Source: Caldifarciminota bacterium (lineage in GTDB: Bacteria > Hydrothermota > Tepidihabitantia > SM23-42). Taken from it: a DNA stretch of 64,000 nt. The stretch spans positions 439,327 to 503,326 of the forward strand of contig CP070802.1 of assembly GCA_020343595.1 (NCBI GenBank). The letters are read 5' to 3'. The notes below the pieces were generated by a model that worked only from the letters and a program-made list of their open reading frames with translations, had not been told where the DNA came from and did no database searches. This document shows positions 1-64,000 of this stretch, one piece after another (positions within the stretch are counted from its first letter, which is position 1; every line of letters starts with the position of its first letter). Both the position numbers and the translations under genes were made by a program.

Positions 1-2
1 AC

Positions 3-179
3 TTGAAGGCTTCATACAGCACCCTATTATCCGCGATAGGTTCTGAGGGTTTGGGTTTTCTCGCAGGTATGACGCTCGGGCTGGGTGTCAGAAAGGATCG
101 GCTTCTGATCGACTATACCTATTCACCTTATTTCGACCTCGGTGGTGGGCATCGCATTTCGATCAGCTTTGGGGGATAG
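3..179 (+). CDS. C-terminal end of an outer-membrane beta-barrel protein (partial)
   Basis: An open frame enters from the left edge and stops with TAG at 177-179; 58 residues are visible. They alternate hydrophobic and polar residues with many glycines and aromatics (for example LIDYTYSPYFDLGGGHRISISFGG-like end, here given only in part: YTYSPYFDLGGGHRISI), which is how the last strands of a bacterial outer-membrane barrel look. The ending resembles PorV/PorQ or UPF0164-type barrels common in FCB-group bacteria, but too little is present to name the family. The next gene starts on the base after the stop, so the two are probably co-transcribed. Confidence 0.5.
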   Translation: MKASYSTLLSAIGSEGLGFLAGMTLGLGVRKDRLLIDYTYSPYFDLGGGHRISISFGG

Positions 180-1178
180 ATGTCAAAAGGCGCGGCCTCG
201 ATCGTAATACTCTTCCTGGTGCTCGCCCTGACCGGCTTTTTCTTCTTTAGCCCGAATTTTTTCTCCAGCGATAACGTGCATGATTCCAATATCGCGAAGG
301 AATTGCTGGTTAAGAGGTTCACGAGCCTCGGTAATTCAATTGCACATTCAGCCTTTGTTGAGGACGCACTCATCATGGGCGAAGAAGCAAAACTCACGGA
401 GATCGTCACTCGTTTGAAGAATGACGAGCCGGAAATAACATTCGTCCACTTTACTGATGATGACAATAGAGTACTCGTCTCTACCGACCAGGCGATGGTT
501 GGCAAGACCTATTCGTCCAACGTATTGGCCGAAGGTTCTTCTGCCGTGGCAGAGCGAAACGGAGCATATGAGGGCGGATTCTCGATTGAGATAGGTAATA
601 CAAAAGTTGGTTTTCTCCACTTCGGCGCTAGTCCGCGTGTTACGTCTGGAGCATTTTCTGTTTCGGGCGGCAGCCCGATAACTCTAATCGTGGGGGTCGT
701 TGTGGCACTCTTTGCCTTTCTTCTAACTCTGCTATCGAAACGGAATATCAAAGCGCGGTTGATAGATGAAATGAACAAACGTCAGTCGGAGATATTTTCG
801 CCAAAGATCGAAGCGTTGAAGAATGCGCAGAATGAGGCGCAAAACAAGCTCCGGGAAGTGAACGAGAAACTTGAGTCTACTGAACAGGACCTGCAGAGAT
901 TCACTGAGGAGTACGAGGCGAAGAGAAGGGAGGCCGAGAACAATCCAATTGTGCAATCGATTGACAGGTTGAAGGCATCGGAGAGCGATCTGATTGCTCG
1001 TATCGACGGACTGAAGGAGGAGGAGGGACAGCTCAACACCGAGATAAGCCTGCTATCACAGAAAAGAGAAGAAGTCCTCAAGGCACTCGAAGCGGAGAAG
1101 AAGGAAGAGAGAACACTGCACGAAAAGTTGGACTTGATCAAAAAGAAAATACTCCATCTGGAAACACCAGGCAAATAA
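180..1178 (+). CDS. Membrane protein with extracytoplasmic Cache-like sensor and cytoplasmic coiled coil
   Basis: 332 residues, not recognised by name. A first membrane helix lies at about residues 7-28. Then comes an extracytoplasmic region (about 30-155) with patterns like small Cache/PAS ligand sensors (a helix with VEDALIMGEEAKLTEIV, then TFVHFTDDDNRVLVSTD). A second helix (about 160-185) is followed by 140 charged heptad-type residues predicting a long coiled coil. There is no HAMP, kinase, cyclase or chemotaxis signalling domain after the second helix, so any output must go through the coiled coil. The start ATG follows a GGGGGATAG ribosome site and abuts the upstream stop. It might scaffold or sense; no function can be assigned. 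Confidence 0.75.
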   Translation: MSKGAASIVILFLVLALTGFFFFSPNFFSSDNVHDSNIAKELLVKRFTSLGNSIAHSAFVEDALIMGEEAKLTEIVTRLKNDEPEITFVHFTDDDNRVLVSTDQAMVGKTYSSNVLAEGSSAVAERNGAYEGGFSIEIGNTKVGFLHFGASPRVTSGAFSVSGGSPITLIVGVVVALFAFLLTLLSKRNIKARLIDEMNKRQSEIFSPKIEALKNAQNEAQNKLREVNEKLESTEQDLQRFTEEYEAKRREAENNPIVQSIDRLKASESDLIARIDGLKEEEGQLNTEISLLSQKREEVLKALEAEKKEERTLHEKLDLIKKKILHLETPGK

Positions 1179-1270
1179 CCATCACTTGGCTACTACCCCG
1201 AAAGCTAATATGTCGACCAATGGTGAATGCTATTTTTCTGTAGTATTCCCTAAGAAATATTGACAGCGTC

Positions 1271-2218
1271 ATGAAGAGTCAGTATGTCGATGAACTCAAG
1301 GCTGGTCAATCCGTTAAGGAGATTTTTGTGCTCGGCAAGAAGATCGTCAAAGACAAAAAGGATGGTGGTGTCTATGCTATCCTGGAGTTTTCCGACCGTA
1401 CCGGGACGATAGATGGGATCTCGTGGGACGGGGATAGCCTTGGTGAAGTCACGGCAGGTGATTTTGTGTTCGTGACCGGCAACGTAACTGAATACAGCGG
1501 CCGGCTGCAGGTCGTCGTAAATTCGATGAGCCAGGTAGAGGACGGCGAAGTTGATGCAACTGATTTCTTGCCGACGTATTTGGGTGATATCAATAGTGTC
1601 ATGAAGGCACTTCAGGAGTTCCGGACGAGTGTGCGGGATAAGAACCTGCGGCAGCTCTTGGATTCTTTCTTTGACGACAATGAATTCATGATACTATTTC
1701 GTTTGGCGCCTGCTGCTAAAAGGGTTCATCATGCTTACCTCGGCGGCCTGGCAGTGCACACGCTGAGTGTTCTAAGATTACTGAGGAGTATGCAATCGGT
1801 CTATGAGTTTCTTAATGCTGATTTGCTGATCACCGCCGGCATCTTGCATGACGTCGGTAAGATCGAAGAGTATACTTACAAGAAAAGCATCAACATATCA
1901 GACCGCGGTAGATTGCTCGGTCACATTGTGATCGGCAGCGAGATGGTTGCTGAGCGTCTCAGGCAAATACCCGATTTTCCCAAGGACCTGAGGTTAAAGA
2001 TCCTTCATATGATATTATCTCACCACGGTGAAAAGGAATGGGGTTCACCGAAGCAACCTCTGTTTCCTGAGGCACTGGTGCTCCACTACGCGGATAATCT
2101 TGATTCAAAAATAGAGATGATGAGGCAGATCTACTCGCGACATCGCGGTCAGAATAAACAATGGAGTGATTACCATCCGTTTCTTGAACGAGAAATCTAT
2201 CTCGGAGAGGAATCTTAG
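1271..2218 (+). CDS. YhaM-like OB-fold/HD-domain 3'-5' exoribonuclease
   Basis: 315 residues. The N-terminus (about 10-90) reads as an OB-fold nucleic-acid binding domain, and the C-terminal two thirds as an HD phosphohydrolase domain: HHAYLGGLAVHTL gives the first histidines, ILHDVGKIEEY the HD pair (about residue 193), and LSHHGEKEWGSP a later histidine pair. OB followed by HD of this length is the arrangement of Bacillus YhaM, a metal-dependent 3'-5' exoribonuclease that also attacks single-stranded DNA. No convincing Shine-Dalgarno sequence precedes the ATG. It lies upstream of smc with a 25-bp gap and is probably in the same transcript. The family call is firm; the substrate is inferred. 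Confidence 0.85.
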   Translation: MKSQYVDELKAGQSVKEIFVLGKKIVKDKKDGGVYAILEFSDRTGTIDGISWDGDSLGEVTAGDFVFVTGNVTEYSGRLQVVVNSMSQVEDGEVDATDFLPTYLGDINSVMKALQEFRTSVRDKNLRQLLDSFFDDNEFMILFRLAPAAKRVHHAYLGGLAVHTLSVLRLLRSMQSVYEFLNADLLITAGILHDVGKIEEYTYKKSINISDRGRLLGHIVIGSEMVAERLRQIPDFPKDLRLKILHMILSHHGEKEWGSPKQPLFPEALVLHYADNLDSKIEMMRQIYSRHRGQNKQWSDYHPFLEREIYLGEES

Positions 2219-2243
2219 ACCGCATGTTCGATGAGGATTTCCA

Positions 2244-5200
2244 TTGAAAATTAAGGAAATAAAACTCTACGGTTTCAAATCCTTTCGCGAGGAGACTAAA
2301 GTATTATTGAACACCGGTGTCACGGCGTTTGTAGGACCCAACGGCAGCGGAAAATCGAACATTTTCGATGCATTGCGTTGGGTTTTTGGCGAGCAGAGCA
2401 TGAAGGCACTGCGCTGTGAGAAAATTGAGGATTTGATTTACGTATCATCTGATACCAATGAGGATGCAAATTTCACCGAGGTTGCGGTGACCATTGACAA
2501 TGAAGATTATTTCCCGCAATTCGGCAGCGAGTTCGAGATTAAACGTCGTTTCTACAAGAGCGGTGAGAGCGAGTTCTATCTCAACCGGGTAAAATGCCGT
2601 CTCCAGGATATCCAGGCGCTCTTTCTTAATTCGGGTGCGCTGACCTACTCCTTCCTCGAGCTGGCAGAAGTGGAACGGATAGTTCACGGCAATACCAAAG
2701 AGATGTTCGATGACGTCGCCGGGATCCTTAAGTATCAGGAGAGAAGGGAGCAAACCAGGCGGCGTCTTGTTGCCACTGAACAGGATTTGCTTAGGCTTGA
2801 GGATATTATCGGCGAAATGCAGCGAGGTCTGCGAAGCCTGAAGAGGCAGGTCCGTCAGGCCCGTTTGTACAACGAGTTGAGAACAGAGTATAAGGCTCTT
2901 AAACTCTTCATCATGTTCAACGACCTCAAAGTCACACTTGAGGATGTCAAGGTCATTCAGAGCAAAATAGATGCACAAGAATCAAACCGGCAGGTTCTGT
3001 TGAACAACATAAAGCAGTTGGAAGAAGAACGTGAAGAGTTGAAAAAATCCATTGAGAATGCCGAGAATGAAAAGGAAGAGAACCTGTCACAGATGTCCCA
3101 GTTGATAGGCGCGATCGATGCTCTGCAGAATCAGATCAATGAGAAAGAGGAAGACGTCAGAAACAAGACGATCACGTCCGAGAAAATACTCACCAGCATC
3201 AAGGAGAAGGAGGAAGTTGTTGACAACAATCGCAAGCGTTTGAGTGAAGAGGAAGAAGAGCGCAATAAGATCGACGCAAGGTTAGGTGAGGTCAGGTCGA
3301 GTATAAAAGACATGCGTGAGAAGGTCGATGCCGAAAATGAAGAATATTTTTCCATGGAGAAGGCCCACAGGGAGAATGAGAAGAGAATTTCTGATGCGGC
3401 AAGCAACATCGTCGTGGAGCAGGGCAACATAGCAACGTTGAAATACGATAGGGAGAATAAAGAAGGTGTGCTGGCACGCATGGCCGAGGAGCTTGCGCAG
3501 CAGAACGATGAAATGGAGAAGTATCGACATAACCGTAAGGAACTCGAACGTGAACTGAGCAAGATCGTCAAACAGCAGGATGAGGCTGACGGGGAATTGA
3601 AGGGTCTCCACGACAAGATGGCTGATCTTGAGCAGGCATTGAATGAAATCGAAGAGAAATTGAAGGCACACAATGATTCAATTAACGATTGTCGCGTAAT
3701 GATCGATATGTTCAACAGGCGGCTCCAGGTTGAGGGCAAGGGGGAGATAGAGAAGCGGCTTGGCAGCAAGGTAGGTGGGATGTTCAAAGATAACATTGAT
3801 GTTACCGAGGGAAGGGAGTCGGTAATAGATCTGTGTCTCGGCGATCTGCTTAGCTTCTACTTGCTTAATGAATACAGTGTAGATGACCTAATGAATTGCC
3901 CGGAAGGGCGTTTCGGCTTCATCGATATGCAGTCCGCTACCGAGAAATCTGGTGATGTGCATCTGCCTGGGGCAATACCGATCAGTGATTTTGTGAAATT
4001 CAAAGCGGCACCTGAGGCGCTGAAGCGTCACGTAGAGAATTACTTTTTTCTCGAAGATCATGCAAAGGCAGTCGATTTTTCAAGGCAGTATCCTCAGTAT
4101 GGATTTGTGACCGCAAATGGGCTTCTATTGAGAAACGGCACGATCGTCGTCCAAACGGGCGAGGTTGGTTATTTCAAAATCACCCAGAGCCTGGAGGAAT
4201 ACAAGGGTAAGATCGAATCACTTCGCAATGAGGTTATTTTCATGACCGAAGAAAAAAAGCGAATGAATGCTGAGGTTGATGAGATAAGACAACATATCGA
4301 TGATACCCGTAACAGACTATTCACGATCAATGTCAGAAAATCCGAGATTTCTTTAAAACTGCAGGATGCAACAAAGGAGTATGACAGGCGTGAAACAGAG
4401 CTGGCAATCGTGAAGGAGGATCGTGAAACCATTACGGCAGATATCGAGTCGATTACCAGCAGGATTGAGGAGGCGGAACGACATATTAAAAAGCTCGAGG
4501 CGGAAAAGGCTGACATGATCGAAGAGAATCTACAACTGCTCGAAAGCATGAAGCGGAAGAAGCAGGAAATTGATACGGCAGTAGCTGAGATGAATACGGT
4601 TGCCACCGAGGAAGCTGTCCTCGAGGGCAAGAATGAGAGCCTTGCCAGGTCAATAGCGCAAATAGAAAGTGAAATAAGTGCTGCCGAAACGGATATCCAA
4701 AAATTGCGCGAGCAAATGCTTCCTGCCGATATCGGTGATTTGAAAGATTCGATCGTTGCTCTGAAAGAAGAGCTCAGCCGGAAACGACAGGAGAGAAGTG
4801 CACAGGAGACACAGTTACCTGACCAGCTAATTACCGAATATGGTAAAAGGCAGGGGTTGGTGTATGACCAGTTGGCACAAAAACAGAAGGACCATGAAGT
4901 CATGCAGGACCAAATAATGCAGTTGAAGTATCAACTTTTCGAGAAAAATCACCGGCGTGATGATCTGAAGCACAAAGCCGACGAGGAATTCGGCATCATC
5001 CTCGATGACCACGTACCTGAGGAAGAGATGCCCGATGCGGATAGCAGGCTCACGGAAGTAAGGGGAAGAATCGAGAAACTTGGTGAAGTCAATCCCTTGA
5101 GTCTGCAGGCCTATGAGGACGAGAAGAAAAGACTGGATGAATTCCTCGGACAGAGGGATGACATAATCGCTGCAAAAAAGAATCTCCTGAAGTCGATCGA

Positions 5201-5702
5201 GGAACTGGATCAACGGGCGCGTGATCGCTTTAATGAAGTGTTTGCCCATGTGCGGGAGCAATTCAATTTTGTCTTTTCGAATTTCTTTGAGGATGGTCAG
5301 GCAGATTTGATCTTGACCGATCCAGAGAATCCACTCGCAAGCAAGGTCGAAATCGTTGTCCGCATGATGGGTAGGAAGTTGAAGACCATCAATCAGCTGT
5401 CAGGTGGTCAGAAGACGTTACTTGCGATCAGCCTTCTCCTGGCATTCTATCTGGTCAAACCAGCTCCGTTCTGCATTCTGGATGAGATCGATGCACCGCT
5501 CGACGATATCAATGTGGTCAGATTTAACAAATTCCTCCGTGATCTCTCTCAGCGCACGCAGGTAGTGATCATCACGCACAACCGTGCAACGATGGAATAT
5601 GCGGATTATCTTTACGGGTTGACCATGGAGAAACCAAGGGAGAGTAAGGTGATATCAGCACGGCTTGCGGACTTGGAGAGAATAACCGCGCTGGAAGAAT
5701 AA
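2244..5702 (+). CDS. smc: Chromosome segregation ATPase SMC
   Basis: 1152 residues, the normal size of bacterial SMC. The start is a TTG placed 7 nt after GAGG, giving the expected opening KIKEIKLYGFKSF. The Walker A motif GPNGSGKSN is at about 31-39, two long coiled-coil arms flank a hinge at about 500-650, the ABC signature QLSGGQK is near 1051, and Walker B FCILDEIDAPLD near 1075. SMC dimers load on DNA and extrude loops to compact and separate chromosomes, normally with ScpA and ScpB, which are not in this window. It sits between an OB-HD nuclease and ftsY; smc-ftsY adjacency is common in bacteria. Confidence 0.97.
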   Translation: MKIKEIKLYGFKSFREETKVLLNTGVTAFVGPNGSGKSNIFDALRWVFGEQSMKALRCEKIEDLIYVSSDTNEDANFTEVAVTIDNEDYFPQFGSEFEIKRRFYKSGESEFYLNRVKCRLQDIQALFLNSGALTYSFLELAEVERIVHGNTKEMFDDVAGILKYQERREQTRRRLVATEQDLLRLEDIIGEMQRGLRSLKRQVRQARLYNELRTEYKALKLFIMFNDLKVTLEDVKVIQSKIDAQESNRQVLLNNIKQLEEEREELKKSIENAENEKEENLSQMSQLIGAIDALQNQINEKEEDVRNKTITSEKILTSIKEKEEVVDNNRKRLSEEEEERNKIDARLGEVRSSIKDMREKVDAENEEYFSMEKAHRENEKRISDAASNIVVEQGNIATLKYDRENKEGVLARMAEELAQQNDEMEKYRHNRKELERELSKIVKQQDEADGELKGLHDKMADLEQALNEIEEKLKAHNDSINDCRVMIDMFNRRLQVEGKGEIEKRLGSKVGGMFKDNIDVTEGRESVIDLCLGDLLSFYLLNEYSVDDLMNCPEGRFGFIDMQSATEKSGDVHLPGAIPISDFVKFKAAPEALKRHVENYFFLEDHAKAVDFSRQYPQYGFVTANGLLLRNGTIVVQTGEVGYFKITQSLEEYKGKIESLRNEVIFMTEEKKRMNAEVDEIRQHIDDTRNRLFTINVRKSEISLKLQDATKEYDRRETELAIVKEDRETITADIESITSRIEEAERHIKKLEAEKADMIEENLQLLESMKRKKQEIDTAVAEMNTVATEEAVLEGKNESLARSIAQIESEISAAETDIQKLREQMLPADIGDLKDSIVALKEELSRKRQERSAQETQLPDQLITEYGKRQGLVYDQLAQKQKDHEVMQDQIMQLKYQLFEKNHRRDDLKHKADEEFGIILDDHVPEEEMPDADSRLTEVRGRIEKLGEVNPLSLQAYEDEKKRLDEFLGQRDDIIAAKKNLLKSIEELDQRARDRFNEVFAHVREQFNFVFSNFFEDGQADLILTDPENPLASKVEIVVRMMGRKLKTINQLSGGQKTLLAISLLLAFYLVKPAPFCILDEIDAPLDDINVVRFNKFLRDLSQRTQVVIITHNRATMEYADYLYGLTMEKPRESKVISARLADLERITALEE

Positions 5703-5738
5703 CTTCGGGGAAATCCCCCTTCATATCCAATTGGAACG

Positions 5739-6578
5739 ATGATAGGTAAATTATTCACCAAACTGACAGGAATCAGGGAAGCATTCTCGACCGTAAAAAA
5801 GGCATCCCCGGAAACCATCGAAGATGTATTGCTCCAGGCGGATGTTGGCGTTCGATACACATCAGCCATTCTTCAGAAGATTCTTAAGCAGAAGGATGAC
5901 GCTCAGGCAGTGCTGAAGGATGAAATGATCAGGTTGCTGAGTCTTCCAAAACCCGTGATGGCAGGACCCCCGCCACATATCATTATGGTGAGCGGTGTGA
6001 ATGGCTCAGGCAAGACGACTACTGCGGCGAAGTTGGCTAATCTCTATACACAACGTGGTACGGTACTTATGGCGAGCGGTGATACCTACCGTGATGCGGC
6101 GTATGAACAGTTGGGCACCTGGGCTCGGAGAATTGGAGTTGAGATTGTCGGATCGCAAAAGGGGCAGGACGCGGCTGCCGTAGTGTTTGACGCCCTGGCA
6201 AAAGCGACCTCTAAGAAAATTGAATATGTGATCGTCGACACCGCCGGCAGATTGCATACCAGAACAGACTTGATGGAAGAATTGAAAAAGATCATGCGCG
6301 TGATCGTGAAATTCAAAGACGAAGGACCTGACTATAATCTGCTGACTGTAGACTCCACGCTGGGTCAGAATTCAATCCAGCAGGCAAGGATCTTCACCGA
6401 AGGTATCGACCTGAATGGTCTGATACTAACAAAGTATGATGGTACGGCGAAAGGCGGTGCGATAATTCCCATCTCCAACGAACTTCGTCTGCCTGTGTTG
6501 TACCTTGGAATCGGGGAGGGCGTTGATGATATCGTTGAGTTCGACCCCGAGGATTTTGTTCACGCGCTATTCGAATGA
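5739..6578 (+). CDS. ftsY: Signal recognition particle receptor FtsY
   Basis: 279 residues, an NG-domain-only FtsY without the acidic A domain. The N helical bundle occupies about 1-75. The G domain shows GVNGSGKTTTAAKLA (G1, about 86), DTAGR (G3, about 166) and TKYDGTAKGG (G4/closing loop, about 230). The position usually reading DATTGQNA is DSTLGQNS here. FtsY is the membrane-side GTPase that receives SRP-ribosome complexes and hands them to SecYEG. The 36-bp gap after smc contains a short GGGG/CCCC hairpin at 5708-5719, and only a weak GGA precedes the ATG. Confidence 0.96.
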   Translation: MIGKLFTKLTGIREAFSTVKKASPETIEDVLLQADVGVRYTSAILQKILKQKDDAQAVLKDEMIRLLSLPKPVMAGPPPHIIMVSGVNGSGKTTTAAKLANLYTQRGTVLMASGDTYRDAAYEQLGTWARRIGVEIVGSQKGQDAAAVVFDALAKATSKKIEYVIVDTAGRLHTRTDLMEELKKIMRVIVKFKDEGPDYNLLTVDSTLGQNSIQQARIFTEGIDLNGLILTKYDGTAKGGAIIPISNELRLPVLYLGIGEGVDDIVEFDPEDFVHALFE

Positions 6579-6599
6579 CCGGTAAATTGTAGTCACACT

Positions 6600-7496
6600 T
6601 TAGAAGACAGAAACAAGAAGAGCACCAACAAAAGCCATGGAAATACCCAGTGCTCTTCGTGCTGTTATTGGTTCTTTCAAGAGCACCCAGGCGAAAATAA
6701 AGATGAATAGTGTGCTGGTCTCATTCAACGCCGAGGCGGTCGATGCCTGCGTGTATTTCATACCGGCGATCCATAAGATCATGGAGATGTATGCGCCCAA
6801 GAGAGAGCCGCTTAATGTATAAAGCCAATTTTTGGTGCGTACCAGCGATTCCATTATCTTTCTTCTCTTGGGATAAATGGACATAATCAGCACCAGTGCC
6901 GCCATGCCCCCGATGAGTCGTACCCCGGCTACCCATATTACAGGATACAAACCCAGCAAGGGTTTCATCAGTACGACCCCAGCAGCCATGGCTGCGGATG
7001 CAAGGATGCCGTAGACGATCGCCAGGAATGGTTGCGCCGGCATGTCGTTCCGTGATGTCCTGTGTACGGTTGTGAACAAGATGGCGCAGATGATGAGCAG
7101 CACACCGATCAGCTGCAATCCGGTCAGACTTTCATGCAGCCAGATGAACGAAAAGGCGATGATGAATGGGCTGTACATACAGACGACGATACCGGTGAGG
7201 CCCGCGCCCAACCGGTTCAGGCTATTGAAGAACAGAGTGTCGCCAACGCCGATGCCCACCGCGCCGCTGAGGAATAAGATGAGATATGTCCTTGCCGGGG
7301 CCTGCTGCCAGAGGGTATGGCCAAGGAGCCAGAGTGTGGGTATGATCAGTACGAGCGCCAGTACGTTTTTGAAAATATTGAGGGCGAGTGGATGAACGGT
7401 TTCACCGCTCTTCCTGAATAGGGTGACTGCCAGTGCCCAGAAGACAGCAGTTAATAGGGATAGTATTTCACCAGCAAACGGAAAGATCGGCTGCAT
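6600..7496 (-). CDS. EamA/DMT-family transporter
   Basis: 298 residues with about ten hydrophobic helices in two repeats of five, the arrangement of EamA (drug/metabolite transporter, RhaT-like) permeases. The opening FPFAGEILSLLTAVFWALAV and the second repeat start (FLAIVYGILASAAMAAGVV) are typical. These carry metabolites or amino acids across the inner membrane; the substrate cannot be read. It is the last gene of the long minus-strand run, 49 bp after the TldE gene, and converges on ftsY with only 21 bp between the stops and no obvious terminator. Confidence 0.88.
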   Translation of the reverse strand: MQPIFPFAGEILSLLTAVFWALAVTLFRKSGETVHPLALNIFKNVLALVLIIPTLWLLGHTLWQQAPARTYLILFLSGAVGIGVGDTLFFNSLNRLGAGLTGIVVCMYSPFIIAFSFIWLHESLTGLQLIGVLLIICAILFTTVHRTSRNDMPAQPFLAIVYGILASAAMAAGVVLMKPLLGLYPVIWVAGVRLIGGMAALVLIMSIYPKRRKIMESLVRTKNWLYTLSGSLLGAYISMILWIAGMKYTQASTASALNETSTLFIFIFAWVLLKEPITARRALGISMAFVGALLVSVF

Positions 7497-7545
7497 TCAG
7501 CACTACGTCCAGAACGACTGAGCAAAAGTGTGCCGATCGGCGCGG

Positions 7546-8856
7546 TTAGCTCTTTGCTGCCACATTGATGTCTTCGAAAAGCACAGCTGGATAGTAGCCT
7601 GTATATGCTACATGGTTTTTGTTTTCAATGGCGGCAACGCGGTTCATGACCGAATAAATGTTCCCGGCGATCATGGCATCTTTTATCCTACCCACTATTT
7701 CACCTTTCTCGACGTAGAGACCGGGTGACAAACCGATGGAGAAATCGCCATTGGGTATGTTCCCGCTGTGCGCGCCCAGGGCACCGCAGACGATGATCCC
7801 GCGGTCCATTGATTGTACGATCTTCCAGAATTCAGTATTTCCGGGTTTGATCCACAGATGTCCGAGTGTCGGAACCGGCTTCATTGATATTCTGTCGCCA
7901 CCCCATCTTGCAGCCTTGAACCCATGGCCAGATGGTTTGGCCTGCATCTTCGCCGCGTAGTAGAGGTCATAGTAATAGTTCTTGAGTTCACCTTTGTCAA
8001 TGATTGGAAGCTCATGGCATGCTACACCTTCATCATCGAAGGCTCGTGCACCCGGGTGGTTATCGTCGAGTGGATTGTTGGTGATAGTGAGTTTATCATC
8101 GAATATCTTCTTACCAATGGAATCAGCGAGTGGTGATTGTTTATTGTATAGCGATTCACCGCTGGTCGCGCTCTGCAGGCGCCAGATGAGAGTATACATA
8201 GCGTCGGGCAGGAACAAGACCTTCATGCGACCGCCAGTGGTTTTGATTTCTTTTCTGCCTTTGCTGTACAAGTCTGCTAATTCATTCATGAAGCTATCAT
8301 CGACCTTTTTGAAATTCTTCAAATCGAGCGATTGGTGAATACCCGTTCCTGATCCTGGATAGAGTATCATAATCGTAATGTAGTAATTTGAGCTTCTGGA
8401 TGCGAGATCGGTGCCGCACGAATTCCCAACCCGTATGTTAGTCACAGTCGTTCCAGCCGTAATGTTCAACTGGCCCGTTATCTTGTTTTCCATGAATTGG
8501 TAGATACGCTTGCATTCATCGACCATCATTGCATTGTTCATCTGCTCAATGGAAGGATCATAACTGTTCAGTGCGGGCACGGATTCGGTACGCGGGAATT
8601 CGAACACTGCGTCCACTCCACCCTTCAAGGTACTCAAAGCATTCTGGATCAATTCTTCATTGCTTCGCAGATTCTTTGTGTAGGCAAATCCGATCTTCCC
8701 GTTTTTTGTCAACCGTAGCGCAAGGCCTGATTGCATAGTACTCTGGAGGTATTTTATTTTTGCATCCTCGAATCTGATCGAATTTTCATTCTGTTCGATC
8801 GAAAATATCTCAGCTCCATCGCATTTTCGTATTGCAAGATCCATTAGTCCATTCAT
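7546..8856 (-). CDS. pmbA: TldE/PmbA-family protein (TldD partner)
   Basis: 436 residues from the ATG at 8856, which has a clear GGAGGAAA site and begins 2 nt beyond the upstream TldD stop; a longer frame to 8943 would overlap tldD and is unlikely. The sequence is of the TldD/PmbA (U62) family, with the C-terminal glycine-rich core (GKIGFAYTKN, DDEGVACHELPI, FSIGLSPGLYVEKGEIVG), but it lacks the HExxxH zinc motif. That is the known character of TldE, which with TldD forms a heterodimeric protease acting on peptides such as microcin precursors and CcdA. The pairing in one operon supports this. Confidence 0.92.
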   Translation of the reverse strand: MNGLMDLAIRKCDGAEIFSIEQNENSIRFEDAKIKYLQSTMQSGLALRLTKNGKIGFAYTKNLRSNEELIQNALSTLKGGVDAVFEFPRTESVPALNSYDPSIEQMNNAMMVDECKRIYQFMENKITGQLNITAGTTVTNIRVGNSCGTDLASRSSNYYITIMILYPGSGTGIHQSLDLKNFKKVDDSFMNELADLYSKGRKEIKTTGGRMKVLFLPDAMYTLIWRLQSATSGESLYNKQSPLADSIGKKIFDDKLTITNNPLDDNHPGARAFDDEGVACHELPIIDKGELKNYYYDLYYAAKMQAKPSGHGFKAARWGGDRISMKPVPTLGHLWIKPGNTEFWKIVQSMDRGIIVCGALGAHSGNIPNGDFSIGLSPGLYVEKGEIVGRIKDAMIAGNIYSVMNRVAAIENKNHVAYTGYYPAVLFEDINVAAKS

Positions 8857-8858
8857 GA

Positions 8859-10223
8859 TCACTTTCCTCCGATGATTAGATTGTTGATGAGAAGATGAGG
8901 TGTTCCGTAACACGAACGGATGTTTGCCTGACCCTTTCCACACCCTCCCACTTCACTGAATTTCAAATCGTCGGCTATTGCCGAGATATTGCTGAGTGTT
9001 GAGTAGAGATTACCAGAAATATTGATATCGCGCACCATGGCACCTATCTTTCCATTTCTTACCATATAGCCATATTGTGCGCCGAACGTAAAGTTCTCAC
9101 CACTGGTCTGGCCACCTTTCGCATCGATAAGGTAGTAACCGTCGCCAAGCATCCTGAGCAGTTCCTCGAATGAATTCTTACCGGGTTCCATGAATATCGT
9201 GCCCATTCTGATGATCGGCGCGTAACGGTAATCCTCAGCGACACAGTGGCCATTCAGAGGCTCGTCGAACGAGGCAGCTGTTCGTCTGGAGTGCAGATGC
9301 CCCACGAGAACGCCCTGCTTCAGAAGTTCAGTTCGCTTCGCTGCTACACCTTCATCGTCATAGCGATAGTGTCCCAACTTGCCGGCAAGGGTGGGATCAT
9401 CAGTGATACTTACTAACTCGCTGCCGAGCTTTGCCCCGATCTTCATCTTTTCTCTCATCGAGCGATTATTTTCTATGATGTCGGCTTCCGAAAAGTGACC
9501 GAATGCTTCATGCGTAAAAACACCACCCAAACTCTGATTAACAATTGCTCTGTAGCACCCACCTTCTATGGGCTGTGCGTTGAGCAGATCGACGGCAATT
9601 CCAGCGCGTTTTTCGAAATCATCTTCGCGATCACGAAGGATCCCGAAACCATTACTTCCGCCCGCAGCCACGCGTACGTTTTGAATGAGCTTTCCATCGT
9701 TGCTGGTGATCAGCCCGCTGATGCGTGTGGTAACCAGTTCTTCCTGTATTTCAGTACCTTCAGTGGTCAGAAAGGTCTTCTGCCGCGCTTGCTCGATGTA
9801 GCCAACATTCGTGGTGGCTATCTTCTCATTTTTCATTATTATGTCATTGTATTTTCTGGTGAGTTGGAGTTTTTCTTCAATGGAGATATCGCGCGGATCT
9901 TCCCGAAGTTCCGGTGAATAACGGTCTTTGATGACCGGGCTCTTTTTGAAGATTACGGGCTGTTTCGCTGCGCTGGACATGAGTCGGGCGTTCTGCAGTA
10001 CAGTATTGATAGCCTGCTCATGCCGGGCAGGATCTGTGAAGGCGATGGAGGCGTAACCTCCGTGGTCGATGACACGTAGCACGTAGCCGTCGGTAGTGTT
10101 ATTTCCTATTTCGGTCAGATCCTTGCCGTTGAATGTTATTCTTGTCTCTTTTTTTGTCTCGTGACGTATGTCGGCGTAGTCCGCATCGACCTTCGTCAAA
10201 ATTGATTTAAGTTCATCGAACAT
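8859..10223 (-). CDS. tldD: TldD metalloprotease subunit
   Basis: 454 residues from ATG 10223, chosen because GGAGA precedes it at good spacing; an upstream in-frame start at 10259 lacks support. The zinc motif HEAFGH (residues 238-243) is intact, and the family signature around GGQTSGENFTFGAQYGYMV is present. TldD is the catalytic half of the TldD/TldE protease, working in the cytoplasm on unfolded peptides. It follows the glycoside-hydrolase-like gene by 42 bp and is followed directly by TldE. No peptide substrate gene is visible nearby, so the natural target is unknown. Confidence 0.94.
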   Translation of the reverse strand: MFDELKSILTKVDADYADIRHETKKETRITFNGKDLTEIGNNTTDGYVLRVIDHGGYASIAFTDPARHEQAINTVLQNARLMSSAAKQPVIFKKSPVIKDRYSPELREDPRDISIEEKLQLTRKYNDIIMKNEKIATTNVGYIEQARQKTFLTTEGTEIQEELVTTRISGLITSNDGKLIQNVRVAAGGSNGFGILRDREDDFEKRAGIAVDLLNAQPIEGGCYRAIVNQSLGGVFTHEAFGHFSEADIIENNRSMREKMKIGAKLGSELVSITDDPTLAGKLGHYRYDDEGVAAKRTELLKQGVLVGHLHSRRTAASFDEPLNGHCVAEDYRYAPIIRMGTIFMEPGKNSFEELLRMLGDGYYLIDAKGGQTSGENFTFGAQYGYMVRNGKIGAMVRDINISGNLYSTLSNISAIADDLKFSEVGGCGKGQANIRSCYGTPHLLINNLIIGGK

Positions 10224-10265
10224 GGTATCTCCTATCTGTTGCAGGTAAGGAATCTGCAAGCAGTA

Positions 10266-12086
10266 TCAATTGAAATTCCCAAGAATCCGTGAGGCTTCAT
10301 TCTTTATCGTCCAATTCAGATAGACTGGTAGAAGGTGTGGCATCACTTCTTGTTTCGTAATCGGTCTTCCTCCTTCATACACAGTATCTACGGCGAATGC
10401 GTAAATCCCGGCAGCTACATGCACCGTTTCGATATTCTTGATATTAGCTTTGAAAGACGCCCTGGCAAGAGGATCCAGAGCGCTGGGAAACAATAACGTA
10501 TCAATGTCGAAGTTTCGTATTTGGTCTGCCTTTCTGACTGTCGAGATTGAATCTCCTTCAGACCAGGGTATTAAGCTGTATCTAATCTTCCTTGCCGGCG
10601 GTTCATACAAGGTATCACCGAGCGGGAATATGTTACCGTTCAAATATTCGAACACCGCTATATCTTCGTGTATGAAGCTGAGAAAATCATTGAGCGTCAA
10701 TCCCATTCGATGGAGATCCCTTTCCGTATTCATTGAGAGGGACAGGAGAAAGGCGGTGAAATCGAGTGCATTGATCCAGGTTGCCAATTTGGCACCGCTA
10801 TTTATCATCTCATGATGAGGGAGGCCTTCAAACACACCATCTACAGGTAAGGGCATTGAGCTGTCAATCTTGAGTAACTCTTTTTCGATATCAACGTGCG
10901 CGAGCGGGGTGGTGAACATTTCGGGTATGGTATCAATAGCAGTGAAATCAAAATAGCAGATGCCGGCGCCGTCCAGATTTATCACGTCATGCTCCTGTAC
11001 TCTCGCAGCACGTACCATTTCTGGCCACAAGATCCCTATGCCGAGTAGGGCATCGGGGCGGCAAAATAGCGCGTATTCAGCGTATTCATGGAAGAGCGTG
11101 TTGTCAGGCGTATAGGACATCACAACTGGCAGGAATATTTCCTCTGGCCATTCGGTCCAGTCCTGGGCCAGCGAATATCTGTAGAGGGCAGGATTGGCAA
11201 AGACTGCCGCAGACAAAAGACACTCTTCGCTGAGCGCATGCTCTTGCACCGCCTTGTGGATAACACTCACAAGATTTGCGATGGTGTATCGTCTGTGTCG
11301 GGTCAACCGCCATGCGTTCCAGATTTTCCATCGTTCGTATACTCCTGACCGTCCATACTTCACGGGGTTGCACCACATTGCTGTTTCGGCATCGACCCCG
11401 GCGAGCACGGCAGCCTCATCGATGTTAGGCAACCCCCACAGGATACCCGGGTATCTTATGAAATCCAGGTGAATACCATCGATAGGATATTGGGAGGCGA
11501 TCTCTGCACATATGTCTCTAACGAACCCGGTTACGTCAGGATTCTGAGGATCAAGGTAGAGTCCCTCAAGTTTCAGATTTTTCCATTCAGTATATGCGTA
11601 GTCAGCCATCGAGCGGTTATTGATGTCACGAATGAACCATTCGGGATGGCGGTGCAGTGCATGATTTATCGAATCGGGCGGTGCTTCAAGCGACCAGTAT
11701 AGGAGGGCATTGACCCACGCGTGGACGCGAATTGGTGTGGGCGCACACGCGCTGCTCAGTGCGTAAAGCGGATCATAATCCGGTTCCGAGATTCTTGACA
11801 GATATTGACTACGCGGGAGTATCGAAGATCTGTAGTAGGCGTAGCCGCCGACCACGACCTGGACAAATATGTCCGTGACTTTCATCTTACGGGCGATTTC
11901 AAGCACACGTGGTATAGAATCGGGTGATGCAACAGATGACGCACGTACCCACATACCCCTTCGGAATTCATACAGTGGTTTCTGTACGGGGAGGATTGGA
12001 GCTCGCTCTACTGCCGTATGGTGAGTACAGGTTAAAATCATCACCATGATGCAGAACGACAGTATTGTTCTCACATTTGTCTTCAT
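10266..12086 (-). CDS. Lipoprotein of the GHL10 (family 10 glycosyl-hydrolase-like, DUF187) type
   Basis: 606 residues. The N-terminus is a lipoprotein signal ending ILTC near residue 20. From about 45 to 400 the sequence follows the GHL10/DUF187 pattern: RGMWVRAS start, KVTDIFVQVVVGG, a PEWF segment and GIHLDFIRYPG, the conserved strand of this TIM-barrel-like family. The last 200 residues are not recognised. Family members are thought to hydrolyse polysaccharides at the cell surface or envelope, but activity is rarely shown. It is the first gene after rplQ on the same strand (61-bp gap) and may be read from the ribosomal operon. Confidence 0.85.
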   Translation of the reverse strand: MKTNVRTILSFCIMVMILTCTHHTAVERAPILPVQKPLYEFRRGMWVRASSVASPDSIPRVLEIARKMKVTDIFVQVVVGGYAYYRSSILPRSQYLSRISEPDYDPLYALSSACAPTPIRVHAWVNALLYWSLEAPPDSINHALHRHPEWFIRDINNRSMADYAYTEWKNLKLEGLYLDPQNPDVTGFVRDICAEIASQYPIDGIHLDFIRYPGILWGLPNIDEAAVLAGVDAETAMWCNPVKYGRSGVYERWKIWNAWRLTRHRRYTIANLVSVIHKAVQEHALSEECLLSAAVFANPALYRYSLAQDWTEWPEEIFLPVVMSYTPDNTLFHEYAEYALFCRPDALLGIGILWPEMVRAARVQEHDVINLDGAGICYFDFTAIDTIPEMFTTPLAHVDIEKELLKIDSSMPLPVDGVFEGLPHHEMINSGAKLATWINALDFTAFLLSLSMNTERDLHRMGLTLNDFLSFIHEDIAVFEYLNGNIFPLGDTLYEPPARKIRYSLIPWSEGDSISTVRKADQIRNFDIDTLLFPSALDPLARASFKANIKNIETVHVAAGIYAFAVDTVYEGGRPITKQEVMPHLLPVYLNWTIKNEASRILGNFN

Positions 12087-12147
12087 GACTCAGGGTTCTT
12101 TCTGATTGAGGGGCCGGTCATGTCCAGTGAAGGAAAAAGCACCGGCG

Positions 12148-12714
12148 TTACTTGGATTTTTTCTTCGTTTTTTTGGCGCTTGCTGATTTCTTAGGTTTTG
12201 CCTTCTTTTCTTCTTTCTTTTTCTCTTGCTTGGTCTTTGCCTTTTTCTCTTTAGCCTTCTTTTCCTTAGGTCTTTCCTTTGGCTTCTTTTCTTTTTTTGT
12301 TTCGACCAGGTGCCGTCTTTCGACCAATTTTCTTCTCTGCGAAATCGTGCCTGCATCACTTTGCTCTACCAATTCCAGCAGCACCATTTCCGCACCGTCT
12401 CCCAGACGGGGTCCTATCCTGTATATTCTCGTGTAACCACCAGTGCGGTCAGCGAATTTCGGGCCGATTTCCTCACAGATAATCTTCACCAGCTTATGGT
12501 CGGGAACATAGCGGTAGATCTGCCGTCTCGCTGCGAGATCGTTTCTTTTGGCGAACTCAATGAGGCGTTCGGCGACCTGCCTCGTTGCTTTGGCTTTCGG
12601 CAGTGTCGTCCTTATCTTTTCAAAAATGAAAAGCGAACGGCAGAGGTTCTTCATGAGTGCGCGGCGGTGCTCTTTTGTTCTTCCGAGCTTCTTTACGCGT
12701 TTCCCGTGTCTCAT
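12148..12714 (-). CDS. rplQ: 50S ribosomal protein L17 with long lysine-rich C-terminal tail
   Basis: 188 residues. The first 120 are ordinary L17 (MRHGKRVKKLGRTKEHR, TLPKAKATRQVAERLI, GGYTRIYRI). From about 121 the chain continues with 68 residues rich in Lys, Glu and Ala, resembling a histone-H1-like or nucleolar-type tail, about half again the usual L17 length. The reading frame is continuous and ends in TAA, so the tail is real coding sequence and not a frameshift. L17 lines the peptide exit tunnel region of the large subunit. The gene is 4 bp downstream of rpoA, its usual neighbour. Confidence 0.97.
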   Translation of the reverse strand: MRHGKRVKKLGRTKEHRRALMKNLCRSLFIFEKIRTTLPKAKATRQVAERLIEFAKRNDLAARRQIYRYVPDHKLVKIICEEIGPKFADRTGGYTRIYRIGPRLGDGAEMVLLELVEQSDAGTISQRRKLVERRHLVETKKEKKPKERPKEKKAKEKKAKTKQEKKKEEKKAKPKKSASAKKTKKKSK

Positions 12715-12718
12715 AACG

Positions 12719-13702
12719 CTATATATCCTCTTTCAGATATTTGTTGACATCCATCTCCAGGTGGAGTCCTACTTTGGCGAGGTTTTTCTCCAATTCCTTC
12801 AGCGATTTCCTGCCAAAGTTCTCGTAGCTCAGCAATTCCTTACTGCTCTTCTTGACCAACTCACCAATTGTCTTGATGTCCTTTTCCTTGAGGCAGTTAG
12901 ATGCCCTCACCGAGATTTCGAGTTCGTCAATGCTGCGTTTCAGGACCTCCCTAATCCTTCGGTGTTCGGCGTCGAGTTGTTCCTTGGAAGAGAACTGCGG
13001 TTCAACACCCAGGCTGGTGAAAAATGAGAGATGGTGTTTCATTAGACCTGATGCCTCGACTAATGCCTCGACCGGTGTTATCGTACCATCGGTCTTCACA
13101 TCTAGTATCAAATGGTCATAGTCTGTTCTGGTGCCTACTCTTGTGTTCGTAACATCGAAGTTGACAGCGAGGACGGGGGAGAATATGGCATCGAGAAAGA
13201 TGGTGCCGACTGGTACTTCGCCATGTTTGAGCATTTCTGACGGAACATAGCCTCGTCCTGCTTCCACGAACATCTCGAGTGTGAAATTAACCTTGGTGTC
13301 TGTCACGGTCAGGATCTTCTGATCTGGGTTGGCGATTATCACGTTAGGATTCTTCTCCATGTTTTCGGCCAGATACTCTTTCTTTGCCTTGACCTTCAGA
13401 TAGAGATTGCTTGGTTCATCAGAAAGTAGCTTGACCCGTACCTTCTTGAGGTTAAGGATGATCTGGATTACATCCTCATACACACCCGGGATGGCCGAGA
13501 ATTCCTGAAGAATATCTTCGATTCTTATGCGCGTAATGGCTGCACCCTGTATCGATGACATCAGCACTCTGCGTAATGAATTACCCAGAGTGACGCCAAA
13601 GCCACGCTCAAGCGGCGAGAGTATAAAGCGCCCAAAAGTTTCATTGGTCGCTTCCTTATCGATTTCGACACTCTTCGGCATGACCAGTGGTTTTAGTGTC
13701 AT
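12719..13702 (-). CDS. rpoA: RNA polymerase alpha subunit
   Basis: 327 residues, normal length. The N-terminal dimerisation/assembly domain occupies about 1-235 (GRFILSPLERGFGVTLGNSLRR is the signature, of which GVTLGNSLRRVL is seen at about 35-46). A linker follows, then the C-terminal DNA-binding domain at about 250-320 (LEISVRASNCLKEKDIKTIG, SLKELEKNLAKVGLHL). It binds beta and beta-prime and contacts UP elements and activators. It lies between rpsD and rplQ, the standard end of the alpha operon. Confidence 0.98.
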   Translation of the reverse strand: MTLKPLVMPKSVEIDKEATNETFGRFILSPLERGFGVTLGNSLRRVLMSSIQGAAITRIRIEDILQEFSAIPGVYEDVIQIILNLKKVRVKLLSDEPSNLYLKVKAKKEYLAENMEKNPNVIIANPDQKILTVTDTKVNFTLEMFVEAGRGYVPSEMLKHGEVPVGTIFLDAIFSPVLAVNFDVTNTRVGTRTDYDHLILDVKTDGTITPVEALVEASGLMKHHLSFFTSLGVEPQFSSKEQLDAEHRRIREVLKRSIDELEISVRASNCLKEKDIKTIGELVKKSSKELLSYENFGRKSLKELEKNLAKVGLHLEMDVNKYLKEDI

Positions 13703-13711
13703 AGTTCCCCT

Positions 13712-14341
13712 CTACTTTGAATAGAATTCAACGATTAAACTTTCCTGGATCGGTAAGGTTATGTCGTCACGTTTTGGATTTCTCAGCACTGTGCCCGTGA
13801 ATGTATCTCTGTCGATCTTCAACCATCCAACGATTCTCTCAAGATCACGTTCCTCGAGTGATTTGAGCACCTCGGGGTTCTTTTTCAGATTCTCTACCAG
13901 TTTGATCTCCTGTCCGGTTCTAACGATATACGATGGGATATCCACCTTTTTTCCATTAACCATGATGTGTCCGTGCCGGACAAGTTGGCGCGCCTGGGTA
14001 CGAGAAGAGGCAATACCAAGTTGGAAGATCACGTTATCCAGTCTTCTTTCCAACAGGGAGAGTAAGTTCTCACCGGTGTTGCCGGAAATCCTTGTCGCCA
14101 TAGCAAATGTTTTCCGAAATTGGCGTTCGAGTATGCCATAAACTGCCTTAACCTTCTGCTTTTCGCGAAGTTGAGTGGCATATGAGGTCAGCTTCCTTCG
14201 TCCCACGCGTCCATGTGTACCGGGAGGATAACCACGGCGGGTAAAAGCACACTTGTCGGTATAGCAGCGGCTGCCTCGCAGGAAGAGTTTCTCACCCTCC
14301 CTTCGGCATATCTTGCATTTCGGGCCAACGTACCGTGCCAT
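13712..14341 (-). CDS. rpsD: 30S ribosomal protein S4
   Basis: 209 residues from the second of two tandem ATGs, which has the better spacing to GGAGG and gives the usual MARYVGPK start; the first ATG is at 14344. The N-terminus has four cysteines (CKIC near residues 9-12, later CYTDKC), so this is the zinc-binding C+ form. The S4 RNA-binding domain RLDNVIFQLGIASSRTQARQ lies at about 95-115. It is a primary 16S rRNA binder and in many bacteria a translational repressor of its operon. Its start overlaps the rpsK stop. Confidence 0.97.
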   Translation of the reverse strand: MARYVGPKCKICRREGEKLFLRGSRCYTDKCAFTRRGYPPGTHGRVGRRKLTSYATQLREKQKVKAVYGILERQFRKTFAMATRISGNTGENLLSLLERRLDNVIFQLGIASSRTQARQLVRHGHIMVNGKKVDIPSYIVRTGQEIKLVENLKKNPEVLKSLEERDLERIVGWLKIDRDTFTGTVLRNPKRDDITLPIQESLIVEFYSK

Positions 14342-14733
14342 CATATCCTCCTTCTACGCGGTGGTTTACAGCCGTTATGCGGAAGCGGAGTCACGTCTTT
14401 TATCGCAGTTATCGTTAGACCGACCGTTTGCAGGGTTCTGATTGCGGCTTCCCTTCCGGGTCCTGGACCCTTTATGCGGACTTCAACCTTTCTAACACCA
14501 AGCGCCTGTGCTTCCCGAGCCGCAGCGTCAGCACATTTTGCAGCGGCATAGGCTGTGCCTTTCTTGGTGCCTTTGAATCCGATGCGTCCTGCCGATGACC
14601 AGCAGAGCACGTTACCCTTCGTGTCGGCAATCGATACAATTGTATTGTTGAATGTTGCAAAGATACTGGCAATCCCAGTCGATTCGGCTCGCGCGCCTTT
14701 CTTACGTCTTGGCGTTCTGATTGGTTTTTTCAC
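14341..14733 (-). CDS. rpsK: 30S ribosomal protein S11
   Basis: 130 residues with the S11 pattern: [45 protein letters not shown]-type segment read here as [15 protein letters not shown], and the C-terminal [12 protein letters not shown]. It is part of the 30S platform that contacts mRNA near the E site. It overlaps rpsM by 4 bp (ATGA) upstream and rpsD downstream, so translation is coupled through S13-S11-S4. Confidence 0.97.
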
Positions 14734-15116
14734 TTACGCTCTCCTCGTGGTCCTCGGTAAACAGAAACGGTCTTCTTTCTTCCTTTTCGCGTGCGAGCAT
14801 TTGTCCGTGTCCGTTGTCCACGTGCGGGTAATCCGACTTTGTGCCTTGATCCACGGTAGCAGCCAATATCTATCAATCTTTTGATATCAGACGCTATTTC
14901 GGCGCGTAATGCACCCTCTACGCGGTATTCAGCCTCGAGCAACTTTCTTATCTTTGTCACCTCGTCGTCGGTCAGATCCTTGATCCGTTTCTTAGGATCT
15001 ATGCCGATTTGACCAACGATCCGTTGAGCGGTGCGCAGACCTATTCCAAAAATCGCAGTCAACCCGTATTCCACCTTCTTATTAGGTGGCAGGTCAACAC
15101 CAGCAATTCTTGCCAT
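14730..15116 (-). CDS. rpsM: 30S ribosomal protein S13
   Basis: 128 residues from ATG 15116, preceded by AAGGAGGTTT; the frame is open further upstream to 15164, but the extension is unlike S13. Typical segments are [32 protein letters not shown] and the basic end [22 protein letters not shown]13 sits in the 30S head and touches the A- and P-site tRNAs. A 102-bp spacer separates it from rpmJ, unusually long for this tightly packed operon; it holds only a small CCCGG/CCGGG hairpin. Confidence 0.97.
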
Positions 15117-15218
15117 AAACCTCCTTAGAATAACAGAACCCGGTCGTCCGGGGCAGATAACCAATGCATCTCATACGCCGGCGTGTTCCGTACGTATCGC
15201 AGTGCCCAATACCTGCCA

Positions 15219-15332
15219 TCATCCCTGACGTTGCTTGTGTCGGGGATTCCTGCAAATTATCATCACGACACCTTTTCTCTTTATGACCCGACAGGATGCG
15301 CATCTCTTCTTGATTGATGCCTTAACTTTCAA
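15219..15332 (-). CDS. rpmJ: 50S ribosomal protein L36 (TTG start)
   Basis: A 37-residue frame starting with TTG at 15332, 5 nt after GGAGG. The product begins [13 protein letters not shown], has C-x2-C (residues 11 and 14), a further Cys near 27 and a His near 32, the zinc ribbon of C+ type L36, and ends in a basic NPRHKQRQG. The position between infA and rpsM is the standard place of rpmJ. The non-ATG start and small size make it easy to miss. L36 is a small zinc protein of the large subunit. Confidence 0.93.
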
Positions 15333-15392
15333 TATTCCTCCTACAAACTCTTATTATAATCATTTTGCTCAAGAAATCAACCCTTTCTATCA

Positions 15393-15611
15393 TTATTTGT
15401 AACGCCAGACAATTCTACCGCGGGAAAGATCATAGGGAGTTAGTTCAAGCAGTACACGGTCGCCAGGCAATATTTTAATGTAACTCATCCTCATCTTGCC
15501 CGATACGTGGGCGAGGACCTTGTGACCATTGTCCAATTCGACGCGGAACATCGCATTGGGAAGTGTCTCGAGAATCGTCCCTTCGGTTTGAATGAGATCC
15601 TTGCGCGCCAT
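15393..15611 (-). CDS. infA: Translation initiation factor IF-1
   Basis: 72 residues, exactly the usual size, a single S1-type OB fold: the motifs [27 protein letters not shown] and [21 protein letters not shown]-like end are all recognisable (the last seen as GRIVWRYK). IF-1 occupies the 30S A site during initiation. It is 3 bp after map and 60 bp before rpmJ, in the canonical map-infA-rpmJ order. Confidence 0.97.
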
Positions 15612-15614
15612 CCG

Positions 15615-16373
15615 TTAGTTCTCCATAGTTTTGGTTAAGTTCAGATTACCATCATCGACGATCAGGACGGTATCTTCATAGTGACATGAAAGTGAATTGT
15701 CCTTGGTCAGTATGGTCCAGCGGTTCTGCGCAGTAACAACATCATGTTTTCCCATGTTGACCATCGGTTCAATGGCAAGAGCCATGCCAGGTTTGATGAG
15801 GAATTCGGGACCACTGCCAACGAAGTTGGGGATGGCCGGTTCTTCGTGGAGATTCCTGCCAATGCCATGACCGGTGAGTTCGCGCACGACACTGTAGCCC
15901 TTGGCTTCAACCGTGGTCTGAATAGCGCGTGATATATCCGAAATCTTGTTGCCAGGTTTTGCAGCGGCTATGCCTTTCTTCAACGCCTGCTTCGTGACCT
16001 CGAGCATCTGCTGTGCTTCAGGCGCGATACTACCTGCCGCAAAGGTGCGGGCAGCATCCGCAATGTACCCGCGGTAATTGACCCCGACATCGATCTTGAC
16101 GATGTCACCGTCTTCGATCCGCCGGCTGTCTGGTATTCCGTGCACGACTTCTTCGTTCAGAGAGATGCAACAACTCTTTGGAAAACCGCGGTAATTGAGG
16201 AAGGCGGGAGAGGCAGCGTTTTCCCTGATCATTGTGTCGATACGGTCATTAAGGTCGATGGTCTTCATACGTCTAAGGTCCATTTTGTCGATCCGTTGGA
16301 ATATTTCCATGATGATACGACCGGCCGCCTTGATGCTTTCAATTGCTTGTGCATTTGCTGCTGAGATAGGCAT
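15615..16373 (-). CDS. map: Methionine aminopeptidase type I
   Basis: 252 residues. The five dinuclear-metal ligands of type I enzymes are visible: Asp in VKIDVGVNYRGYIADAART (two Asp), His in GHGIGRNLHEEP, Glu in ALAIEPMVN and Glu in CHYEDTVLI. The enzyme removes initiator methionine from nascent proteins after deformylation; def and fmt are elsewhere in this window. The start ATG lies inside adk (35-bp overlap) with no strong ribosome site, so it is probably translated by coupling to adk. Confidence 0.97.
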   Translation of the reverse strand: MPISAANAQAIESIKAAGRIIMEIFQRIDKMDLRRMKTIDLNDRIDTMIRENAASPAFLNYRGFPKSCCISLNEEVVHGIPDSRRIEDGDIVKIDVGVNYRGYIADAARTFAAGSIAPEAQQMLEVTKQALKKGIAAAKPGNKISDISRAIQTTVEAKGYSVVRELTGHGIGRNLHEEPAIPNFVGSGPEFLIKPGMALAIEPMVNMGKHDVVTAQNRWTILTKDNSLSCHYEDTVLIVDDGNLNLTKTMEN

Positions 16374-17007
16374 TTACTATTTCGGATATTCTGTTCAGCA
16401 CTTCTTCCTGATTTCCCTGAGCATCGATCTTCCTGTAGATACCGAGTGATTTGTAGTAGCTCACGAGCGGACGTGTTTCTTGATCATAGATATTGAGTCG
16501 TTTCTTGATTACTTCTGCCGTATCATCGGCGCGCGTTAGCAGTTTTGCTCCGTCGTCGTCGCACACCCCAACCCTCTGTGGCGGGTTTGTGATCAAATTG
16601 TATATTCTATCGCATCTCGGACAATACCTGCGATTGACGAGTCGCTTGATTATTTCGGTTTCGTCCAGATACATTTCGAATGCGATACTGATCTCCTGTC
16701 CCAGTTGTGCCAGGCTTCGCTCCAGACTGTGAGCCTGGTTCAGGTTCCTTGGAAACCCGTCAAAAAGAATGTCACGCTCCCTGTTTTCGAGAAGGATATT
16801 ATCGATAATCTCGAGCATGATGTCATCGGGGACGAGATGTCCTTTCCGGAGATACTGCTCTACCTTTCGTCCGGTGGGACTGCTTAGAGATATTTCTTCG
16901 CGCAGAAGATCTCCGGTGGAAAGTCTAACCAGATTGAACTTCTGAGCAAGTGCCTGGGCTTGAGTGCCTTTGCCGACACCAGGAGGGCCGAAGAGGATGA
17001 TTCTCAT
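16339..17007 (-). CDS. adk: Adenylate kinase (zinc-lid type)
   Basis: 222 residues, long form. The P-loop GPPGVGKGTQAQ is at about 7-18; the LID contains CPRC followed by GVCDDDG, matching zinc-binding LIDs in which the fourth ligand is Asp. It interconverts AMP, ADP and ATP in the cytoplasm. It overlaps secY by 4 bp upstream and map by 35 bp downstream, in the common secY-adk-map order. Confidence 0.97.
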   Translation of the reverse strand: MRIILFGPPGVGKGTQAQALAQKFNLVRLSTGDLLREEISLSSPTGRKVEQYLRKGHLVPDDIMLEIIDNILLENRERDILFDGFPRNLNQAHSLERSLAQLGQEISIAFEMYLDETEIIKRLVNRRYCPRCDRIYNLITNPPQRVGVCDDDGAKLLTRADDTAEVIKKRLNIYDQETRPLVSYYKSLGIYRKIDAQGNQEEVLNRISEIVNAYLSSKCTSN

Positions 17008-18317
17008 CGTCTGCCCCGGATCTTACCGCGCTTCATGAATCCTTCATAGTGGTACATCATCAACTGTGATTCTATCTGCTGCAACGTGTCCAGGGCAACG
17101 CCTACGATGATCAGCAGCGTCGTTCCGCCAAAGTAGAACGGTACATTGAGAAAGTTGATCAGATACCAGGGTACGAGTGCGATGAAACCAAGGAACAATG
17201 CTCCCGGCAAGGTAATCTTCGATAGCACACTGTCGACGTAATTCGCTGTTCTCGGACCGGGGCGTATACCCGGAATGAACCCGCCGTACCGCTTCATGTT
17301 ATCGGACAGCTCGACGGGATTGAAGACGACCGAGGTGTAGAAGTATGTAAAGAAGACGATCAGTGAAAAGAAGATTATATCATAAAGGAAATATCCGGGT
17401 CTGAAGACCTCGGTGAGCCCTTTCAGTACGGGAACATAGGCAGCGACCGTACCTGGAAATACTACCAGTGCTTGTGCGAAGATTATCGGTATCACACCGG
17501 CCGTATTGACCCTCAGAGGGAGGAAGGTCGATTGCCCTCCATACATTCTGCGGCCGACGATACGCTTCGGATACTGAACCGGAATTCGCCGGGTTGCCTG
17601 GGTCATGATAACTACCGCGGCAACGATGAGGACCATGATGAGAACAACCAGGATGAGGTTGATGACGGAAAGCCCTTCGGTCATGACGAGTTGTACTGTT
17701 CTCAGGAAGTAGCCTGGATATTCTTCGAGGCATCCGATAAAGATGAGGAAGGAGATGCCGTTGCCAATGCCCTTCTCAGTGATCTGTTCACCGATCCACA
17801 TTGCGAATATCGCACCGCATGTCAGGGTCAACATGGCGGTTAGTCTGAATCCCCAGCCCGGATCGAAGACGATAGGAATCACACCGGTCGGACCGGAGAA
17901 TTTCTGACTTTCTAAGAATATGGAAATACTGATCGCCTGGAATGCCGCCAGACCTACCGTGAGATATCTTGTATACTGGGTTATCTTTCTGCGACCCGCC
18001 TGGTCACGCTGCAGCCTTTCTATCTGCGGAAAGACAGACCCCAGCAATTGGAATATGATCGATGATGAGATATATGGCATGACACCCAGAAAGAGTACTG
18101 CCGCACGCGAAAGCGCTCCTCCGACGAAGATATCGTACATGCCGAATATCGATCCCTGTTGTTTCAGTTGCTGCATCAACATGCCTAACGCCGCGGCATT
18201 TATTCCCGGCAGCGGCAGGTGGGCTCCAAGCCGGTATACGGCAACCGCAAACAACGTGAAAAGGAGTTTCTTCTTTAGTTCGGGTACTTTAAAGATGTTG
18301 CCGAATGTTGATATCAT
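17004..18317 (-). CDS. secY: Protein translocase subunit SecY
   Basis: 437 residues with ten membrane helices and the usual SecY landmarks: [13 protein letters not shown] near the start, [15 protein letters not shown], and the late segment [23 protein letters not shown]. It forms the inner-membrane channel with SecE and SecG for Sec export and SRP-targeted insertion, working with FtsY and YajC encoded in this window. It overlaps rplO by 4 bp and adk by 4 bp. Confidence 0.98.
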
Positions 18318-18754
18318 GTTAGCTGCTCTATGCTTCCTTTGGCCTTCAATATCTTTTCCCGCGCCGATTTTGAGAACTTGTGGGCTTTAACCTTGATCGG
18401 ACCCGAGAGTTCTCCATTGCCGAGAACCTTCAACTTGTGTTTACCCTTGACCAAGCCCTTCTCTTTGAGAAATTCGGGTGTGATCTCTGTGTTGGGTTCA
18501 AACTTACTGAGCGCGGTTAGATTGATGATCTCGTACCGTGCTTTGAATATATTCGTGAAGCCTCGCTTTGGGATCCTTCTTGCCAGGGGCATCTGTCCGC
18601 CTTCGAATCCAAGTTTATTACGAAAGCCGGAACGCGCTTTGTGCCCCTTGTGTCCGCGCGTCGATGTTTTGCCATGTCCGGATCCAGGTCCGCGGCCGAC
18701 TCGTTTTGGTTTCTTCGTAGCCCCTTTAGCCGGTGCGATTTCATTTAGTTTCAT
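18314..18754 (-). CDS. rplO: 50S ribosomal protein L15
   Basis: 146 residues: the glycine/basic N-terminal arm ([20 protein letters not shown]) followed by a globular domain, with the family segment [18 protein letters not shown]. It is a late-assembly large-subunit protein near the exit tunnel. It overlaps rpmD by 14 bp and secY by 4 bp. Confidence 0.97.
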
Positions 18755-18935
18755 GTTTGACTTCCTCTACTTCCACCATGTAAGAAACTTGATTTACCAT
18801 TCCGCGTATCGCCTTGTTGTCTGGAAATATCCTTGTTTTCCCGATCTTGGTGAGACCAAGGGCTTTCAATGTCATCTTGTGTTTTTTCTGCTTGTCAATC
18901 AGGCTTTTCTTCAGTGTTATTTTCAACTTTTTCAT
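18741..18935 (-). CDS. rpmD: 50S ribosomal protein L30
   Basis: 64 residues: [32 protein letters not shown] and [15 protein letters not shown] are the standard L30 segments. The ATG lies 41 bp inside the end of rpsE, and the end overlaps rplO by 14 bp. The homology of the N-terminus supports this start, so the overlap with rpsE is real; the C-terminus of S5 is extended over it. Confidence 0.95.
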
Positions 18936-19431
18936 GTTTCTTCCTTACGAAATATTCGACTGGCTTATTGCGCATTTCTGCTACTTCAGCAACAGAACGT
19001 ATGGATTTCAGTCCGTTCACGGTTGCACGAGCCAGATTTGTCGGGTTGTGCGAACCCAGGGACTTGGTCAAGATGTTCTTGATACCCGCGGCATCGCAGA
19101 CAGCACGAACCGCGCTCGAGGCGATGATTCCCGTGCCGGTGAGCGCAGGTTTTAGCATGACGTGGCTGGCACAATATTTCCCGGTTGCCGCATGTAAGAT
19201 CGTACCTTCGGTCACATCGACCTTGATCATGTTCTTCTTTGCGCTTTCCGTGGCTTTCCTTATCGCCGGAGCAACTTCTGATGATTTTGCATGGCCGATA
19301 CCAACACTTCCAGTTCCGTCGCCGACAACGACGCATGCATAGAGCTTTAGTCTCTTTCCTCCCTTAACTACTTTGGAAACCCTTTTGAGTTCGATGAGTT
19401 TCTCTATGAACGGTGAAGTCTCTAACACCAA
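18895..19431 (-). CDS. rpsE: 30S ribosomal protein S5
   Basis: 178 residues: N-terminal double-stranded RNA-binding fold with [21 protein letters not shown], then [17 protein letters not shown] and the ribosomal S5 C-terminal domain ([19 protein letters not shown]). It takes part in translational accuracy and forms the mRNA entry site with S3 and S4. The C-terminal extension of about 14 residues is the part read out of frame as the start of L30. Confidence 0.97.
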
Positions 19432-19439
19432 ACCTCCTT

Positions 19440-19784
19440 CTAAAATTTCAATCCGGCAGCGCGGGCACCGTCAGCAAGTGCCTTGACCCGGCCGTGGTAT
19501 CTGTAGCCGGCACGGTCGAAAGCAATTTGCTTTATGCCTTTATCGATAGCGAGTTTGCCGATCATCTTGCCTACTTCCGCCGCAACTTCCGTTTTCTTCT
19601 TGCCTTTTGTGTTCTTTAAATTCAATGAGGAACAAGAGAGCAATACCTTCTGTTTTGTGTCATCGATGACCTGCGCGTATATTGCCCGGTTGCTGCGAAA
19701 AACACATAGCCTCGGGCGTTCATTAGTGCCGGCCATCTTCTTTCGAATGCTCAGATGTCTTTTTCTTCTGCCGCTGAGTGCCAC
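19440..19784 (-). CDS. rplR: 50S ribosomal protein L18
   Basis: 114 residues with L18 landmarks [20 protein letters not shown] and [21 protein letters not shown]. It binds 5S rRNA with L5 in the central protuberance. Note that L5 itself (rplE) is not in this cluster. It is 8 bp upstream of rpsE and 10 bp downstream of rplF. Confidence 0.97.
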
Positions 19785-19794
19785 TAACTCCCCC

Positions 19795-20364
19795 TTATGC
19801 CTGGACTACCGCACGCTTGCCGATCTTCTTCTTCAGTACTTCGTCTGCGTAACGAACGCCCTTGTGTTTGTAGGGGTCTGGTTTCTTGGTCTTCTTTACC
19901 AGTGCCGCGATATCGCCTACTTTTTGTTTGTCGATTCCCTTCAGAGTGATGTAGGTAAGATCACCTTTTTCCGCACTCTTCACGACCTTCATTTCGCATT
20001 TTACATCTTTGGGTATGACAACGGTTTTCGGTTTCACGTAGCCAAGGAAGAGCTGTAATCCTGTGCCGCTCATCTGTGCGCGATATCCAGTTCCCTCGAT
20101 GATCAGGGTCTTCTCGAATTCTTTGAGCACGCCCTCCACCATGTTGACGATCAATGACCTCATCGTACCTTGCTGCGATGCAGCTTGTTTGGTGTTCTCG
20201 AGTGCTTCCACAATTACCTTGTCATTGTCGACGACGACCTTCACTTTGTGGCAGATATTCTGAGTCAGGCTACCAAGCGGTCCTGTGACCTTGACTTTTC
20301 CGTCGGCAACCTCGATCTTCACCTTCTCAGGAATTACTATCGGCCGAAAACGATTCTTTGACAT
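19795..20364 (-). CDS. rplF: 50S ribosomal protein L6
   Basis: 189 residues, the usual two-repeat L6. The start [16 protein letters not shown], the middle [19 protein letters not shown], and the C-terminal [17 protein letters not shown] are typical. L6 binds near the sarcin-ricin loop and the factor-binding site. It lies 12 bp after rpsH. Confidence 0.97.
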
Positions 20365-20376
20365 CCATAACCTCCG

Positions 20377-20760
20377 TTAGTAAACGTAGGCGATGATCTC
20401 GCCACCTATGCCCTTGCGTCTGGCTTCACGGTCACTCAGCACGCCGACCGGTGTGGTGAGTATCGCCGTGCCCAGCCCGCCCAGGACTTGCGGAATTTCT
20501 TTCTTCGAAACATAGATGCGGCGTGAACACTTTGAAATCCTCTCGAGATCCCTGATGACCGATTCTCCGTTCTTGGCATATTTCAGCATGATCGTGATCT
20601 TTCTCTTTTTGGCATCAAGCGTGAAATTATTAATGTAACCCTCTTCGAGGATGACCCTGAGTATTTCCGTTTTCAACCGAGAGTAGGGAACAGTGACGTC
20701 TTGCTTCTTACCGCGACAGCCGTTCCTGATAATGGTTAGCATGTCAGCAATCGGGTCCAT
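20377..20760 (-). CDS. rpsH: 30S ribosomal protein S8, first gene of this operon
   Basis: 127 residues: DPIADMLTIIRNGCRGKKQDV at the start and the end with GVLSDREARRKGIGGEIIA. S8 is a primary 16S rRNA binder and in many bacteria the translational repressor of the spc operon. The ATG follows AGGAGGATAG. Unusually, this is the first gene of the run: a strong promoter and a divergent gene lie directly upstream, where rplN, rplX, rplE and rpsN would normally be. Confidence 0.97.
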   Translation of the reverse strand: MDPIADMLTIIRNGCRGKKQDVTVPYSRLKTEILRVILEEGYINNFTLDAKKRKITIMLKYAKNGESVIRDLERISKCSRRIYVSKKEIPQVLGGLGTAILTTPVGVLSDREARRKGIGGEIIAYVY

Positions 20761-20814
20761 CTATCCTCCTGTAATCTCCTAAATTTCGACTCATGATTTT
20801 AACCATAGACATTA

Positions 20815-20842
20815 ATAATAGCCAATTCAAGCGAAAAGTCAA
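20815..20842 (-). promoter_or_regulatory. Sigma70-like promoter for the rpsH ribosomal operon
   Basis: Read on the minus strand: TTGACT (20842-20837), 16-bp spacer, TATTAT (20820-20815), about 55 bp before the rpsH ATG. It lies back to back with the promoter at 20870. Between the two -35 boxes is a small inverted repeat AGCAT/ATGCT (20852-20867). Confidence 0.8.
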
Positions 20843-20869
20843 TAGGTAAATAGCATAATTTCATGCTTA

Positions 20870-20897
20870 TTGACATCAGGCCGTGCCGGTCTATATT
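20870..20897 (+). promoter_or_regulatory. Sigma70-like promoter abutting the pseudopilin-like gene
   Basis: TTGACA at 20870-20875, 16-bp spacer, TATATT at 20892-20897. Only 5 nt separate the -10 box from the ATG at 20903, and there is no Shine-Dalgarno sequence, so transcription would begin at or within a base or two of the start codon (leaderless mRNA). Confidence 0.75.
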
Positions 20898-20902
20898 TAC
20901 CG

Positions 20903-21253
20903 ATGAAAGTGATATTCCACCGGGGTTTCGGTGTGATCACGCTCGTACTTTCCCTCATTGTCGTCGCCATCGTTGTCTTCATCGCCATGGCTCTGTATAC
21001 CGGACAGGGCAGTCTTGGGCCAGAGGATATTCGGACACCTGTTGAAAGGGCAAGGAGTGTTGAGTGCGAGGCTCTGGTCAGGAAAGTCAAAATACAGGTG
21101 GATCTCTACCGTTTCGAGAACGACCGATATCCCCAGCACCTGGGAGTGTTAGAGGGTCTGTCAGATACGGATCTACGTTGTCCGGTTACTGACACGCCTT
21201 ATCAGTACGACAACGAGTCGGGCAGGGTTTGGTGCCCGGCACACGAGCGTTAG
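20903..21253 (+). CDS. Type IV pilin/pseudopilin-like single-pass protein
   Basis: 116 residues. The ATG at 20903 is chosen because the promoter -10 box ends 5 nt before it. After a short basic leader the chain reads RGFGVITLVLSLIVVAIVV, like the prepilin GFTLIE helix but lacking the usual Glu at position 5. The rest (IQVDLYRFENDRYPQHLGVLEGL, then CPVTDTPYQYD and WCPAH) resembles the GspG/pilin-like globular part with a paired-cysteine, proline-rich end. It is likely a secreted or membrane-anchored pseudopilin or a relic of one. No pilus or type II secretion genes adjoin it, so the role is open. Confidence 0.65.
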   Translation: MKVIFHRGFGVITLVLSLIVVAIVVFIAMALYTGQGSLGPEDIRTPVERARSVECEALVRKVKIQVDLYRFENDRYPQHLGVLEGLSDTDLRCPVTDTPYQYDNESGRVWCPAHER

Positions 21254-21289
21254 AACCTCCAAAAAGCATAATAATTTCAAATAATTCAC

Positions 21290-21317
21290 TTGACATATGA
21301 CAATATCTACATATAAT
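21290..21317 (+). promoter_or_regulatory. Consensus promoter of the arsenic operon with possible ArsR operator
   Basis: TTGACA at 21290-21295, 16-bp spacer, TATAAT at 21312-21317, both perfect hexamers. The arsR ATG follows after 5 nt. Inverted arms ATATGA (21295-21300) and TCATAT (21317-21322) surround the -10 box, of the ATATGA..TCATAT type seen in ArsR/SmtB operators. This is a likely site of autorepression. Confidence 0.78.
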
Positions 21318-21322
21318 CATAT

Positions 21323-21649
21323 ATGCGAAAAGAAATGGCAGAAATCAAAGCAGCAGCTTTCAGCGCCCTTGCTCATCCTCTCCGGCTCAAAATTCTCGAT
21401 AAGCTTCGCGACGGTCCATGTTGCGTATGCAAGATCACACCCTATGTTGGAGGTGAACAGTCAAACGTTTCACATCATCTGGCGATATTGAGAAAGTCGA
21501 ACATAGTCCGTAGCGAGAAGCGTGGCCTCGAAGTGTGGTATGAGGTGACCGACCGTAAGATCTTTGACATAGTCGATCTGATGAACAATTGTGTTATCAC
21601 TCATTTGAGGAATACCCAGGATATCTTGGGTTCGGCAACTCGGGAATAA
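21323..21649 (+). CDS. arsR: ArsR-family metalloregulator
   Basis: 108 residues, a winged-helix ArsR/SmtB repressor. ALAHPLRLKILDKLRDG opens the fold, CCVC (residues 33-36) lies at the start of the metal-sensing helix as in arsenite-responsive ArsR, and SNVSHHLAILRKSNIV is the DNA-recognition helix region. It would release the promoter upstream when As(III) or Sb(III) binds the cysteines. The first ATG lies 5 nt past the -10 box; a second in-frame ATG at 21335 is an alternative start with a weak purine stretch. It leads a six-gene operon of efflux and thiol-redox proteins. Confidence 0.92.
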   Translation: MRKEMAEIKAAAFSALAHPLRLKILDKLRDGPCCVCKITPYVGGEQSNVSHHLAILRKSNIVRSEKRGLEVWYEVTDRKIFDIVDLMNNCVITHLRNTQDILGSATRE

Positions 21650-21651
21650 TC

Positions 21652-22818
21652 GTGAAAGATTGGACAAAGCTGGCCATCTTCGCTGGTATTTTTCTTCTGC
21701 TCTATTTTCTCCCGTTTGAAGGGGTGAACCTACAGCGCGCGATCATCGAAGCCTTTCTCATGCTTCAGGAGTATGCCCGTGAACATGTTCTGTTTTGTTT
21801 AGTCCCGGCGTTTTTCATTGCCGGTGCGATAAGCATCTTTATCTCAAAAGAAGCCGTTATCAAGTACTTCGGCGCACGGGCGAATAAGATCCTTGCTTAT
21901 GGAGTGGCATCCATTTCCGGTAGCATTCTCGCGGTCTGTTCTTGCACAGTTTTGCCGATGTTTGCCGGTATCTATACACGGGGCGCAGGTATTGGCCCGG
22001 CAACTGCGTTTCTCTATGCGGGCCCAGCGATAAATGTCCTTGCGATCATCCTCACGGCACGGGTGCTTGGCCCGGAACTGGGAATCGCGCGTGCCGCCGG
22101 GGCTATTGTCTTCTCCATCATCATCGGCCTTCTTATGTCGTTCTTCTTCAAAGACAAAGGAATGTCTGATGGTGAATTAGTAAATCCTGAACCGGCAGGG
22201 CAGAGATCACGTTCTCTCGGGCAGAATGTTTTGTATTTTCTTGTCCTTGTTTTCATCTTGATTTTTGCAGCGTGGGCGAGGCCAGAAGAAGCAGTCGGGT
22301 GGTGGAATGCAGTCTACAATGTCCATTGGTATCTGACTGGTGTAATGCTCATCGTTTTATTAATCATGCTTTTCGTGTGGTTCAGAAAGGACGAAATAGG
22401 GGAATGGGTGTTATCAACCTGGATATTTGCCAAGCAGATTCTACCTCTGCTCTTTGCTGGCGTTTTGATAGCCGGATTTCTTCTTGGCCGGCCAAACACT
22501 GATGCGGGGATCATTCCCTCCAGGATAGTAGCAACGCTTGTGGGTGGGAACTCGATCGGGGCTAACCTGTTTGCCTCGATCGCGGGCGCGTTCATGTATT
22601 TCGCCACGCTTACCGAGGTACCTATACTGCAGGGGCTTCTAGGTAGTGGTATGGGTAAGGGGCCGGCACTGGCATTGCTTTTGGCCGGTCCGGCATTGAG
22701 TCTACCCAATATGCTGGTTATCCGCAGCGTAATGGGAACGAGAAAGACATTTACGTTCGTAATACTGGTCGTAATGTTGTCCACGCTTGTCGGGTGGCTC
22801 TACGGATTCCTTTTCTAG
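21652..22818 (+). CDS. ArsP-type permease (DUF318/UPF0718 family)
   Basis: 388 residues from GTG 21652, two bases after the arsR stop; the frame is open upstream but overlaps arsR. There are about ten membrane helices. The first half has KYFGARANKILAYGVASI and AVCSCTVLPMFAGIYTRGAG, with the conserved CxC of this family, and the second half repeats the pattern (ATLTEVPILQGLLGSGMGKG). Some relatives (ArsP) export trivalent organoarsenicals; others sit next to thioredoxins and are uncharacterised. Being in an arsR operon supports a metalloid role. It could instead move a thiol or another metal. Confidence 0.85.
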   Translation: MKDWTKLAIFAGIFLLLYFLPFEGVNLQRAIIEAFLMLQEYAREHVLFCLVPAFFIAGAISIFISKEAVIKYFGARANKILAYGVASISGSILAVCSCTVLPMFAGIYTRGAGIGPATAFLYAGPAINVLAIILTARVLGPELGIARAAGAIVFSIIIGLLMSFFFKDKGMSDGELVNPEPAGQRSRSLGQNVLYFLVLVFILIFAAWARPEEAVGWWNAVYNVHWYLTGVMLIVLLIMLFVWFRKDEIGEWVLSTWIFAKQILPLLFAGVLIAGFLLGRPNTDAGIIPSRIVATLVGGNSIGANLFASIAGAFMYFATLTEVPILQGLLGSGMGKGPALALLLAGPALSLPNMLVIRSVMGTRKTFTFVILVVMLSTLVGWLYGFLF

Positions 22819-22874
22819 GAATTTGATGCAGGCGGATGGGTTTGGATGCAGACTGATTAATTAAGGAGTGATGA

Positions 22875-23942
22875 ATGGAGAATGATAAGGGAGCCAGAGG
22901 TCTTGGACTGTGGGAAAAGTACTTAACACTTTGGGTGTTCCTGTGTATCATTGCTGGTATTGCGCTTGGCAGGATATTCCCAGGTCTGAGCACGATACTC
23001 AGCAGACTCGAGATTGCCAATGTATCTATTCCCATCGCGATATGTCTATTCTGGATGATATATCCCATTATGGTCCAGATCGATTTTCGCCGGGTCGTGG
23101 TCGCCAGCAAAACGCCTAAACCTATCGCGACAACCTTGATCGCAAACTGGGCCATCAAACCGTTTACCATGGCATTCTTTGCCTGGCTATTTCTCAGTGT
23201 TGTATTCAAGAATCTCATTCCCCACGATACCGCGTTGGAATACCGTGCGGGTATGATACTGTTGGGTGTCGCACCGTGCACGGCAATGGTGCTCATGTGG
23301 TCGTATCTTGCCAAAGGTAATATGGCTCACACCCTGGTCATGTGTGCAGTAAATTCACTATCAATGGTCGTCCTGTATGCACCGTTAGCCGGATTCTTGC
23401 TTGGTGTGTCAGGCATATCCATACCCTGGGCGACGATCGCGTTTTCCGTCTTGATCTACATTTGCATACCATTGGCGGCCGGCTACTTGACTCGTTCAAT
23501 TAGCATTAAGAGAAGAGGGCTCGGTTGGTTCAACAAGCGTGTTGTCACTCCCTTGAAGACAGTATCAGTGATCGCTTTGCTGGTGACACTCATCCTCCTT
23601 TTTGCGCTCCAGGGGCATGTGATCATAAGTCTACCGGGCGCGATCGGCATGATAACGATTGGTATTTTTGCGAACATCCTTGTTGTTTTCGTCCTGACTT
23701 ATATCATTGCCAGAATTATTGGAATCGGCTATGAGGACGCGGCTCCGAGTGCGATCATTGCCGGTAGTAATCATTTTGAGGTTGCCATCGCGGTCGCAAC
23801 GACACTATTCGGGATAAAATCAGGTGCTGCACTGGCTACTGTTGTAGGCGTTTTAACTGAGGTGCCAATGATGCTTTTTATTGTGTGGCTCTGCAAGAGG
23901 ACAAAATGGTTCTTTCATAAGAACGTCAATAGTCAAATATGA
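22875..23942 (+). CDS. acr3: Arsenite efflux transporter ACR3
   Basis: 355 residues, ten membrane helices of the BART superfamily. The start WEKYLTLWVFLCIIAGIALG, IMVQIDFRRVV, and GVAPCTAMVLMWSYLAKGN are ACR3 signatures; the Cys at residue 135 corresponds to the essential membrane cysteine. It expels As(III) with the proton gradient. The ATG is preceded by AAGGAGTG. It is the most diagnostic gene of the operon. Confidence 0.95.
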   Translation: MENDKGARGLGLWEKYLTLWVFLCIIAGIALGRIFPGLSTILSRLEIANVSIPIAICLFWMIYPIMVQIDFRRVVVASKTPKPIATTLIANWAIKPFTMAFFAWLFLSVVFKNLIPHDTALEYRAGMILLGVAPCTAMVLMWSYLAKGNMAHTLVMCAVNSLSMVVLYAPLAGFLLGVSGISIPWATIAFSVLIYICIPLAAGYLTRSISIKRRGLGWFNKRVVTPLKTVSVIALLVTLILLFALQGHVIISLPGAIGMITIGIFANILVVFVLTYIIARIIGIGYEDAAPSAIIAGSNHFEVAIAVATTLFGIKSGAALATVVGVLTEVPMMLFIVWLCKRTKWFFHKNVNSQI

Positions 23943-23994
23943 CAGGCGTATTCACAATTTTGTCGCATGTATACAAAGGGCCGGGGAGGTATTG

Positions 23995-24579
23995 ATGAAG
24001 AAGAGAGTGGCCAAATTGTATTATGGTCTGGGTGTTTTAGCACTTCTTGTTGTGTCAGTGGCAACTATGTTTGTTGTGACGACCGGGCACAACGGGGCGC
24101 AGGCAAGTAACACACCTTCAATGGCTGAGCGTGATAGTACCGGACAGATGAAGGTCGACAGCGTGAGTGAGGCAGCGCTGGAACAAGAACTTAGTGCGAC
24201 AGACGACAAATCACACTCGAAAAGTGACGCGTCGGCCGAAATGACCGATGCGAAGGCTTCCAGCGTAACAAAAAACCCGTTGGCGAACGTACTAAAATCA
24301 GGTAAACCCGTGCTCGCTGATTTTGGCAGGGGTACCTGCATTCCGTGCAAGATGATGCAGCCGATTCTTGAGAGGTTGCAGAAGGAGTATGCCGGCAAGG
24401 TGGAGATACTCATACTTGATATCGGCGAGTACCCTGTTTTCTCAAAGGAATACCACCTTATGGTAATCCCGACCCAGATCTTCTTCGATTCAAGTGGGAA
24501 AGAGGTCAACCGCCATCTGGGCTTCATGCCCGAGGATGAAATCGTTGCGCAGCTGAAAGCAATGGGTGTGGAGCGGTAG
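23995..24579 (+). CDS. Membrane-anchored thioredoxin-like protein
   Basis: 194 residues from ATG 23995, which follows GGGGAGG. One membrane helix (about 8-29) is followed by a Ser/Asp/Ala-rich linker (35-95), then a thioredoxin fold (about 97-190) with CIPC at residues 115-118 and the cis-Pro segment MVIPTQIFFD. It would face the periplasm. It lies directly before a CcdA-type gene (2 bp), so electrons from the cytoplasm could reach it through CcdA. Its place in the arsenic operon suggests keeping a thiol or arsenical reduced on the outside. Confidence 0.88.
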   Translation: MKKRVAKLYYGLGVLALLVVSVATMFVVTTGHNGAQASNTPSMAERDSTGQMKVDSVSEAALEQELSATDDKSHSKSDASAEMTDAKASSVTKNPLANVLKSGKPVLADFGRGTCIPCKMMQPILERLQKEYAGKVEILILDIGEYPVFSKEYHLMVIPTQIFFDSSGKEVNRHLGFMPEDEIVAQLKAMGVER

Positions 24580-24581
24580 AC

Positions 24582-25277
24582 GTGGTTGAGATCTTTGCCT
24601 GGTTGACAAAGGTAGTTGAGGGCAATCCTTTGATTGCCGTGACCGCGTCTTTCATCTGGGGCATCCTGAGTATCATCTTGAGTCCGTGCCATCTTACGAG
24701 CGTGCCTCTGATCGTTGGGTACATTGATGAACAAGGGCGAATATCAGTCAAAAGAGCTTTTTGGATTTCAACGCTGTTTGCTTTGGGAATCTTGGTTACC
24801 ATCGCAATGGTGGGTTTGATAACCGCACTTGCCGGTAGAATGCTCGGCGATATTGGCGCTATTGGAAATTACCTTGTGGCCGTCATATTCTTCATTATTG
24901 GCTTGCACTTGCTTGATATCATTCCGTTGCCATGGTCAGGATCAGCGGGCAGGCAAATAAAGCGCAAGGGTTTGGTTGGTGCATTTATCATTGGACTGAT
25001 CTTTGGTCTTGCTTTGGGTCCTTGTACCTTTGCTTATATGGCGCCGATGCTGGGTGTTGTATTCAAGGTTGCCGTCGAGAGATTGCTCTATGCAGTCGTC
25101 TTATTGCTGGCCTATGGTATCGGACACTCTGCAATAATCGTAGCGGCCGGCACATTGACCGAAACCGTGAGTCGGTATTTGCACTGGACTGAGAAATCGA
25201 GGGGCGCGTTGATCGTCAAGCGGATATGCGGCGTATTAGTGATTCTTGGTGGGATTTATTTGATAGCAACATCATAG
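24582..25277 (+). CDS. CcdA/DsbD-type transmembrane thiol electron transporter
   Basis: 231 residues, GTG start 2 nt after the thioredoxin stop, six membrane helices. The two redox cysteines of CcdA are present in symmetric contexts: LSPCHLTSVP in helix 1 and LGPCTFAYMAP in helix 4. CcdA passes electrons from cytoplasmic thioredoxin to periplasmic thiol proteins. Here the likely acceptor is the anchored thioredoxin encoded just upstream, rather than cytochrome c maturation, since no cytochrome genes adjoin. Confidence 0.9.
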   Translation: MVEIFAWLTKVVEGNPLIAVTASFIWGILSIILSPCHLTSVPLIVGYIDEQGRISVKRAFWISTLFALGILVTIAMVGLITALAGRMLGDIGAIGNYLVAVIFFIIGLHLLDIIPLPWSGSAGRQIKRKGLVGAFIIGLIFGLALGPCTFAYMAPMLGVVFKVAVERLLYAVVLLLAYGIGHSAIIVAAGTLTETVSRYLHWTEKSRGALIVKRICGVLVILGGIYLIATS

Positions 25278-25289
25278 CAAGGAGATAAT

Positions 25290-25532
25290 ATGAAGATTAG
25301 AATCTTGGGTCCAGGTTGTCCACGATGCAACGAAGTGGAAAAGAGAACGATCGATGCTCTCGCTGAACTGGATATCCCGGCTGACGTTCAGAAGATCACG
25401 GACCTTAAGAAGATAATGGAATATAACATCATTGCGACACCGGGATTAGTCATCAATGGTAAGATGAAATGCTCGGGAAGAATACCCAGCAAAAGCCAGA
25501 TCAAAAACTGGATTAATGAAGAACTGTCCTAG
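25290..25532 (+). CDS. Small thioredoxin-like redox protein (MTH895 type)
   Basis: 80 residues with KIRILGPGCPRCNEVE at the start; CPRC is at residues 10-13. The rest (EYNIIATPGLVINGKMKCSG) matches the small redox-active disulfide protein family of archaea and anaerobes. It is cytoplasmic and could feed CcdA or take part in arsenate reduction. It is the last gene of the operon, after GGAGATAAT. Confidence 0.9.
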   Translation: MKIRILGPGCPRCNEVEKRTIDALAELDIPADVQKITDLKKIMEYNIIATPGLVINGKMKCSGRIPSKSQIKNWINEELS

Positions 25533-25550
25533 GCGATTACTCCGCCTGGG
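25528..25550 (+). terminator. Possible terminator hairpin after the arsenic operon
   Basis: CCTAGGCG and CGCCTGGG can pair over 8 bp (one G-T) with a 7-nt loop, starting at the stop codon of the last operon gene. No T-run follows on either strand, so this is only a candidate; it lies between convergent genes and could serve both. Confidence 0.35.
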
Positions 25551-25573
25551 ATGTGCTGTATCAAAATTGTCGT

Positions 25574-27163
25574 CTACCGCATCAAGATCAATTTTGCGGT
25601 CTGATTTGATATCCCGCCCAGAGATCTGACAAAGTAGATGCCGCCGGGCAATGCCCTTCCGGCATTATCCGTACCATCCCATATAACCGATGTCTGATAA
25701 CCGTCAACGGATGGCTGGACATTCATATGTTTGACCGCACGGCCGGTCACATCATGGATAGTCAGATACCCTGCTGTCTGCGCGGTCATCGATATTGTGA
25801 ACATTGCATTACCGATCGTTGGTCGTATCGTGATATCTGTGATACCCGCATTGTCCTTTGTTAGTTCCTCGATCCCGGTTCCGGTCGGTACCGCTAATAA
25901 CGCTAGTGCCGCAATTTCGGCTTTGGTGGCCTGGGTACAGAACGCAAGGTCGTTGAATCCGGCGCCGATGCTATCCCCTGGCGTGTGGACAAATGGGTTG
26001 TTCGTCCCGTAATTGCCCCAGTCTTCGATATTACAAAGCGCCAGGTAGCCCTGGTCCCAGAATGGCGAGTGGTCTGAATATGTCATGGTCGAAGAAAGAT
26101 ATTTATTGGTCAAAAGTGTAGTGTAGGTATCGGCCGCAGCAATGAAGAAGTCGGCAAATGGTTCGCACGGTGGGTCACTTGGTTTGGCGATGACTTCGAG
26201 CGTCTCCGGTTGAATATCAACATACGCGAGCATATCACCATTGATCACACCGAGAATGCTGTCACCGGCAATGCGGGCGATCGCGGAATAATACTCGCTG
26301 CCATATAGTCCCAATTCCTCGCCAGAAAAGGCGATGTAGCGGATCGAGTATTCGAAATCATAATTGCTCATCACGCGTGCGGCCTCTAGTACTGCCGATG
26401 TGCCGCTGGCATTATCATCCGCACCCGGTGCAAAGTTTGGCGAGTAGAAAGCGTAGGAATCGAAGTGGCCGCATATCACTGCATAGATGGAATCAGGATA
26501 AACGGTTCCGTGCTTCACGGCAATGACATTCGGCGCATGGCCGCTGGTATGATTCTGAAAGAAGATCGAGTCGCAGCCGATCGAATCGAACTTGCTGAAG
26601 ATCCAGTTTGCCGCCGCCATGCAGGAATCATGAGTCGACAGTCTCGTCTGGAAATCCTGCATTCGCTGCACTTTCGCGATTATGCTGTCGGGATCAACGA
26701 GGTCAACGATATCCGCGACAGTTTGATTATAGCGAGCCGACGGAAAATTCGCCTCGCTTCTGAGGACCATTGGCGTGAATGACAGACGTTTGACCATTAC
26801 TCTATGGTTGATGAGCGATTCAAGCATACCGGGAGTCACTTTAATCAAGTGGTCATAGCCATCAACCATCAGGATATCACCGAATGGTGTCAGATCCGTG
26901 TTTTCCTGCGTCGGGCGCGCAATGTAATATTGTCCTTCTTGCGGATCAGTATCAAGCAGAGTATACTCGAGCGATGAAATGTTTTCGAGGTCGTTCTGTT
27001 CGGCCAAAACGATTGCCGAAGTTCCGAGTTCGGCGAGAACCGTCAAATCCTGTTCAACAAGCGGTCTGAGCCCCTCGTCATTGAGGTCAAACCGGACAAG
27101 ATATCCTTCAGTTGCTCCAACAACGAGCATAGCCGTCATTAGAAACAAGACTTTTTTCATCAT
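25574..27163 (-). CDS. Secreted M28-family zinc peptidase with FlgD/T9SS-like C-terminal domain
   Basis: 529 residues. The signal peptide is at 1-20 and the ATG follows GAGGTGAAAT. The M28 aminopeptidase domain spans about 150-435, with ligands in VICGHFDSYA, PGADDNASGT, SGEELGLYG and FVHTPGDS. The last 90 residues (TIRPTIGNAMFTISM, TIHDVTGRAVKHM, GRALPGGIYFVRS) are the FlgD-Ig/type A sorting-like domain that ends many FCB secreted proteins. It is probably a cell-surface or secreted aminopeptidase for peptide feeding. It shares domain plan with the larger protein at 29926-32817. Confidence 0.9.
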   Translation of the reverse strand: MMKKVLFLMTAMLVVGATEGYLVRFDLNDEGLRPLVEQDLTVLAELGTSAIVLAEQNDLENISSLEYTLLDTDPQEGQYYIARPTQENTDLTPFGDILMVDGYDHLIKVTPGMLESLINHRVMVKRLSFTPMVLRSEANFPSARYNQTVADIVDLVDPDSIIAKVQRMQDFQTRLSTHDSCMAAANWIFSKFDSIGCDSIFFQNHTSGHAPNVIAVKHGTVYPDSIYAVICGHFDSYAFYSPNFAPGADDNASGTSAVLEAARVMSNYDFEYSIRYIAFSGEELGLYGSEYYSAIARIAGDSILGVINGDMLAYVDIQPETLEVIAKPSDPPCEPFADFFIAAADTYTTLLTNKYLSSTMTYSDHSPFWDQGYLALCNIEDWGNYGTNNPFVHTPGDSIGAGFNDLAFCTQATKAEIAALALLAVPTGTGIEELTKDNAGITDITIRPTIGNAMFTISMTAQTAGYLTIHDVTGRAVKHMNVQPSVDGYQTSVIWDGTDNAGRALPGGIYFVRSLGGISNQTAKLILMR

Positions 27164-27210
27164 ATTTCACCTCTTTATTTATTGTTTAGACAACAATTGA
27201 CCACCAAAAG

Positions 27211-27657
27211 TTACTCACAAAGTCGAATTCCCCTGATTTCGTGAGCAAATTCTTTAGGTATGGAAAATCCTACAATAGCGCAACGGTCGAATTTCTTAGC
27301 ATCGATTACCTTGGTTATCTTGACTTCACAAAGTTCTTTTCCTTCGCGGTCAAGGCCCTTGGCCATATCACCCTTTTTTGGTCTGGGCAAGAATTCATAA
27401 GGTATGTAGATTAGTGAATGATCTTCGGGTGTTTCGTCGATCACGAATATCGCCAACCCCGGGCATCGTGGAATGCAAACAAGGCAGCCGGTGCATTTTT
27501 CGTAGTCGATTTGCGGCAGTTCGATTATCGAGCCAGGCATTGTTATGGCATTGTTCGGACATGCGTCGACACATGGGTCGCACGGGATCTTTTCAGGACA
27601 TTCGATCACCACGTACGGACCGGCTTTCCTGCGCTCGGTCGACACCTGCGTTTCCAT
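27211..27657 (-). CDS. Ferredoxin-like 2[4Fe-4S] electron transfer protein
   Basis: 148 residues. Two cluster motifs are visible: CDPCVDACPNNAI and CTGCLVCIPRCPG. An 80-residue C-terminal domain without cysteine-rich motifs follows, with a Cys near the end (IRGIRLCE). Such subunits usually work with an FAD/NAD dehydrogenase of the HcnABC or D-amino/proline dehydrogenase kind, together with a BFD-type [2Fe-2S] protein; the latter is encoded divergently at 27950. No flavoprotein is present here. The promoter -10 box ends 8 nt before the ATG and there is no ribosome site, so the mRNA may be leaderless. Confidence 0.85.
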   Translation of the reverse strand: METQVSTERRKAGPYVVIECPEKIPCDPCVDACPNNAITMPGSIIELPQIDYEKCTGCLVCIPRCPGLAIFVIDETPEDHSLIYIPYEFLPRPKKGDMAKGLDREGKELCEVKITKVIDAKKFDRCAIVGFSIPKEFAHEIRGIRLCE

Positions 27658-27665
27658 GATTGCAT

Positions 27666-27693
27666 ATCATATACAAAAAACGCGGTGCGTCAA
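27666..27693 (-). promoter_or_regulatory. Promoter of the ferredoxin-like gene
   Basis: On the minus strand: TTGACG (27693-27688), 16-bp spacer, TATGAT (27671-27666), then 8 nt to the ATG at 27657. No Shine-Dalgarno sequence fits in that space. Confidence 0.65.
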
Positions 27694-27728
27694 CATTGGA
27701 TTGCAGGCTCAACGGTTGCGAAGCCCGT

Positions 27729-27850
27729 AGGGCTAATTTCGAATATCTAAATCCGAAATACGAAACAATATCGAATACCGAATGACCAAAATTCAAAGCA
27801 CGGTTTCGGTCATTAGAATTTTGAGATTCGTGCTTGTTCCCCCTTCGGGG
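27729..27850. repeat. AT-rich palindromic intergenic element
   Basis: The 292-bp space between the divergent ferredoxin and BFD genes holds a non-coding stretch with stuttering AAT/CGAA words (TTTCGAATATC, CCGAAATACGAAACAATATCG). It also has two crossing inverted repeats: AATGACC (27781-27787) with GGTCATT (27808-27814), and CAAAATTC (27787-27794) with GAATTTTG (27816-27823). A CCCC-TTCG-GGG hairpin follows (27839-27850), and an AGCCC/GGGCT hairpin precedes it (27722-27734). Base composition and texture differ from the flanks. It looks like a dispersed intergenic palindrome; only one copy is in the window. Confidence 0.5.
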
Positions 27851-27916
27851 ATTCTCATAGATGCAATCAAATTCAAGATTTGAGTGTTTACGGAAACGGT
27901 TCTCCGCTGCGGCGGC

Positions 27917-27944
27917 TTGACTAGTGCCGATTTCCGAGTAGAAT
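27917..27944 (+). promoter_or_regulatory. Promoter of the BFD-type gene, leaderless layout
   Basis: TTGACT at 27917-27922, 16-bp spacer, TAGAAT at 27939-27944, then 5 nt to the ATG at 27950. No ribosome site precedes the ATG, matching the layout at 20870 and 21290. Confidence 0.72.
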
Positions 27945-27949
27945 TCTCC

Positions 27950-28207
27950 ATGAAAATAATCTGTCGTTGTGAAGATATCACTGAGGAAGAGATCGTTCAG
28001 AAAATTAACGAAGGTTATCATACCATGGATGACCTGAAGAGGATTTTGCGGGTGACCATGGGGCTATGTCAGGGCAAGGGCTGCCGTAAGCACATTGCCA
28101 AGATCCTTTCACGAGAACTCAACATACCTATCAAGGATGTCGTGCAGCCGACTTACCGTCCGCCGGTTAAACCGATTCCGATCAACGCTACGGTTGACAA
28201 AGAATAA
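27950..28207 (+). CDS. BFD-like [2Fe-2S]-binding protein
   Basis: 85 residues from ATG 27950. CRC at residues 5-7 and C-x4-C at 40-45 (GLCQGKGC) are the four cluster ligands of the bacterioferritin-associated-ferredoxin (BFD) domain, also found as a subunit or domain in nitrite reductase, glycerol-3-phosphate and amino-acid dehydrogenases. The sequence between (DITEEEIVQKINEG, TMDDLKRILRVTMG) is typical. It is opposite a ferredoxin-type gene and upstream of lipB. Its likely role is electron transfer for a dehydrogenase encoded elsewhere. Confidence 0.88.
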   Translation: MKIICRCEDITEEEIVQKINEGYHTMDDLKRILRVTMGLCQGKGCRKHIAKILSRELNIPIKDVVQPTYRPPVKPIPINATVDKE

Positions 28208-28245
28208 CAAAGCAGCAGGGCTGGACAAAAGCAAAGAAGGTTGTT

Positions 28246-28905
28246 GTGTACGTGCTTGATTTGGGCAGTAAGGATTACAAAGAGGTTTGGGAACTCCAAA
28301 AGAACCTCCACGAGAAGCGCGTCAACAAAGAATTGCCCAATACGTTGATCTTAGTTGAGCACAAACCCGTCATCACCATGGGCAAGAGCGGGCAGCAGAG
28401 CAACGTGCTTTTCCCGGTTGAATTCTTAAAGGAGAAGGGTGTCGACTTTTATCATATCGAACGTGGGGGAGACGCTACTTATCACGGTCCCGGACAGCTG
28501 GTTGGTTATCCGATTTTCAATGTGCGGGATGGACTTGCCGGCATTAAACCATTTATCGCGGGTATTGAAACGGCGATAATTTCGACCCTGCAACGTTTTG
28601 GTATCGAAGCATATATAAAGGAAGAGATGATCGGGGTGTGGACCGAAAGCGGTAAGATCTGTTCGATCGGCGTTGCAGTGAAGAAGTGGGTGAGTTTTCA
28701 CGGCTTTGCCCTGAACGTCAATACAGATTTGAGTTACTTTGATTTGATCGTGCCGTGCGGATTGAAAAACGTCGAAATGACGTCAATGGAAAAGATCCTG
28801 GGAAGACAAGTAGAGATGAATGAAGTCACGAAGAGCATCGTCACGAGTTTCGCGGACGTTTTCGAGCAGGATGCAAAGAACGTATGTTTAAAAGAGATTA
28901 TCTGA
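28246..28905 (+). CDS. lipB: Lipoyl(octanoyl) transferase LipB
   Basis: 219 residues, GTG start after AAGGTT. The family segment RGGDATYHGPGQLVGYPI is intact, and the catalytic Cys is at residue 171 (IVPCGLKNVEMTS). The enzyme moves octanoate from acyl-carrier protein to the lipoyl domains of 2-oxoacid dehydrogenases or the glycine cleavage H protein. It overlaps lipA by 22 bp, so the two steps of lipoate synthesis are translated together. Confidence 0.96.
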   Translation: MYVLDLGSKDYKEVWELQKNLHEKRVNKELPNTLILVEHKPVITMGKSGQQSNVLFPVEFLKEKGVDFYHIERGGDATYHGPGQLVGYPIFNVRDGLAGIKPFIAGIETAIISTLQRFGIEAYIKEEMIGVWTESGKICSIGVAVKKWVSFHGFALNVNTDLSYFDLIVPCGLKNVEMTSMEKILGRQVEMNEVTKSIVTSFADVFEQDAKNVCLKEII

Positions 28906-29750
28906 GAAAGCCGGATTGGCTAAAAGTAAAAATACCGTCCGGGGGTGAATACAAATCAATATACCGGATCCTCCAGAAGAACAATCTTTCGACGGTTTGT
29001 CAGGAGGCGCGGTGTCCCAATATCTCAGAATGCTGGAAGCAGAAGAGCACGACCGTAATGATTCTCGGTAAGGTTTGCACCCGCTCTTGCCGCTTCTGTG
29101 CAGTGATGACCGGTAACCCGAAGGGACTTCTCGATCCTAAAGAACCAGCTCATGTTGCCGGGGTCATAGAATCCCTCGGGCTGAAATACGTTGTCATAAC
29201 ATCAGTTGACCGCGACGACCTGGAAGATTATGGCAGCCAGCACTATGCAGATACGATAAGGGCTATTAATGAAATGAACCCGCGTGTGAAGGTCGAGGCG
29301 CTAATCCCTGATTTCAATGATAACACAGAATGCCTCAAAAGAATTGTGGATGCAAGACCCTTTGTAGTCGGGCATAATGTTGAAACAGTACGCCGGCTCA
29401 CACCGTACATCAGGGATCGTCGATGCGGTTATGACAAATCCTTGAGCGTACTCAGAAAATGCAAGGAATTAAACGGGCAAATGAACACAAAGAGCGGGTT
29501 CATGGTGGGCCTTGGCGAACAGGAGATGGAAATAGAAGAGACGCTGCATGACCTGAAAGACGCCCATGTGGATATCGTTACGATCGGACAGTATTTGCAG
29601 CCCACCACAAAGCACTTACCGGTTCAGAGGTATTACACTCCTGATGATTTTGACAAAATGAGGCAAGTCGGAGAGGGCATGGGTGTTGGCCGTGTGATCA
29701 GCGGGCCACTGGTCCGTTCATCTTATCATGCGGCCGAAGTATTCAAATGA
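28884..29750 (+). CDS. lipA: Lipoyl synthase LipA
   Basis: 288 residues, a radical-SAM enzyme. The auxiliary cluster motif CX4CX5C is at C39, C44 and C50 and the SAM cluster motif CX3CX2C at C65, C69 and C72; the serine ligand region near the end reads RSSYHAAE. It inserts two sulfurs into octanoyl groups. The ATG lies within the end of lipB. A weak inverted repeat ACTGGT/ACCAGT follows at 29768-29793. Confidence 0.97.
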   Translation: MFKRDYLRKPDWLKVKIPSGGEYKSIYRILQKNNLSTVCQEARCPNISECWKQKSTTVMILGKVCTRSCRFCAVMTGNPKGLLDPKEPAHVAGVIESLGLKYVVITSVDRDDLEDYGSQHYADTIRAINEMNPRVKVEALIPDFNDNTECLKRIVDARPFVVGHNVETVRRLTPYIRDRRCGYDKSLSVLRKCKELNGQMNTKSGFMVGLGEQEMEIEETLHDLKDAHVDIVTIGQYLQPTTKHLPVQRYYTPDDFDKMRQVGEGMGVGRVISGPLVRSSYHAAEVFK

Positions 29751-29815
29751 TCGGAGTGGTTGGATTTACTGGTGAATGCTTTGTCTGACCAGTGCCAATG
29801 GTGCCTTGCCGTCAC

Positions 29816-29843
29816 TTGACTCAGGTTCAGCGTTCAATATAAT
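29816..29843 (+). promoter_or_regulatory. Promoter of the large M28/FN3 secreted protein gene
   Basis: TTGACT at 29816-29821, 16-bp spacer, TATAAT at 29838-29843. The predicted leader is about 75 nt and ends with AAGGAGGTTTCA before the GTG start. Confidence 0.75.
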
Positions 29844-29925
29844 ATGTTGATTCTGTACATTCTTTTGTGCCATCAACAGATGTACTTTTTTCAATATTAT
29901 TTTCACAATACCTAAGGAGGTTTCA

Positions 29926-32817
29926 GTGAAGAAGGGTTTTGTACTTGTTTTCTGTTTCGCAATTGGATTCGTTAATGCGCAATCTTTGCTTGTGACTGTT
30001 GAACTCGGTGACGACGTCCGCATCGAGAAATGGTTGGACAAAGGACATCCAACGTATGAATTCATCGATAATAGGGCGATCGCCGAAATTAGCGAGACGG
30101 GTCTGGTCACTCTGCGCGCCGATGGTTATGCCGTTGAGGTCATTGACTACTCACCCTGGTCTGGTTCCTACTACTTGAGCGAAGTGCCGGCCGAAATCGA
30201 GCCGTCGATCCCCGGTGATATCATATGGCAGGGTGGTGATATTTCGCTGATCGAGATTTCAGAAGAGCAGAAAGCTAATTTGTATAAACTGCCGTTGCGA
30301 TTTCAACCATTGAGAAAGAGAGAATTGTCGGAAAGATTCTGGCGGCAGTTGCTGAGCAAAATGGTCCCGCTGCGCGATGTCAGATGGGATCCATTCATCC
30401 AGGGAATAGTTGATCAGGTGAGTACTGATTCGATCGCTGCTTATGTCCAGAGGCTTCAGGATTTCCGCACGAGGCTTGCTCTGCATGACAGCTCGTTCGC
30501 GGCTTCTGAATGGATCCGCCAGAAATTCAATACGTGGGGATTGCCGGCTGCGTTCGACAGTTTTTACATGACGACAAACTGGCCGGGTTCTGGTTATGAG
30601 CGCAACGTGATCGCCACGATGACCGGTTCGGTGATTCCTTCAAGGATCGTTATCATCGGCGGTCATCATGATGCGATTGTATGGTGGGATACGACCCTGG
30701 CGAGCTGGAACGCGCCCGGGGCCGATGACAACGCATCGGGTACGGTGGCGGCAATGGAGGCAGCACGTATATTCCGGAACTATTCCTGGGATCCTACAGT
30801 TCAGTTCATAACCTGGGGAGCAGAAGAACTTGGTCTGATCGGCAGTTATCATTATGCCGAACGTGCCGACAGCCTCGATCTCGATATCGGCGCGGTGTTG
30901 AATTTTGACATGATCGGGTACATGGATGATTCAAATCTCGATTGTATTATCCAGCGTAGGGCTTCAGCTCCGCTGTGGCTTTCGAATTTATTCTATGAGG
31001 TTGGGCAGACCTATGTTGCGCCGCTTGAGATATACCGGGTCACTTCTGGTGGTGGTTCTGACTGGTATCCATTCGCGGTCCATGGGTTTCCAGCCGTCGG
31101 CGCAGCCGAACGTGCCGGCAGTTTCTTTAACCCCCACTACCATGATACTACAGATCTCTTGTCGACGATGACTCCAGCCCTGTACACGAGTATAGTGAAG
31201 ACCGGTGTTGCGGCACTGGCGGTCTTGTCCTTATACCCGGCTCCGGTCGAGGATTTGCTTGCTCTCGATCTCGGGACCGGGAGCGATGTGCAAATGAGCT
31301 GGACCAGCAGTCTGGAGAACGATGTGGTCGGGTACAGGATATGTTGGGGTCTGCAGAGCGAAGTTTACACTGATAGCCTCTATTTGTCAGGTGCATCGAG
31401 CCATATCGATACGATAACCGGTTTGATGAATGATTCGACATATTACATCACGGTCAGGGCATTGGATTCAGGCGGGAACCCGAGCTACGCCTCGTATGAG
31501 GTGACATGCACGCCGCGGTTGATCCCGTTCGCGCCGGCAGGGGTCGTTGCTACACCGGTTTCATCAGGGGTAAGGATCGACTGGCTGCCGAACGGAGAAC
31601 TCGACCTGGCCGGCTACAGGCTCTATTGCCGGTTGAACGAGAATCCTACATACGATAGTCTGAACATTACCCTCCTGACCGATACTACTTATACGGATTA
31701 TCCGCTTTCGGGTGAGAACTGTTACTACTATGCCCTTCGGGCGTTTGACCTCGCAGGTAACTATAGCGATCTCAGTGCCGAAGCATACGGCCGCCCTATT
31801 ACCCTTGACCAGGGTGTCCTCGTTGTCGACGAGACAAATAACGGGACAAATCCCCCTGATAGTTTGCAGGATGCATTCTATGACTATATCATGGCTAACT
31901 ACATCCATACCGAATACGAATACACAAGTCCGGCCGAAGCACCGGTTTTTGCAGATTTCGTGCCTTATTCGTCAATATTGTGGCACGCCGATGACTACAC
32001 TCAGCAGTACGCGGATGAGCATATTGAGGACCTCAGACAGTACCTCGAGGCCGGCGGCAACATCTGGTTTGTTGGCTGGCGGCCTACCGCCAATCTGGAA
32101 GGTCTTACCACATACCCGTTCAATTTCAGTCCTGGATCGTTCATGTATGATTACTTTGGTGTCTCTCAGGTTGAGATCACAATGCCCACGGATTCGTTCC
32201 AGGCTGCAGATGGTCTGCTGGGCTATCCAAGGATTGAAGTCGATCCCGCAAAGGTTCCGTTTGCGACATGGAATGGAGTCTTGCGATACATAGAGTCGCT
32301 TACCCCGGTTTCATCGTCGGCCGAGGCGATATATACAATGGATATGCGCAATAACGCAAGCCCGTACGAAGGTGCGGTCTGTGCAGGACGTGTTCTGGGT
32401 AATGACTACAATACCGTGTTCTTTGGCTATCCATTATATTTCATGGAGCAGGACCAGGCTCGGACGGTAGCAGAACGGGTCATGAGTGATTTTGGCGAAG
32501 TGGGGATTGCTGAATCACCCAAGGAAGGTGTAGCAGTCGCAGGATTGCTGCTTCATCAGAACATTCCCAACCCATTTAAAGGCCAGACTGTGATAAGTTA
32601 CCAGTTGGGCACTGCGGGCCACGCACGGTTGAGAATATTCAACGTTACCGGCCAACTGGTAAGGACTCTCATCGATTCTCATCAGGGTCCTGGTTCACAC
32701 AGTATTGTCTGGTCAGGTACTGACGATCAAGGGCGGAACGTTAGTAGCGGCGTCTATTTCTGCCGTTTGGAACTAGAAGAAAAGAGCGACATCAGGAAAT
32801 TGACGGTATTACATTAG
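29926..32817 (+). CDS. Large secreted M28 zinc peptidase with FN3 domains and T9SS-like C-terminal domain
   Basis: 963 residues, GTG start 7 nt after AAGGAGG. Order: signal peptide 1-19; N-terminal region; M28 domain about 160-430 with ligands in GGHHDAIVW, PGADDNASGT, GAEELGLIG, NFDMIGYMD and NPHYHDTTD; two fibronectin type III domains (about 440-530 and 535-620); a Rossmann-like middle region about 625-860 (GVLVVDETNNG, LEAGGNIWFVGW) reminiscent of class I amidotransferase-like folds; and a FlgD/T9SS sorting-like end (NIPNPFKGQTVISYQL, GVYFCRLE). It is a surface or secreted aminopeptidase, with its own promoter. Confidence 0.9.
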   Translation: MKKGFVLVFCFAIGFVNAQSLLVTVELGDDVRIEKWLDKGHPTYEFIDNRAIAEISETGLVTLRADGYAVEVIDYSPWSGSYYLSEVPAEIEPSIPGDIIWQGGDISLIEISEEQKANLYKLPLRFQPLRKRELSERFWRQLLSKMVPLRDVRWDPFIQGIVDQVSTDSIAAYVQRLQDFRTRLALHDSSFAASEWIRQKFNTWGLPAAFDSFYMTTNWPGSGYERNVIATMTGSVIPSRIVIIGGHHDAIVWWDTTLASWNAPGADDNASGTVAAMEAARIFRNYSWDPTVQFITWGAEELGLIGSYHYAERADSLDLDIGAVLNFDMIGYMDDSNLDCIIQRRASAPLWLSNLFYEVGQTYVAPLEIYRVTSGGGSDWYPFAVHGFPAVGAAERAGSFFNPHYHDTTDLLSTMTPALYTSIVKTGVAALAVLSLYPAPVEDLLALDLGTGSDVQMSWTSSLENDVVGYRICWGLQSEVYTDSLYLSGASSHIDTITGLMNDSTYYITVRALDSGGNPSYASYEVTCTPRLIPFAPAGVVATPVSSGVRIDWLPNGELDLAGYRLYCRLNENPTYDSLNITLLTDTTYTDYPLSGENCYYYALRAFDLAGNYSDLSAEAYGRPITLDQGVLVVDETNNGTNPPDSLQDAFYDYIMANYIHTEYEYTSPAEAPVFADFVPYSSILWHADDYTQQYADEHIEDLRQYLEAGGNIWFVGWRPTANLEGLTTYPFNFSPGSFMYDYFGVSQVEITMPTDSFQAADGLLGYPRIEVDPAKVPFATWNGVLRYIESLTPVSSSAEAIYTMDMRNNASPYEGAVCAGRVLGNDYNTVFFGYPLYFMEQDQARTVAERVMSDFGEVGIAESPKEGVAVAGLLLHQNIPNPFKGQTVISYQLGTAGHARLRIFNVTGQLVRTLIDSHQGPGSHSIVWSGTDDQGRNVSSGVYFCRLELEEKSDIRKLTVLH

Positions 32818-32890
32818 GAAATAGTTTTCGAACGCGTTTTGCCGTCATTAAGGGGAGCTTCTGTCCATTGATTGTCAAGGTCGGTCTCGC

Positions 32891-32918
32891 TTGACTGAAC
32901 AAGCAATCAGGGTATTAT
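32891..32918 (+). promoter_or_regulatory. Promoter of apgM-purH
   Basis: TTGACT at 32891-32896, 16-bp spacer, TATTAT at 32913-32918; the leader is short and contains AAAGGGGAGA just before the ATG at 32941. Confidence 0.78.
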
Positions 32919-32940
32919 TGATATGTAGAAAGGGGAGAGT

Positions 32941-34134
32941 ATGAGCGAGATTCTGCGGGATATTTTGATCAAGAATGAAAAGAAGATAGTACTCATCGTG
33001 CTGGATGGTCTCGGTGACCTTCCATCGCCTGAGAAGACGGCATTGGAGATAGCGAAGACTCCGAATCTTGATCGTCTGGCAAAGCAGAGCAGTTTTGGGC
33101 TATCTGTACCGGTCGTTCCGGGAATAACCCCAGGAAGCGGTCCCTCACACCTTGCGCTTTTCGGCTACGATCCCATTGAGCATCAAATAGGTCGCGGTGT
33201 TCTCGAGGCACTCGGTATAGACCTGGAGGTCAACGAGAATGACCTTGCAGTGCGTGCAAATTTCGCAACCATAAAAGATGGAGTTATTGTCGACCGAAGA
33301 GCAGGTAGGATATCCACGCAGGAATGCGCAAGGTTGTGCAAGAAGCTCCAGGCGGCCATTAAGGAAGTCGAGGAAATACCAGTTGTGATAAGACCAGCAA
33401 AGGAACATAGATTCGTCGTGAAATTCGATAACGCCGGACTATCAGGAAACCTTACCGATGCCGATCCGCAGAAGGAGAATCTCAAACCCGTATATGCCCA
33501 AGCAAAAGATGAAGCGGCTAAGAGATCATCTGAGGTGATAAATTCATTCATAAGAAAGTCGGCTGATGTCCTGAGTGACGAGAAGTGCGCCAATTACGTT
33601 CTTCTCAGGGGATACGCAAGGAACCCGAATCTGCAGCCGATGAGTGAGCGTTACGGGATCAATGCTGCTGCGATCGCCACGTACCCGATGTACAGAGGTC
33701 TCGCCGCACTCGTTGGCATGGACGTTGTGAAGACAGGTGAAACACTTGCTGACGAGATGAATACGCTCAAGGAGAATTACATTAACTACAACTTCTTTTT
33801 TGTGCACATAAAAGGAACTGATGAGGCAGGTGAGGATGGAAATCAGGTGCAGAAGGTCAAGTGTATTGAAGAATTTGATCGGTACGTTCCGATGATCGTC
33901 AACCTGAAACCGGATGTTGTTTGCGTGACATCTGACCATTCTACGCCAACTCTTCTGCATTCTCATTCATGGCACCCCAATCCCCTTCTTCTTCATTCTA
34001 AGTATGTTTTTCCCGAGAAGAAGCGATTCACGGAGAGAAACTGTTCGCAGGGTTTTCTTGGTAGGTTAAGTTCTATGGATATAATGCCCTTATTATTGGC
34101 CAATGCATTGAAGTTGAAAAAGTATGGAGCCTAA
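32941..34134 (+). CDS. apgM: 2,3-bisphosphoglycerate-independent phosphoglycerate mutase, archaeal type
   Basis: 397 residues of the alkaline-phosphatase superfamily. [15 protein letters not shown] holds the first metal Asp, [16 protein letters not shown] the catalytic Ser region, and [17 protein letters not shown] the late Asp/His ligands. It interconverts 3- and 2-phosphoglycerate in glycolysis and gluconeogenesis. ApgM is the form typical of archaea and scattered in anaerobic bacteria, distinct from the larger bacterial GpmI. It overlaps or nearly abuts purH. Confidence 0.93.
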
Positions 34135-34135
34135 A

Positions 34136-35590
34136 ATGAACAAAATAAGCAGAAAAGTACTGATTTCCGTTGCCGACAAGGAAGGTATTGTTGAGTTCGC
34201 CAAGGCATTGAAGAGCCTGAATTTTGATATCATCGCGACCGGCGGTACTCAGAAATTACTCGGTGACAACGGGGTCGAAGCGGTCAAAATATCGGATTAC
34301 ACAGGCGGTTCAGAAAGCGAGCGTGTCAAAACCTTGAGTCAGCGAGTAGCCAAAGAAATTCTCGAAACCGGTGAGATTGGTCTTGTAGTATGCAATCTAT
34401 ATCCGTTCTTCGCTCAGAAAGGTAAGAAACTGGACGAAATGATCGAGTTCATCGATATCGGTGGTGTGACATTGATTCGGGCTGCTGCGAAGAACTACAA
34501 AAAAGTCGCTGTTGTTTTCGACCCCGCACAGTACCACGATGTCCTGGAGAACCTGCAGCAGGGAAAGGTTGATGAAACATTCAACCTCGGATTGGCGAAG
34601 AAGGCGCTGGACTATATTGCCTGGTACGACGCGGTCATTGCCGATTATTTTTCACCTGATTTCGAAGCGAAGACTTTTTTTACATTCGGTGCTGAAAAAT
34701 TCATACCCATGCGCTACGGCGAGAATCCCCATCAGAAAGCGGCTTTCTTCCTTGACCGGAAATTTCAGGATGATTTCAAGATACATGGTGGAAAAGAAAT
34801 ATCATACAACAATATCCTCGATGCTGATGTTGCTTTCGGAGCGGCCAATGACTTTCGTGATGAGATCGCCTGTGCGATCATCAAGCACCAGACACCCTGT
34901 GGTGTTGCGGTGGGAGAGACACAGTCTGAGGCGTTTGAGCGGGCTTACATGGCTGATTCGATATCAGCCTTCGGTGGTATTGTCGGTCTCAACAGGAAGG
35001 TCGAATCTGGTACGGCCGAACTCATCAAGAAGCATTTCTTTGAGGTCGTCATTGCTCCTTCATACGATGACAAGGCACTGGAGATTTTGCGGACGAAGAA
35101 GAATCTTCGGATCGTCCAATTGAATCCGGAACTTATCAAACCTGTGGTTTACCGTCCGGTCTTCGGTGGAGTTCTAGTCCAGGAAAGGGATGATGCAGAC
35201 TTGAAGGATTGGGAGGTGGTCACGAAGCGAGCACCCGATGATTACGAGACCGCGGCGTTGAAATTTGCCTGGAAGGTTGTGAAGTGGACGAAGTCAAATT
35301 CGATTGTCTTTGCAATAAAGGGCAGGACCGTGGGTATCGGTGCCGGTCAGACTTCGAGAGTCGGTGCGGTTGAGATAGCACTGCGGCAGGCAGTCGAACG
35401 CAGCGCCGGCATCGTGATGGCCTCGGATGCTTTCTTTCCATTCCGTGACGGGATTGATACTGCGGCTAAAGGCGGTGTGACCGCGGTGATTCAACCGGGT
35501 GGCTCAAAGCGGGACGGTGAGGTTATCGAAGCCTGTGATGAACACGACATTGCAATGGTGTTCACCCACATCAGACATTTCAGACATTAA
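34136..35590 (+). CDS. purH: Bifunctional AICAR transformylase/IMP cyclohydrolase
   Basis: 484 residues from ATG 34136, which is 6 nt after GGAG; a start at 34124 would add four residues and overlap apgM. The N-terminal cyclohydrolase (MGS-like) domain spans about 1-190 (ATGGTQKLL, NLYPFFAQ, IDIGGVTLIRAAAKN), followed by the transformylase domain (MRYGENPHQKA, KHQTPCGVA, GIGAGQTSRVGAVEIA). It performs the last two steps of purine synthesis to IMP. No other pur gene is nearby. Confidence 0.96.
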   Translation: MNKISRKVLISVADKEGIVEFAKALKSLNFDIIATGGTQKLLGDNGVEAVKISDYTGGSESERVKTLSQRVAKEILETGEIGLVVCNLYPFFAQKGKKLDEMIEFIDIGGVTLIRAAAKNYKKVAVVFDPAQYHDVLENLQQGKVDETFNLGLAKKALDYIAWYDAVIADYFSPDFEAKTFFTFGAEKFIPMRYGENPHQKAAFFLDRKFQDDFKIHGGKEISYNNILDADVAFGAANDFRDEIACAIIKHQTPCGVAVGETQSEAFERAYMADSISAFGGIVGLNRKVESGTAELIKKHFFEVVIAPSYDDKALEILRTKKNLRIVQLNPELIKPVVYRPVFGGVLVQERDDADLKDWEVVTKRAPDDYETAALKFAWKVVKWTKSNSIVFAIKGRTVGIGAGQTSRVGAVEIALRQAVERSAGIVMASDAFFPFRDGIDTAAKGGVTAVIQPGGSKRDGEVIEACDEHDIAMVFTHIRHFRH

Positions 35591-35616
35591 CAGAACTCAT
35601 TTGCCCGTAGTTCTCG

Positions 35617-36972
35617 CTATAGAATAACCCACAGAGACACATCGAAGACAGTATCTTCAGTATCATTACCGGTGATGTGATCAACGTTGTCGCGTAGCAC
35701 CTGGCCTATTTCCGCGCCCAGATGGAAATTGCGGTGGAATTTGTAATCGATGCCCAGTTTGATTTCCAGCGTTTTTTCAACAACACCCGAGGGAAATGGT
35801 GGATTAATCGGTCCTCCCTCTTCATTATAGGGAAGAAAGATACTGCCCTCGCCTTTTCTGATATAGGCAATGGAGAGATGTGGGTATATTCCGTAAGCAT
35901 TAACGTATTTTACGGCGAACGACAATTCATCGACATCATTACCCAAAGGGTAACCGAGGCAACGTTCTCTCTGTTCGTATACGTTCTGTGGTTGACGCTG
36001 CGTATAAACCCATTTGTCGACGAAAGTGTAATTGACATGAGCAATAAGAGAATTGACGATCAGTGACTTCAATCCTACCTGGTACGCGAATTTATCAGGA
36101 TTTGGATCGTCTTCATACATGTAATCATCGATCAAGAATTCTGCGTAGAATATGGAATTGAAAAGGTGGAGTTGCAGATCGAGGGACCACATTATGTTAT
36201 CATCGCGATAACTGCTCCACTGAGCAAGGTAGAAGGGTAGCAGGAAATTAACATATGACGGTTCGAGGGAGTCGGCAGACAATATGGATTCTGAAAACCC
36301 TATCTTGAGGAATCCCCTGAGGTTCAATCCGAGCCGGTGAACAGAAAGGAATCTGGATTTCGCGGCGTCGAGAATCGAGAACATTCCGTGGAATTCTAGA
36401 AGTTGTCCTGGAACGTGAAGATGTAAGCCATCGTATCCCTGTGGTGCTGAAGAAAGTAGCAGGCTGTGTTCAGCACCAGGTCCCCAGAAAACATCACGTC
36501 GACCGATATCCATGTTGAATCTTTCGTGATTGAAACTCAAGAGACCCTCACTGAGATATGTCTGGAAATCATTCCAGGGTTGAGGACCAAGCGTGTCCAG
36601 CGTGTTCGCACGCCTTATCCGCATCGCGTGAGAGAACTTCAAGTGGCTTAGCAGTATGCCACCGAATCTCTCGTCCAGAGCTCCAGAGTAAAACTCCGGA
36701 TTGCTTTCGTATCGGCCGATCACATGAAGCAAATAGGAAAAGTTAGGATTCTTGGTCAGAAGCGGTGAGAAGTCAGATATTATTTTTCGGTCCGTGCGGT
36801 TCAATTTACTTTCGTTGATTATTATCTCATCGATCTGACCGATCAGCCAATCAACATCGTGAGGTTTCATTGCGGTCATCTGTACGAAACCCCTGAGCTG
36901 CAGATATTCAATGTCATCCATTATCGGCGAGTCGATCGGTAAAGCGTAGGTGAAAATCAAGAAAAAAAGCAC
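35617..36972 (-). CDS. Outer-membrane beta-barrel protein, capsule-assembly Wzi-like
   Basis: 451 residues, GTG start after AAGGAGGCCAGC, signal sequence MLFFLIFTYALP. After an alpha-helical N-terminal region (about 20-80), the rest alternates amphipathic strands ending in a hydrophobic aromatic-type C-terminus (VFDVSLWVIL). GRRDVFWGPGAEHSLLLSSAP strongly resembles the conserved segment of Wzi/capsule-assembly proteins, which bind polysaccharide at the outer membrane. It has its own promoter. It converges with purH across 26 bp that contain an inverted repeat AGAACT/AGTTCT (35592-35614). Confidence 0.72.
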   Translation of the reverse strand: MLFFLIFTYALPIDSPIMDDIEYLQLRGFVQMTAMKPHDVDWLIGQIDEIIINESKLNRTDRKIISDFSPLLTKNPNFSYLLHVIGRYESNPEFYSGALDERFGGILLSHLKFSHAMRIRRANTLDTLGPQPWNDFQTYLSEGLLSFNHERFNMDIGRRDVFWGPGAEHSLLLSSAPQGYDGLHLHVPGQLLEFHGMFSILDAAKSRFLSVHRLGLNLRGFLKIGFSESILSADSLEPSYVNFLLPFYLAQWSSYRDDNIMWSLDLQLHLFNSIFYAEFLIDDYMYEDDPNPDKFAYQVGLKSLIVNSLIAHVNYTFVDKWVYTQRQPQNVYEQRERCLGYPLGNDVDELSFAVKYVNAYGIYPHLSIAYIRKGEGSIFLPYNEEGGPINPPFPSGVVEKTLEIKLGIDYKFHRNFHLGAEIGQVLRDNVDHITGNDTEDTVFDVSLWVIL

Positions 36973-37005
36973 GCTGGCCTCCTTGGATTTTCTGTCATGA
37001 TACCA

Positions 37006-37033
37006 ATTATAACAATCAAAGCGTCTTTTGCAA
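37006..37033 (-). promoter_or_regulatory. Promoter of the Wzi-like gene
   Basis: On the minus strand: TTGCAA (37033-37028), 16-bp spacer, TATAAT (37011-37006), about 34 bp before the GTG start. The -35 box is the weakest of the promoters seen in this window. Confidence 0.6.
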
Positions 37034-37082
37034 GTGTGACATCATTCCTGTTGCGGAACACGCGTTTTTACGTATTAAACGA

Positions 37083-38438
37083 TCAGAACTCTCGTGTCAG
37101 TGCGAGATGTATTTTGCCATCAGACCACTTTCCTCCTTTTGGCCAGGCGAGCATAAGGGAAGCATCGGCTATCCGGGACTGCGCCGAAATTCCGAGGCCG
37201 TAGGAGTATAGAAAAGTACGGTCGATCCTGGCGATATCGAAGAGCGGGAAGATGAACAACCGATGGTATTCAATATTCACCCATAAAGCCCTCTCTGCTG
37301 TGAATTCATCTTCCAGGTAGCCGCGTAGGTCCCCCGAGCCTCCTATTCTAACGTGATCGAAGAAATCAAAGGTATCGGTCCAAACATGACGGTAATGGGG
37401 TCTTATGCTGAAGCTGAAAAAACTCAGATTACCGTCATACATAAATTTCAGACGGTCCGCGGTCCTAAAAAGATAGTCAACACCGAGCTGGTGATCTGTT
37501 GACCAGGTACTGGTTTTGTATTCAAGGCCAAGGCCAGCTCCCAGAAGGTTATCAGAACTCTCTGAGACAAGGGTGTCGTTATCGTAATGGTTGACGATTT
37601 CAAAACCTGAGAGTAGTGAAATACTGAAATAATCACCGATTGGTGCTCCGAATTTGACTTGCCCGCTTATCAACCTGGTGCTGTCGTAAGTGAGTATGGA
37701 AAATTCTCCTTCGATATGGGCCGGAGCGATCAATACGGGCTCTTGTCCCCGGATCGAGAAGAGCCGTTCATATTCGTAATCAAAGTGCATTTTCCGCAGG
37801 GTACCTAGCAGGTTGGATGAAGCAAAAGATGCCCCGAATTCCCGGTCGTCGCCGCTGAGCGAGCCGGATAGCATCAGCAGATCACTTTCCTTCTCATGCA
37901 GCGTCAACAGAAGGTAGTGGCGTCCGTCACGATTGGGAATGATCTCATCTATCCTGTCAAATGCACCGGTATCAAGGAGTCTCTTTTTGGCTCGTTCAGT
38001 CTTCCTAGCAGAGAAGTATTCACCGGCTTCATAATCAGCCATTCGTTTCGCTGCTCCGATGTCGGTTTTACCTTCGGTCCGTACCAACAGATCTTCAATC
38101 TCTACCCTAGGGCCTTCCTCGATGGTCAGGATGAGTTGTGGCGAACCTGCGTCACTTTCGAGCATAGCAGGATATATTCTGCAGAAAGGGAAGCCAGCGT
38201 TATTGTATTTTGCAATAATCGAATATATCAACCGCTCGGCATCCTGCTCGCCGGTAAGATCGGCTGCTTTCTGCAGAAGATATTGTGATGAGAAAAAAGT
38301 ATTTCCCCTCGTTTCCACGAAGAGAAATTGGGTATTGAAAAAAATGGCGAATATTACTAAGTTAAGCAACGATATTTTTTTTGCGCGCCCATCAACACTG
38401 AAATAGGTAAGGCCGCCACTTAGAATTTGGTCTGCCAA
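37083..38438 (-). CDS. Omp85/BamA-like outer-membrane protein with POTRA region
   Basis: 451 residues if started at TTG 38438, which overlaps the HNH gene by 47 bp. The signal-like stretch is KKISLLNLVIFAIFFNTQFL (about 20-39), so the true start could be a later non-ATG codon; no clear ribosome site is seen. About 45-195 holds one or two POTRA-like beta-alpha units (LILTIEEGPRVEIEDLLV), and the remainder is a 16-strand-type barrel. GGSGDLRGYLEDEF corresponds to the L6 VRGY/F motif of Omp85 proteins. Shorter than BamA, it may be a TamA- or patatin-like-barrel relative that inserts or exports surface proteins. Confidence 0.78.
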   Translation of the reverse strand: MADQILSGGLTYFSVDGRAKKISLLNLVIFAIFFNTQFLFVETRGNTFFSSQYLLQKAADLTGEQDAERLIYSIIAKYNNAGFPFCRIYPAMLESDAGSPQLILTIEEGPRVEIEDLLVRTEGKTDIGAAKRMADYEAGEYFSARKTERAKKRLLDTGAFDRIDEIIPNRDGRHYLLLTLHEKESDLLMLSGSLSGDDREFGASFASSNLLGTLRKMHFDYEYERLFSIRGQEPVLIAPAHIEGEFSILTYDSTRLISGQVKFGAPIGDYFSISLLSGFEIVNHYDNDTLVSESSDNLLGAGLGLEYKTSTWSTDHQLGVDYLFRTADRLKFMYDGNLSFFSFSIRPHYRHVWTDTFDFFDHVRIGGSGDLRGYLEDEFTAERALWVNIEYHRLFIFPLFDIARIDRTFLYSYGLGISAQSRIADASLMLAWPKGGKWSDGKIHLALTREF

Positions 38439-38898
38439 ACTCGTTCAATACGAAGGTGAAATAGTTTGGTCTTTTGGGTTTCTTCAAAAGATGCATGCCG
38501 ACGTGCCCCAGGCTGCGATTCCCTTTTCTGTTATTGCATTCATGGCAGGCACAAACAAGATTCTCCCACGACTCATCCCCACCCAGCGCCTTGGGCATTA
38601 TATGATCAGCGGTCATCATCCCCGTTCGCTTGCCACAATACTGGCATTGATGATTGTCCCTTTTTATGACATTCTTCTTTGTCAGCGATATCTCCTTCCG
38701 TTTAATCCGAACGTAGTATCTCAGTCGGATCACGGAAGGAACGCGGTAGCTCACAGTGATGGCATGCATGACCTTCCCGTCCTCCTTCTCAACCATATCA
38801 ACCTTTCCCAGGATCAATAGTGTTATTGCTCTTCTCAATCTGAGGATGGTGAGCGGTTCATAGTTCTGGTTGAGAAGAAGTACGGGCAATTGCAGCAT
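38392..38898 (-). CDS. HNH endonuclease family protein
   Basis: 168 residues. A basic N-terminal domain precedes the zinc-finger/HNH motif: CQYCGKRTGMMTADHIMPKA, GGDESWENLVCACHECNNRKG. The paired CxxC sites and DHI are the hallmark of this housekeeping-type HNH family (similar to those in Bacteroidetes, cyanobacteria and Deinococcus), often of unknown target. It abuts the small membrane-protein gene and overlaps the Omp85 gene. The neighbours give no restriction-modification or mobile-element context. Confidence 0.88.
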   Translation of the reverse strand: MLQLPVLLLNQNYEPLTILRLRRAITLLILGKVDMVEKEDGKVMHAITVSYRVPSVIRLRYYVRIKRKEISLTKKNVIKRDNHQCQYCGKRTGMMTADHIMPKALGGDESWENLVCACHECNNRKGNRSLGHVGMHLLKKPKRPNYFTFVLNEFGRPNSKWRPYLFQC

Positions 38899-39260
38899 CA
38901 GTAATTCACCTGGATGGGTGCAATTTTGTCTACGACGAACTTTCGGCTGTAGGTAAATACACCAAAGATGCTTGAAGAATCTTCGTATTCTATATAAATA
39001 CGGAACGAATCAGGGATCGAGTGATCGATCCATATTCTGTCAGGGGTCAGGTTCACTCTGATCTCATCTGCGCTCTTCATCAATTCCTCTCTGATCATAT
39101 CATCGTTCTGTACGGGTCCGATGCGCACTGTGGTCTCGACCTTTTCGCTGATCGAACCATAGCTGAAGTGCACGCGGCCGACCTGGTACCCGACATAGCC
39201 GACCAGCAGGAGAATTATGATCAAGAAAATGACGCCGAAACCAGAGAGACCTTTGCTCAT
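38898..39260 (-). CDS. Small single-pass membrane protein, function unknown
   Basis: 120 residues from ATG 39260, fixed by the ATGA overlap with the stop of the TPR gene. One membrane helix (about 9-30, GVIFLIIILLLVGYVGYQVG) is followed by a 90-residue domain predicted mostly beta, facing the periplasm. I do not recognise a family. Its place between a TPR lipoprotein and envelope genes suggests an envelope role, by association only. Confidence 0.8.
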   Translation of the reverse strand: MSKGLSGFGVIFLIIILLLVGYVGYQVGRVHFSYGSISEKVETTVRIGPVQNDDMIREELMKSADEIRVNLTPDRIWIDHSIPDSFRIYIEYEDSSSIFGVFTYSRKFVVDKIAPIQVNY

Positions 39261-40465
39261 TGTGATCCGCCCTTGCAGTAAAACCATTTATCTTCCTTCA
39301 GTTCTTCAAGCCAGGTATTGCTGCGTTTTGTTTCGTTATTTGCATAATAAGCCCACTGCGCATCGGATTTTGCTTTTGTGTAATGAAAGATCGCAGTGTT
39401 GAAATAACTCATTGCAGCTTCGAGGACGCCGCAGTTGCTTGTGCTCTTATTCTGCATCCATTTTGCGCGCGCATCGTAACCCCGGCGTATGTAGACATCA
39501 CCGAGCAACAGGTATGCATAGTAATTGTTGGGTTCTATGGTCAACGCTTCTCTTGCAAGATCTTCGGCAGTGCTGTAGCGGCCCCTTTTGAGATTGAGGT
39601 CGACGAGTTGATAAACCGGGGAAGCACTATTTGGCGCGAGGCGACGCGCTGTGTTAAGTGCTTCTTCGGCGGCCTGGTATTTTTTTTGCTCAACATAGAC
39701 GGCGCCCAGTTGAACGTGGTATCGGTAGTTGTCGGGCTGTTCCTTGACCAGGTCGGTGTAGATCTTGCCGGCTGCTTCGTAGTTCTTCAGATCGAAATAT
39801 GTCTGTGCCAGTTTTTCACGGACTTCTACGATGTTGGGTTTCTTCTCGATGATGGCCTCGAGATAGTCGATCGCCTTTCTCGGCTCTTTCTTTTCTACGA
39901 AGATATCGGCAATCGCGAACATCGTGTTTATGTTTTCGGGCTCGTACTCAAGGCTCATGTTGTAATATTCCAATGCCTTATCGTAATTCTGCATTTTGGT
40001 ATAAACATAACCAAGCCCATTGAGAAGGTTGACGTTTTTCGGAGCTATCTTTAGACCTGTTTCATATTCGAACATGGCATCGCCAAATCTCTGTAATTCA
40101 GTGTACAGTGCTGCCAATCCTTCGTAGGAACGTGAATCCCTGGGGTCTAGCGCCTTTGCCTTGTTATACTCGGCTTCAGCCGCGATTATATCATTCTTGG
40201 CCCTGTAACCCTTGGCAAGGGCAATATAGGCAGCATAGTACTCGGGCATTACTTCAATTGCCTTTTTGAAGTAGTTGATGGCCTCATCGTAATTACCCTG
40301 TTTGTAATATTCAAAACCTATGGAGTAGTTCTGCTCCGCTTCTTTTTGTTTTTCCTCAGTCGTTTTGGTCGTAGGTTCTTTTACAGTTTGCGTTGGTGCA
40401 CACCAAACAAACAAACTTACGACGATCAATACCGCAAGGCACATCTTTTTGAGTGTATTTTGCAT
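39257..40465 (-). CDS. TPR-repeat lipoprotein
   Basis: 402 residues from ATG 40465, which follows GGAGGATATA. The lipoprotein signal ends LFVWC at about residue 20. After a Thr/Lys-rich linker come about nine tetratricopeptide repeats (YYKQGNYDEAINYFKKAIEV is the first; later ALEYYNMSLEYEPENIN). It is probably outer-membrane or periplasmic, mediating protein-protein contacts. It begins 17 bp after the 3' end of the tRNA-Ala gene with no terminator between. Confidence 0.92.
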   Translation of the reverse strand: MQNTLKKMCLAVLIVVSLFVWCAPTQTVKEPTTKTTEEKQKEAEQNYSIGFEYYKQGNYDEAINYFKKAIEVMPEYYAAYIALAKGYRAKNDIIAAEAEYNKAKALDPRDSRSYEGLAALYTELQRFGDAMFEYETGLKIAPKNVNLLNGLGYVYTKMQNYDKALEYYNMSLEYEPENINTMFAIADIFVEKKEPRKAIDYLEAIIEKKPNIVEVREKLAQTYFDLKNYEAAGKIYTDLVKEQPDNYRYHVQLGAVYVEQKKYQAAEEALNTARRLAPNSASPVYQLVDLNLKRGRYSTAEDLAREALTIEPNNYYAYLLLGDVYIRRGYDARAKWMQNKSTSNCGVLEAAMSYFNTAIFHYTKAKSDAQWAYYANNETKRSNTWLEELKEDKWFYCKGGSQ

Positions 40466-40482
40466 TATATCCTCCAATCAGA

Positions 40483-40555
40483 TGGAGCCGACGGGATTCG
40501 AACCCGTGACCTCTTGACTGCCAGTCAAGCGTTCTCCCAACTGAACTACGGCCCC
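40483..40555 (-). tRNA. tRNA-Ala(GGC)
   Basis: A 73-nt cloverleaf on the minus strand. The acceptor is GGGGCCG/CGGCTCC, containing the G3-U70 pair that identifies alanine tRNAs. The D arm is GTTC..GAAC; the anticodon arm CTTGA-CTGGCAG-TCAAG has anticodon GGC (codons GCC/GCU); the T arm ACGGG-TTCGAAT-CCCGT is perfect. Discriminator A73 is present and CCA is not encoded. It is preceded by a strong promoter and followed after 17 bp by a protein gene, so it heads a mixed tRNA-mRNA transcript. Confidence 0.95.
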
Positions 40556-40579
40556 GATATTCTTTCGCAAAATCAACAA

Positions 40580-40607
40580 ATTATATTATGAATGTGGCCA
40601 AAGTCAA
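40580..40607 (-). promoter_or_regulatory. Promoter of the tRNA-Ala/TPR operon
   Basis: On the minus strand: TTGACT (40607-40602), 16-bp spacer, TATAAT (40585-40580), about 24 bp before the tRNA 5' end. Confidence 0.8.
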
Positions 40608-40645
40608 GCGTGAATTGCCGGGGGCAGGAGTATGGCGAGATTGAC

Positions 40646-40671
40646 GTCGGAGGGGGCATCGCCCCTCCGAC
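40646..40671 (-). terminator. Hairpin after the lipoprotein gene
   Basis: A perfect 10-bp stem GTCGGAGGGG/CCCCTCCGAC with a 6-nt loop, 10 bp after the stop of the lipoprotein gene. No T-run follows on the minus strand, so it may be a factor-assisted terminator or an RNA-stabilising stem. It also insulates the tRNA promoter just downstream. Confidence 0.5.
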
Positions 40672-40681
40672 AATGTATCTC

Positions 40682-41596
40682 TTAGTAGCCCCCGGGTATT
40701 TCTTCTCCCGGCATGAGCACGATATAGGGAAGACACCATGCCCGTGCATAGTAAAGGGCATCTTCGTTTCCGAACAGTGTTTGCCAGCCGAGGACGTCTA
40801 CTGCGCTATGCCGGACAGCGGGTGTCACGAGTATACTATCGTGGGCAATTATCCAGGTGCGAGTGAAAGTATTCACGTCATCACGAAAGAACGGTTGCCG
40901 GATATGATAACCGACACCGGGTCTGTGCCCGGTCCCGTGGTGAAGAAATGCCCAGGTTGAATCAGCGAGGGCACTGCAGGTGACGGTCACGACCACGGTA
41001 TCGTTTGGGAAGAAAATCGGCAGTTCGCTTCTTTCATAATAAGCGCTGGGGTCAGTTATGACAAATTCATAGTTACGGCTCGCTACAACCGCTCGCACCT
41101 CGGTTATGGCAACAGGATTCTGATTGTTTGCAGTGTGGATGTCAGCCGCTGTCAAGCTGGCGATACGCCACTGACCCGCGTCGTTCTTCCATAGTTTTAC
41201 TCGCCGAACCAGGCTGTCGGAAATGACCCTCTCATAAACCGGACCAAACGGGTCATTGTTGACGAAAAATCCGTAACCAGGTGGTGAGCCGGCAAGGTAT
41301 GCGTATATCGTGACATCAGCGCTATCACCGCTGACAGTGATCTCGTAATGTCTGATAATAGGCCGCTCTATCCATCGTACCCATCTGACGTACGAAATGG
41401 TATCGAGGAAGGGTTGCATAGTCACAGATGGAGGAGGGACGTTAGTGCTGTCGTCATGATTCTGGACCGCTCCTTCAGCAAGATAGGGGGAGGATTCAAG
41501 AATTCCCTGGATCGCCATTTCTTCGCTGTCTCTGCTGCACGATACCGTCAGCGTTACGATCAGAGTTAGTAGCATAAAAATATGGATATTCTTCAT
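40682..41596 (-). CDS. Lipoprotein of unknown function
   Basis: 304 residues. The ATG follows AAGGAGGAAAG, and the lipoprotein signal is MKNIHIFMLLTLIVTLTVSC with Cys at 20. The mature part is mostly beta, with two possible similar halves: one ends near residue 155 after VKLWKNDAGQWRIASLT, the second contains FPNDTVVVTVTCSALADS and HHGTGHRPGVGYH. The first half resembles a small NTF2- or stress-test-like fold assessing phrases such as WRIASL, but I cannot name a family. It is the last gene of the nnrD-tatC operon. Confidence 0.75.
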   Translation of the reverse strand: MKNIHIFMLLTLIVTLTVSCSRDSEEMAIQGILESSPYLAEGAVQNHDDSTNVPPPSVTMQPFLDTISYVRWVRWIERPIIRHYEITVSGDSADVTIYAYLAGSPPGYGFFVNNDPFGPVYERVISDSLVRRVKLWKNDAGQWRIASLTAADIHTANNQNPVAITEVRAVVASRNYEFVITDPSAYYERSELPIFFPNDTVVVTVTCSALADSTWAFLHHGTGHRPGVGYHIRQPFFRDDVNTFTRTWIIAHDSILVTPAVRHSAVDVLGWQTLFGNEDALYYARAWCLPYIVLMPGEEIPGGY

Positions 41597-41641
41597 CTTT
41601 CCTCCTTCTACCGTTTTGACGTGGGTGGGTGTATTTTTGGT

Positions 41642-42358
41642 TTAATCAGCAGCCCGGCGGCTCTTTGATAATCGCGCGGCCAGTATGCTGAGCTCAAAGA
41701 GCAACAGCAAGGGTACGGACAGAAGCAGCAGCGTGAAGAAATCGCCGGTCGGTGTTATCACTGCACACAGAACGAGGACGGCAACGATCGCCTCGGGTCT
41801 ATGTTTTCTTATCGTATCAACATCGACAATACCAAGCCTCATCAAGAAGAATGACAGCAAGGGCAGCTGGAAAAGAAGCCCGCTGCCGAGCAAACACCAA
41901 ACAAAAAAATTCAGGTATTTGCCGATGTTCATCAGGGGTTGGATCGTGTCGCTGCCAAACGAAAGAAGGAATTTCAGGCCGAAGGGTATGAGTATGTAGT
42001 ACCCGAAGATGATGCCGACAGCGAACAGAAACATCCCGGTGCCGATATAACTCAGTGATATTCTCCGCTCGCTGCTGGTGAGGCCTGGCCCAATGAATGC
42101 CCAGGTTTGGTATAGAGTGAACGGGAAAGAAACAACGACACCCAAAAAAATCGCCACTTTTATTTGGGCAACAAAAGCCTCGGCCGGTGCAAAGAAGTAT
42201 GTCGTTCCGATCGCCGCCCGTTCGATAATGAGATTCAGGAATCTCTTTGCGAAAAAGAATCCCGCGATGGTGAAAAGACCGATCGCACCGATCGAGTACA
42301 GTATCCTCTTTCGGAGTTCTTCAAGATGTTCAATGAAGGATGTTCGTTTTTCGTTCAT
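41642..42358 (-). CDS. tatC: Sec-independent protein translocase TatC
   Basis: 238 residues from the ATG at 42358, which has TAGGA at suitable spacing; an ATG two codons upstream (42364) is possible. There are six membrane helices. The N-terminal FIEHLEELRKRIL and the first periplasmic loop with FFAPAEAFVAQIKVA and the SFPFTLYQTWAFIGPGL region are TatC signatures. TatC recognises twin-arginine signals on folded proteins. TatA/B are not in the window. Confidence 0.96.
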   Translation of the reverse strand: MNEKRTSFIEHLEELRKRILYSIGAIGLFTIAGFFFAKRFLNLIIERAAIGTTYFFAPAEAFVAQIKVAIFLGVVVSFPFTLYQTWAFIGPGLTSSERRISLSYIGTGMFLFAVGIIFGYYILIPFGLKFLLSFGSDTIQPLMNIGKYLNFFVWCLLGSGLLFQLPLLSFFLMRLGIVDVDTIRKHRPEAIVAVLVLCAVITPTGDFFTLLLLSVPLLLLFELSILAARLSKSRRAAD

Positions 42359-42397
42359 GTACATCCTATTGCTTGCATGAAGGAATGTTCGGCGGCT

Positions 42398-43858
42398 TCA
42401 ATCTCGATATTCAAGGGGCAGCAGGTAGATCACGTTATCGGATACTGCCATGAGTTGGTCATCGATGACATATACGCTCTCATAAGGTATTCGCGGCAGG
42501 TTGTATATTATGCGGTAGTTCTTGCTGCCGGGTTCGTAGTAGTACACACCGGAATATGTCGCGCAGTATATGACAGTATCATCTGCGTCTATGTCATAGA
42601 TGTTGAAGTAGGGCAGAAGTTCCCATTCTGTGCTGTCCGGGACCGAGTCGCCTGCTGGTCCGGGGAAGCGTATGATCTGGTTGTTCGTTCCGAGTGTGAA
42701 AATGTCATCTCGTACCTGGACAATATCCTTGGTGCCGAAACTTAGCAGTGTCGACCATAAACCGCTTTCCTTCTCGTATTTATACATCCCGAATTCCCCG
42801 CCCACATATACGGCATGCGGCGTCGGGAGTAGAGCATACACCGCCCCATGGGATGGCCCGAAGAGTATTGCGTCGCCGCTGCCTTCAATTATCCTGAAGG
42901 CTCCCGACCGTGTGCCTATGTATATATTCTTGCTGTCCCTTTGAAGAGCCAGTACGTCATCGCTGAACGTTTCGGTTGGGAATTCCATGCTGCCCGATGT
43001 TCTGAAAACGCGATTGCGCTGCGCAATATAGAGTTCGTTGTTGTAAGAAATGACGTCAGTGATCGCATCTCTGAATCGCTGGTAGCCCCATTTTTTGGTA
43101 TCGGTCGAGTAGTAGGATACCCCTGTTCCGGAAACGACGAGGATCTTCCCGTCTACCTTTCTGACTGCTTTTATGTTGGAATCAATGGGACCGGTGATGA
43201 TACGTTGACTCTGCCAGGAGACCTTGTTGTATTTCAGGATTCCATAGCGATGAGTACCGACATAAAGGTACATGCCGTCATCGTAGAGTGCGGTAATTGG
43301 ATATTGCTCAAAAGGCGTCTGCGATGTCTGTATATCGTCGCTGTAATAATAAGGAGTCAGGAAGGAATATTGCCGCATGTCTGATTCCGAAATTGCTCGG
43401 TACCACTGAAGATTCTGGGGGAACGAATTGATCCTGGTCAACGTACCTATTACTTTGTCGAGTGAATATTTGTTGAGGGTCCCTGCGGTTTCTATGTATA
43501 GATTACTCACGTCGATGGCGAATCTGTTGACCGAGAAATGAATAGGGAACTCTCGTGTATTGAAGGAGGTCGTTGAAAACCTCAGAAAGTTGTCGCTGCA
43601 TGCGATCCAGAGATCGGTATTGTAGTTATCGTACCCGATCATCTTGGCACTACGGTCTATGTATATTGTCTGTTCGAGCTGGAGATTGTGTTTATTTATG
43701 AAGAGTAGATAATCATCACTGAGAGCGAAGATATTCTGATTGGATGCCGCCAATGATTTGACGGTGCCAAGTGGAGCCAGCATTTTATACCGATCCCACA
43801 GTGCGTTCTGAGGATAGATATTCGTGTGTATCAGGAAACAAATAATAAAGCCAACCAT
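42398..43858 (-). CDS. Secreted beta-propeller-like protein
   Basis: 486 residues. The signal peptide is at 1-17 (MVGFIICFLIHTNIYPQ). The rest is a run of roughly 45-residue units of the type ..DGMYLYVGTHRYGILKYN.., ..KNIYIGTRSGAFRIIEG.., ..HAVYVGGEFGMYKYEKE.., typical of two-component-regulator-type or Kelch-like propeller blades. No output domain follows. Such proteins in this group are periplasmic or surface-bound, with unknown ligands. No clear ribosome site precedes the ATG, so translation is probably coupled to nnrD 6 bp upstream. Confidence 0.75.
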   Translation of the reverse strand: MVGFIICFLIHTNIYPQNALWDRYKMLAPLGTVKSLAASNQNIFALSDDYLLFINKHNLQLEQTIYIDRSAKMIGYDNYNTDLWIACSDNFLRFSTTSFNTREFPIHFSVNRFAIDVSNLYIETAGTLNKYSLDKVIGTLTRINSFPQNLQWYRAISESDMRQYSFLTPYYYSDDIQTSQTPFEQYPITALYDDGMYLYVGTHRYGILKYNKVSWQSQRIITGPIDSNIKAVRKVDGKILVVSGTGVSYYSTDTKKWGYQRFRDAITDVISYNNELYIAQRNRVFRTSGSMEFPTETFSDDVLALQRDSKNIYIGTRSGAFRIIEGSGDAILFGPSHGAVYALLPTPHAVYVGGEFGMYKYEKESGLWSTLLSFGTKDIVQVRDDIFTLGTNNQIIRFPGPAGDSVPDSTEWELLPYFNIYDIDADDTVIYCATYSGVYYYEPGSKNYRIIYNLPRIPYESVYVIDDQLMAVSDNVIYLLPLEYRD

Positions 43859-43864
43859 TACATT

Positions 43865-45418
43865 CTATTGTTCAAATTCTCTCCTGAGGATGTAGTTGAA
43901 AGCCCGCGGTATGTGTTGGAGTAGATCTGCGGCGGTCAGCGCGTATTCGTTGCTTTCTTCCATCGCCTGGTCTGCGGCCAGACCATGCAAGAAAACTCCG
44001 GTGACCGCAGCGTCGAGCATGGCTGTTCGCTGCGCCACGAATCCGCTGATCAAGCCGACAAGGACATCTCCCGAACCAGCGCTTGCGAGTCCTGAATTCC
44101 CGGTTGTGTTGACGTAGGTCCTTCCATCGGGCGCGGCGATAAGGGTGGGTGCACCCTTAAGCACGAGGACACAATTGAATCTTCTTGCGTATTCGGCAGC
44201 AACGTCGAACCTGTTTTGGTTGATCTTCCGTGGTGTTGAATTGATCAGTCTGGCGAATTCACCCGGGTGTGGTGTCATGATGACCGGTGCATTCATCTCC
44301 GCGGTTATTTCCGGGTACTGCGCGATGATGTTGATGGCATCTGCATCGATTATGCAAGGGATTCGTATTTTAGGTAGCAGTGTCTTCAAGAAGACGGCAG
44401 TTTCTGGATGCGTTGTGACGCCAGGGCCGACCACGACGGCGGAACTTGATTTGAGGAACGGCTTGATACTTCCCATTGCCGCAGGACTGATGGTTTCAGC
44501 ATCGGTTTGCGCGAGAGGAATTTTGACCACTTCGAGGGGCTTGCCTTCCAATGAATTGATGATACCACGAGGTACGGCCAGGCGGACAAGCCCGGCACCT
44601 GCCTTCAGTGCTGCATAGGAGGCCATGGCTGCGGCTCCGCTGAAGCCCCGTGCACCGGCGATTACAAGGACACTGCCAAACGTTCCTTTGTTGCCGTCCG
44701 GCGGTCGGAATGGAAGCAGAGAAAAGATGTCATCACACTCGACCGTTCTCGGAAAACCTTCGTCTATCGAGGCATACGGTATGCCGATATCGATGACATG
44801 CAGTTCTCCACAGAACGCCTTACCCGGAAATAAGTAATGCCCTCGCTTCGGCAGGCACATCGTTGCCGTGGCATCGGCGATCACGCACGTTCTTGTGCAT
44901 TGGCCGTCATTACCGTTGATACCTGAGGGAATATCTATCGAAAAGATGAAGGCATCGGATTCATTCATGAACTCGATCACCTGTCCGTAGATGCCTTCAG
45001 GAGTACCAGTGAAGCCGGTGCCGAATACGGCATCGATGACGACATCAGGGTTGAAGGTGCTGCGCAGTGACTGCAACTGCTTAATGCGGGAGGCATATTG
45101 TATTTCATGGTCTGCGCCCTGCAGCAACCGAAAATTACGGAGGGCATCTCCCTTGAGTTCCCTTGCCTGTCCAAGGAGCACGGTCTTCACCAACGCGCGC
45201 CGGTTGAGAAGATGACGGGCAATGACAAAACCGTCCCCGCCATTATTGCCCTTGCCGCAAATGATAAGGACCTTCAGTCCTGAAAGATCGAAGTAATGCT
45301 GGAGCACCTCGACACAGCCCCGTCCGGCGTTTTCCATCAGGACCATTCCTGAAATACCCAATTTTTTTATCGCCCAGGCATCTATCTTCCTCATTTCGGT
45401 GTTGGTGACAACCCTCAT
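43865..45418 (-). CDS. nnrD: Bifunctional NAD(P)H-hydrate epimerase/dehydratase
   Basis: 517 residues. The N-terminal YjeF epimerase domain is about 1-215 (TEMRKIDAWAIKKLGISG, CGKGNNGGDGFVIAR). The C-terminal ADP-dependent dehydratase with a ribokinase-like fold is about 225-510 (VIAGARGFSGAAAMASYAAL, TPHPGEFARL, TGNSGLASAGSGDVL). It repairs hydrated NADH/NADPH. The start MRVVTNTEMR fits the family. It has no ribosome site, and the -10 box ends 6 nt before the ATG, so the mRNA is probably leaderless. It leads an operon with the propeller, tatC and a lipoprotein. Confidence 0.95.
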   Translation of the reverse strand: MRVVTNTEMRKIDAWAIKKLGISGMVLMENAGRGCVEVLQHYFDLSGLKVLIICGKGNNGGDGFVIARHLLNRRALVKTVLLGQARELKGDALRNFRLLQGADHEIQYASRIKQLQSLRSTFNPDVVIDAVFGTGFTGTPEGIYGQVIEFMNESDAFIFSIDIPSGINGNDGQCTRTCVIADATATMCLPKRGHYLFPGKAFCGELHVIDIGIPYASIDEGFPRTVECDDIFSLLPFRPPDGNKGTFGSVLVIAGARGFSGAAAMASYAALKAGAGLVRLAVPRGIINSLEGKPLEVVKIPLAQTDAETISPAAMGSIKPFLKSSSAVVVGPGVTTHPETAVFLKTLLPKIRIPCIIDADAINIIAQYPEITAEMNAPVIMTPHPGEFARLINSTPRKINQNRFDVAAEYARRFNCVLVLKGAPTLIAAPDGRTYVNTTGNSGLASAGSGDVLVGLISGFVAQRTAMLDAAVTGVFLHGLAADQAMEESNEYALTAADLLQHIPRAFNYILRREFEQ

Positions 45419-45424
45419 AAGAAG

Positions 45425-45452
45425 ATTCTATGGAAAAAGCAGTCGAAGTCAA
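45425..45452 (-). promoter_or_regulatory. Promoter of nnrD, leaderless layout
   Basis: On the minus strand: TTGACT (45452-45447), 16-bp spacer, TAGAAT (45430-45425), then 6 nt (CTTCTT) to the nnrD ATG. Confidence 0.75.
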
Positions 45453-45484
45453 TATTGAATGAATTCCGGAAAGATCGAGTCCCC

Positions 45485-45529
45485 TTGGACAGATATTGCA
45501 CTAAACGACCGATACTGAGTGCTGTCCAA
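45485..45529. repeat. Inverted repeat between divergent nnrD and yajC promoters
   Basis: Perfect 8-bp arms TTGGACAG (45485-45492) and CTGTCCAA (45522-45529), 29 bp apart, lie between the two promoters. A second pair, GTGCT/AGCAC (45519-45540), overlaps the right arm. It could be a shared operator; no regulator is identified. Confidence 0.4.
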
Positions 45530-45544
45530 AAGTAAAGCACAGAC

Positions 45545-45572
45545 TTGACTTGGCGTTGAGTATGTGTATAAT
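45545..45572 (+). promoter_or_regulatory. Promoter of yajC
   Basis: TTGACT at 45545-45550, 16-bp spacer, TATAAT at 45567-45572; the short leader carries AAAGGAG before the ATG at 45589. Confidence 0.8.
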
Positions 45573-45588
45573 GTACAAAGGAGAAAAA

Positions 45589-45894
45589 ATGATTTTGTTG
45601 CTATTTGGTCAGGCCCAGGGGCAGGGCAACCCAATAATGGGATTGCTTCCTCTGATTCTGATATTTGTCGTTTTCTACTTTCTATTGATTCTACCGCAAC
45701 AGCGAAAGCAGAAAAAGCACCGGAAATTGATCTCCGAGTTGCAAAAGGGCGATCGCGTGACAACATCTTCAGGTATTCGCGGGACAATAGCGAACGTAAA
45801 GGATGATACGATTACTCTTCTTATCGCAGATGGCGTAAAGATAGAACTGGAAAAGGGTCATATCGTAAATAAGCTGAATACGAGCGGCAGCTAG
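45589..45894 (+). CDS. yajC: Preprotein translocase accessory subunit YajC
   Basis: 101 residues from ATG 45589 (AAAGGAGAAAAA before it); the frame extends upstream to 45550 but that would include the promoter. One membrane helix (about 17-37, LLPLILIFVVFYFLLILPQQ) is followed by the YajC domain (LQKGDRVTTSSGIRGTIANV, IKLE-type end read here as VKIELEKGHI). It associates with SecDF in protein export. It heads the yajC-def-fmt-rsmB run. Confidence 0.95.
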   Translation: MILLLFGQAQGQGNPIMGLLPLILIFVVFYFLLILPQQRKQKKHRKLISELQKGDRVTTSSGIRGTIANVKDDTITLLIADGVKIELEKGHIVNKLNTSGS

Positions 45895-45907
45895 AAACAT
45901 CGGGGGT

Positions 45908-45926
45908 TTGCAGCTTTCGGCTGCAA
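45908..45926 (+). other. Short perfect hairpin between yajC and def
   Basis: TTGCAGC-TTTCG-GCTGCAA, a 7-bp stem with a 5-nt loop, lies 13 bp after the yajC stop and 5 bp before the def ribosome site GGAG. No T-run follows. It may be a processing or attenuating stem. Confidence 0.4.
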
Positions 45927-45940
45927 GGACGGAGTAGAAC

Positions 45941-46462
45941 TTGACAATGGCGGTGTTAAAATATCCCACTGCAGTATTACGAAAGAAAACGATCCCGGTC
46001 GAGAAGATCGGGGAGGATGTTTTCAAATTGGTCGAGGGCATGATCGAAACGATGCTCGCTGAGGATGGGGTCGGTCTCGCGGCTAACCAGGTCGGTTCTG
46101 AGTACCGCATCTTTGTCATCAACGTAACGCCGAGTAATGAGGACCCTCAACCTCTTGTCTTCATAAATCCAGTTGTGTTGGACAAAGAGGGCGAAATTCT
46201 TGATGAAGAGGGTTGTTTGAGTTTCCCGGATCTTTATCTGCAGATACCGCGTCCGGAAAAGGTCCGGGTGCATGCTAAGAACTTATATAATGAGGATTTT
46301 GTGCTTGAATTGAGTGGCCTGCTGGCCCGTGCGGTCATGCATGAGGTAGATCACCTCGATGGTATTCTCATAATTGACCACGCCTCTGCCGTTGAGAAAG
46401 AGAAGGTCGAAAAGTATCTCGAGGGCAGCAGCGCGGGTGCGAAGGTAAGCGGCGGGTCATGA
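45941..46462 (+). CDS. def: Peptide deformylase
   Basis: 173 residues from TTG 45941, which lies 6 nt after GGAG; the ATG at 45947 (two codons later) is the alternative. All three motifs are present: GVGLAANQVG, EGCLSFP and HEVDHLDG, giving the Cys and two His metal ligands. It removes the formyl group from new proteins, before Map acts. The stop overlaps the fmt start (ATGA), so the formylation and deformylation enzymes are coupled. Confidence 0.96.
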   Translation: MTMAVLKYPTAVLRKKTIPVEKIGEDVFKLVEGMIETMLAEDGVGLAANQVGSEYRIFVINVTPSNEDPQPLVFINPVVLDKEGEILDEEGCLSFPDLYLQIPRPEKVRVHAKNLYNEDFVLELSGLLARAVMHEVDHLDGILIIDHASAVEKEKVEKYLEGSSAGAKVSGGS

Positions 46463-47373
46463 CATTGCTCTTCTTTGGTTCTACTGATTTTTCCTTGCCG
46501 ATCTTGCAGAGATTGCATGATGAGTACGGTGTTTTGGCAGTTGTGGTCTCGAAGCCGAAACCTAAGGGCCGAGGATTGAAAAGCTCATTGCCGGAGATCG
46601 CACGTTGGGCAGAGAGTGCCGGTATGAAGGTATGCATGCCGGAAGACCCTAACAGCGGGTCGTTTATCAGTGAATTGAAAGCGTTGGAACCGGATTTGTA
46701 TGTTCTTTCAGCATACGGTCACATTTTGAGTAAGGATGTTCTTGATATCGCCCGCATCGGCGGGATCAATATTCACCCTTCACTCTTGCCCAAGTATCGC
46801 GGCGCGGCACCAATTCAAAGGGCCATTATGTCTGGTGAGGAGGAGACAGGGGTAACGATCTTCTTTATGGACGAAAAGATCGATCACGGAGCTGTGATCG
46901 CCCAGCGCTGTATCCCTATCGAAAAAGATGATACTTTCGGATCCCTTGCCACAAAGCTGGCTAAACTTGGTGGTGATATGATCGTTGAAACGATCCACAC
47001 CATTGAATCCGGAGGCTACCGTTCTGTCAAACAGGAGGGTGAAGTAACGTATGCACCAAAGCTGAAGAAAGAGGAGATGATGATCGACTGGCGGCAGGAA
47101 GCGCTAAAGGTTTATAACCATATCCGGGCGCTATCTCCATATCCGGGGGCGAGGACGCGTTTCCGCGATAAGGAATTGATCATAACGCTGGCGCAGTTGG
47201 GAGACAAGAACCTGACGCCTGGCGCACTCCTGGTAGATAGTCGAAAACTGTACGTTGGCGCGGGCAACGGATCGCTCGTGTTACTTGAATTGAAACCAGA
47301 AGGTAGGAAAATCATATCGGCACTTGATTTTGTGAACGGGTACCGTATACAAAAAGGAGAAATAGTAGGATGA
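46459..47373 (+). CDS. fmt: Methionyl-tRNA formyltransferase
   Basis: 304 residues. The N-terminal formyltransferase domain has VLSAYGHILSKDVLDIAR and GINIHPSLLPKYRGAAPIQ (the SLLP motif and the catalytic Asn/His/Asp region with DEKIDHG), and a C-terminal tRNA-binding OB-like domain follows from about 205. It formylates initiator Met-tRNA using 10-formyl-THF. ATGA overlaps join it to def and rsmB on both sides. Confidence 0.97.
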   Translation: MTLLFFGSTDFSLPILQRLHDEYGVLAVVVSKPKPKGRGLKSSLPEIARWAESAGMKVCMPEDPNSGSFISELKALEPDLYVLSAYGHILSKDVLDIARIGGINIHPSLLPKYRGAAPIQRAIMSGEEETGVTIFFMDEKIDHGAVIAQRCIPIEKDDTFGSLATKLAKLGGDMIVETIHTIESGGYRSVKQEGEVTYAPKLKKEEMMIDWRQEALKVYNHIRALSPYPGARTRFRDKELIITLAQLGDKNLTPGALLVDSRKLYVGAGNGSLVLLELKPEGRKIISALDFVNGYRIQKGEIVG

Positions 47374-48626
47374 CTGCACGTGAAGCTGCGCTGAATGCGC
47401 TCTGTGAAGTTGAAGAAGGGAGGAATGTAAAGGATGCCCTGGCGGCAATATTTGAAAAGAATGAATTAAAAGATGAAGATCGGCAGCTGGCCAATGAACT
47501 GGCATTTGGTACGCTTCGACACCGTGAAGAGATAGATCAGATCGTGAGGGAGACCCTTACCGGGGATTTCTTCTCACTTGATGCGACCCTAAAAAATGTA
47601 TTGAGAATCGCTGTTTATCAATACTTGTTTTTTGACAGGATCCCCATATACGCGATTGTCAATGAAGCAGTGAATTTCGGACGAACCATCAAAGAGAAAG
47701 GTCTTATCAACGCGGTGTTGCGTGGCGTCATAAGGAATAAGAGAGTACAGGTTTTACGTGAACCGCGCGCTTGGGTATTCAGAAAAATCATGGATGCGTA
47801 CCAGGTGGAAGGCGAGAAGATCATTGATTGTTTCAAAATACGCCCAACGCCCTACATCCGCATCAATTTGCTGAAGAACAGCGTCGAGGAAGCGAAGGAA
47901 AGGTTACGGTTGAGTGGCCTTGAGTACAGGCCTGCGAACTGGTTTTCTGAATTCAAGTCGGTCGATCATCTCAGTTTGATAATAAACAGTCCCTTGATGA
48001 AACAGGGATATATAAGTATTCACGATGAGGCGCAGGGTCTGGTCTGCCACCTTGTTGATCCAAAACCTGGAGAGAAGATCGTTGATCTCTGCTCGGCGCC
48101 TGGCAGCAAGGCTACCTATATGGCTGAGTTGATGAAGAATGAGGGCATGATTGTTGCGGTGGAAATAAGCAATGAGCGTTTGAAGTTGGTGGTCGAAAAC
48201 GCAGCCAGACTGGGTATAAGCATAATAAAACCCGTTATCGCTGACGGCCGTTACTACAAACTGGAGAAAGTTGATAAGGTATTGGTGGATGCACCTTGCA
48301 CGAATGCTGGTGTCATAGCCAAGAGACCGGAGGTCAAGGACCGGGTAAACAAGAAAGTAGTAATGAGGTTGGCTAAACTTCAATACGATCTACTAATGAA
48401 CGCCGCTACCTTTCTGAAAAAGGGTGGTTCATTGATTTACTCGACGTGTAGCATACTACCGGATGAAAACGAAGAAGTCATTGCACAATTCTTGAAAGAC
48501 AACCCGGATTTTGAGATCGAACCGGCTAAGAAATTCACGGCTCAGGGTGATGAGTTTCTTAAGATCCTTCCGTGCGACTACAACACGGATGGTATCTTCG
48601 CCGCGAGGCTTAAGAAAACAAGTTGA
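47370..48626 (+). CDS. rsmB: 16S rRNA m5C967 methyltransferase RsmB
   Basis: 418 residues: N-terminal NusB-like RNA-binding domain (about 1-130), then the SAM-dependent methyltransferase. SAM motif I is VDLCSAPGSKATYMAEL; the two catalytic cysteines are in DAPCTNAGV (where most enzymes read PCSGxGV) and STCSILPDENE. It modifies C967 of 16S rRNA. It is the last gene of the yajC-def-fmt-rsmB run, in the usual def-fmt-rsmB order. Confidence 0.95.
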   Translation: MTAREAALNALCEVEEGRNVKDALAAIFEKNELKDEDRQLANELAFGTLRHREEIDQIVRETLTGDFFSLDATLKNVLRIAVYQYLFFDRIPIYAIVNEAVNFGRTIKEKGLINAVLRGVIRNKRVQVLREPRAWVFRKIMDAYQVEGEKIIDCFKIRPTPYIRINLLKNSVEEAKERLRLSGLEYRPANWFSEFKSVDHLSLIINSPLMKQGYISIHDEAQGLVCHLVDPKPGEKIVDLCSAPGSKATYMAELMKNEGMIVAVEISNERLKLVVENAARLGISIIKPVIADGRYYKLEKVDKVLVDAPCTNAGVIAKRPEVKDRVNKKVVMRLAKLQYDLLMNAATFLKKGGSLIYSTCSILPDENEEVIAQFLKDNPDFEIEPAKKFTAQGDEFLKILPCDYNTDGIFAARLKKTS

Positions 48627-48793
48627 CCATAGGTGCTGTGGTAAAGCAGTAGACTTTAGAGCAATACGCAAAAAAACTACATTCCCTAAGTAAATCTGCA
48701 GGCAGAATCTACGATCCTGATATCGATTCTCTATATGTAGAAAAAGTCTCGGTATTCAGGGAGTTATTCCACTATTTCAGAGTAAATTAGTAC

Positions 48794-48821
48794 TTGACAA
48801 AAATCAAATTATGTGTAAAAT
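48794..48821 (+). promoter_or_regulatory. Promoter of the dcw cluster (Pmra)
   Basis: TTGACA at 48794-48799, 16-bp spacer, TAAAAT at 48816-48821. The 167 bp upstream (48627-48793) contain no gene I can support. The last base of the -10 box is also the first base of the first MraZ box. Confidence 0.8.
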
Positions 48822-48845
48822 GGGGTGAAATGGGGAGAAATGGGG
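48821..48845 (+). promoter_or_regulatory. MraZ operator: three TGGGG boxes in 10-bp register
   Basis: TGGGG occurs at 48821, 48831 and 48841, each 10 bp apart, with GAAA-type spacers. MraZ of Escherichia coli is known to bind three TGGGN direct repeats separated by 5 nt upstream of its own gene. Here the array starts on the -10 box and the third box overlaps the mraZ start codon (ATGGGG), so binding would block both transcription and the ribosome-site region. Confidence 0.85.
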
Positions 48846-49322
48846 AATATTAGATTTCGTGGATTCTATACTCACACACTAGATGACCGAAAACGGCTGG
48901 CAATTCCAAGCCAGTTTCGTAATGTACTCAAACACGAGTCCGAAGGTCGGGTCATTCTGACACCGGGCTATGACCGCGAGATAGCCGTTTATCCGTTAAA
49001 AATATGGGAAGAAATTGAAGACAAAGAATTGCTCTCCCTATCGATGGACTATCTCAAATCCCGTCGTTACCGACGGCACTTCACTTTTGGCGTCAAGGAG
49101 GATAGGCTGGATGCTCAAGGACGAATATTGTTGCCCGATTTCTTGCTTGATCATGCTCGCATTGCAAAGGAAGTCGTTATCGTTGGTGAGATAAACTACA
49201 TTGAACTATGGTCTCCTGAGACATATGAAACATTCAGTAAGGAGATCGAGAAGTTCTATTCAGAGGATGCCGAGAGCATCGAGGAATTGAGAAGGAGGAA
49301 GCATGAAAATACAAGCAGTTGA
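48840..49322 (+). CDS. mraZ: Transcriptional regulator MraZ
   Basis: 160 residues from ATG 48840, which has GGGGAGAA upstream; an in-frame GTG at 48825 would sit at the transcription start and is unlikely. Two SpoVT/AbrB-like repeats are visible (FRGFYTHTLDDRKRLAIPSQF and GVKEDRLDAQGRILLPDFLL). MraZ forms rings and represses or tunes the dcw operon through TGGGN boxes, which are present at its own promoter. It overlaps the next gene by 20 bp. Confidence 0.95.
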   Translation: MGNIRFRGFYTHTLDDRKRLAIPSQFRNVLKHESEGRVILTPGYDREIAVYPLKIWEEIEDKELLSLSMDYLKSRRYRRHFTFGVKEDRLDAQGRILLPDFLLDHARIAKEVVIVGEINYIELWSPETYETFSKEIEKFYSEDAESIEELRRRKHENTSS

Positions 49323-49644
49323 GGCAGTCAAAGATAAGAAAGTATCCTTTTTTCTACCGAACGGTGAAATCGATGAGCAGGGTTTTGAGAAGATCGAGGT
49401 GTTATTGAAACAGATGATTGAACAGGGTGATGTAAACATAATACTCGATCTATCGAGGGTCAGCCACATAAACTACAAAGTTGTAGGCTGGCTGATCGAT
49501 TACCAACAGAAATTCAAGAAATTCGGAGGCGACATCAAGCTCGTCAATGTCTCACCCTACCTCTTCGATATCCTGAGACTATACGGTTTCTATCCTTTTG
49601 AGGTCTATCCTTCACGCAGGGCTGCGCTGAAGAGCTTTGCCTGA
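49303..49644 (+). CDS. STAS-domain protein without the phosphorylation serine
   Basis: 113 residues, a single STAS (anti-sigma-factor-antagonist-like) domain with VNIILDLSRVSHINYKVVGWL. Where SpoIIAA-type proteins have IDSSG with the phosphorylatable Ser, this one reads INYKV, so canonical switching by phosphorylation is not expected. The ATG follows AAGGAGGAAGC within the end of mraZ; the gene overlaps rsmH by 8 bp. Its place inside the dcw cluster is unusual; a division-linked adaptor role is possible but unproven. Confidence 0.85.
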   Translation: MKIQAVEAVKDKKVSFFLPNGEIDEQGFEKIEVLLKQMIEQGDVNIILDLSRVSHINYKVVGWLIDYQQKFKKFGGDIKLVNVSPYLFDILRLYGFYPFEVYPSRRAALKSFA

Positions 49645-50530
49645 GCAACAGGATCAGATCTATCATCAGCCCGTCCTTCTGGATGAAGTCATCCGCTATT
49701 TGGATCTGAAGGCTGGAGGTACTTATCTTGACTGCACGGTCGGTGGAGCTGGTCATCTCATGGCAATGTTGAAACGGACGCAGGATACAACCTTTATCGG
49801 CATTGATTGTGACCCTGATGCCGTTGCATACAGCAGAGAATTGACGTCGGCTTATAGCAAGCGTTGTTATCTCATAGAGGATAATTTTATTAATCTAGAT
49901 TTAATCCTTGACAAATTAAATATCGGGGGCGTCGATGGTGCGCTGTTTGACCTGGGCGTCTCTTACCATCAACTTGCAACTCCGTCCCGCGGGTTCAGCT
50001 ACGAACGGGAAGGTCGTCTGTTGATGAATATGTCACCGGTGACCGAATCCTTGAGCGATAGGTTGAGGAGAGTCAGGAAGAACGAGATAATCAAGGTTCT
50101 GAAGGAATTCGGTGATGTCCGCAATTACCGCAAATTGGGCCAGCGCATATACGATGCGCGAAGGAATCTCCATTCGACGCTGGAACTGCGAAGACTTGTG
50201 GAAGATTCGGTACCGCGCAGGTTTCTTAAGAAGAACCTGCAAAAGGTTTTTCAAGCGCTCAGGATCTGGACGAACGATGAACTATCCAACCTCTCGCAGG
50301 CATTACCTACAGCCTTTCAGAGGCTGGGGAAAGAGGGAAGGATGGTTGTGATATCATATCACTCGGGTGAAGACAGGATCGTTAAACGCTTCTTCCGGCA
50401 ATTGAAGGTGTCAGGAAAAGCTCGTTTATTGAGCAAGAAAGCAATGAAGCCGAGTGATGAAGAGATCCGTGAAAACCCCAGGGCAAGGAGCGCCAGGTTG
50501 AGGGGAGCGGAGAAATGCGCATCCTCATAA
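49637..50530 (+). CDS. rsmH: 16S rRNA m4C1402 methyltransferase RsmH
   Basis: 297 residues from TTG 49637, the only start codon ahead of the conserved YHQPVLLDEVIRYLDL. The SAM site is DCTVGGAGH (about 33-41), with later GALFDLGVSYHQLATPSRGFS and VISYHSGEDRIVKRFF. It methylates N4 of C1402 in the 16S decoding centre. Standard position after mraZ, here shifted by the STAS gene. Confidence 0.96.
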   Translation: MPEQQDQIYHQPVLLDEVIRYLDLKAGGTYLDCTVGGAGHLMAMLKRTQDTTFIGIDCDPDAVAYSRELTSAYSKRCYLIEDNFINLDLILDKLNIGGVDGALFDLGVSYHQLATPSRGFSYEREGRLLMNMSPVTESLSDRLRRVRKNEIIKVLKEFGDVRNYRKLGQRIYDARRNLHSTLELRRLVEDSVPRRFLKKNLQKVFQALRIWTNDELSNLSQALPTAFQRLGKEGRMVVISYHSGEDRIVKRFFRQLKVSGKARLLSKKAMKPSDEEIRENPRARSARLRGAEKCASS

Positions 50531-50766
50531 TTTTCGTTTCGGTTATTATCTATATGTTCGTGCTTGTCCTAATCGAAAGTGAACTGGTCAAGATCGAGGT
50601 GCGAAAAGAGGTTATCGAGCGCGATGTTGTTGAATTACAGAATGAAAAAAAGCAGCTTGAATCAAGCCTCATCGATGTGGCGAATCTCGCTCATATCGAA
50701 GCCGCCGCAAGGGAGATGGGGTTCGTTTTTCCTCAAAAAGATGACATACTGGGAGTGATAGAGTGA
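50515..50766 (+). CDS. ftsL: FtsL/DivIC-like division protein
   Basis: 83 residues: one N-terminal membrane helix (about 2-20), then a leucine-rich coiled coil (VRKEVIERDVVELQNEKKQLE) and a short end (AAREMGFVFPQ), the exact layout of FtsL. It overlaps rsmH by 16 bp and ftsI by 4 bp, the standard slot for ftsL. With FtsB and FtsQ it activates FtsWI. Assignment rests on position and topology because FtsL sequences are poorly conserved. Confidence 0.85.
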   Translation: MRILIIFVSVIIYMFVLVLIESELVKIEVRKEVIERDVVELQNEKKQLESSLIDVANLAHIEAAAREMGFVFPQKDDILGVIE

Positions 50767-52388
50767 TTCGCACCAAAATGCTTAACGTGTTCCTCTTCCT
50801 TGTGTCCTTGGTCTTTTTCTCTTACCTCTTTTACATTCAGGTCTTCAGGCATCAATACTACGAGAAGAGAGCAAGACAACAGCACGAGAAAAAATTCATT
50901 TTACTGGGTGCCCGGGGCAATATCTATGATCGGAGCGGTGTTCCGATCGCTACTTCAGAGCCGTGTTTTTCCATCTTTTGCACACCTCGCTATGCTTGTG
51001 ATGCAGCGAAACTTGTACGCGAAGTCTCCAGACTTTCGGGTAAACCGAAAGCCCGGTTGAAGAAATTGGTGGAAGACGGCGATTTCTTCTGGGTCCAGAT
51101 GAAGGTCGATATTGAACAGCGGGACCGTTATTTGGCCATCGACGATCCGTCGCTCGGATACACCCATGATCTGAACCGAAGATACAATATGCCTGAGATA
51201 TTCTCGAGTATTGTCGGCAAGTGCGGTTTGGATAATCACGGTATTGAGGGACTGGAACTGCAATTCGATGAGGTTCTGAGCGGTGAATCGGGATTTGCGA
51301 TCTACCAGAAGGATCCGTCCGGCAGTATCTTTCCCTACCATAATTATCCTGAGCAGGAGCCGCGGCCGGGCGCGGATATATACCTTACGCTAGATCTTCA
51401 GTTACAGGCCATCTTGCACGATAAGTTAAAGGATTGCCTCGAAAGAGAAGATGCCCAGCTGGCCGCAGGTCTGATCATCGATCCAGAGACCGGGAACATT
51501 CTGGCTATGGTAAACGCGGGTAAGAACGGCGATCGTAGAAATCATATAATATGCGATGAATTCGAGCCTGGTTCTACGTTCAAACTCATGTGTTTGACTT
51601 TCGCATTAATGAACGGCGCACATGAAGATGACAGGATCGACACCGAGACCGGGAAGATCAAGATAAGAGGGCATACAATAAATGACTATCGTGATTACGG
51701 GATCGTCACGCTCAGGCAGGCAGTCGCCCATTCAAGCAATGTGGCAATGGTTAAGCTGTCGAGGAAATTCGATCGTGAAAGATTCCTGCTACTGGTGAGG
51801 GATTTCGGTTTCGGGGAGTTGACCGGCATTGAGTTTCCGGGCGAAGTACGGGGCCGATTGCCCGATGGCACTGGGTTGAATGATATTGAATTTGCCACGC
51901 TGGTCTTCGGCCAGGGGCTTACCGTCAACATGCTACAGCTTGCCATGGCATACCAATCCATTGCCAATGACGGTATATTGAACAAACCCAATATCGTACG
52001 GGCCGTGAGAAAAGGGGATAAGACGGCATATGAAGTCGATCCACTCCGCATACGCCGTGTGGTCGATGTGTCGACTGCGCAGGAAGTTACCGACATACTA
52101 TGTTCAGTCGTCGAGGAAGGAAGCGGTGCGGCAGCGGCATTCAACGATATGAAGATCGCTGGAAAAACAGGAACCGCGCAGAAGGTCGTTAATGGGGCCT
52201 ACTCAAACAGTTCAGTGATCGCAACATTTGTTGGTTTCTTCCCGGCACCGGATCCCGATTATTTGATTATGCTGATGATCGACGAGCCCAAGAGCGGATA
52301 TTGGGCGAGCACGATAGTGGCACCAGTGTTCAAGGAAATTGCCCAGAGTCTCTATCAGATGAACTCACATCACTATGCGGCTAAGTGA
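50763..52388 (+). CDS. ftsI: Division transpeptidase FtsI (class B penicillin-binding protein)
   Basis: 541 residues. One N-terminal membrane helix is followed by the pedestal region opening with GARGNIYDRSG, then the transpeptidase domain with STFK (about 270), SSN (about 323) and KTGTAQ (about 466). No PASTA repeats follow. It cross-links septal peptidoglycan with FtsW, which is encoded downstream. It overlaps ftsL and murE. Confidence 0.95.
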   Translation: MIRTKMLNVFLFLVSLVFFSYLFYIQVFRHQYYEKRARQQHEKKFILLGARGNIYDRSGVPIATSEPCFSIFCTPRYACDAAKLVREVSRLSGKPKARLKKLVEDGDFFWVQMKVDIEQRDRYLAIDDPSLGYTHDLNRRYNMPEIFSSIVGKCGLDNHGIEGLELQFDEVLSGESGFAIYQKDPSGSIFPYHNYPEQEPRPGADIYLTLDLQLQAILHDKLKDCLEREDAQLAAGLIIDPETGNILAMVNAGKNGDRRNHIICDEFEPGSTFKLMCLTFALMNGAHEDDRIDTETGKIKIRGHTINDYRDYGIVTLRQAVAHSSNVAMVKLSRKFDRERFLLLVRDFGFGELTGIEFPGEVRGRLPDGTGLNDIEFATLVFGQGLTVNMLQLAMAYQSIANDGILNKPNIVRAVRKGDKTAYEVDPLRIRRVVDVSTAQEVTDILCSVVEEGSGAAAAFNDMKIAGKTGTAQKVVNGAYSNSSVIATFVGFFPAPDPDYLIMLMIDEPKSGYWASTIVAPVFKEIAQSLYQMNSHHYAAK

Positions 52389-53799
52389 ATTGATAGCGGA
52401 TTTGCCTTCGCAGGTTTATAAAATGAAAGATATAGAAATTGATTCTATTGACTACGATTCAAGGAAGGTTGGGCCAGGAAGTTTGTATATTGCGGTGAAG
52501 GGTGCCCTTCATGATGGTCATGATTTCGTAAGCGATGTTGAAAAGGCAGGGGCAGTTGCAGTTGTCACCGAGCGGAGGGTCGATACTGATCTTCCGCAGA
52601 TCGTTCTTACCAACACAAGGGAAGCAGCAGGCAAATTGGCCCTACGCTTCTATGGTAATTTTGCGGAGATGGCAAAAGTTGGTGTCACTGGCACCAACGG
52701 GAAAACAACCACGACTTTCTTGATTCACTCCATTCTGAGCCAGGCGGGGAAGAACCCTGGACTGATCGGTACGATCTACTATCTCGGGATTTCGAAGAGC
52801 CAGGCGATCCGAACGACGCCAGAGATCATTGATATCCTGAAGCTGCTCAAGAAATTCAGGGATCAGGGGATATGTTCCCTGGTGATGGAGGTTTCTTCAC
52901 ATGCACTCAAACTCGGGCGTGTTGATGGTATCGATTTCGATGCCGCAGTTTTTACCAACCTGTCTCAAGATCATCTTGATTTTCATCTGACAATGGAGGA
53001 TTACCTGCAGTCCAAACTGCGGATATTCTCGCTGCTCAAGCCGAGCGGTTGGGCCATCTATAATAATGACGAGGATATTCGTGATGCCGTAGCATCGATG
53101 ACCCTACCGTGGTCACTTTCGTTTGGTCAGACCGAGGGGAGTGATATTAGGGGTAGATTGGTCGAGCAGTCGATCGATGGATTGAGGATCGAGATATCAT
53201 ATGGGAAAAGAATCCTTGAAGTCAAATCTCCGCTGATCGGCAGATTCAATTTTCATAACATTCTCGCGGCTTTTGCCGCAGGCGTGGCACTGGATGTACC
53301 TGTTGATCGCATAGCTGAAGGTATTGAAAAGTTACGGTTTGTCCCAGGTCGTATGGAGCGTATCGCTGACAATGTCTTCGTGGACTATGCGCATACGCCT
53401 GCCGCGATCGAGAGCATCTTGAGATCTGCGCGAGAATATGTTAGGGGTAGATTGATCGTAATCTTCGGCTGTGGTGGTGACCGCGATCGGGACAAACGGG
53501 CGAAGATGGGTGCTCTTGCAACTGAACTCTCAGATCTGGCGGTCATCACTACTGACAATCCACGCCACGAAAAACCATCTGATATCATCAGAGACATTCT
53601 ACAGGGTGTGACCGGCAAGAACTACAAGATGATCGAAGATAGAGCAGAAGCCATCGAATATGCGATAAAATCAAAGAAGGATGATGATATGGTTATCGTT
53701 GCCGGAAAGGGTCACGAGGAGTACCAAGTATTCGATGACAAGAGGATCGATTTTAGCGATACCGAGGTCATAAAGAAATGTTTCGAGAACATACTTTAG
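52375..53799 (+). CDS. murE: UDP-MurNAc-tripeptide ligase MurE (meso-diaminopimelate type)
   Basis: 474 residues. P-loop GTNGKTTTT is at about 105-113; RTTPEI and the VSSHAL segment are typical. DNPRHEKP near residue 400 carries the DNPR that selects meso-diaminopimelate, not lysine, so the peptidoglycan is of the usual Gram-negative type. It adds the third residue of the stem peptide in the cytoplasm. It overlaps ftsI by 14 bp and murF by 22 bp. Confidence 0.96.
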   Translation: MRLSELIADLPSQVYKMKDIEIDSIDYDSRKVGPGSLYIAVKGALHDGHDFVSDVEKAGAVAVVTERRVDTDLPQIVLTNTREAAGKLALRFYGNFAEMAKVGVTGTNGKTTTTFLIHSILSQAGKNPGLIGTIYYLGISKSQAIRTTPEIIDILKLLKKFRDQGICSLVMEVSSHALKLGRVDGIDFDAAVFTNLSQDHLDFHLTMEDYLQSKLRIFSLLKPSGWAIYNNDEDIRDAVASMTLPWSLSFGQTEGSDIRGRLVEQSIDGLRIEISYGKRILEVKSPLIGRFNFHNILAAFAAGVALDVPVDRIAEGIEKLRFVPGRMERIADNVFVDYAHTPAAIESILRSAREYVRGRLIVIFGCGGDRDRDKRAKMGALATELSDLAVITTDNPRHEKPSDIIRDILQGVTGKNYKMIEDRAEAIEYAIKSKKDDDMVIVAGKGHEEYQVFDDKRIDFSDTEVIKKCFENIL

Positions 53800-55058
53800 T
53801 GCAAATGGCGAGGGTTATGAATGGCAGGCAGTTTTCGGTGCAGACCGAGCTGGCGCGTGGGGTGACGATTGATTCACGTGAAACGAAGCCCGGTCAAGTC
53901 TTCTTCGCGCTCAAAGGACAGAATACAGATGGGCACAATTTCGTCCTTGATGCACTGGCACGCGGTGCGGTCGCTGCTGTTGTTGAACGCAGGCAAATGA
54001 AGGCAGGCGAGATACTGGTATCTGATACGCTCTACGCGCTGGGTGAATTTGCGCGGTACTACCGTAGGCAGTTTAGAGCCAAAGCCATTGGTATCACCGG
54101 AACCAACGGCAAAACGACCGTTAAGAACCTCGTCAGCTCAATACTCGGCTCAAGGTCGAATGTTCTATGCACAAAGAGAAACTACAACTCACTGATCGGA
54201 ATGCCGCTCACCATCTTCGATCTTGATGGTGAGGAGGACTACATGGTGCTTGAGATGGGAACGAATGCGCCAGGAGAAATTAGAAGATTATGCGACATTG
54301 CCAGACCTGACGTTGGGATCATAACGAATATCGGGGCGGGTCACCTGGAGGGGCTGAAGTCACTCGATGGCGTGAGAAGGGAGAAGTCAGCATTGGTCGA
54401 GGCGCTTCCACGTGAGGGGTTGGCAGTCGTGGGGGAGGGTGTTGGTGAGATTCCTGGAAGAACTCTGAATCGGTTTTCAATGGATATGTTGGAGAATGTG
54501 AAGCTGACCGAATATGGTTCTTACTTCTCTTACAAAGGAAGAGATTATGTGACCAATCTGCTCGGTGCCGGTAACGTTTACAACTGCCTTGCGGCCATTT
54601 GTCTGACGACGCTGCTTGGTGTTGACTATGCGGCACAAAAGATAGCGCTGGAAAACGTGAGTCCAGAGCCCGGGCGCTTGGAACCGTTGAAGATCGGTGA
54701 TTTGCTGATACTGAATGATACATACAATGCAAATCCAGCGTCGATGAAGACGGCGATCGACTTCCTGGGAAATCTTGACCGTCCGGCGGTCGCCGTTCTC
54801 GGCGATATGCTTGAGCTGGGGAAGAAGAGTCGCCAATTACACGAAGAGATCGGATCGTATGTCAGAGGATCCGTGGGTCATTTACTGACCTACGGACGGC
54901 AGTCAGAATACTATGGAGGCAGACACTTTACAGAAGGTAATGAAATGCTGAGATATCTATGCAACAATTTGACGGGCAATGAGGTGATATTGTTCAAGGC
55001 ATCCCGTGCCCTTCGTTATGAGCGGTTCGTCCACGGGCTCGTGAGATTATTGAGATGA
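53778..55058 (+). CDS. murF: UDP-MurNAc-tripeptide:D-Ala-D-Ala ligase MurF
   Basis: 426 residues: N-terminal substrate domain (TIDSRETKPGQVFFALKG), P-loop GTNGKTTVKN (about 110), KRNYNSLIGMPLT and the later NDTYNANPASMKTAI. It adds D-Ala-D-Ala to complete the pentapeptide. The ATG lies inside murE. A 50-bp gap precedes mraY. Confidence 0.96.
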   Translation: MFREHTLVQMARVMNGRQFSVQTELARGVTIDSRETKPGQVFFALKGQNTDGHNFVLDALARGAVAAVVERRQMKAGEILVSDTLYALGEFARYYRRQFRAKAIGITGTNGKTTVKNLVSSILGSRSNVLCTKRNYNSLIGMPLTIFDLDGEEDYMVLEMGTNAPGEIRRLCDIARPDVGIITNIGAGHLEGLKSLDGVRREKSALVEALPREGLAVVGEGVGEIPGRTLNRFSMDMLENVKLTEYGSYFSYKGRDYVTNLLGAGNVYNCLAAICLTTLLGVDYAAQKIALENVSPEPGRLEPLKIGDLLILNDTYNANPASMKTAIDFLGNLDRPAVAVLGDMLELGKKSRQLHEEIGSYVRGSVGHLLTYGRQSEYYGGRHFTEGNEMLRYLCNNLTGNEVILFKASRALRYERFVHGLVRLLR

Positions 55059-55108
55059 AGAATTCGATCATCAAAGCATTTGTGTTCGTCAATAATAGGT
55101 GAGAAAAC

Positions 55109-56194
55109 ATGCTTTTATGGTTGCTATACCCACTGCGTGATCTTTTCGGACCGTTGAGGCTCTTTGGCTACATAACATTTCGCAGCGCATATGCGGCAGT
55201 TTTCGCGATACTGATCGTGTTGATCTTTGGCCGTAAGTTCATCGCGTTGATGAAAAATCAGTCTGCTACACAGAGGGTAAGATTAGAGGTACCTGACAGT
55301 CATCGGTTAAAAGAGGGGACGCCTTCAATGGGCGGGCTTTTGATACTTGTATCGATTCTCATTTCATCCTTTCTCTTCTGTGATTTAACAAATCCGAATG
55401 TACTGATCCTCTTCAGCGCAACGGCATATTTTGGTCTCCTTGGATTGTGGGATGATTATGTGAAGATCTACAAAAAGCGTCCACGCGGGCTTTCGATCAA
55501 GACAAAACTGGCCGTCCAGGTCGTCTATGGGATAGGACTGGGTCTGTTTCTGTACTTCTTCGGCCCGGAGGGTTACATGGACAAAACCAATCTCCTCTTC
55601 GTAAAGAACTATGTTATTAGCTTCGGGTTGTTCTATCCCGCATTCGTTGCGCTGGTTATTGTCGGGTCGTCAAATGGTGTCAACCTGACGGATGGTCTCG
55701 ACGGTCTGGCAATCGGGCTGATCGGTATTGCGGCCCTGGCGTATGCGGCCCTGGCGTATGCGGCGGGCCACGCGGTTATATCCGACTACCTCAATATCAT
55801 ATTCTTGAAGCAGGGCGGTGAGATCACGGTGTATTGCGCCACGATACTTGGTGCAAGCCTCGGGTTCTTATGGTTCAATACCTATCCTGCCCAGGTCTTT
55901 ATGGGTGACACCGGTGCTTTGAGTCTCGGTGCGATAATCGGAACTGCCGCAATTTTGATAAAGCAAGAGATCCTGCTGGTGATGGTGGGCGGTGTTTTTG
56001 TGATCGAGGTTTTGACCGTGCTTGTTCAAATAATATATTTCCGGCGTACTGGTGGAAAGCGTCTTTTCAAGATGGCACCGCTCCATCACCACTTCGAGTT
56101 GAAAGGGATGCTTGAACCTAAGATCGTAATACGCTTCTGGATAATCGGGATTATCTTTTTGATGTTTGCGCTTTCAACGTTGAAAATCAGGTGA
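55109..56194 (+). CDS. mraY: Phospho-MurNAc-pentapeptide transferase MraY
   Basis: 361 residues, ten membrane helices. Active-site landmarks: GTPSMGGLLIL, LGLWDDYVKI (Asp pair), NGVNLTDGLDGLA, TYPAQVFMGDTGALSLG, and the HHHFE-type segment APLHHHFELKG. It makes lipid I at the inner face of the membrane. It contains a 15-bp tandem duplication at 55730-55759 in a membrane helix. Confidence 0.97.
   Translation: MLLWLLYPLRDLFGPLRLFGYITFRSAYAAVFAILIVLIFGRKFIALMKNQSATQRVRLEVPDSHRLKEGTPSMGGLLILVSILISSFLFCDLTNPNVLILFSATAYFGLLGLWDDYVKIYKKRPRGLSIKTKLAVQVVYGIGLGLFLYFFGPEGYMDKTNLLFVKNYVISFGLFYPAFVALVIVGSSNGVNLTDGLDGLAIGLIGIAALAYAALAYAAGHAVISDYLNIIFLKQGGEITVYCATILGASLGFLWFNTYPAQVFMGDTGALSLGAIIGTAAILIKQEILLVMVGGVFVIEVLTVLVQIIYFRRTGGKRLFKMAPLHHHFELKGMLEPKIVIRFWIIGIIFLMFALSTLKIR
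55730..55759 (+). repeat. 15-bp in-frame tandem duplication within mraY
   Basis: GCGGCCCTGGCGTAT occurs twice in tandem, followed by GCGG of a third copy. It encodes AALAYAALAY in a membrane helix, adding five residues without shifting the frame. Confidence 0.85.
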
Positions 56195-56197
56195 TCG

Positions 56198-57499
56198 ATG
56201 AAAGTGCTCTTATTGGGTTTGGGCCGGGCAAATCTTGGGGTTGCTGAGTATCTGGTGAACAAGGGCGAAGATGTCTTCGTTTATGATGAGAATATGTCGA
56301 GCCTTGCTGCCCAGGCACAGAAGATGATAGCAAACGGGAGGGTAAAGAAATATTCCGCACAGGACTATGATCTTGCCATCACTTCGCCTGGGTTCCGGCC
56401 TGGCAAAGCAATATTCACGATGTTGAATAATCAGGCTACGCCCGTCATTGACGAGATAGAGTATGTCTATACGCAGTTGCATGACCCCAAGGTCATCGCA
56501 GTGACCGGGACAAACGGCAAGAGCACGACCGCCGCATTGATAAGCAGCGTTATGACCGCTGCTGGGATCAGTCACTTCCTTGGCGGAAATCTTGCCCCGG
56601 GTAAGCCGTTTTCAAGAGTCCTTCTCCAGGATGCGTACGATTACTACGTACTCGAGGTATCTTCTTTTCAGCTCATGCGCATTGACAAATTCCGTGCTTG
56701 TATTGCCGTGCTCACCAACATAGGCGTGGACCATTTGAACTGGCACAGGGACTTCGCAGAATACAGGAATGCGAAGCTGCGAATATTCGCCAATCAAGAC
56801 CGCAGTGATTTTGCGGTTCTGAACTTTGATGATGAATGGATACGAAAACTTGCCGATACAATGGAAGCGCGTGCCGTCTTCTTTGGACATCAGAATGCCG
56901 AAGGTGTGTCTCTCAACGGTCAGTTCCGCTATGATGGCGCTGCATTATTCAAAAATGCCGGTCTTCCTTTATCAGGAGCGCATAATCTGATGAATATGGC
57001 GGCAGCGATTGCGGTTGCTAAAATACTGCAGATCGACAACGCAGATATTGAAAGAGGAATCAGAGAATTCAAGGGCCTGCCTCATCGCATGGAGGACCTG
57101 GGCGTGCACAAAGGCATTAGATATATAAACAATTCAATGTGCACGAACGCGACCGCGGCGACTGCTTCATTTCTTGCTACCACGGGGCCGAGAATCGTCA
57201 TCTTCGGAGGCAGGCACAAGGGCGACGAAGGCCAGGACTATCTCGATGTGTTGGTCAGGAGCGCAAAGGCATGCGTGATATTGGGCGAGAATGCGAATTT
57301 CATAGCCGACTATTTCACCGAACAGGGCTATTCACAATTTGCCGTTGCCGAGAACATGAAGGAAGCAGTTGCCAGAGCCCGGGCTTTTGCGTCGCCTGGT
57401 GACACGGTAATTCTGAATCCCGGATTTTCATCATTCGATTATTTTGGCAATTTCGAGGAACGTGGGGAGGCATTCAGGGATGCTGCACGGCAAGACTGA
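56198..57499 (+). CDS. murD: UDP-MurNAc-L-Ala:D-Glu ligase MurD
   Basis: 433 residues: N-terminal Rossmann start VLLLGLGRANLGVAEYL, P-loop GTNGKSTTAALI (about 107), LEVSSFQL, GVDHLNWH. The conserved loop usually NDSKATN (near residue 310) reads NNSMCTNAT here, losing the Asp and Lys that contact substrates in the Escherichia coli enzyme. All other motifs are intact, and the genomic position between mraY and ftsW is standard. It adds D-glutamate. Confidence 0.94.
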   Translation: MKVLLLGLGRANLGVAEYLVNKGEDVFVYDENMSSLAAQAQKMIANGRVKKYSAQDYDLAITSPGFRPGKAIFTMLNNQATPVIDEIEYVYTQLHDPKVIAVTGTNGKSTTAALISSVMTAAGISHFLGGNLAPGKPFSRVLLQDAYDYYVLEVSSFQLMRIDKFRACIAVLTNIGVDHLNWHRDFAEYRNAKLRIFANQDRSDFAVLNFDDEWIRKLADTMEARAVFFGHQNAEGVSLNGQFRYDGAALFKNAGLPLSGAHNLMNMAAAIAVAKILQIDNADIERGIREFKGLPHRMEDLGVHKGIRYINNSMCTNATAATASFLATTGPRIVIFGGRHKGDEGQDYLDVLVRSAKACVILGENANFIADYFTEQGYSQFAVAENMKEAVARARAFASPGDTVILNPGFSSFDYFGNFEERGEAFRDAARQD

Positions 57500-58547
57500 T
57501 CGAATTCTGCTATTGCTCGTTATATGCCTCGTTGTACTTGGGATCATCTTCGTGTTCTCATCTTCGTACTATCGGGCATTACGGCAAGGGGAGAATTCTA
57601 CGTACTATCTGATGGCACACCTCAGGAGAGTTCTGGTTGCCGTTGGTTTCTTTCTGCTCGGTCTCCTCATCCCTTACGAGACAATTAGGAGAATGCTCTT
57701 ACCCTTGCTCGTTCTCATACTATTGAGCTTATTGATGACCGTTTTTGCGGGACGGTTCCAATTCGGAGCAAAGAGGTCATTACTGATCGCTTCAGTGGGC
57801 CTCCAGGTCTCGGAATTCGTCAGGATCTGGTTGGTCTTCTTTCTGGCGAATTTCTTCTCTGCCCATCCAATGACAGCGAGTACTCATCGGGGTCTGGCAA
57901 CAATCCTTGGCATCTCCTTCGTGATAATAATACTGGTTGCGATACAACCTTCGATTTCAATGGCTTTTATCTGTCTGGCAACTCTGGTGGCTATGTTGAT
58001 CTATGGTTGTGCGAAATTGAAATTTCTGCTTGTAACAAGCACGGTCAGCGCCGCCATTCTTGGGATCTTCATAAGAATATTCCCGCACGCTCAACATCGC
58101 ATTGCGACCTTCGTATCCGAACCTACGTACCAGGTCAGGCAGTCCCTTATCGCGATCGGATCCGGTGGTCTCTTTGGCAAAGGCCCTGGCGCAGGTCTGC
58201 AGAAGTTTCTGTTCCTGCCCGGTATCCACAATGATTTCATTTTTGCCCATATCGCCGAAGAACTGGGTTTCATAGGATGTATCGTTGTTTTTGTCTTCTA
58301 CTGGCAGATCTACCTGCGTGGCCTGTCCATAGCCGGTAATGCGGATGACGAATTCGCGAGACTGATGGTTCTCGGTCTGAACGCTTCTTTGTTCATAATA
58401 TTCCTCGTTCACGTTGGTGTCAGCGTGGGACTCCTACCGCCAACCGGTATTCCCCTCCCTTTCATCTCGTTTGGCGGCTGGTCACTCGCGGCAAATCTTT
58501 TCGCAGTGGGCATCATTCTCCAGGCTTCTCGCAGGAGGAATCTATGA
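57480..58547 (+). CDS. ftsW: Septal peptidoglycan polymerase FtsW
   Basis: 355 residues from ATG 57480, 20 bp inside murD; a TTG at 57444 would add 12 residues. About ten membrane helices of the SEDS family, with FVFSSSYYRALRQG, VGLQVSEFVRIWLVFFLA and the late LPPTGIPLPFISFGGWSL. It polymerises lipid II at the septum with FtsI. The stop overlaps the murG start. Confidence 0.95.
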   Translation: MLHGKTDRILLLLVICLVVLGIIFVFSSSYYRALRQGENSTYYLMAHLRRVLVAVGFFLLGLLIPYETIRRMLLPLLVLILLSLLMTVFAGRFQFGAKRSLLIASVGLQVSEFVRIWLVFFLANFFSAHPMTASTHRGLATILGISFVIIILVAIQPSISMAFICLATLVAMLIYGCAKLKFLLVTSTVSAAILGIFIRIFPHAQHRIATFVSEPTYQVRQSLIAIGSGGLFGKGPGAGLQKFLFLPGIHNDFIFAHIAEELGFIGCIVVFVFYWQIYLRGLSIAGNADDEFARLMVLGLNASLFIIFLVHVGVSVGLLPPTGIPLPFISFGGWSLAANLFAVGIILQASRRRNL

Positions 58548-59608
58548 TTTCCTCAAGGAATGCAGACGGCAGACCCAGGATCATTGTCAGTGGCATTGGT
58601 ACCGGTGGTCATTACTTTCCCGCAATTGTTACCGCACTCGAATTGCTGCGACGCAAGTGCGACGTGTATTTCCTGGTTCGTAAGGGATTTCAGGAAGAGA
58701 AAATCGCTCACCGGTACGGCTTGAAGACGTTTGTGATTGACTCACGACCATTCTTTGGCAAATCAATATTCGCCAAGATGATTTTCGCCTTTGTTCTGAT
58801 CCATGCTGTTTTCAAACTGCATGCGTTGACACATGACGGCGTCGGTCTGGCATTTGGAGGTTTTGGCGCAGTGCCCTTGAACATTTCCTGCCTATTGAAC
58901 CGGCGTCCATTCTATGTATTCGAGCCGAATCGAATACCGGGACGTGCAACAAGATTCTTCGCACGCTCAGCTCGGAGGGTGTTTTTGGGTATGCCACCGA
59001 CCACGCCAGTACGCGGCAGAGTGTCAGTGACCGGCATTCCAATCCGTCAGGAATTCAAAATGAATCGATGGGTCGAGAGAAGGCTGAGACGGGCTGCCAG
59101 GATTAACGTTCTTGTCTACGGCGGTAGTCAGGGAGCGCGCTTTCTAAACGACATGGCTCTCGCCTTGCAGAATATCATCCCTGCTCGCTGGAATCTTACA
59201 ATAATCTCGGGGATCCGTGACTATGCAAGGGTGATCAGCAGCAAGAAAAGTCGGACACATGTGATACCCTTTAGCGAGACGCCGTGGCATGAGATTCGCA
59301 GAGCCGATATTCTTGTTTCAAGGGCTGGCGCTCTGGCCGGATATGAAATCATGGCATTGGAGAAAAAAGTGGTTTTCGTTCCATTCCCTTATGCCGTCGA
59401 TGACCATCAGTACTACAACGCGCTGTATTTCACGGAGATCGGTAATGCTCTCCTCCGTTCCGAGCAAGGGCTTACGCCCAACCGCCTGGGCAAGTGTCTG
59501 CGCGAGCTTGTGAGTCACAGCCGCAAGAAGAAAACGGCGCTCATGTTGGACGCAGAGAAGAGGATTGCGGATTTGATGCTCAAGGATATTGAAAATGAAG
59601 ATGCTTAG
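58544..59608 (+). CDS. murG: UDP-GlcNAc transferase MurG
   Basis: 354 residues, GT-B fold. GIGTGGHYFPAI (about 17-28) is the N-terminal glycine loop, GFGAVPLN and EPNRIPGRATRFF follow, and VYGGSQGARFLND and the donor site SRAGALAGYEIMALEK complete the second domain. It adds GlcNAc to lipid I to form lipid II. It overlaps ftsW by 4 bp and murC by 14 bp. Confidence 0.96.
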   Translation: MISSRNADGRPRIIVSGIGTGGHYFPAIVTALELLRRKCDVYFLVRKGFQEEKIAHRYGLKTFVIDSRPFFGKSIFAKMIFAFVLIHAVFKLHALTHDGVGLAFGGFGAVPLNISCLLNRRPFYVFEPNRIPGRATRFFARSARRVFLGMPPTTPVRGRVSVTGIPIRQEFKMNRWVERRLRRAARINVLVYGGSQGARFLNDMALALQNIIPARWNLTIISGIRDYARVISSKKSRTHVIPFSETPWHEIRRADILVSRAGALAGYEIMALEKKVVFVPFPYAVDDHQYYNALYFTEIGNALLRSEQGLTPNRLGKCLRELVSHSRKKKTALMLDAEKRIADLMLKDIENEDA

Positions 59609-60980
59609 ACCCAAGATGTTTGGCAGGACAAAACATATTCACTTCGTCGGGATAGGTGGCATTGGAATGAGTGGTTTGGCGACGATCATGAAGAATCTTT
59701 CATTCACGGTGACCGGTTCTGATCTTCATGCCTCGGACATAACACGGCGTCTGAAGCGCTTGGGTATTCGGGTAATCGGGGGACACAGAAAGGGTAATAT
59801 TGCAGGAGCTGACGTAGTTGTTTATTCGTCTGCGATCCGCGATGACAACCCCGAGCTTCGCGAAGCAAGGACAAAGAATATTCCAGTAATCCACCGGGCC
59901 GAATTGCTTGCTGAGTTGACGCGTACGAAATTTGCGATTTGTATTTCCGGTACGCATGGTAAAACAACAACTACTTCTTTCGTAAGTGAGGTTCTGCAGA
60001 ATAGCGGGATGTCACCGACCACGGTAATAGGTGGTATCGTCATCGGAAGGACTCAGGCTACTCTCGGGGCGGGGAATTTCCTCGTCTGTGAGGTCGATGA
60101 GTCCGACAAGTCATTCCTCAGGGTTTACCCATCGTTTGCCATTATTACAAACATCGAGGCAGAGCATCTTGATTACTACAAAGATCTGGATGAGATCAAA
60201 GAGCATTTCGGGCATTTTGCTAACCATGTACCATTCTGGGGAAGTGTATTTTTGGGAATAGATTCACCGGTGAGCAAGAGCATAGTGCAAAACATACGTC
60301 GGCAGGTGATCTCATATGGTTTCGAAGAATCTGCTGATCTGCATGCGGAAGATCTGCAGAAATATGATTTCGGGGTGTCTTTCAAGGTAAGATATCATAA
60401 GAAATTGGTCGGCAAGTTCAGGATCAATTTGCCTGGTCGACACAATGTCGCCAATGCCCTAGCGGCGATAGGTGTTGGTCTTGAATTAGGTATTGGTGTT
60501 AGAAAGATAAGGGGCGCGATAGACGCATTTCGTGGCGTACATCGTCGGATTGAGTATATAGCAGAAGTGAACGGTATCAGAATATTCGATGACTACGGGC
60601 ACCATCCAACCGAGATCGCGGTTACTTTGCAGACATTGCGCGATTACTTCCCGGCGCAGAGAATTGTCGCCGTCTTCCAACCACACAGGTTCACGCGCAC
60701 TTACCATCTCTTTGACCAATTTGCTAAGTCGTTCCTCAGTGCCGATCTGGTGATCGTTACCGAGATATATGCTGCACATGAAATGCCCATACCGGGTGTG
60801 ACCGGGAGGGCTTTGGCCAATCGACTTTCGAAGGAACAGAATGGGGTGCACTTTATCAGTAAGATCGATCAAATCCTGGAATACCTCAGACAGAATCTGA
60901 TGCCTGGTGATGTTATCGTCATTCAGGGGGCTGGGGATATTAACCAGGTTGCGCGGCAACTTCTCAAGGAATTGAGATAA
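59595..60980 (+). CDS. murC: UDP-MurNAc:L-alanine ligase MurC
   Basis: 461 residues from ATG 59595, 8-9 nt after AAGGA; TTG 59589 and ATG 59601 are neighbouring alternatives. HFVGIGGIGMSGLA opens the Rossmann domain, GTHGKTTTTSF is the P-loop (about 118), and FDDYGHHPTEIAVTL and FQPHRFTRT are typical. It adds L-alanine to UDP-MurNAc. Stop and murB start share bases (TAATG). Confidence 0.96.
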   Translation: MKMLRPKMFGRTKHIHFVGIGGIGMSGLATIMKNLSFTVTGSDLHASDITRRLKRLGIRVIGGHRKGNIAGADVVVYSSAIRDDNPELREARTKNIPVIHRAELLAELTRTKFAICISGTHGKTTTTSFVSEVLQNSGMSPTTVIGGIVIGRTQATLGAGNFLVCEVDESDKSFLRVYPSFAIITNIEAEHLDYYKDLDEIKEHFGHFANHVPFWGSVFLGIDSPVSKSIVQNIRRQVISYGFEESADLHAEDLQKYDFGVSFKVRYHKKLVGKFRINLPGRHNVANALAAIGVGLELGIGVRKIRGAIDAFRGVHRRIEYIAEVNGIRIFDDYGHHPTEIAVTLQTLRDYFPAQRIVAVFQPHRFTRTYHLFDQFAKSFLSADLVIVTEIYAAHEMPIPGVTGRALANRLSKEQNGVHFISKIDQILEYLRQNLMPGDVIVIQGAGDINQVARQLLKELR

Positions 60981-61864
60981 TGAAGAATCCTTTTAAGGGG
61001 ATACCGAGTATCAGGATGATAGAGGACGAACCGTTAGCCGACCATACTTCATTTCACATCGGCGGCAAGGCCAGGTTCTTTGTATGCGTGTACACGAAGA
61101 AGGCGTTGATAAGAGTTCTGCAAAGGATCGATAAAAATCGATTGCCGTATTTTGTACTCGGCGCGGGTACGAACATTCTGGTTGCAGATTCCGGCTTTCC
61201 TGGAGTTGTTCTGAAACTGGGAGGAATTTTCAAACGTATTTCCTGGAGGGGCGTTTTGGCGCGATGCGGCGGTGGTGTCATGATCAGAGATTTTCTTGAA
61301 GATTCGAAGGAAAAGGGTTACGGCGGCGGAGAATTCCTGGCGGGCATACCGGGTACGATCGGTGGCGCGGTCAAGGGTAATGCCGGCGCATTTGGATGTT
61401 CGATTGCGGACATGGCGATCAGGGTATCAGTGGTTGGCGGGGATGGCAAAGAGCATATCCTTTCCAGATCCGATCTCGGGTTTACCTATAGATCATCCAA
61501 CATTAAGAATGGTTGCACAGTGATAGCCGCGGATCTGGTCATGATACTTGACACAAGAACTAGCATACAAAAACGAATTGACGAAAATCTCAAGAAACGG
61601 ATGGAACGCCATCCAGCTGGCTATTCGGCAGGATCCTTTTTCAAAAATCCGCCCGGACATGCGGCGGGTAAGTTGATTGAAATGTGCGGTCTGAAGGGCA
61701 TTGCGGTCGGTGACGCAGTGGTAAGCGAGAAGCACGGGAACTACATCATCAATCGAGGTAGAGCAAAGGCTGCTGATGTCATTGCGTTGGCCGATCGGAT
61801 AAAAAGGGCGGTGTTCAAGAAGACCGGTATTCAATTAGAAGAAGAGGTGAGACTATTAGGCTGA
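60980..61864 (+). CDS. murB: UDP-N-acetylenolpyruvoylglucosamine reductase MurB
   Basis: 294 residues, FAD-binding. DHTSFHIGGKARFFV and VLGAGTNILVAD form the FAD site, GIPGTIGGAVKGNAGAFG the second, and AGSFFKNPPG contains the catalytic serine. It reduces enolpyruvyl-UDP-GlcNAc to UDP-MurNAc. The short form lacks the YxxxL loop insertion typical of type I enzymes. It lies between murC and the short ftsQ-like gene, the usual murC-murB-ftsQ order. Confidence 0.95.
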   Translation: MKNPFKGIPSIRMIEDEPLADHTSFHIGGKARFFVCVYTKKALIRVLQRIDKNRLPYFVLGAGTNILVADSGFPGVVLKLGGIFKRISWRGVLARCGGGVMIRDFLEDSKEKGYGGGEFLAGIPGTIGGAVKGNAGAFGCSIADMAIRVSVVGGDGKEHILSRSDLGFTYRSSNIKNGCTVIAADLVMILDTRTSIQKRIDENLKKRMERHPAGYSAGSFFKNPPGHAAGKLIEMCGLKGIAVGDAVVSEKHGNYIINRGRAKAADVIALADRIKRAVFKKTGIQLEEEVRLLG

Positions 61865-61872
61865 TTATCGTT

Positions 61873-62169
61873 TTGCTACTGATCATTGTTCTTGCGATAC
61901 TTGCATTTGTCGTGCTGCGAAAACGCGAGCGGTACGTGATGCTTGAGGAAATTATACCGGAGGGCGAGGTGTTATCCGCGGTGGATGGAATAATCAAATA
62001 CAAGGGTGTTCAGTATATTCTGGGCACCACTGATCTTGGAAAGAAAAAGCATCTTCTGGACAAATTGAACTTGTTGGAAGTGGAGGAAATAGGAGTGATC
62101 GATATGCGTTATAGAGGACAGATCATTTTAAGAAATGAAATAGCTTATGATGTTTTAAGGAGGAAATGA
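61873..62169 (+). CDS. Short FtsQ-like membrane protein lacking the POTRA domain
   Basis: 98 residues from TTG 61873; the frame is open upstream, and CTG 61861 or ATT 61855, nearer the GAGGTGAG site, could be the start. One membrane helix (about 1-16) is followed by roughly 80 residues. GIIKYKGVQYILGTTDLGKK then VIDMRYRGQIILRNE matches the end of FtsQ/DivIB (a strand pair with 'LG' and the terminal IDLRY..QVxVR). A normal FtsQ is 230-300 residues with a POTRA domain after the helix; that part is missing. The slot between murB and ftsA is exactly that of ftsQ. Confidence 0.7.
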   Translation: MLLIIVLAILAFVVLRKRERYVMLEEIIPEGEVLSAVDGIIKYKGVQYILGTTDLGKKKHLLDKLNLLEVEEIGVIDMRYRGQIILRNEIAYDVLRRK

Positions 62170-63401
62170 TGGCACGGAAAGAAAGAATCGTCGGCGTCGA
62201 TTTGGGGACAACGAAAATTGCTGCGATCATTGCTGAAGTCGAGGGCGAGGATCTGAAAATTGTAGGCGTCGGTTCTACTCCTTCAAATGGATTGAAGCGC
62301 GGGGTAATCGTTAATCTCGAGAAAGCGATCGAGTCGATCGTGAAATCGGTCGATGAGGCATCGCGCATGGCGGGTGTGAAAGTGGATTCCTGCTATGCCG
62401 GTATTTCTGGTTCACATATAGAAAGTATCAACGCACATGCGATGATTGCGACCGCGCGGTCGGGTGGAGTGGTGACAAAGAGAGATATCGAACGCGTGAT
62501 CGAGCAGGCAAAAGCGATCGCTTTGCCCCTTGATCGTGAGATAATCCATGCGATACCGATCGAATATGTGGTTGATAATGAAAAAGGTATAAAAGACCCG
62601 GTCGGTATGAGCGGGGTGAAGCTGGAGGCCGAAGTACATATCGTAACTGCAGCGATAACGTCTGCGCAAAATATCTACACTGCACTGGAACGCGCGGGCC
62701 TGCGGGTCAAGGATCTGGTACTTCAGCCTCTTGCGTCGTCGTACTCGGTTCTACAGCCGGATGAGATTGATCTGGGCGTATGCCTGTTGGATGTCGGAGG
62801 CGGAACGACAGACCTGGCGATATTCTATGACGGTGCAATTAGATATTCTGAAGTGATACCGCTCGGCGGCGAATACATAACGAATGACATAGCGATCGGC
62901 ATCAGGACGCCCTACAAGCAGGCAGAGGAGATAAAGCGTAAGAACGCAAGTATCTCGGTGTCAGCGGATGAAGGCAAAGAGGAAATTAGGGTTCCAGGTA
63001 TAGGTGGTCGTGAAGATCGGAACATCACCCGGGAGTTACTGGCTTCGATTGTCACTCCCCGCGTGGAAGAAATACTGATGATCACCAATAAGGCGATCAA
63101 GAGAAGCGGGTTCTATGATATCCTCGCCGCCGGTGTTGTTGTGACCGGCGGTACGGCACGACTACGTGGTCTGGACGCACTTGCTGAGGATGTCTTTCAT
63201 CTGCCCGTGAAGATAGGTATTCCAAAGAAGATAGGTGGTCTCACTGATATAGTGCAAGATCCGATCTACGCAACGGGCGTCGGTCTTATTCTGTACGGTT
63301 ACGAGAAGAAAAATCAAGTGCTGATAAAAAGAACAAGAGGTGTGGGTGTGTTCGATGCCCTTAAGAAGAGATTCGAAGATTGGTTCGCTAAGTACTTCTA
63401 A
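62169..63401 (+). CDS. ftsA: Cell division actin-like protein FtsA
   Basis: 410 residues from ATG 62169, the second of two tandem ATGs and the better spaced from AAGGAGG. The actin fold shows IVGVDLGTTKIAAII, LLDVGGGTTDLAIF and VVTGGTARLRGLDALAE; domain 1C is at about 80-165. The end DALKKRFEDWFAKYF is the amphipathic membrane-targeting helix. FtsA tethers FtsZ to the membrane. Its start overlaps the stop of the ftsQ-like gene. Confidence 0.97.
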   Translation: MARKERIVGVDLGTTKIAAIIAEVEGEDLKIVGVGSTPSNGLKRGVIVNLEKAIESIVKSVDEASRMAGVKVDSCYAGISGSHIESINAHAMIATARSGGVVTKRDIERVIEQAKAIALPLDREIIHAIPIEYVVDNEKGIKDPVGMSGVKLEAEVHIVTAAITSAQNIYTALERAGLRVKDLVLQPLASSYSVLQPDEIDLGVCLLDVGGGTTDLAIFYDGAIRYSEVIPLGGEYITNDIAIGIRTPYKQAEEIKRKNASISVSADEGKEEIRVPGIGGREDRNITRELLASIVTPRVEEILMITNKAIKRSGFYDILAAGVVVTGGTARLRGLDALAEDVFHLPVKIGIPKKIGGLTDIVQDPIYATGVGLILYGYEKKNQVLIKRTRGVGVFDALKKRFEDWFAKYF

Positions 63402-63415
63402 AAGGAGGAAGGCAT

Positions 63416-64000
63416 ATGTTTGAATTAGTTGAGGATCCAAAATACATAGCAAAAATAAAAATGATTGGAGTTGGTGGTGCAGGCTGCAATACAATTAACT
63501 ATGCCACGAATCATGGGATACATGGAGTAGAGTGCATCGCTGTTAATACCGACGCCCAGGTCTTGAAATTGAATAAAGCGAACGAGAAGATACAGGTCGG
63601 TACAAATCTAACCCAGGGTTTGGGTGCCGGTGGTGATCCTGAGATCGGCCGCAAGGCTGCTGAAGAATCTCGCGAGAAAATACGCGATGTCTTCCGTGAT
63701 GCAGATATGGTTTTCATTACCTGTGGGGAAGGTGGAGGTACTGGCACTGGCGCCTCACCAATCATTGCTGAAGAGGCAAAGAATTCGGGTGCTCTGGTCG
63801 TTGCGGTTGTTACTCGACCCTTCGAATACGAGGGTGTCTGGCGTATGACGAATGCCCAGAGCGGCATCGATGAACTGAAGGATAACGTCGATACGCTGAT
63901 CGTCATTCCCAACCAGAAATTGATCGCCGTTGCTCCAAAAGACCAGTCGATCATCGAAGCATTCAGATTGGGTAACATGGTGCTCTTTAATGCTATAAAG
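63416..64000 (+). CDS. ftsZ: Cell division tubulin-like GTPase FtsZ (partial, cut by window end)
   Basis: 195 residues are visible from ATG 63416 (after AAGGAGGAAGGC) to the window edge, with no stop. IGVGGAGCNTINY is the first nucleotide loop, GLGAGGDPEIGRKAAEE the second, and GEGGGTGTGASPIIAEEA the tubulin signature; VDTLIVIPNQKL follows. FtsZ polymerises into the division ring. This is the expected end of the dcw cluster. Confidence 0.97.
   Translation, partial: MFELVEDPKYIAKIKMIGVGGAGCNTINYATNHGIHGVECIAVNTDAQVLKLNKANEKIQVGTNLTQGLGAGGDPEIGRKAAEESREKIRDVFRDADMVFITCGEGGGTGTGASPIIAEEAKNSGALVVAVVTRPFEYEGVWRMTNAQSGIDELKDNVDTLIVIPNQKLIAVAPKDQSIIEAFRLGNMVLFNAIK

Follow-up and report, generated by a model that had tools for sequence, protein, structure and literature searches.

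A miniature, POTRA-less FtsQ variant from the WOR-3/Stahlbacteria phylum as a candidate minimal dock for FtsB

Escherichia coli FtsQ is described as a central hub. Both E. coli FtsQ and Bacillus subtilis DivIB carry a POTRA domain (PF08478) and the FtsQ C-terminal domain (PF03799), are about 210-280 residues long, and are encoded between murB and ftsA. They have one N-terminal membrane helix and a C-terminal strand signature, D-x-R-[FY], which contacts FtsB in known FtsQ. In E. coli, the FtsB site spans Y243-W256 with Y248 at its center (Y248F is functional; Y248W and Y248K are not), and the FtsQ-binding region of FtsB covers residues 64-87 (PMC6134095). FtsQ is described as being brought to midcell via its POTRA domain in E. 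coli, with FtsK as the putative partner in this step (PMC8998562). In the Pseudomonas aeruginosa FtsWIQBL structure, the contact between the beta domain and FtsB holds FtsQ, and the POTRA domain and transmembrane segment are flexible (PMC7614612).

We analyzed a 64,000-nucleotide stretch of the genome of a Caldifarciminota bacterium (the window; all features given here lie on its forward strand). The 2.37 Mb genome, which is 93% complete, is assembled as one contig. The ftsQ slot of the window holds a short gene at 61855..62169, exactly where the original prediction had placed it, and we find that this gene is real. We refer to it as mini-ftsQ. Its start overlaps murB (60980..61864; PF02873, PF01565) by 10 nt, and its TGA stop is overlapped by ftsA (62166..63401; PF14450, PF02491). 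The surrounding dcw cluster comprises rsmH, ftsL, ftsI, murE, murF, mraY, murD, ftsW, murG, murC, murB, ftsA, and ftsZ, several of which were named from sequence. An ftsL-like gene (50515..50766), encoding 83 residues with a helix and a coiled coil, lies between rsmH and an ftsI-type transpeptidase gene (50763..52388). Further along are ftsW (57444..58547; TIGR02614, 4.8e-77) and ftsZ (63416..64000), which is cut by the window end and was identified from its sequence, not via a family search. The suggestion of a simplified divisome thus holds in part only: the window encodes FtsA, FtsZ, FtsL, FtsI, and FtsW, and genes for FtsB and FtsK lie outside it in the same genome.

The mini-FtsQ protein consists of a membrane helix, a linker, and then ...GEVLSAVDGIIKYKGVQYILGTTDLGKKKHLLDKLNLLEVEEIGVIDMRYRGQIILRN..., and it ends with the C-terminal signature LG...IDMRYRGQIILR; both the helix and this signature are present as predicted. 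The single N-terminal helix, preceded by a short cytoplasmic N-terminus, covers residues 2-23 (61858..61923; helix 2-22 in an AlphaFold model, pLDDT about 75-81). Residues 37-96 (61963..62142) make up the second half of an FtsQ beta domain and are equivalent to about residues 189-256 of the E. coli protein; when positions are carried over via the PDB-matched full-length profile described below, residues 37-93 fall on about E. coli residues 189-255. A size of about 98 residues had been expected, which is correct if counted from the first TTG. The probable start, placed by conservation, is the ATT at 61855, which gives 104 residues. Similarly, a helix plus a terminal beta segment had been proposed, and both are kept; the retained part extends beyond the terminal strand and takes in roughly the C-terminal 65 residues of the beta domain.

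Mini-FtsQ is below the detection limit of the Pfam FtsQ model. Pfam and NCBIfam scans returned only noise, with no PF03799 or PF08478 match to the window protein, and a PDB search with the mini-FtsQ profile likewise gave only noise (RAVE, JAK2). Two AlphaFold models (from six sequences) were of low confidence, with mean pLDDT values of 57 and 50, and Foldseek with the better of these low-confidence models found no match. In other WOR-3 classes, the murB-ftsA slot is filled by full-length FtsQs of about 210-255 residues, most of which, among those scanned, match PF08478 and/or PF03799. A profile of 20 such proteins matches the solved FtsQ structures 8hhf (1.2e-12), 8bh1, 2vh1, and 6h9n.

Alignment of profiles shows that mini-FtsQ is homologous to the C-terminus of the full-length FtsQs that occupy the same operon slot. 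Using hhalign, the minis align C-terminus to C-terminus with the 20 full-length WOR-3 FtsQs (P=2.6e-8, prob 95). Aligned with four full-length WOR-3 FtsQs, the minis gave P = 1e-6, and adding other minis and intermediates gave P=1.2e-10. The aligned stretch comprises the C-terminal 50-60 residues of full-length FtsQs from sister classes (L055, L099, L053), which share the locus but differ in having 210-255 residues, a whole beta domain, and, in L052, L055, L099, and L102, a POTRA domain (PF08478). Searched against 2139 ORFs from the fetched loci, mini-only HMMs returned nothing but the FtsQ-slot ORF among all matches listed (19 and 21; best E 9e-9), full-length WOR-3 FtsQs among them; this background is enriched, as loci were picked for holding FtsQ or neighboring genes, and all other ORFs there were rejected. 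Furthermore, the Pfam FtsQ model does match one 112-residue mini, from family f19, over positions 44-112 of its 114 (E 0.0011, just below the curated cut-off).

Measured against the aligned full-length proteins, mini-FtsQ retains the membrane helix and the FtsB-site segment; it lacks the POTRA domain as well as the N-terminal half of the beta domain. An FtsQ-type POTRA (PF08478) is found nowhere in the 2.37 Mb genome (93% complete) at E <= 1, and neither is the FtsQ C-terminal domain (PF03799). The predicted absence of POTRA is borne out for the protein, and no second FtsQ was found in the same genome. Because two defining features of FtsQ/DivIB are missing, mini-FtsQ is a new, POTRA-less variant of FtsQ and not a canonical member. 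Targeted searches of the open-access literature, a scope that leaves aside most subscription journals, returned no report of a POTRA-less FtsQ.

Mini-ftsQ is conserved far beyond chance and is neither a pseudogene nor an assembly accident. An in-frame copy is present in 26 of 61 relatives (E down to 7e-51), and all of these belong to the same order, in which 26 of 27 genomes keep the gene. Within the window's family (f1), a single member is not among the carriers, and all four members of its sister family (f2) have the gene. The exception (G012, L045) has its ftsA locus masked by Ns, the probable reason for the missing match. A profile scan of named genomes with a narrower alignment gave 5 loci; relatives that carry a name are "candidate division WOR-3" and Candidatus Stahlbacteria MAGs. 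Identity among relatives ranges from 33 to 85%, and dN/dS values of 0.10-0.33 (seven informative pairs) indicate purifying selection.

Mini-FtsQ keeps, by alignment, the residues that contact FtsB in E. coli. Its D-M-R-Y motif (62101..62112) corresponds to E. coli FtsQ D245-L-R-Y248, with Y86 as the Y248 equivalent. Across 25 mini-FtsQ sequences, the D245 equivalent is always Asp; at the position of Y248, 17 have Phe and 8 have Tyr. These contact positions are among the most conserved in the protein. The FtsB of this genome (PF04977; C1:681273, L058 1366-1659) has an intact tail, ...GMIKKGEKIYLI. The tail sequence IETKAREDLGMIKKGEKIYLIRQR aligns by eye with that of E. coli FtsB, ..ARNELSMTRPGETFYRLV.

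The FtsB tail is kept in genomes with a full or mini FtsQ and lost in those without FtsQ, a correlation that is suggestive only. All 42 genomes with any FtsQ keep the FtsB strand; it is absent in 14 of 15 FtsQ-less genomes (15/15 by eye). The remaining FtsQ-less genome (G032), which scored positive, looks by eye like an artefact of the strand rule, a rule chosen post hoc on these data; an earlier, looser regex scored 4 FtsQ-less genomes positive. In class relatives where murB abuts ftsA (f4-f9), FtsB either has no tail (f4, QMIDPRDTVKKD...; truncated in f6 and f9) or was not detected. FtsB of FtsQ-less families from other classes (f32, f33, f34) ends in ...AREKFGIE or an equivalent, while FtsQ-bearing families keep the tail. 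Two ftsQ loci were read after their FtsB tails: the genome with an intact tail (G133) has a full FtsQ, and the one with a lost tail (G114) has none. A Fisher test on the FtsQ/FtsB table gives p 2e-12, which ignores ancestry and is not taken as a measure of strength. Corrected for ancestry on the FtsA tree, the relation comprises 2-3 independent pairs, and no pair contradicts it; with about three independent losses, it cannot reach significance. Separately, we observed that FtsB of f32-f34 stops just before the FtsQ-binding strand (L157, L160, L165, L167, L169, L201, L202), and that the slot in these families is without FtsQ wherever the ftsA locus was read.

Translation of mini-ftsQ appears to initiate at an AUU codon. 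The candidate start (61855..61857) lies inside the murB 3' end and is ATT in 22/22 loci of the window's family. It follows a Shine-Dalgarno-like GAGGT (61844..61848) by 6 nt, and GGAGG, AGGAG, or GAGGT is found 6-11 nt upstream of ATT in all 22 loci. None of these loci (L001-L021, L023) has an ATG, GTG, or TTG between the upstream in-frame stop and the ATT. The first canonical start is at codon +18 in L003 and at codon +32, behind the membrane helix, in L018. The murB Leu codon that overlaps the ATT is TTA in every one of the 22, and TTA is rare: across eleven genes of the window, it accounts for 31/459 Leu codons. In E. coli, infC and pcnB are known to start with AUU (PMC9410913). Mini-ftsQ would share this start codon with them but differs in being a division gene and in conserving AUU across at least ten genera. 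In Staphylococcus aureus reporters in minimal medium, non-canonical AUU/AUA starts gave ~10% of AUG expression (PMC13009471). In the sister family f2, mini-ftsQ starts with ATG. We also considered a -1 frameshift from murB; it was dropped, as there is no X-XXY-YYZ heptamer and families f2 and f3 use ATG.

We consider it probable that mini-FtsQ is a minimal FtsB-docking anchor: a naturally reduced FtsQ in which a short linker joins one membrane helix to the ~65 C-terminal residues of the beta domain. The C-terminal homology, the loss of POTRA, the FtsB-contact motif, and the matching loss of the FtsB strand in FtsQ-less relatives support the minimal FtsB-docking FtsQ originally proposed, with binding itself as the step we infer. 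The GEKxYLI strand of FtsB would add edge to edge to the last strand of mini-FtsQ, extending the sheet, and this pairing would anchor or stabilize FtsB-FtsL at the membrane. Since mini-FtsQ has no POTRA domain, its recruitment to the septum would probably occur via FtsB-FtsL; the E. coli proposal, in which POTRA and FtsK provide the route, would not apply here although FtsK is present. The AUU start would keep the amount of mini-FtsQ low and coupled to murB translation.

An alternative, which we regard as unlikely, is that mini-FtsQ is a reduced FtsQ by descent that now serves as a vestige or a repurposed regulator (e.g., tuning FtsW/FtsI or FtsL) and not as an FtsB dock. Relatives have deleted the gene outright, with murB directly abutting ftsA, and so mini-FtsQ is dispensable on an evolutionary scale. 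What remains is also half a domain without a confident predicted fold. Against this reading stand the dN/dS values reported above, FtsB-contact positions that rank among the most conserved, and an FtsB tail that is kept where mini-FtsQ is present. That an unrelated small membrane protein sits by chance in the ftsQ slot is very improbable. The Pfam, NCBIfam, and PDB searches that returned no match or noise would fit such a protein, but mini-only profiles recover FtsQ-slot proteins alone from the enriched set of 2139 ORFs, and size intermediates exist (L095, ~150 residues; L100, ~121 residues). We give hardly any credence to a split gene whose POTRA part lies elsewhere, or to damage in a full-length ftsQ. 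The data are from a MAG that is 93% complete, which leaves some room for this; however, this short ORF recurs in 26 genomes, others of which are also single contigs, and is under purifying selection, the genome has no POTRA_1 even at E=1, and murB and ftsA overlap mini-ftsQ at both ends, leaving no room. An unrelated small protein, a pseudogene, and a split gene were thus rejected on the mini-only HMM, hhalign, the POTRA search, and dN/dS.

A whole order has dropped the POTRA domain and half of the beta domain and kept the FtsB contact motif, and the genome of the window still has FtsK. If mini-FtsQ is indeed an FtsB dock, this natural experiment would separate the "recruitment hub" role of FtsQ from its "FtsB dock" role. 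The reduction suggests that FtsQ can do in nature without its other parts, the putative recruitment domain among them. As a very small candidate FtsB-binding unit, mini-FtsQ could serve structural studies and the search for inhibitors that target the FtsQ-FtsB contact.

FtsQ in the WOR-3 phylum ranges from full length via intermediates and minis down to absent. On the FtsA tree, FtsQ is full length in the nearest outgroup of the window's class (f13, f15, f16), a mini in the window's clade (f1+f2+f3), and absent from the other families of the class. Besides f1 and f2, short FtsQs occur in f3 (L027, 103 residues), f17 (L173, L177), f18 (L100), f19 (L056, the 112-residue mini), and f24 (L225). 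Like the window's protein, these and the intermediates of f21 and f28 combine a membrane helix with a C-terminal beta part in the ftsQ slot; unlike it, they have different cut points and weak similarity, and several are far off on the FtsA tree. Minis of f17/f18 and f19, and the intermediates of f21 (L187-L190) and f28 (L095), which are ~150 residues long with the POTRA gone, are placed elsewhere than the window's clade. With four states, the tree requires a minimum of eight changes, and scored as POTRA versus no POTRA it requires three or more; these exact counts are unsure given several long branches and an arbitrary root, and f24 (mini) and f36 (L221, full length) lie outside the tree.

We lean slightly towards a scenario in which erosion starting on the membrane-proximal side reduced FtsQ more than once to an FtsB-docking module, and FtsQ was then lost along with the matching FtsB strand. 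Docking would then be a removable module of the divisome, some lineages would do without any FtsQ and divide using FtsZ, FtsA, and FtsB/FtsL-type proteins, and the remnant in the window's family would be throttled by its conserved AUU start. With a size series and FtsQ-less relatives in one phylum, comparison can directly address what FtsQ is required for.

In many WOR-3 families, murB and ftsA are not separated by any gene, and FtsQ is not detected at other sites either (L028-L032, L034-L043, L046-L050, L184, L191, L192, L194-L197, L199, L200, L222-L224); absence here means not in the slot and undetected by profile A5 and PF03799, and a diverged copy may lie elsewhere. The f21 FtsQs are also without the D-x-R-F end motif and may be on the way to loss. 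In f32-f34, murB is not at its usual place, and murC lies directly upstream of ftsA (L172, L180-L183).
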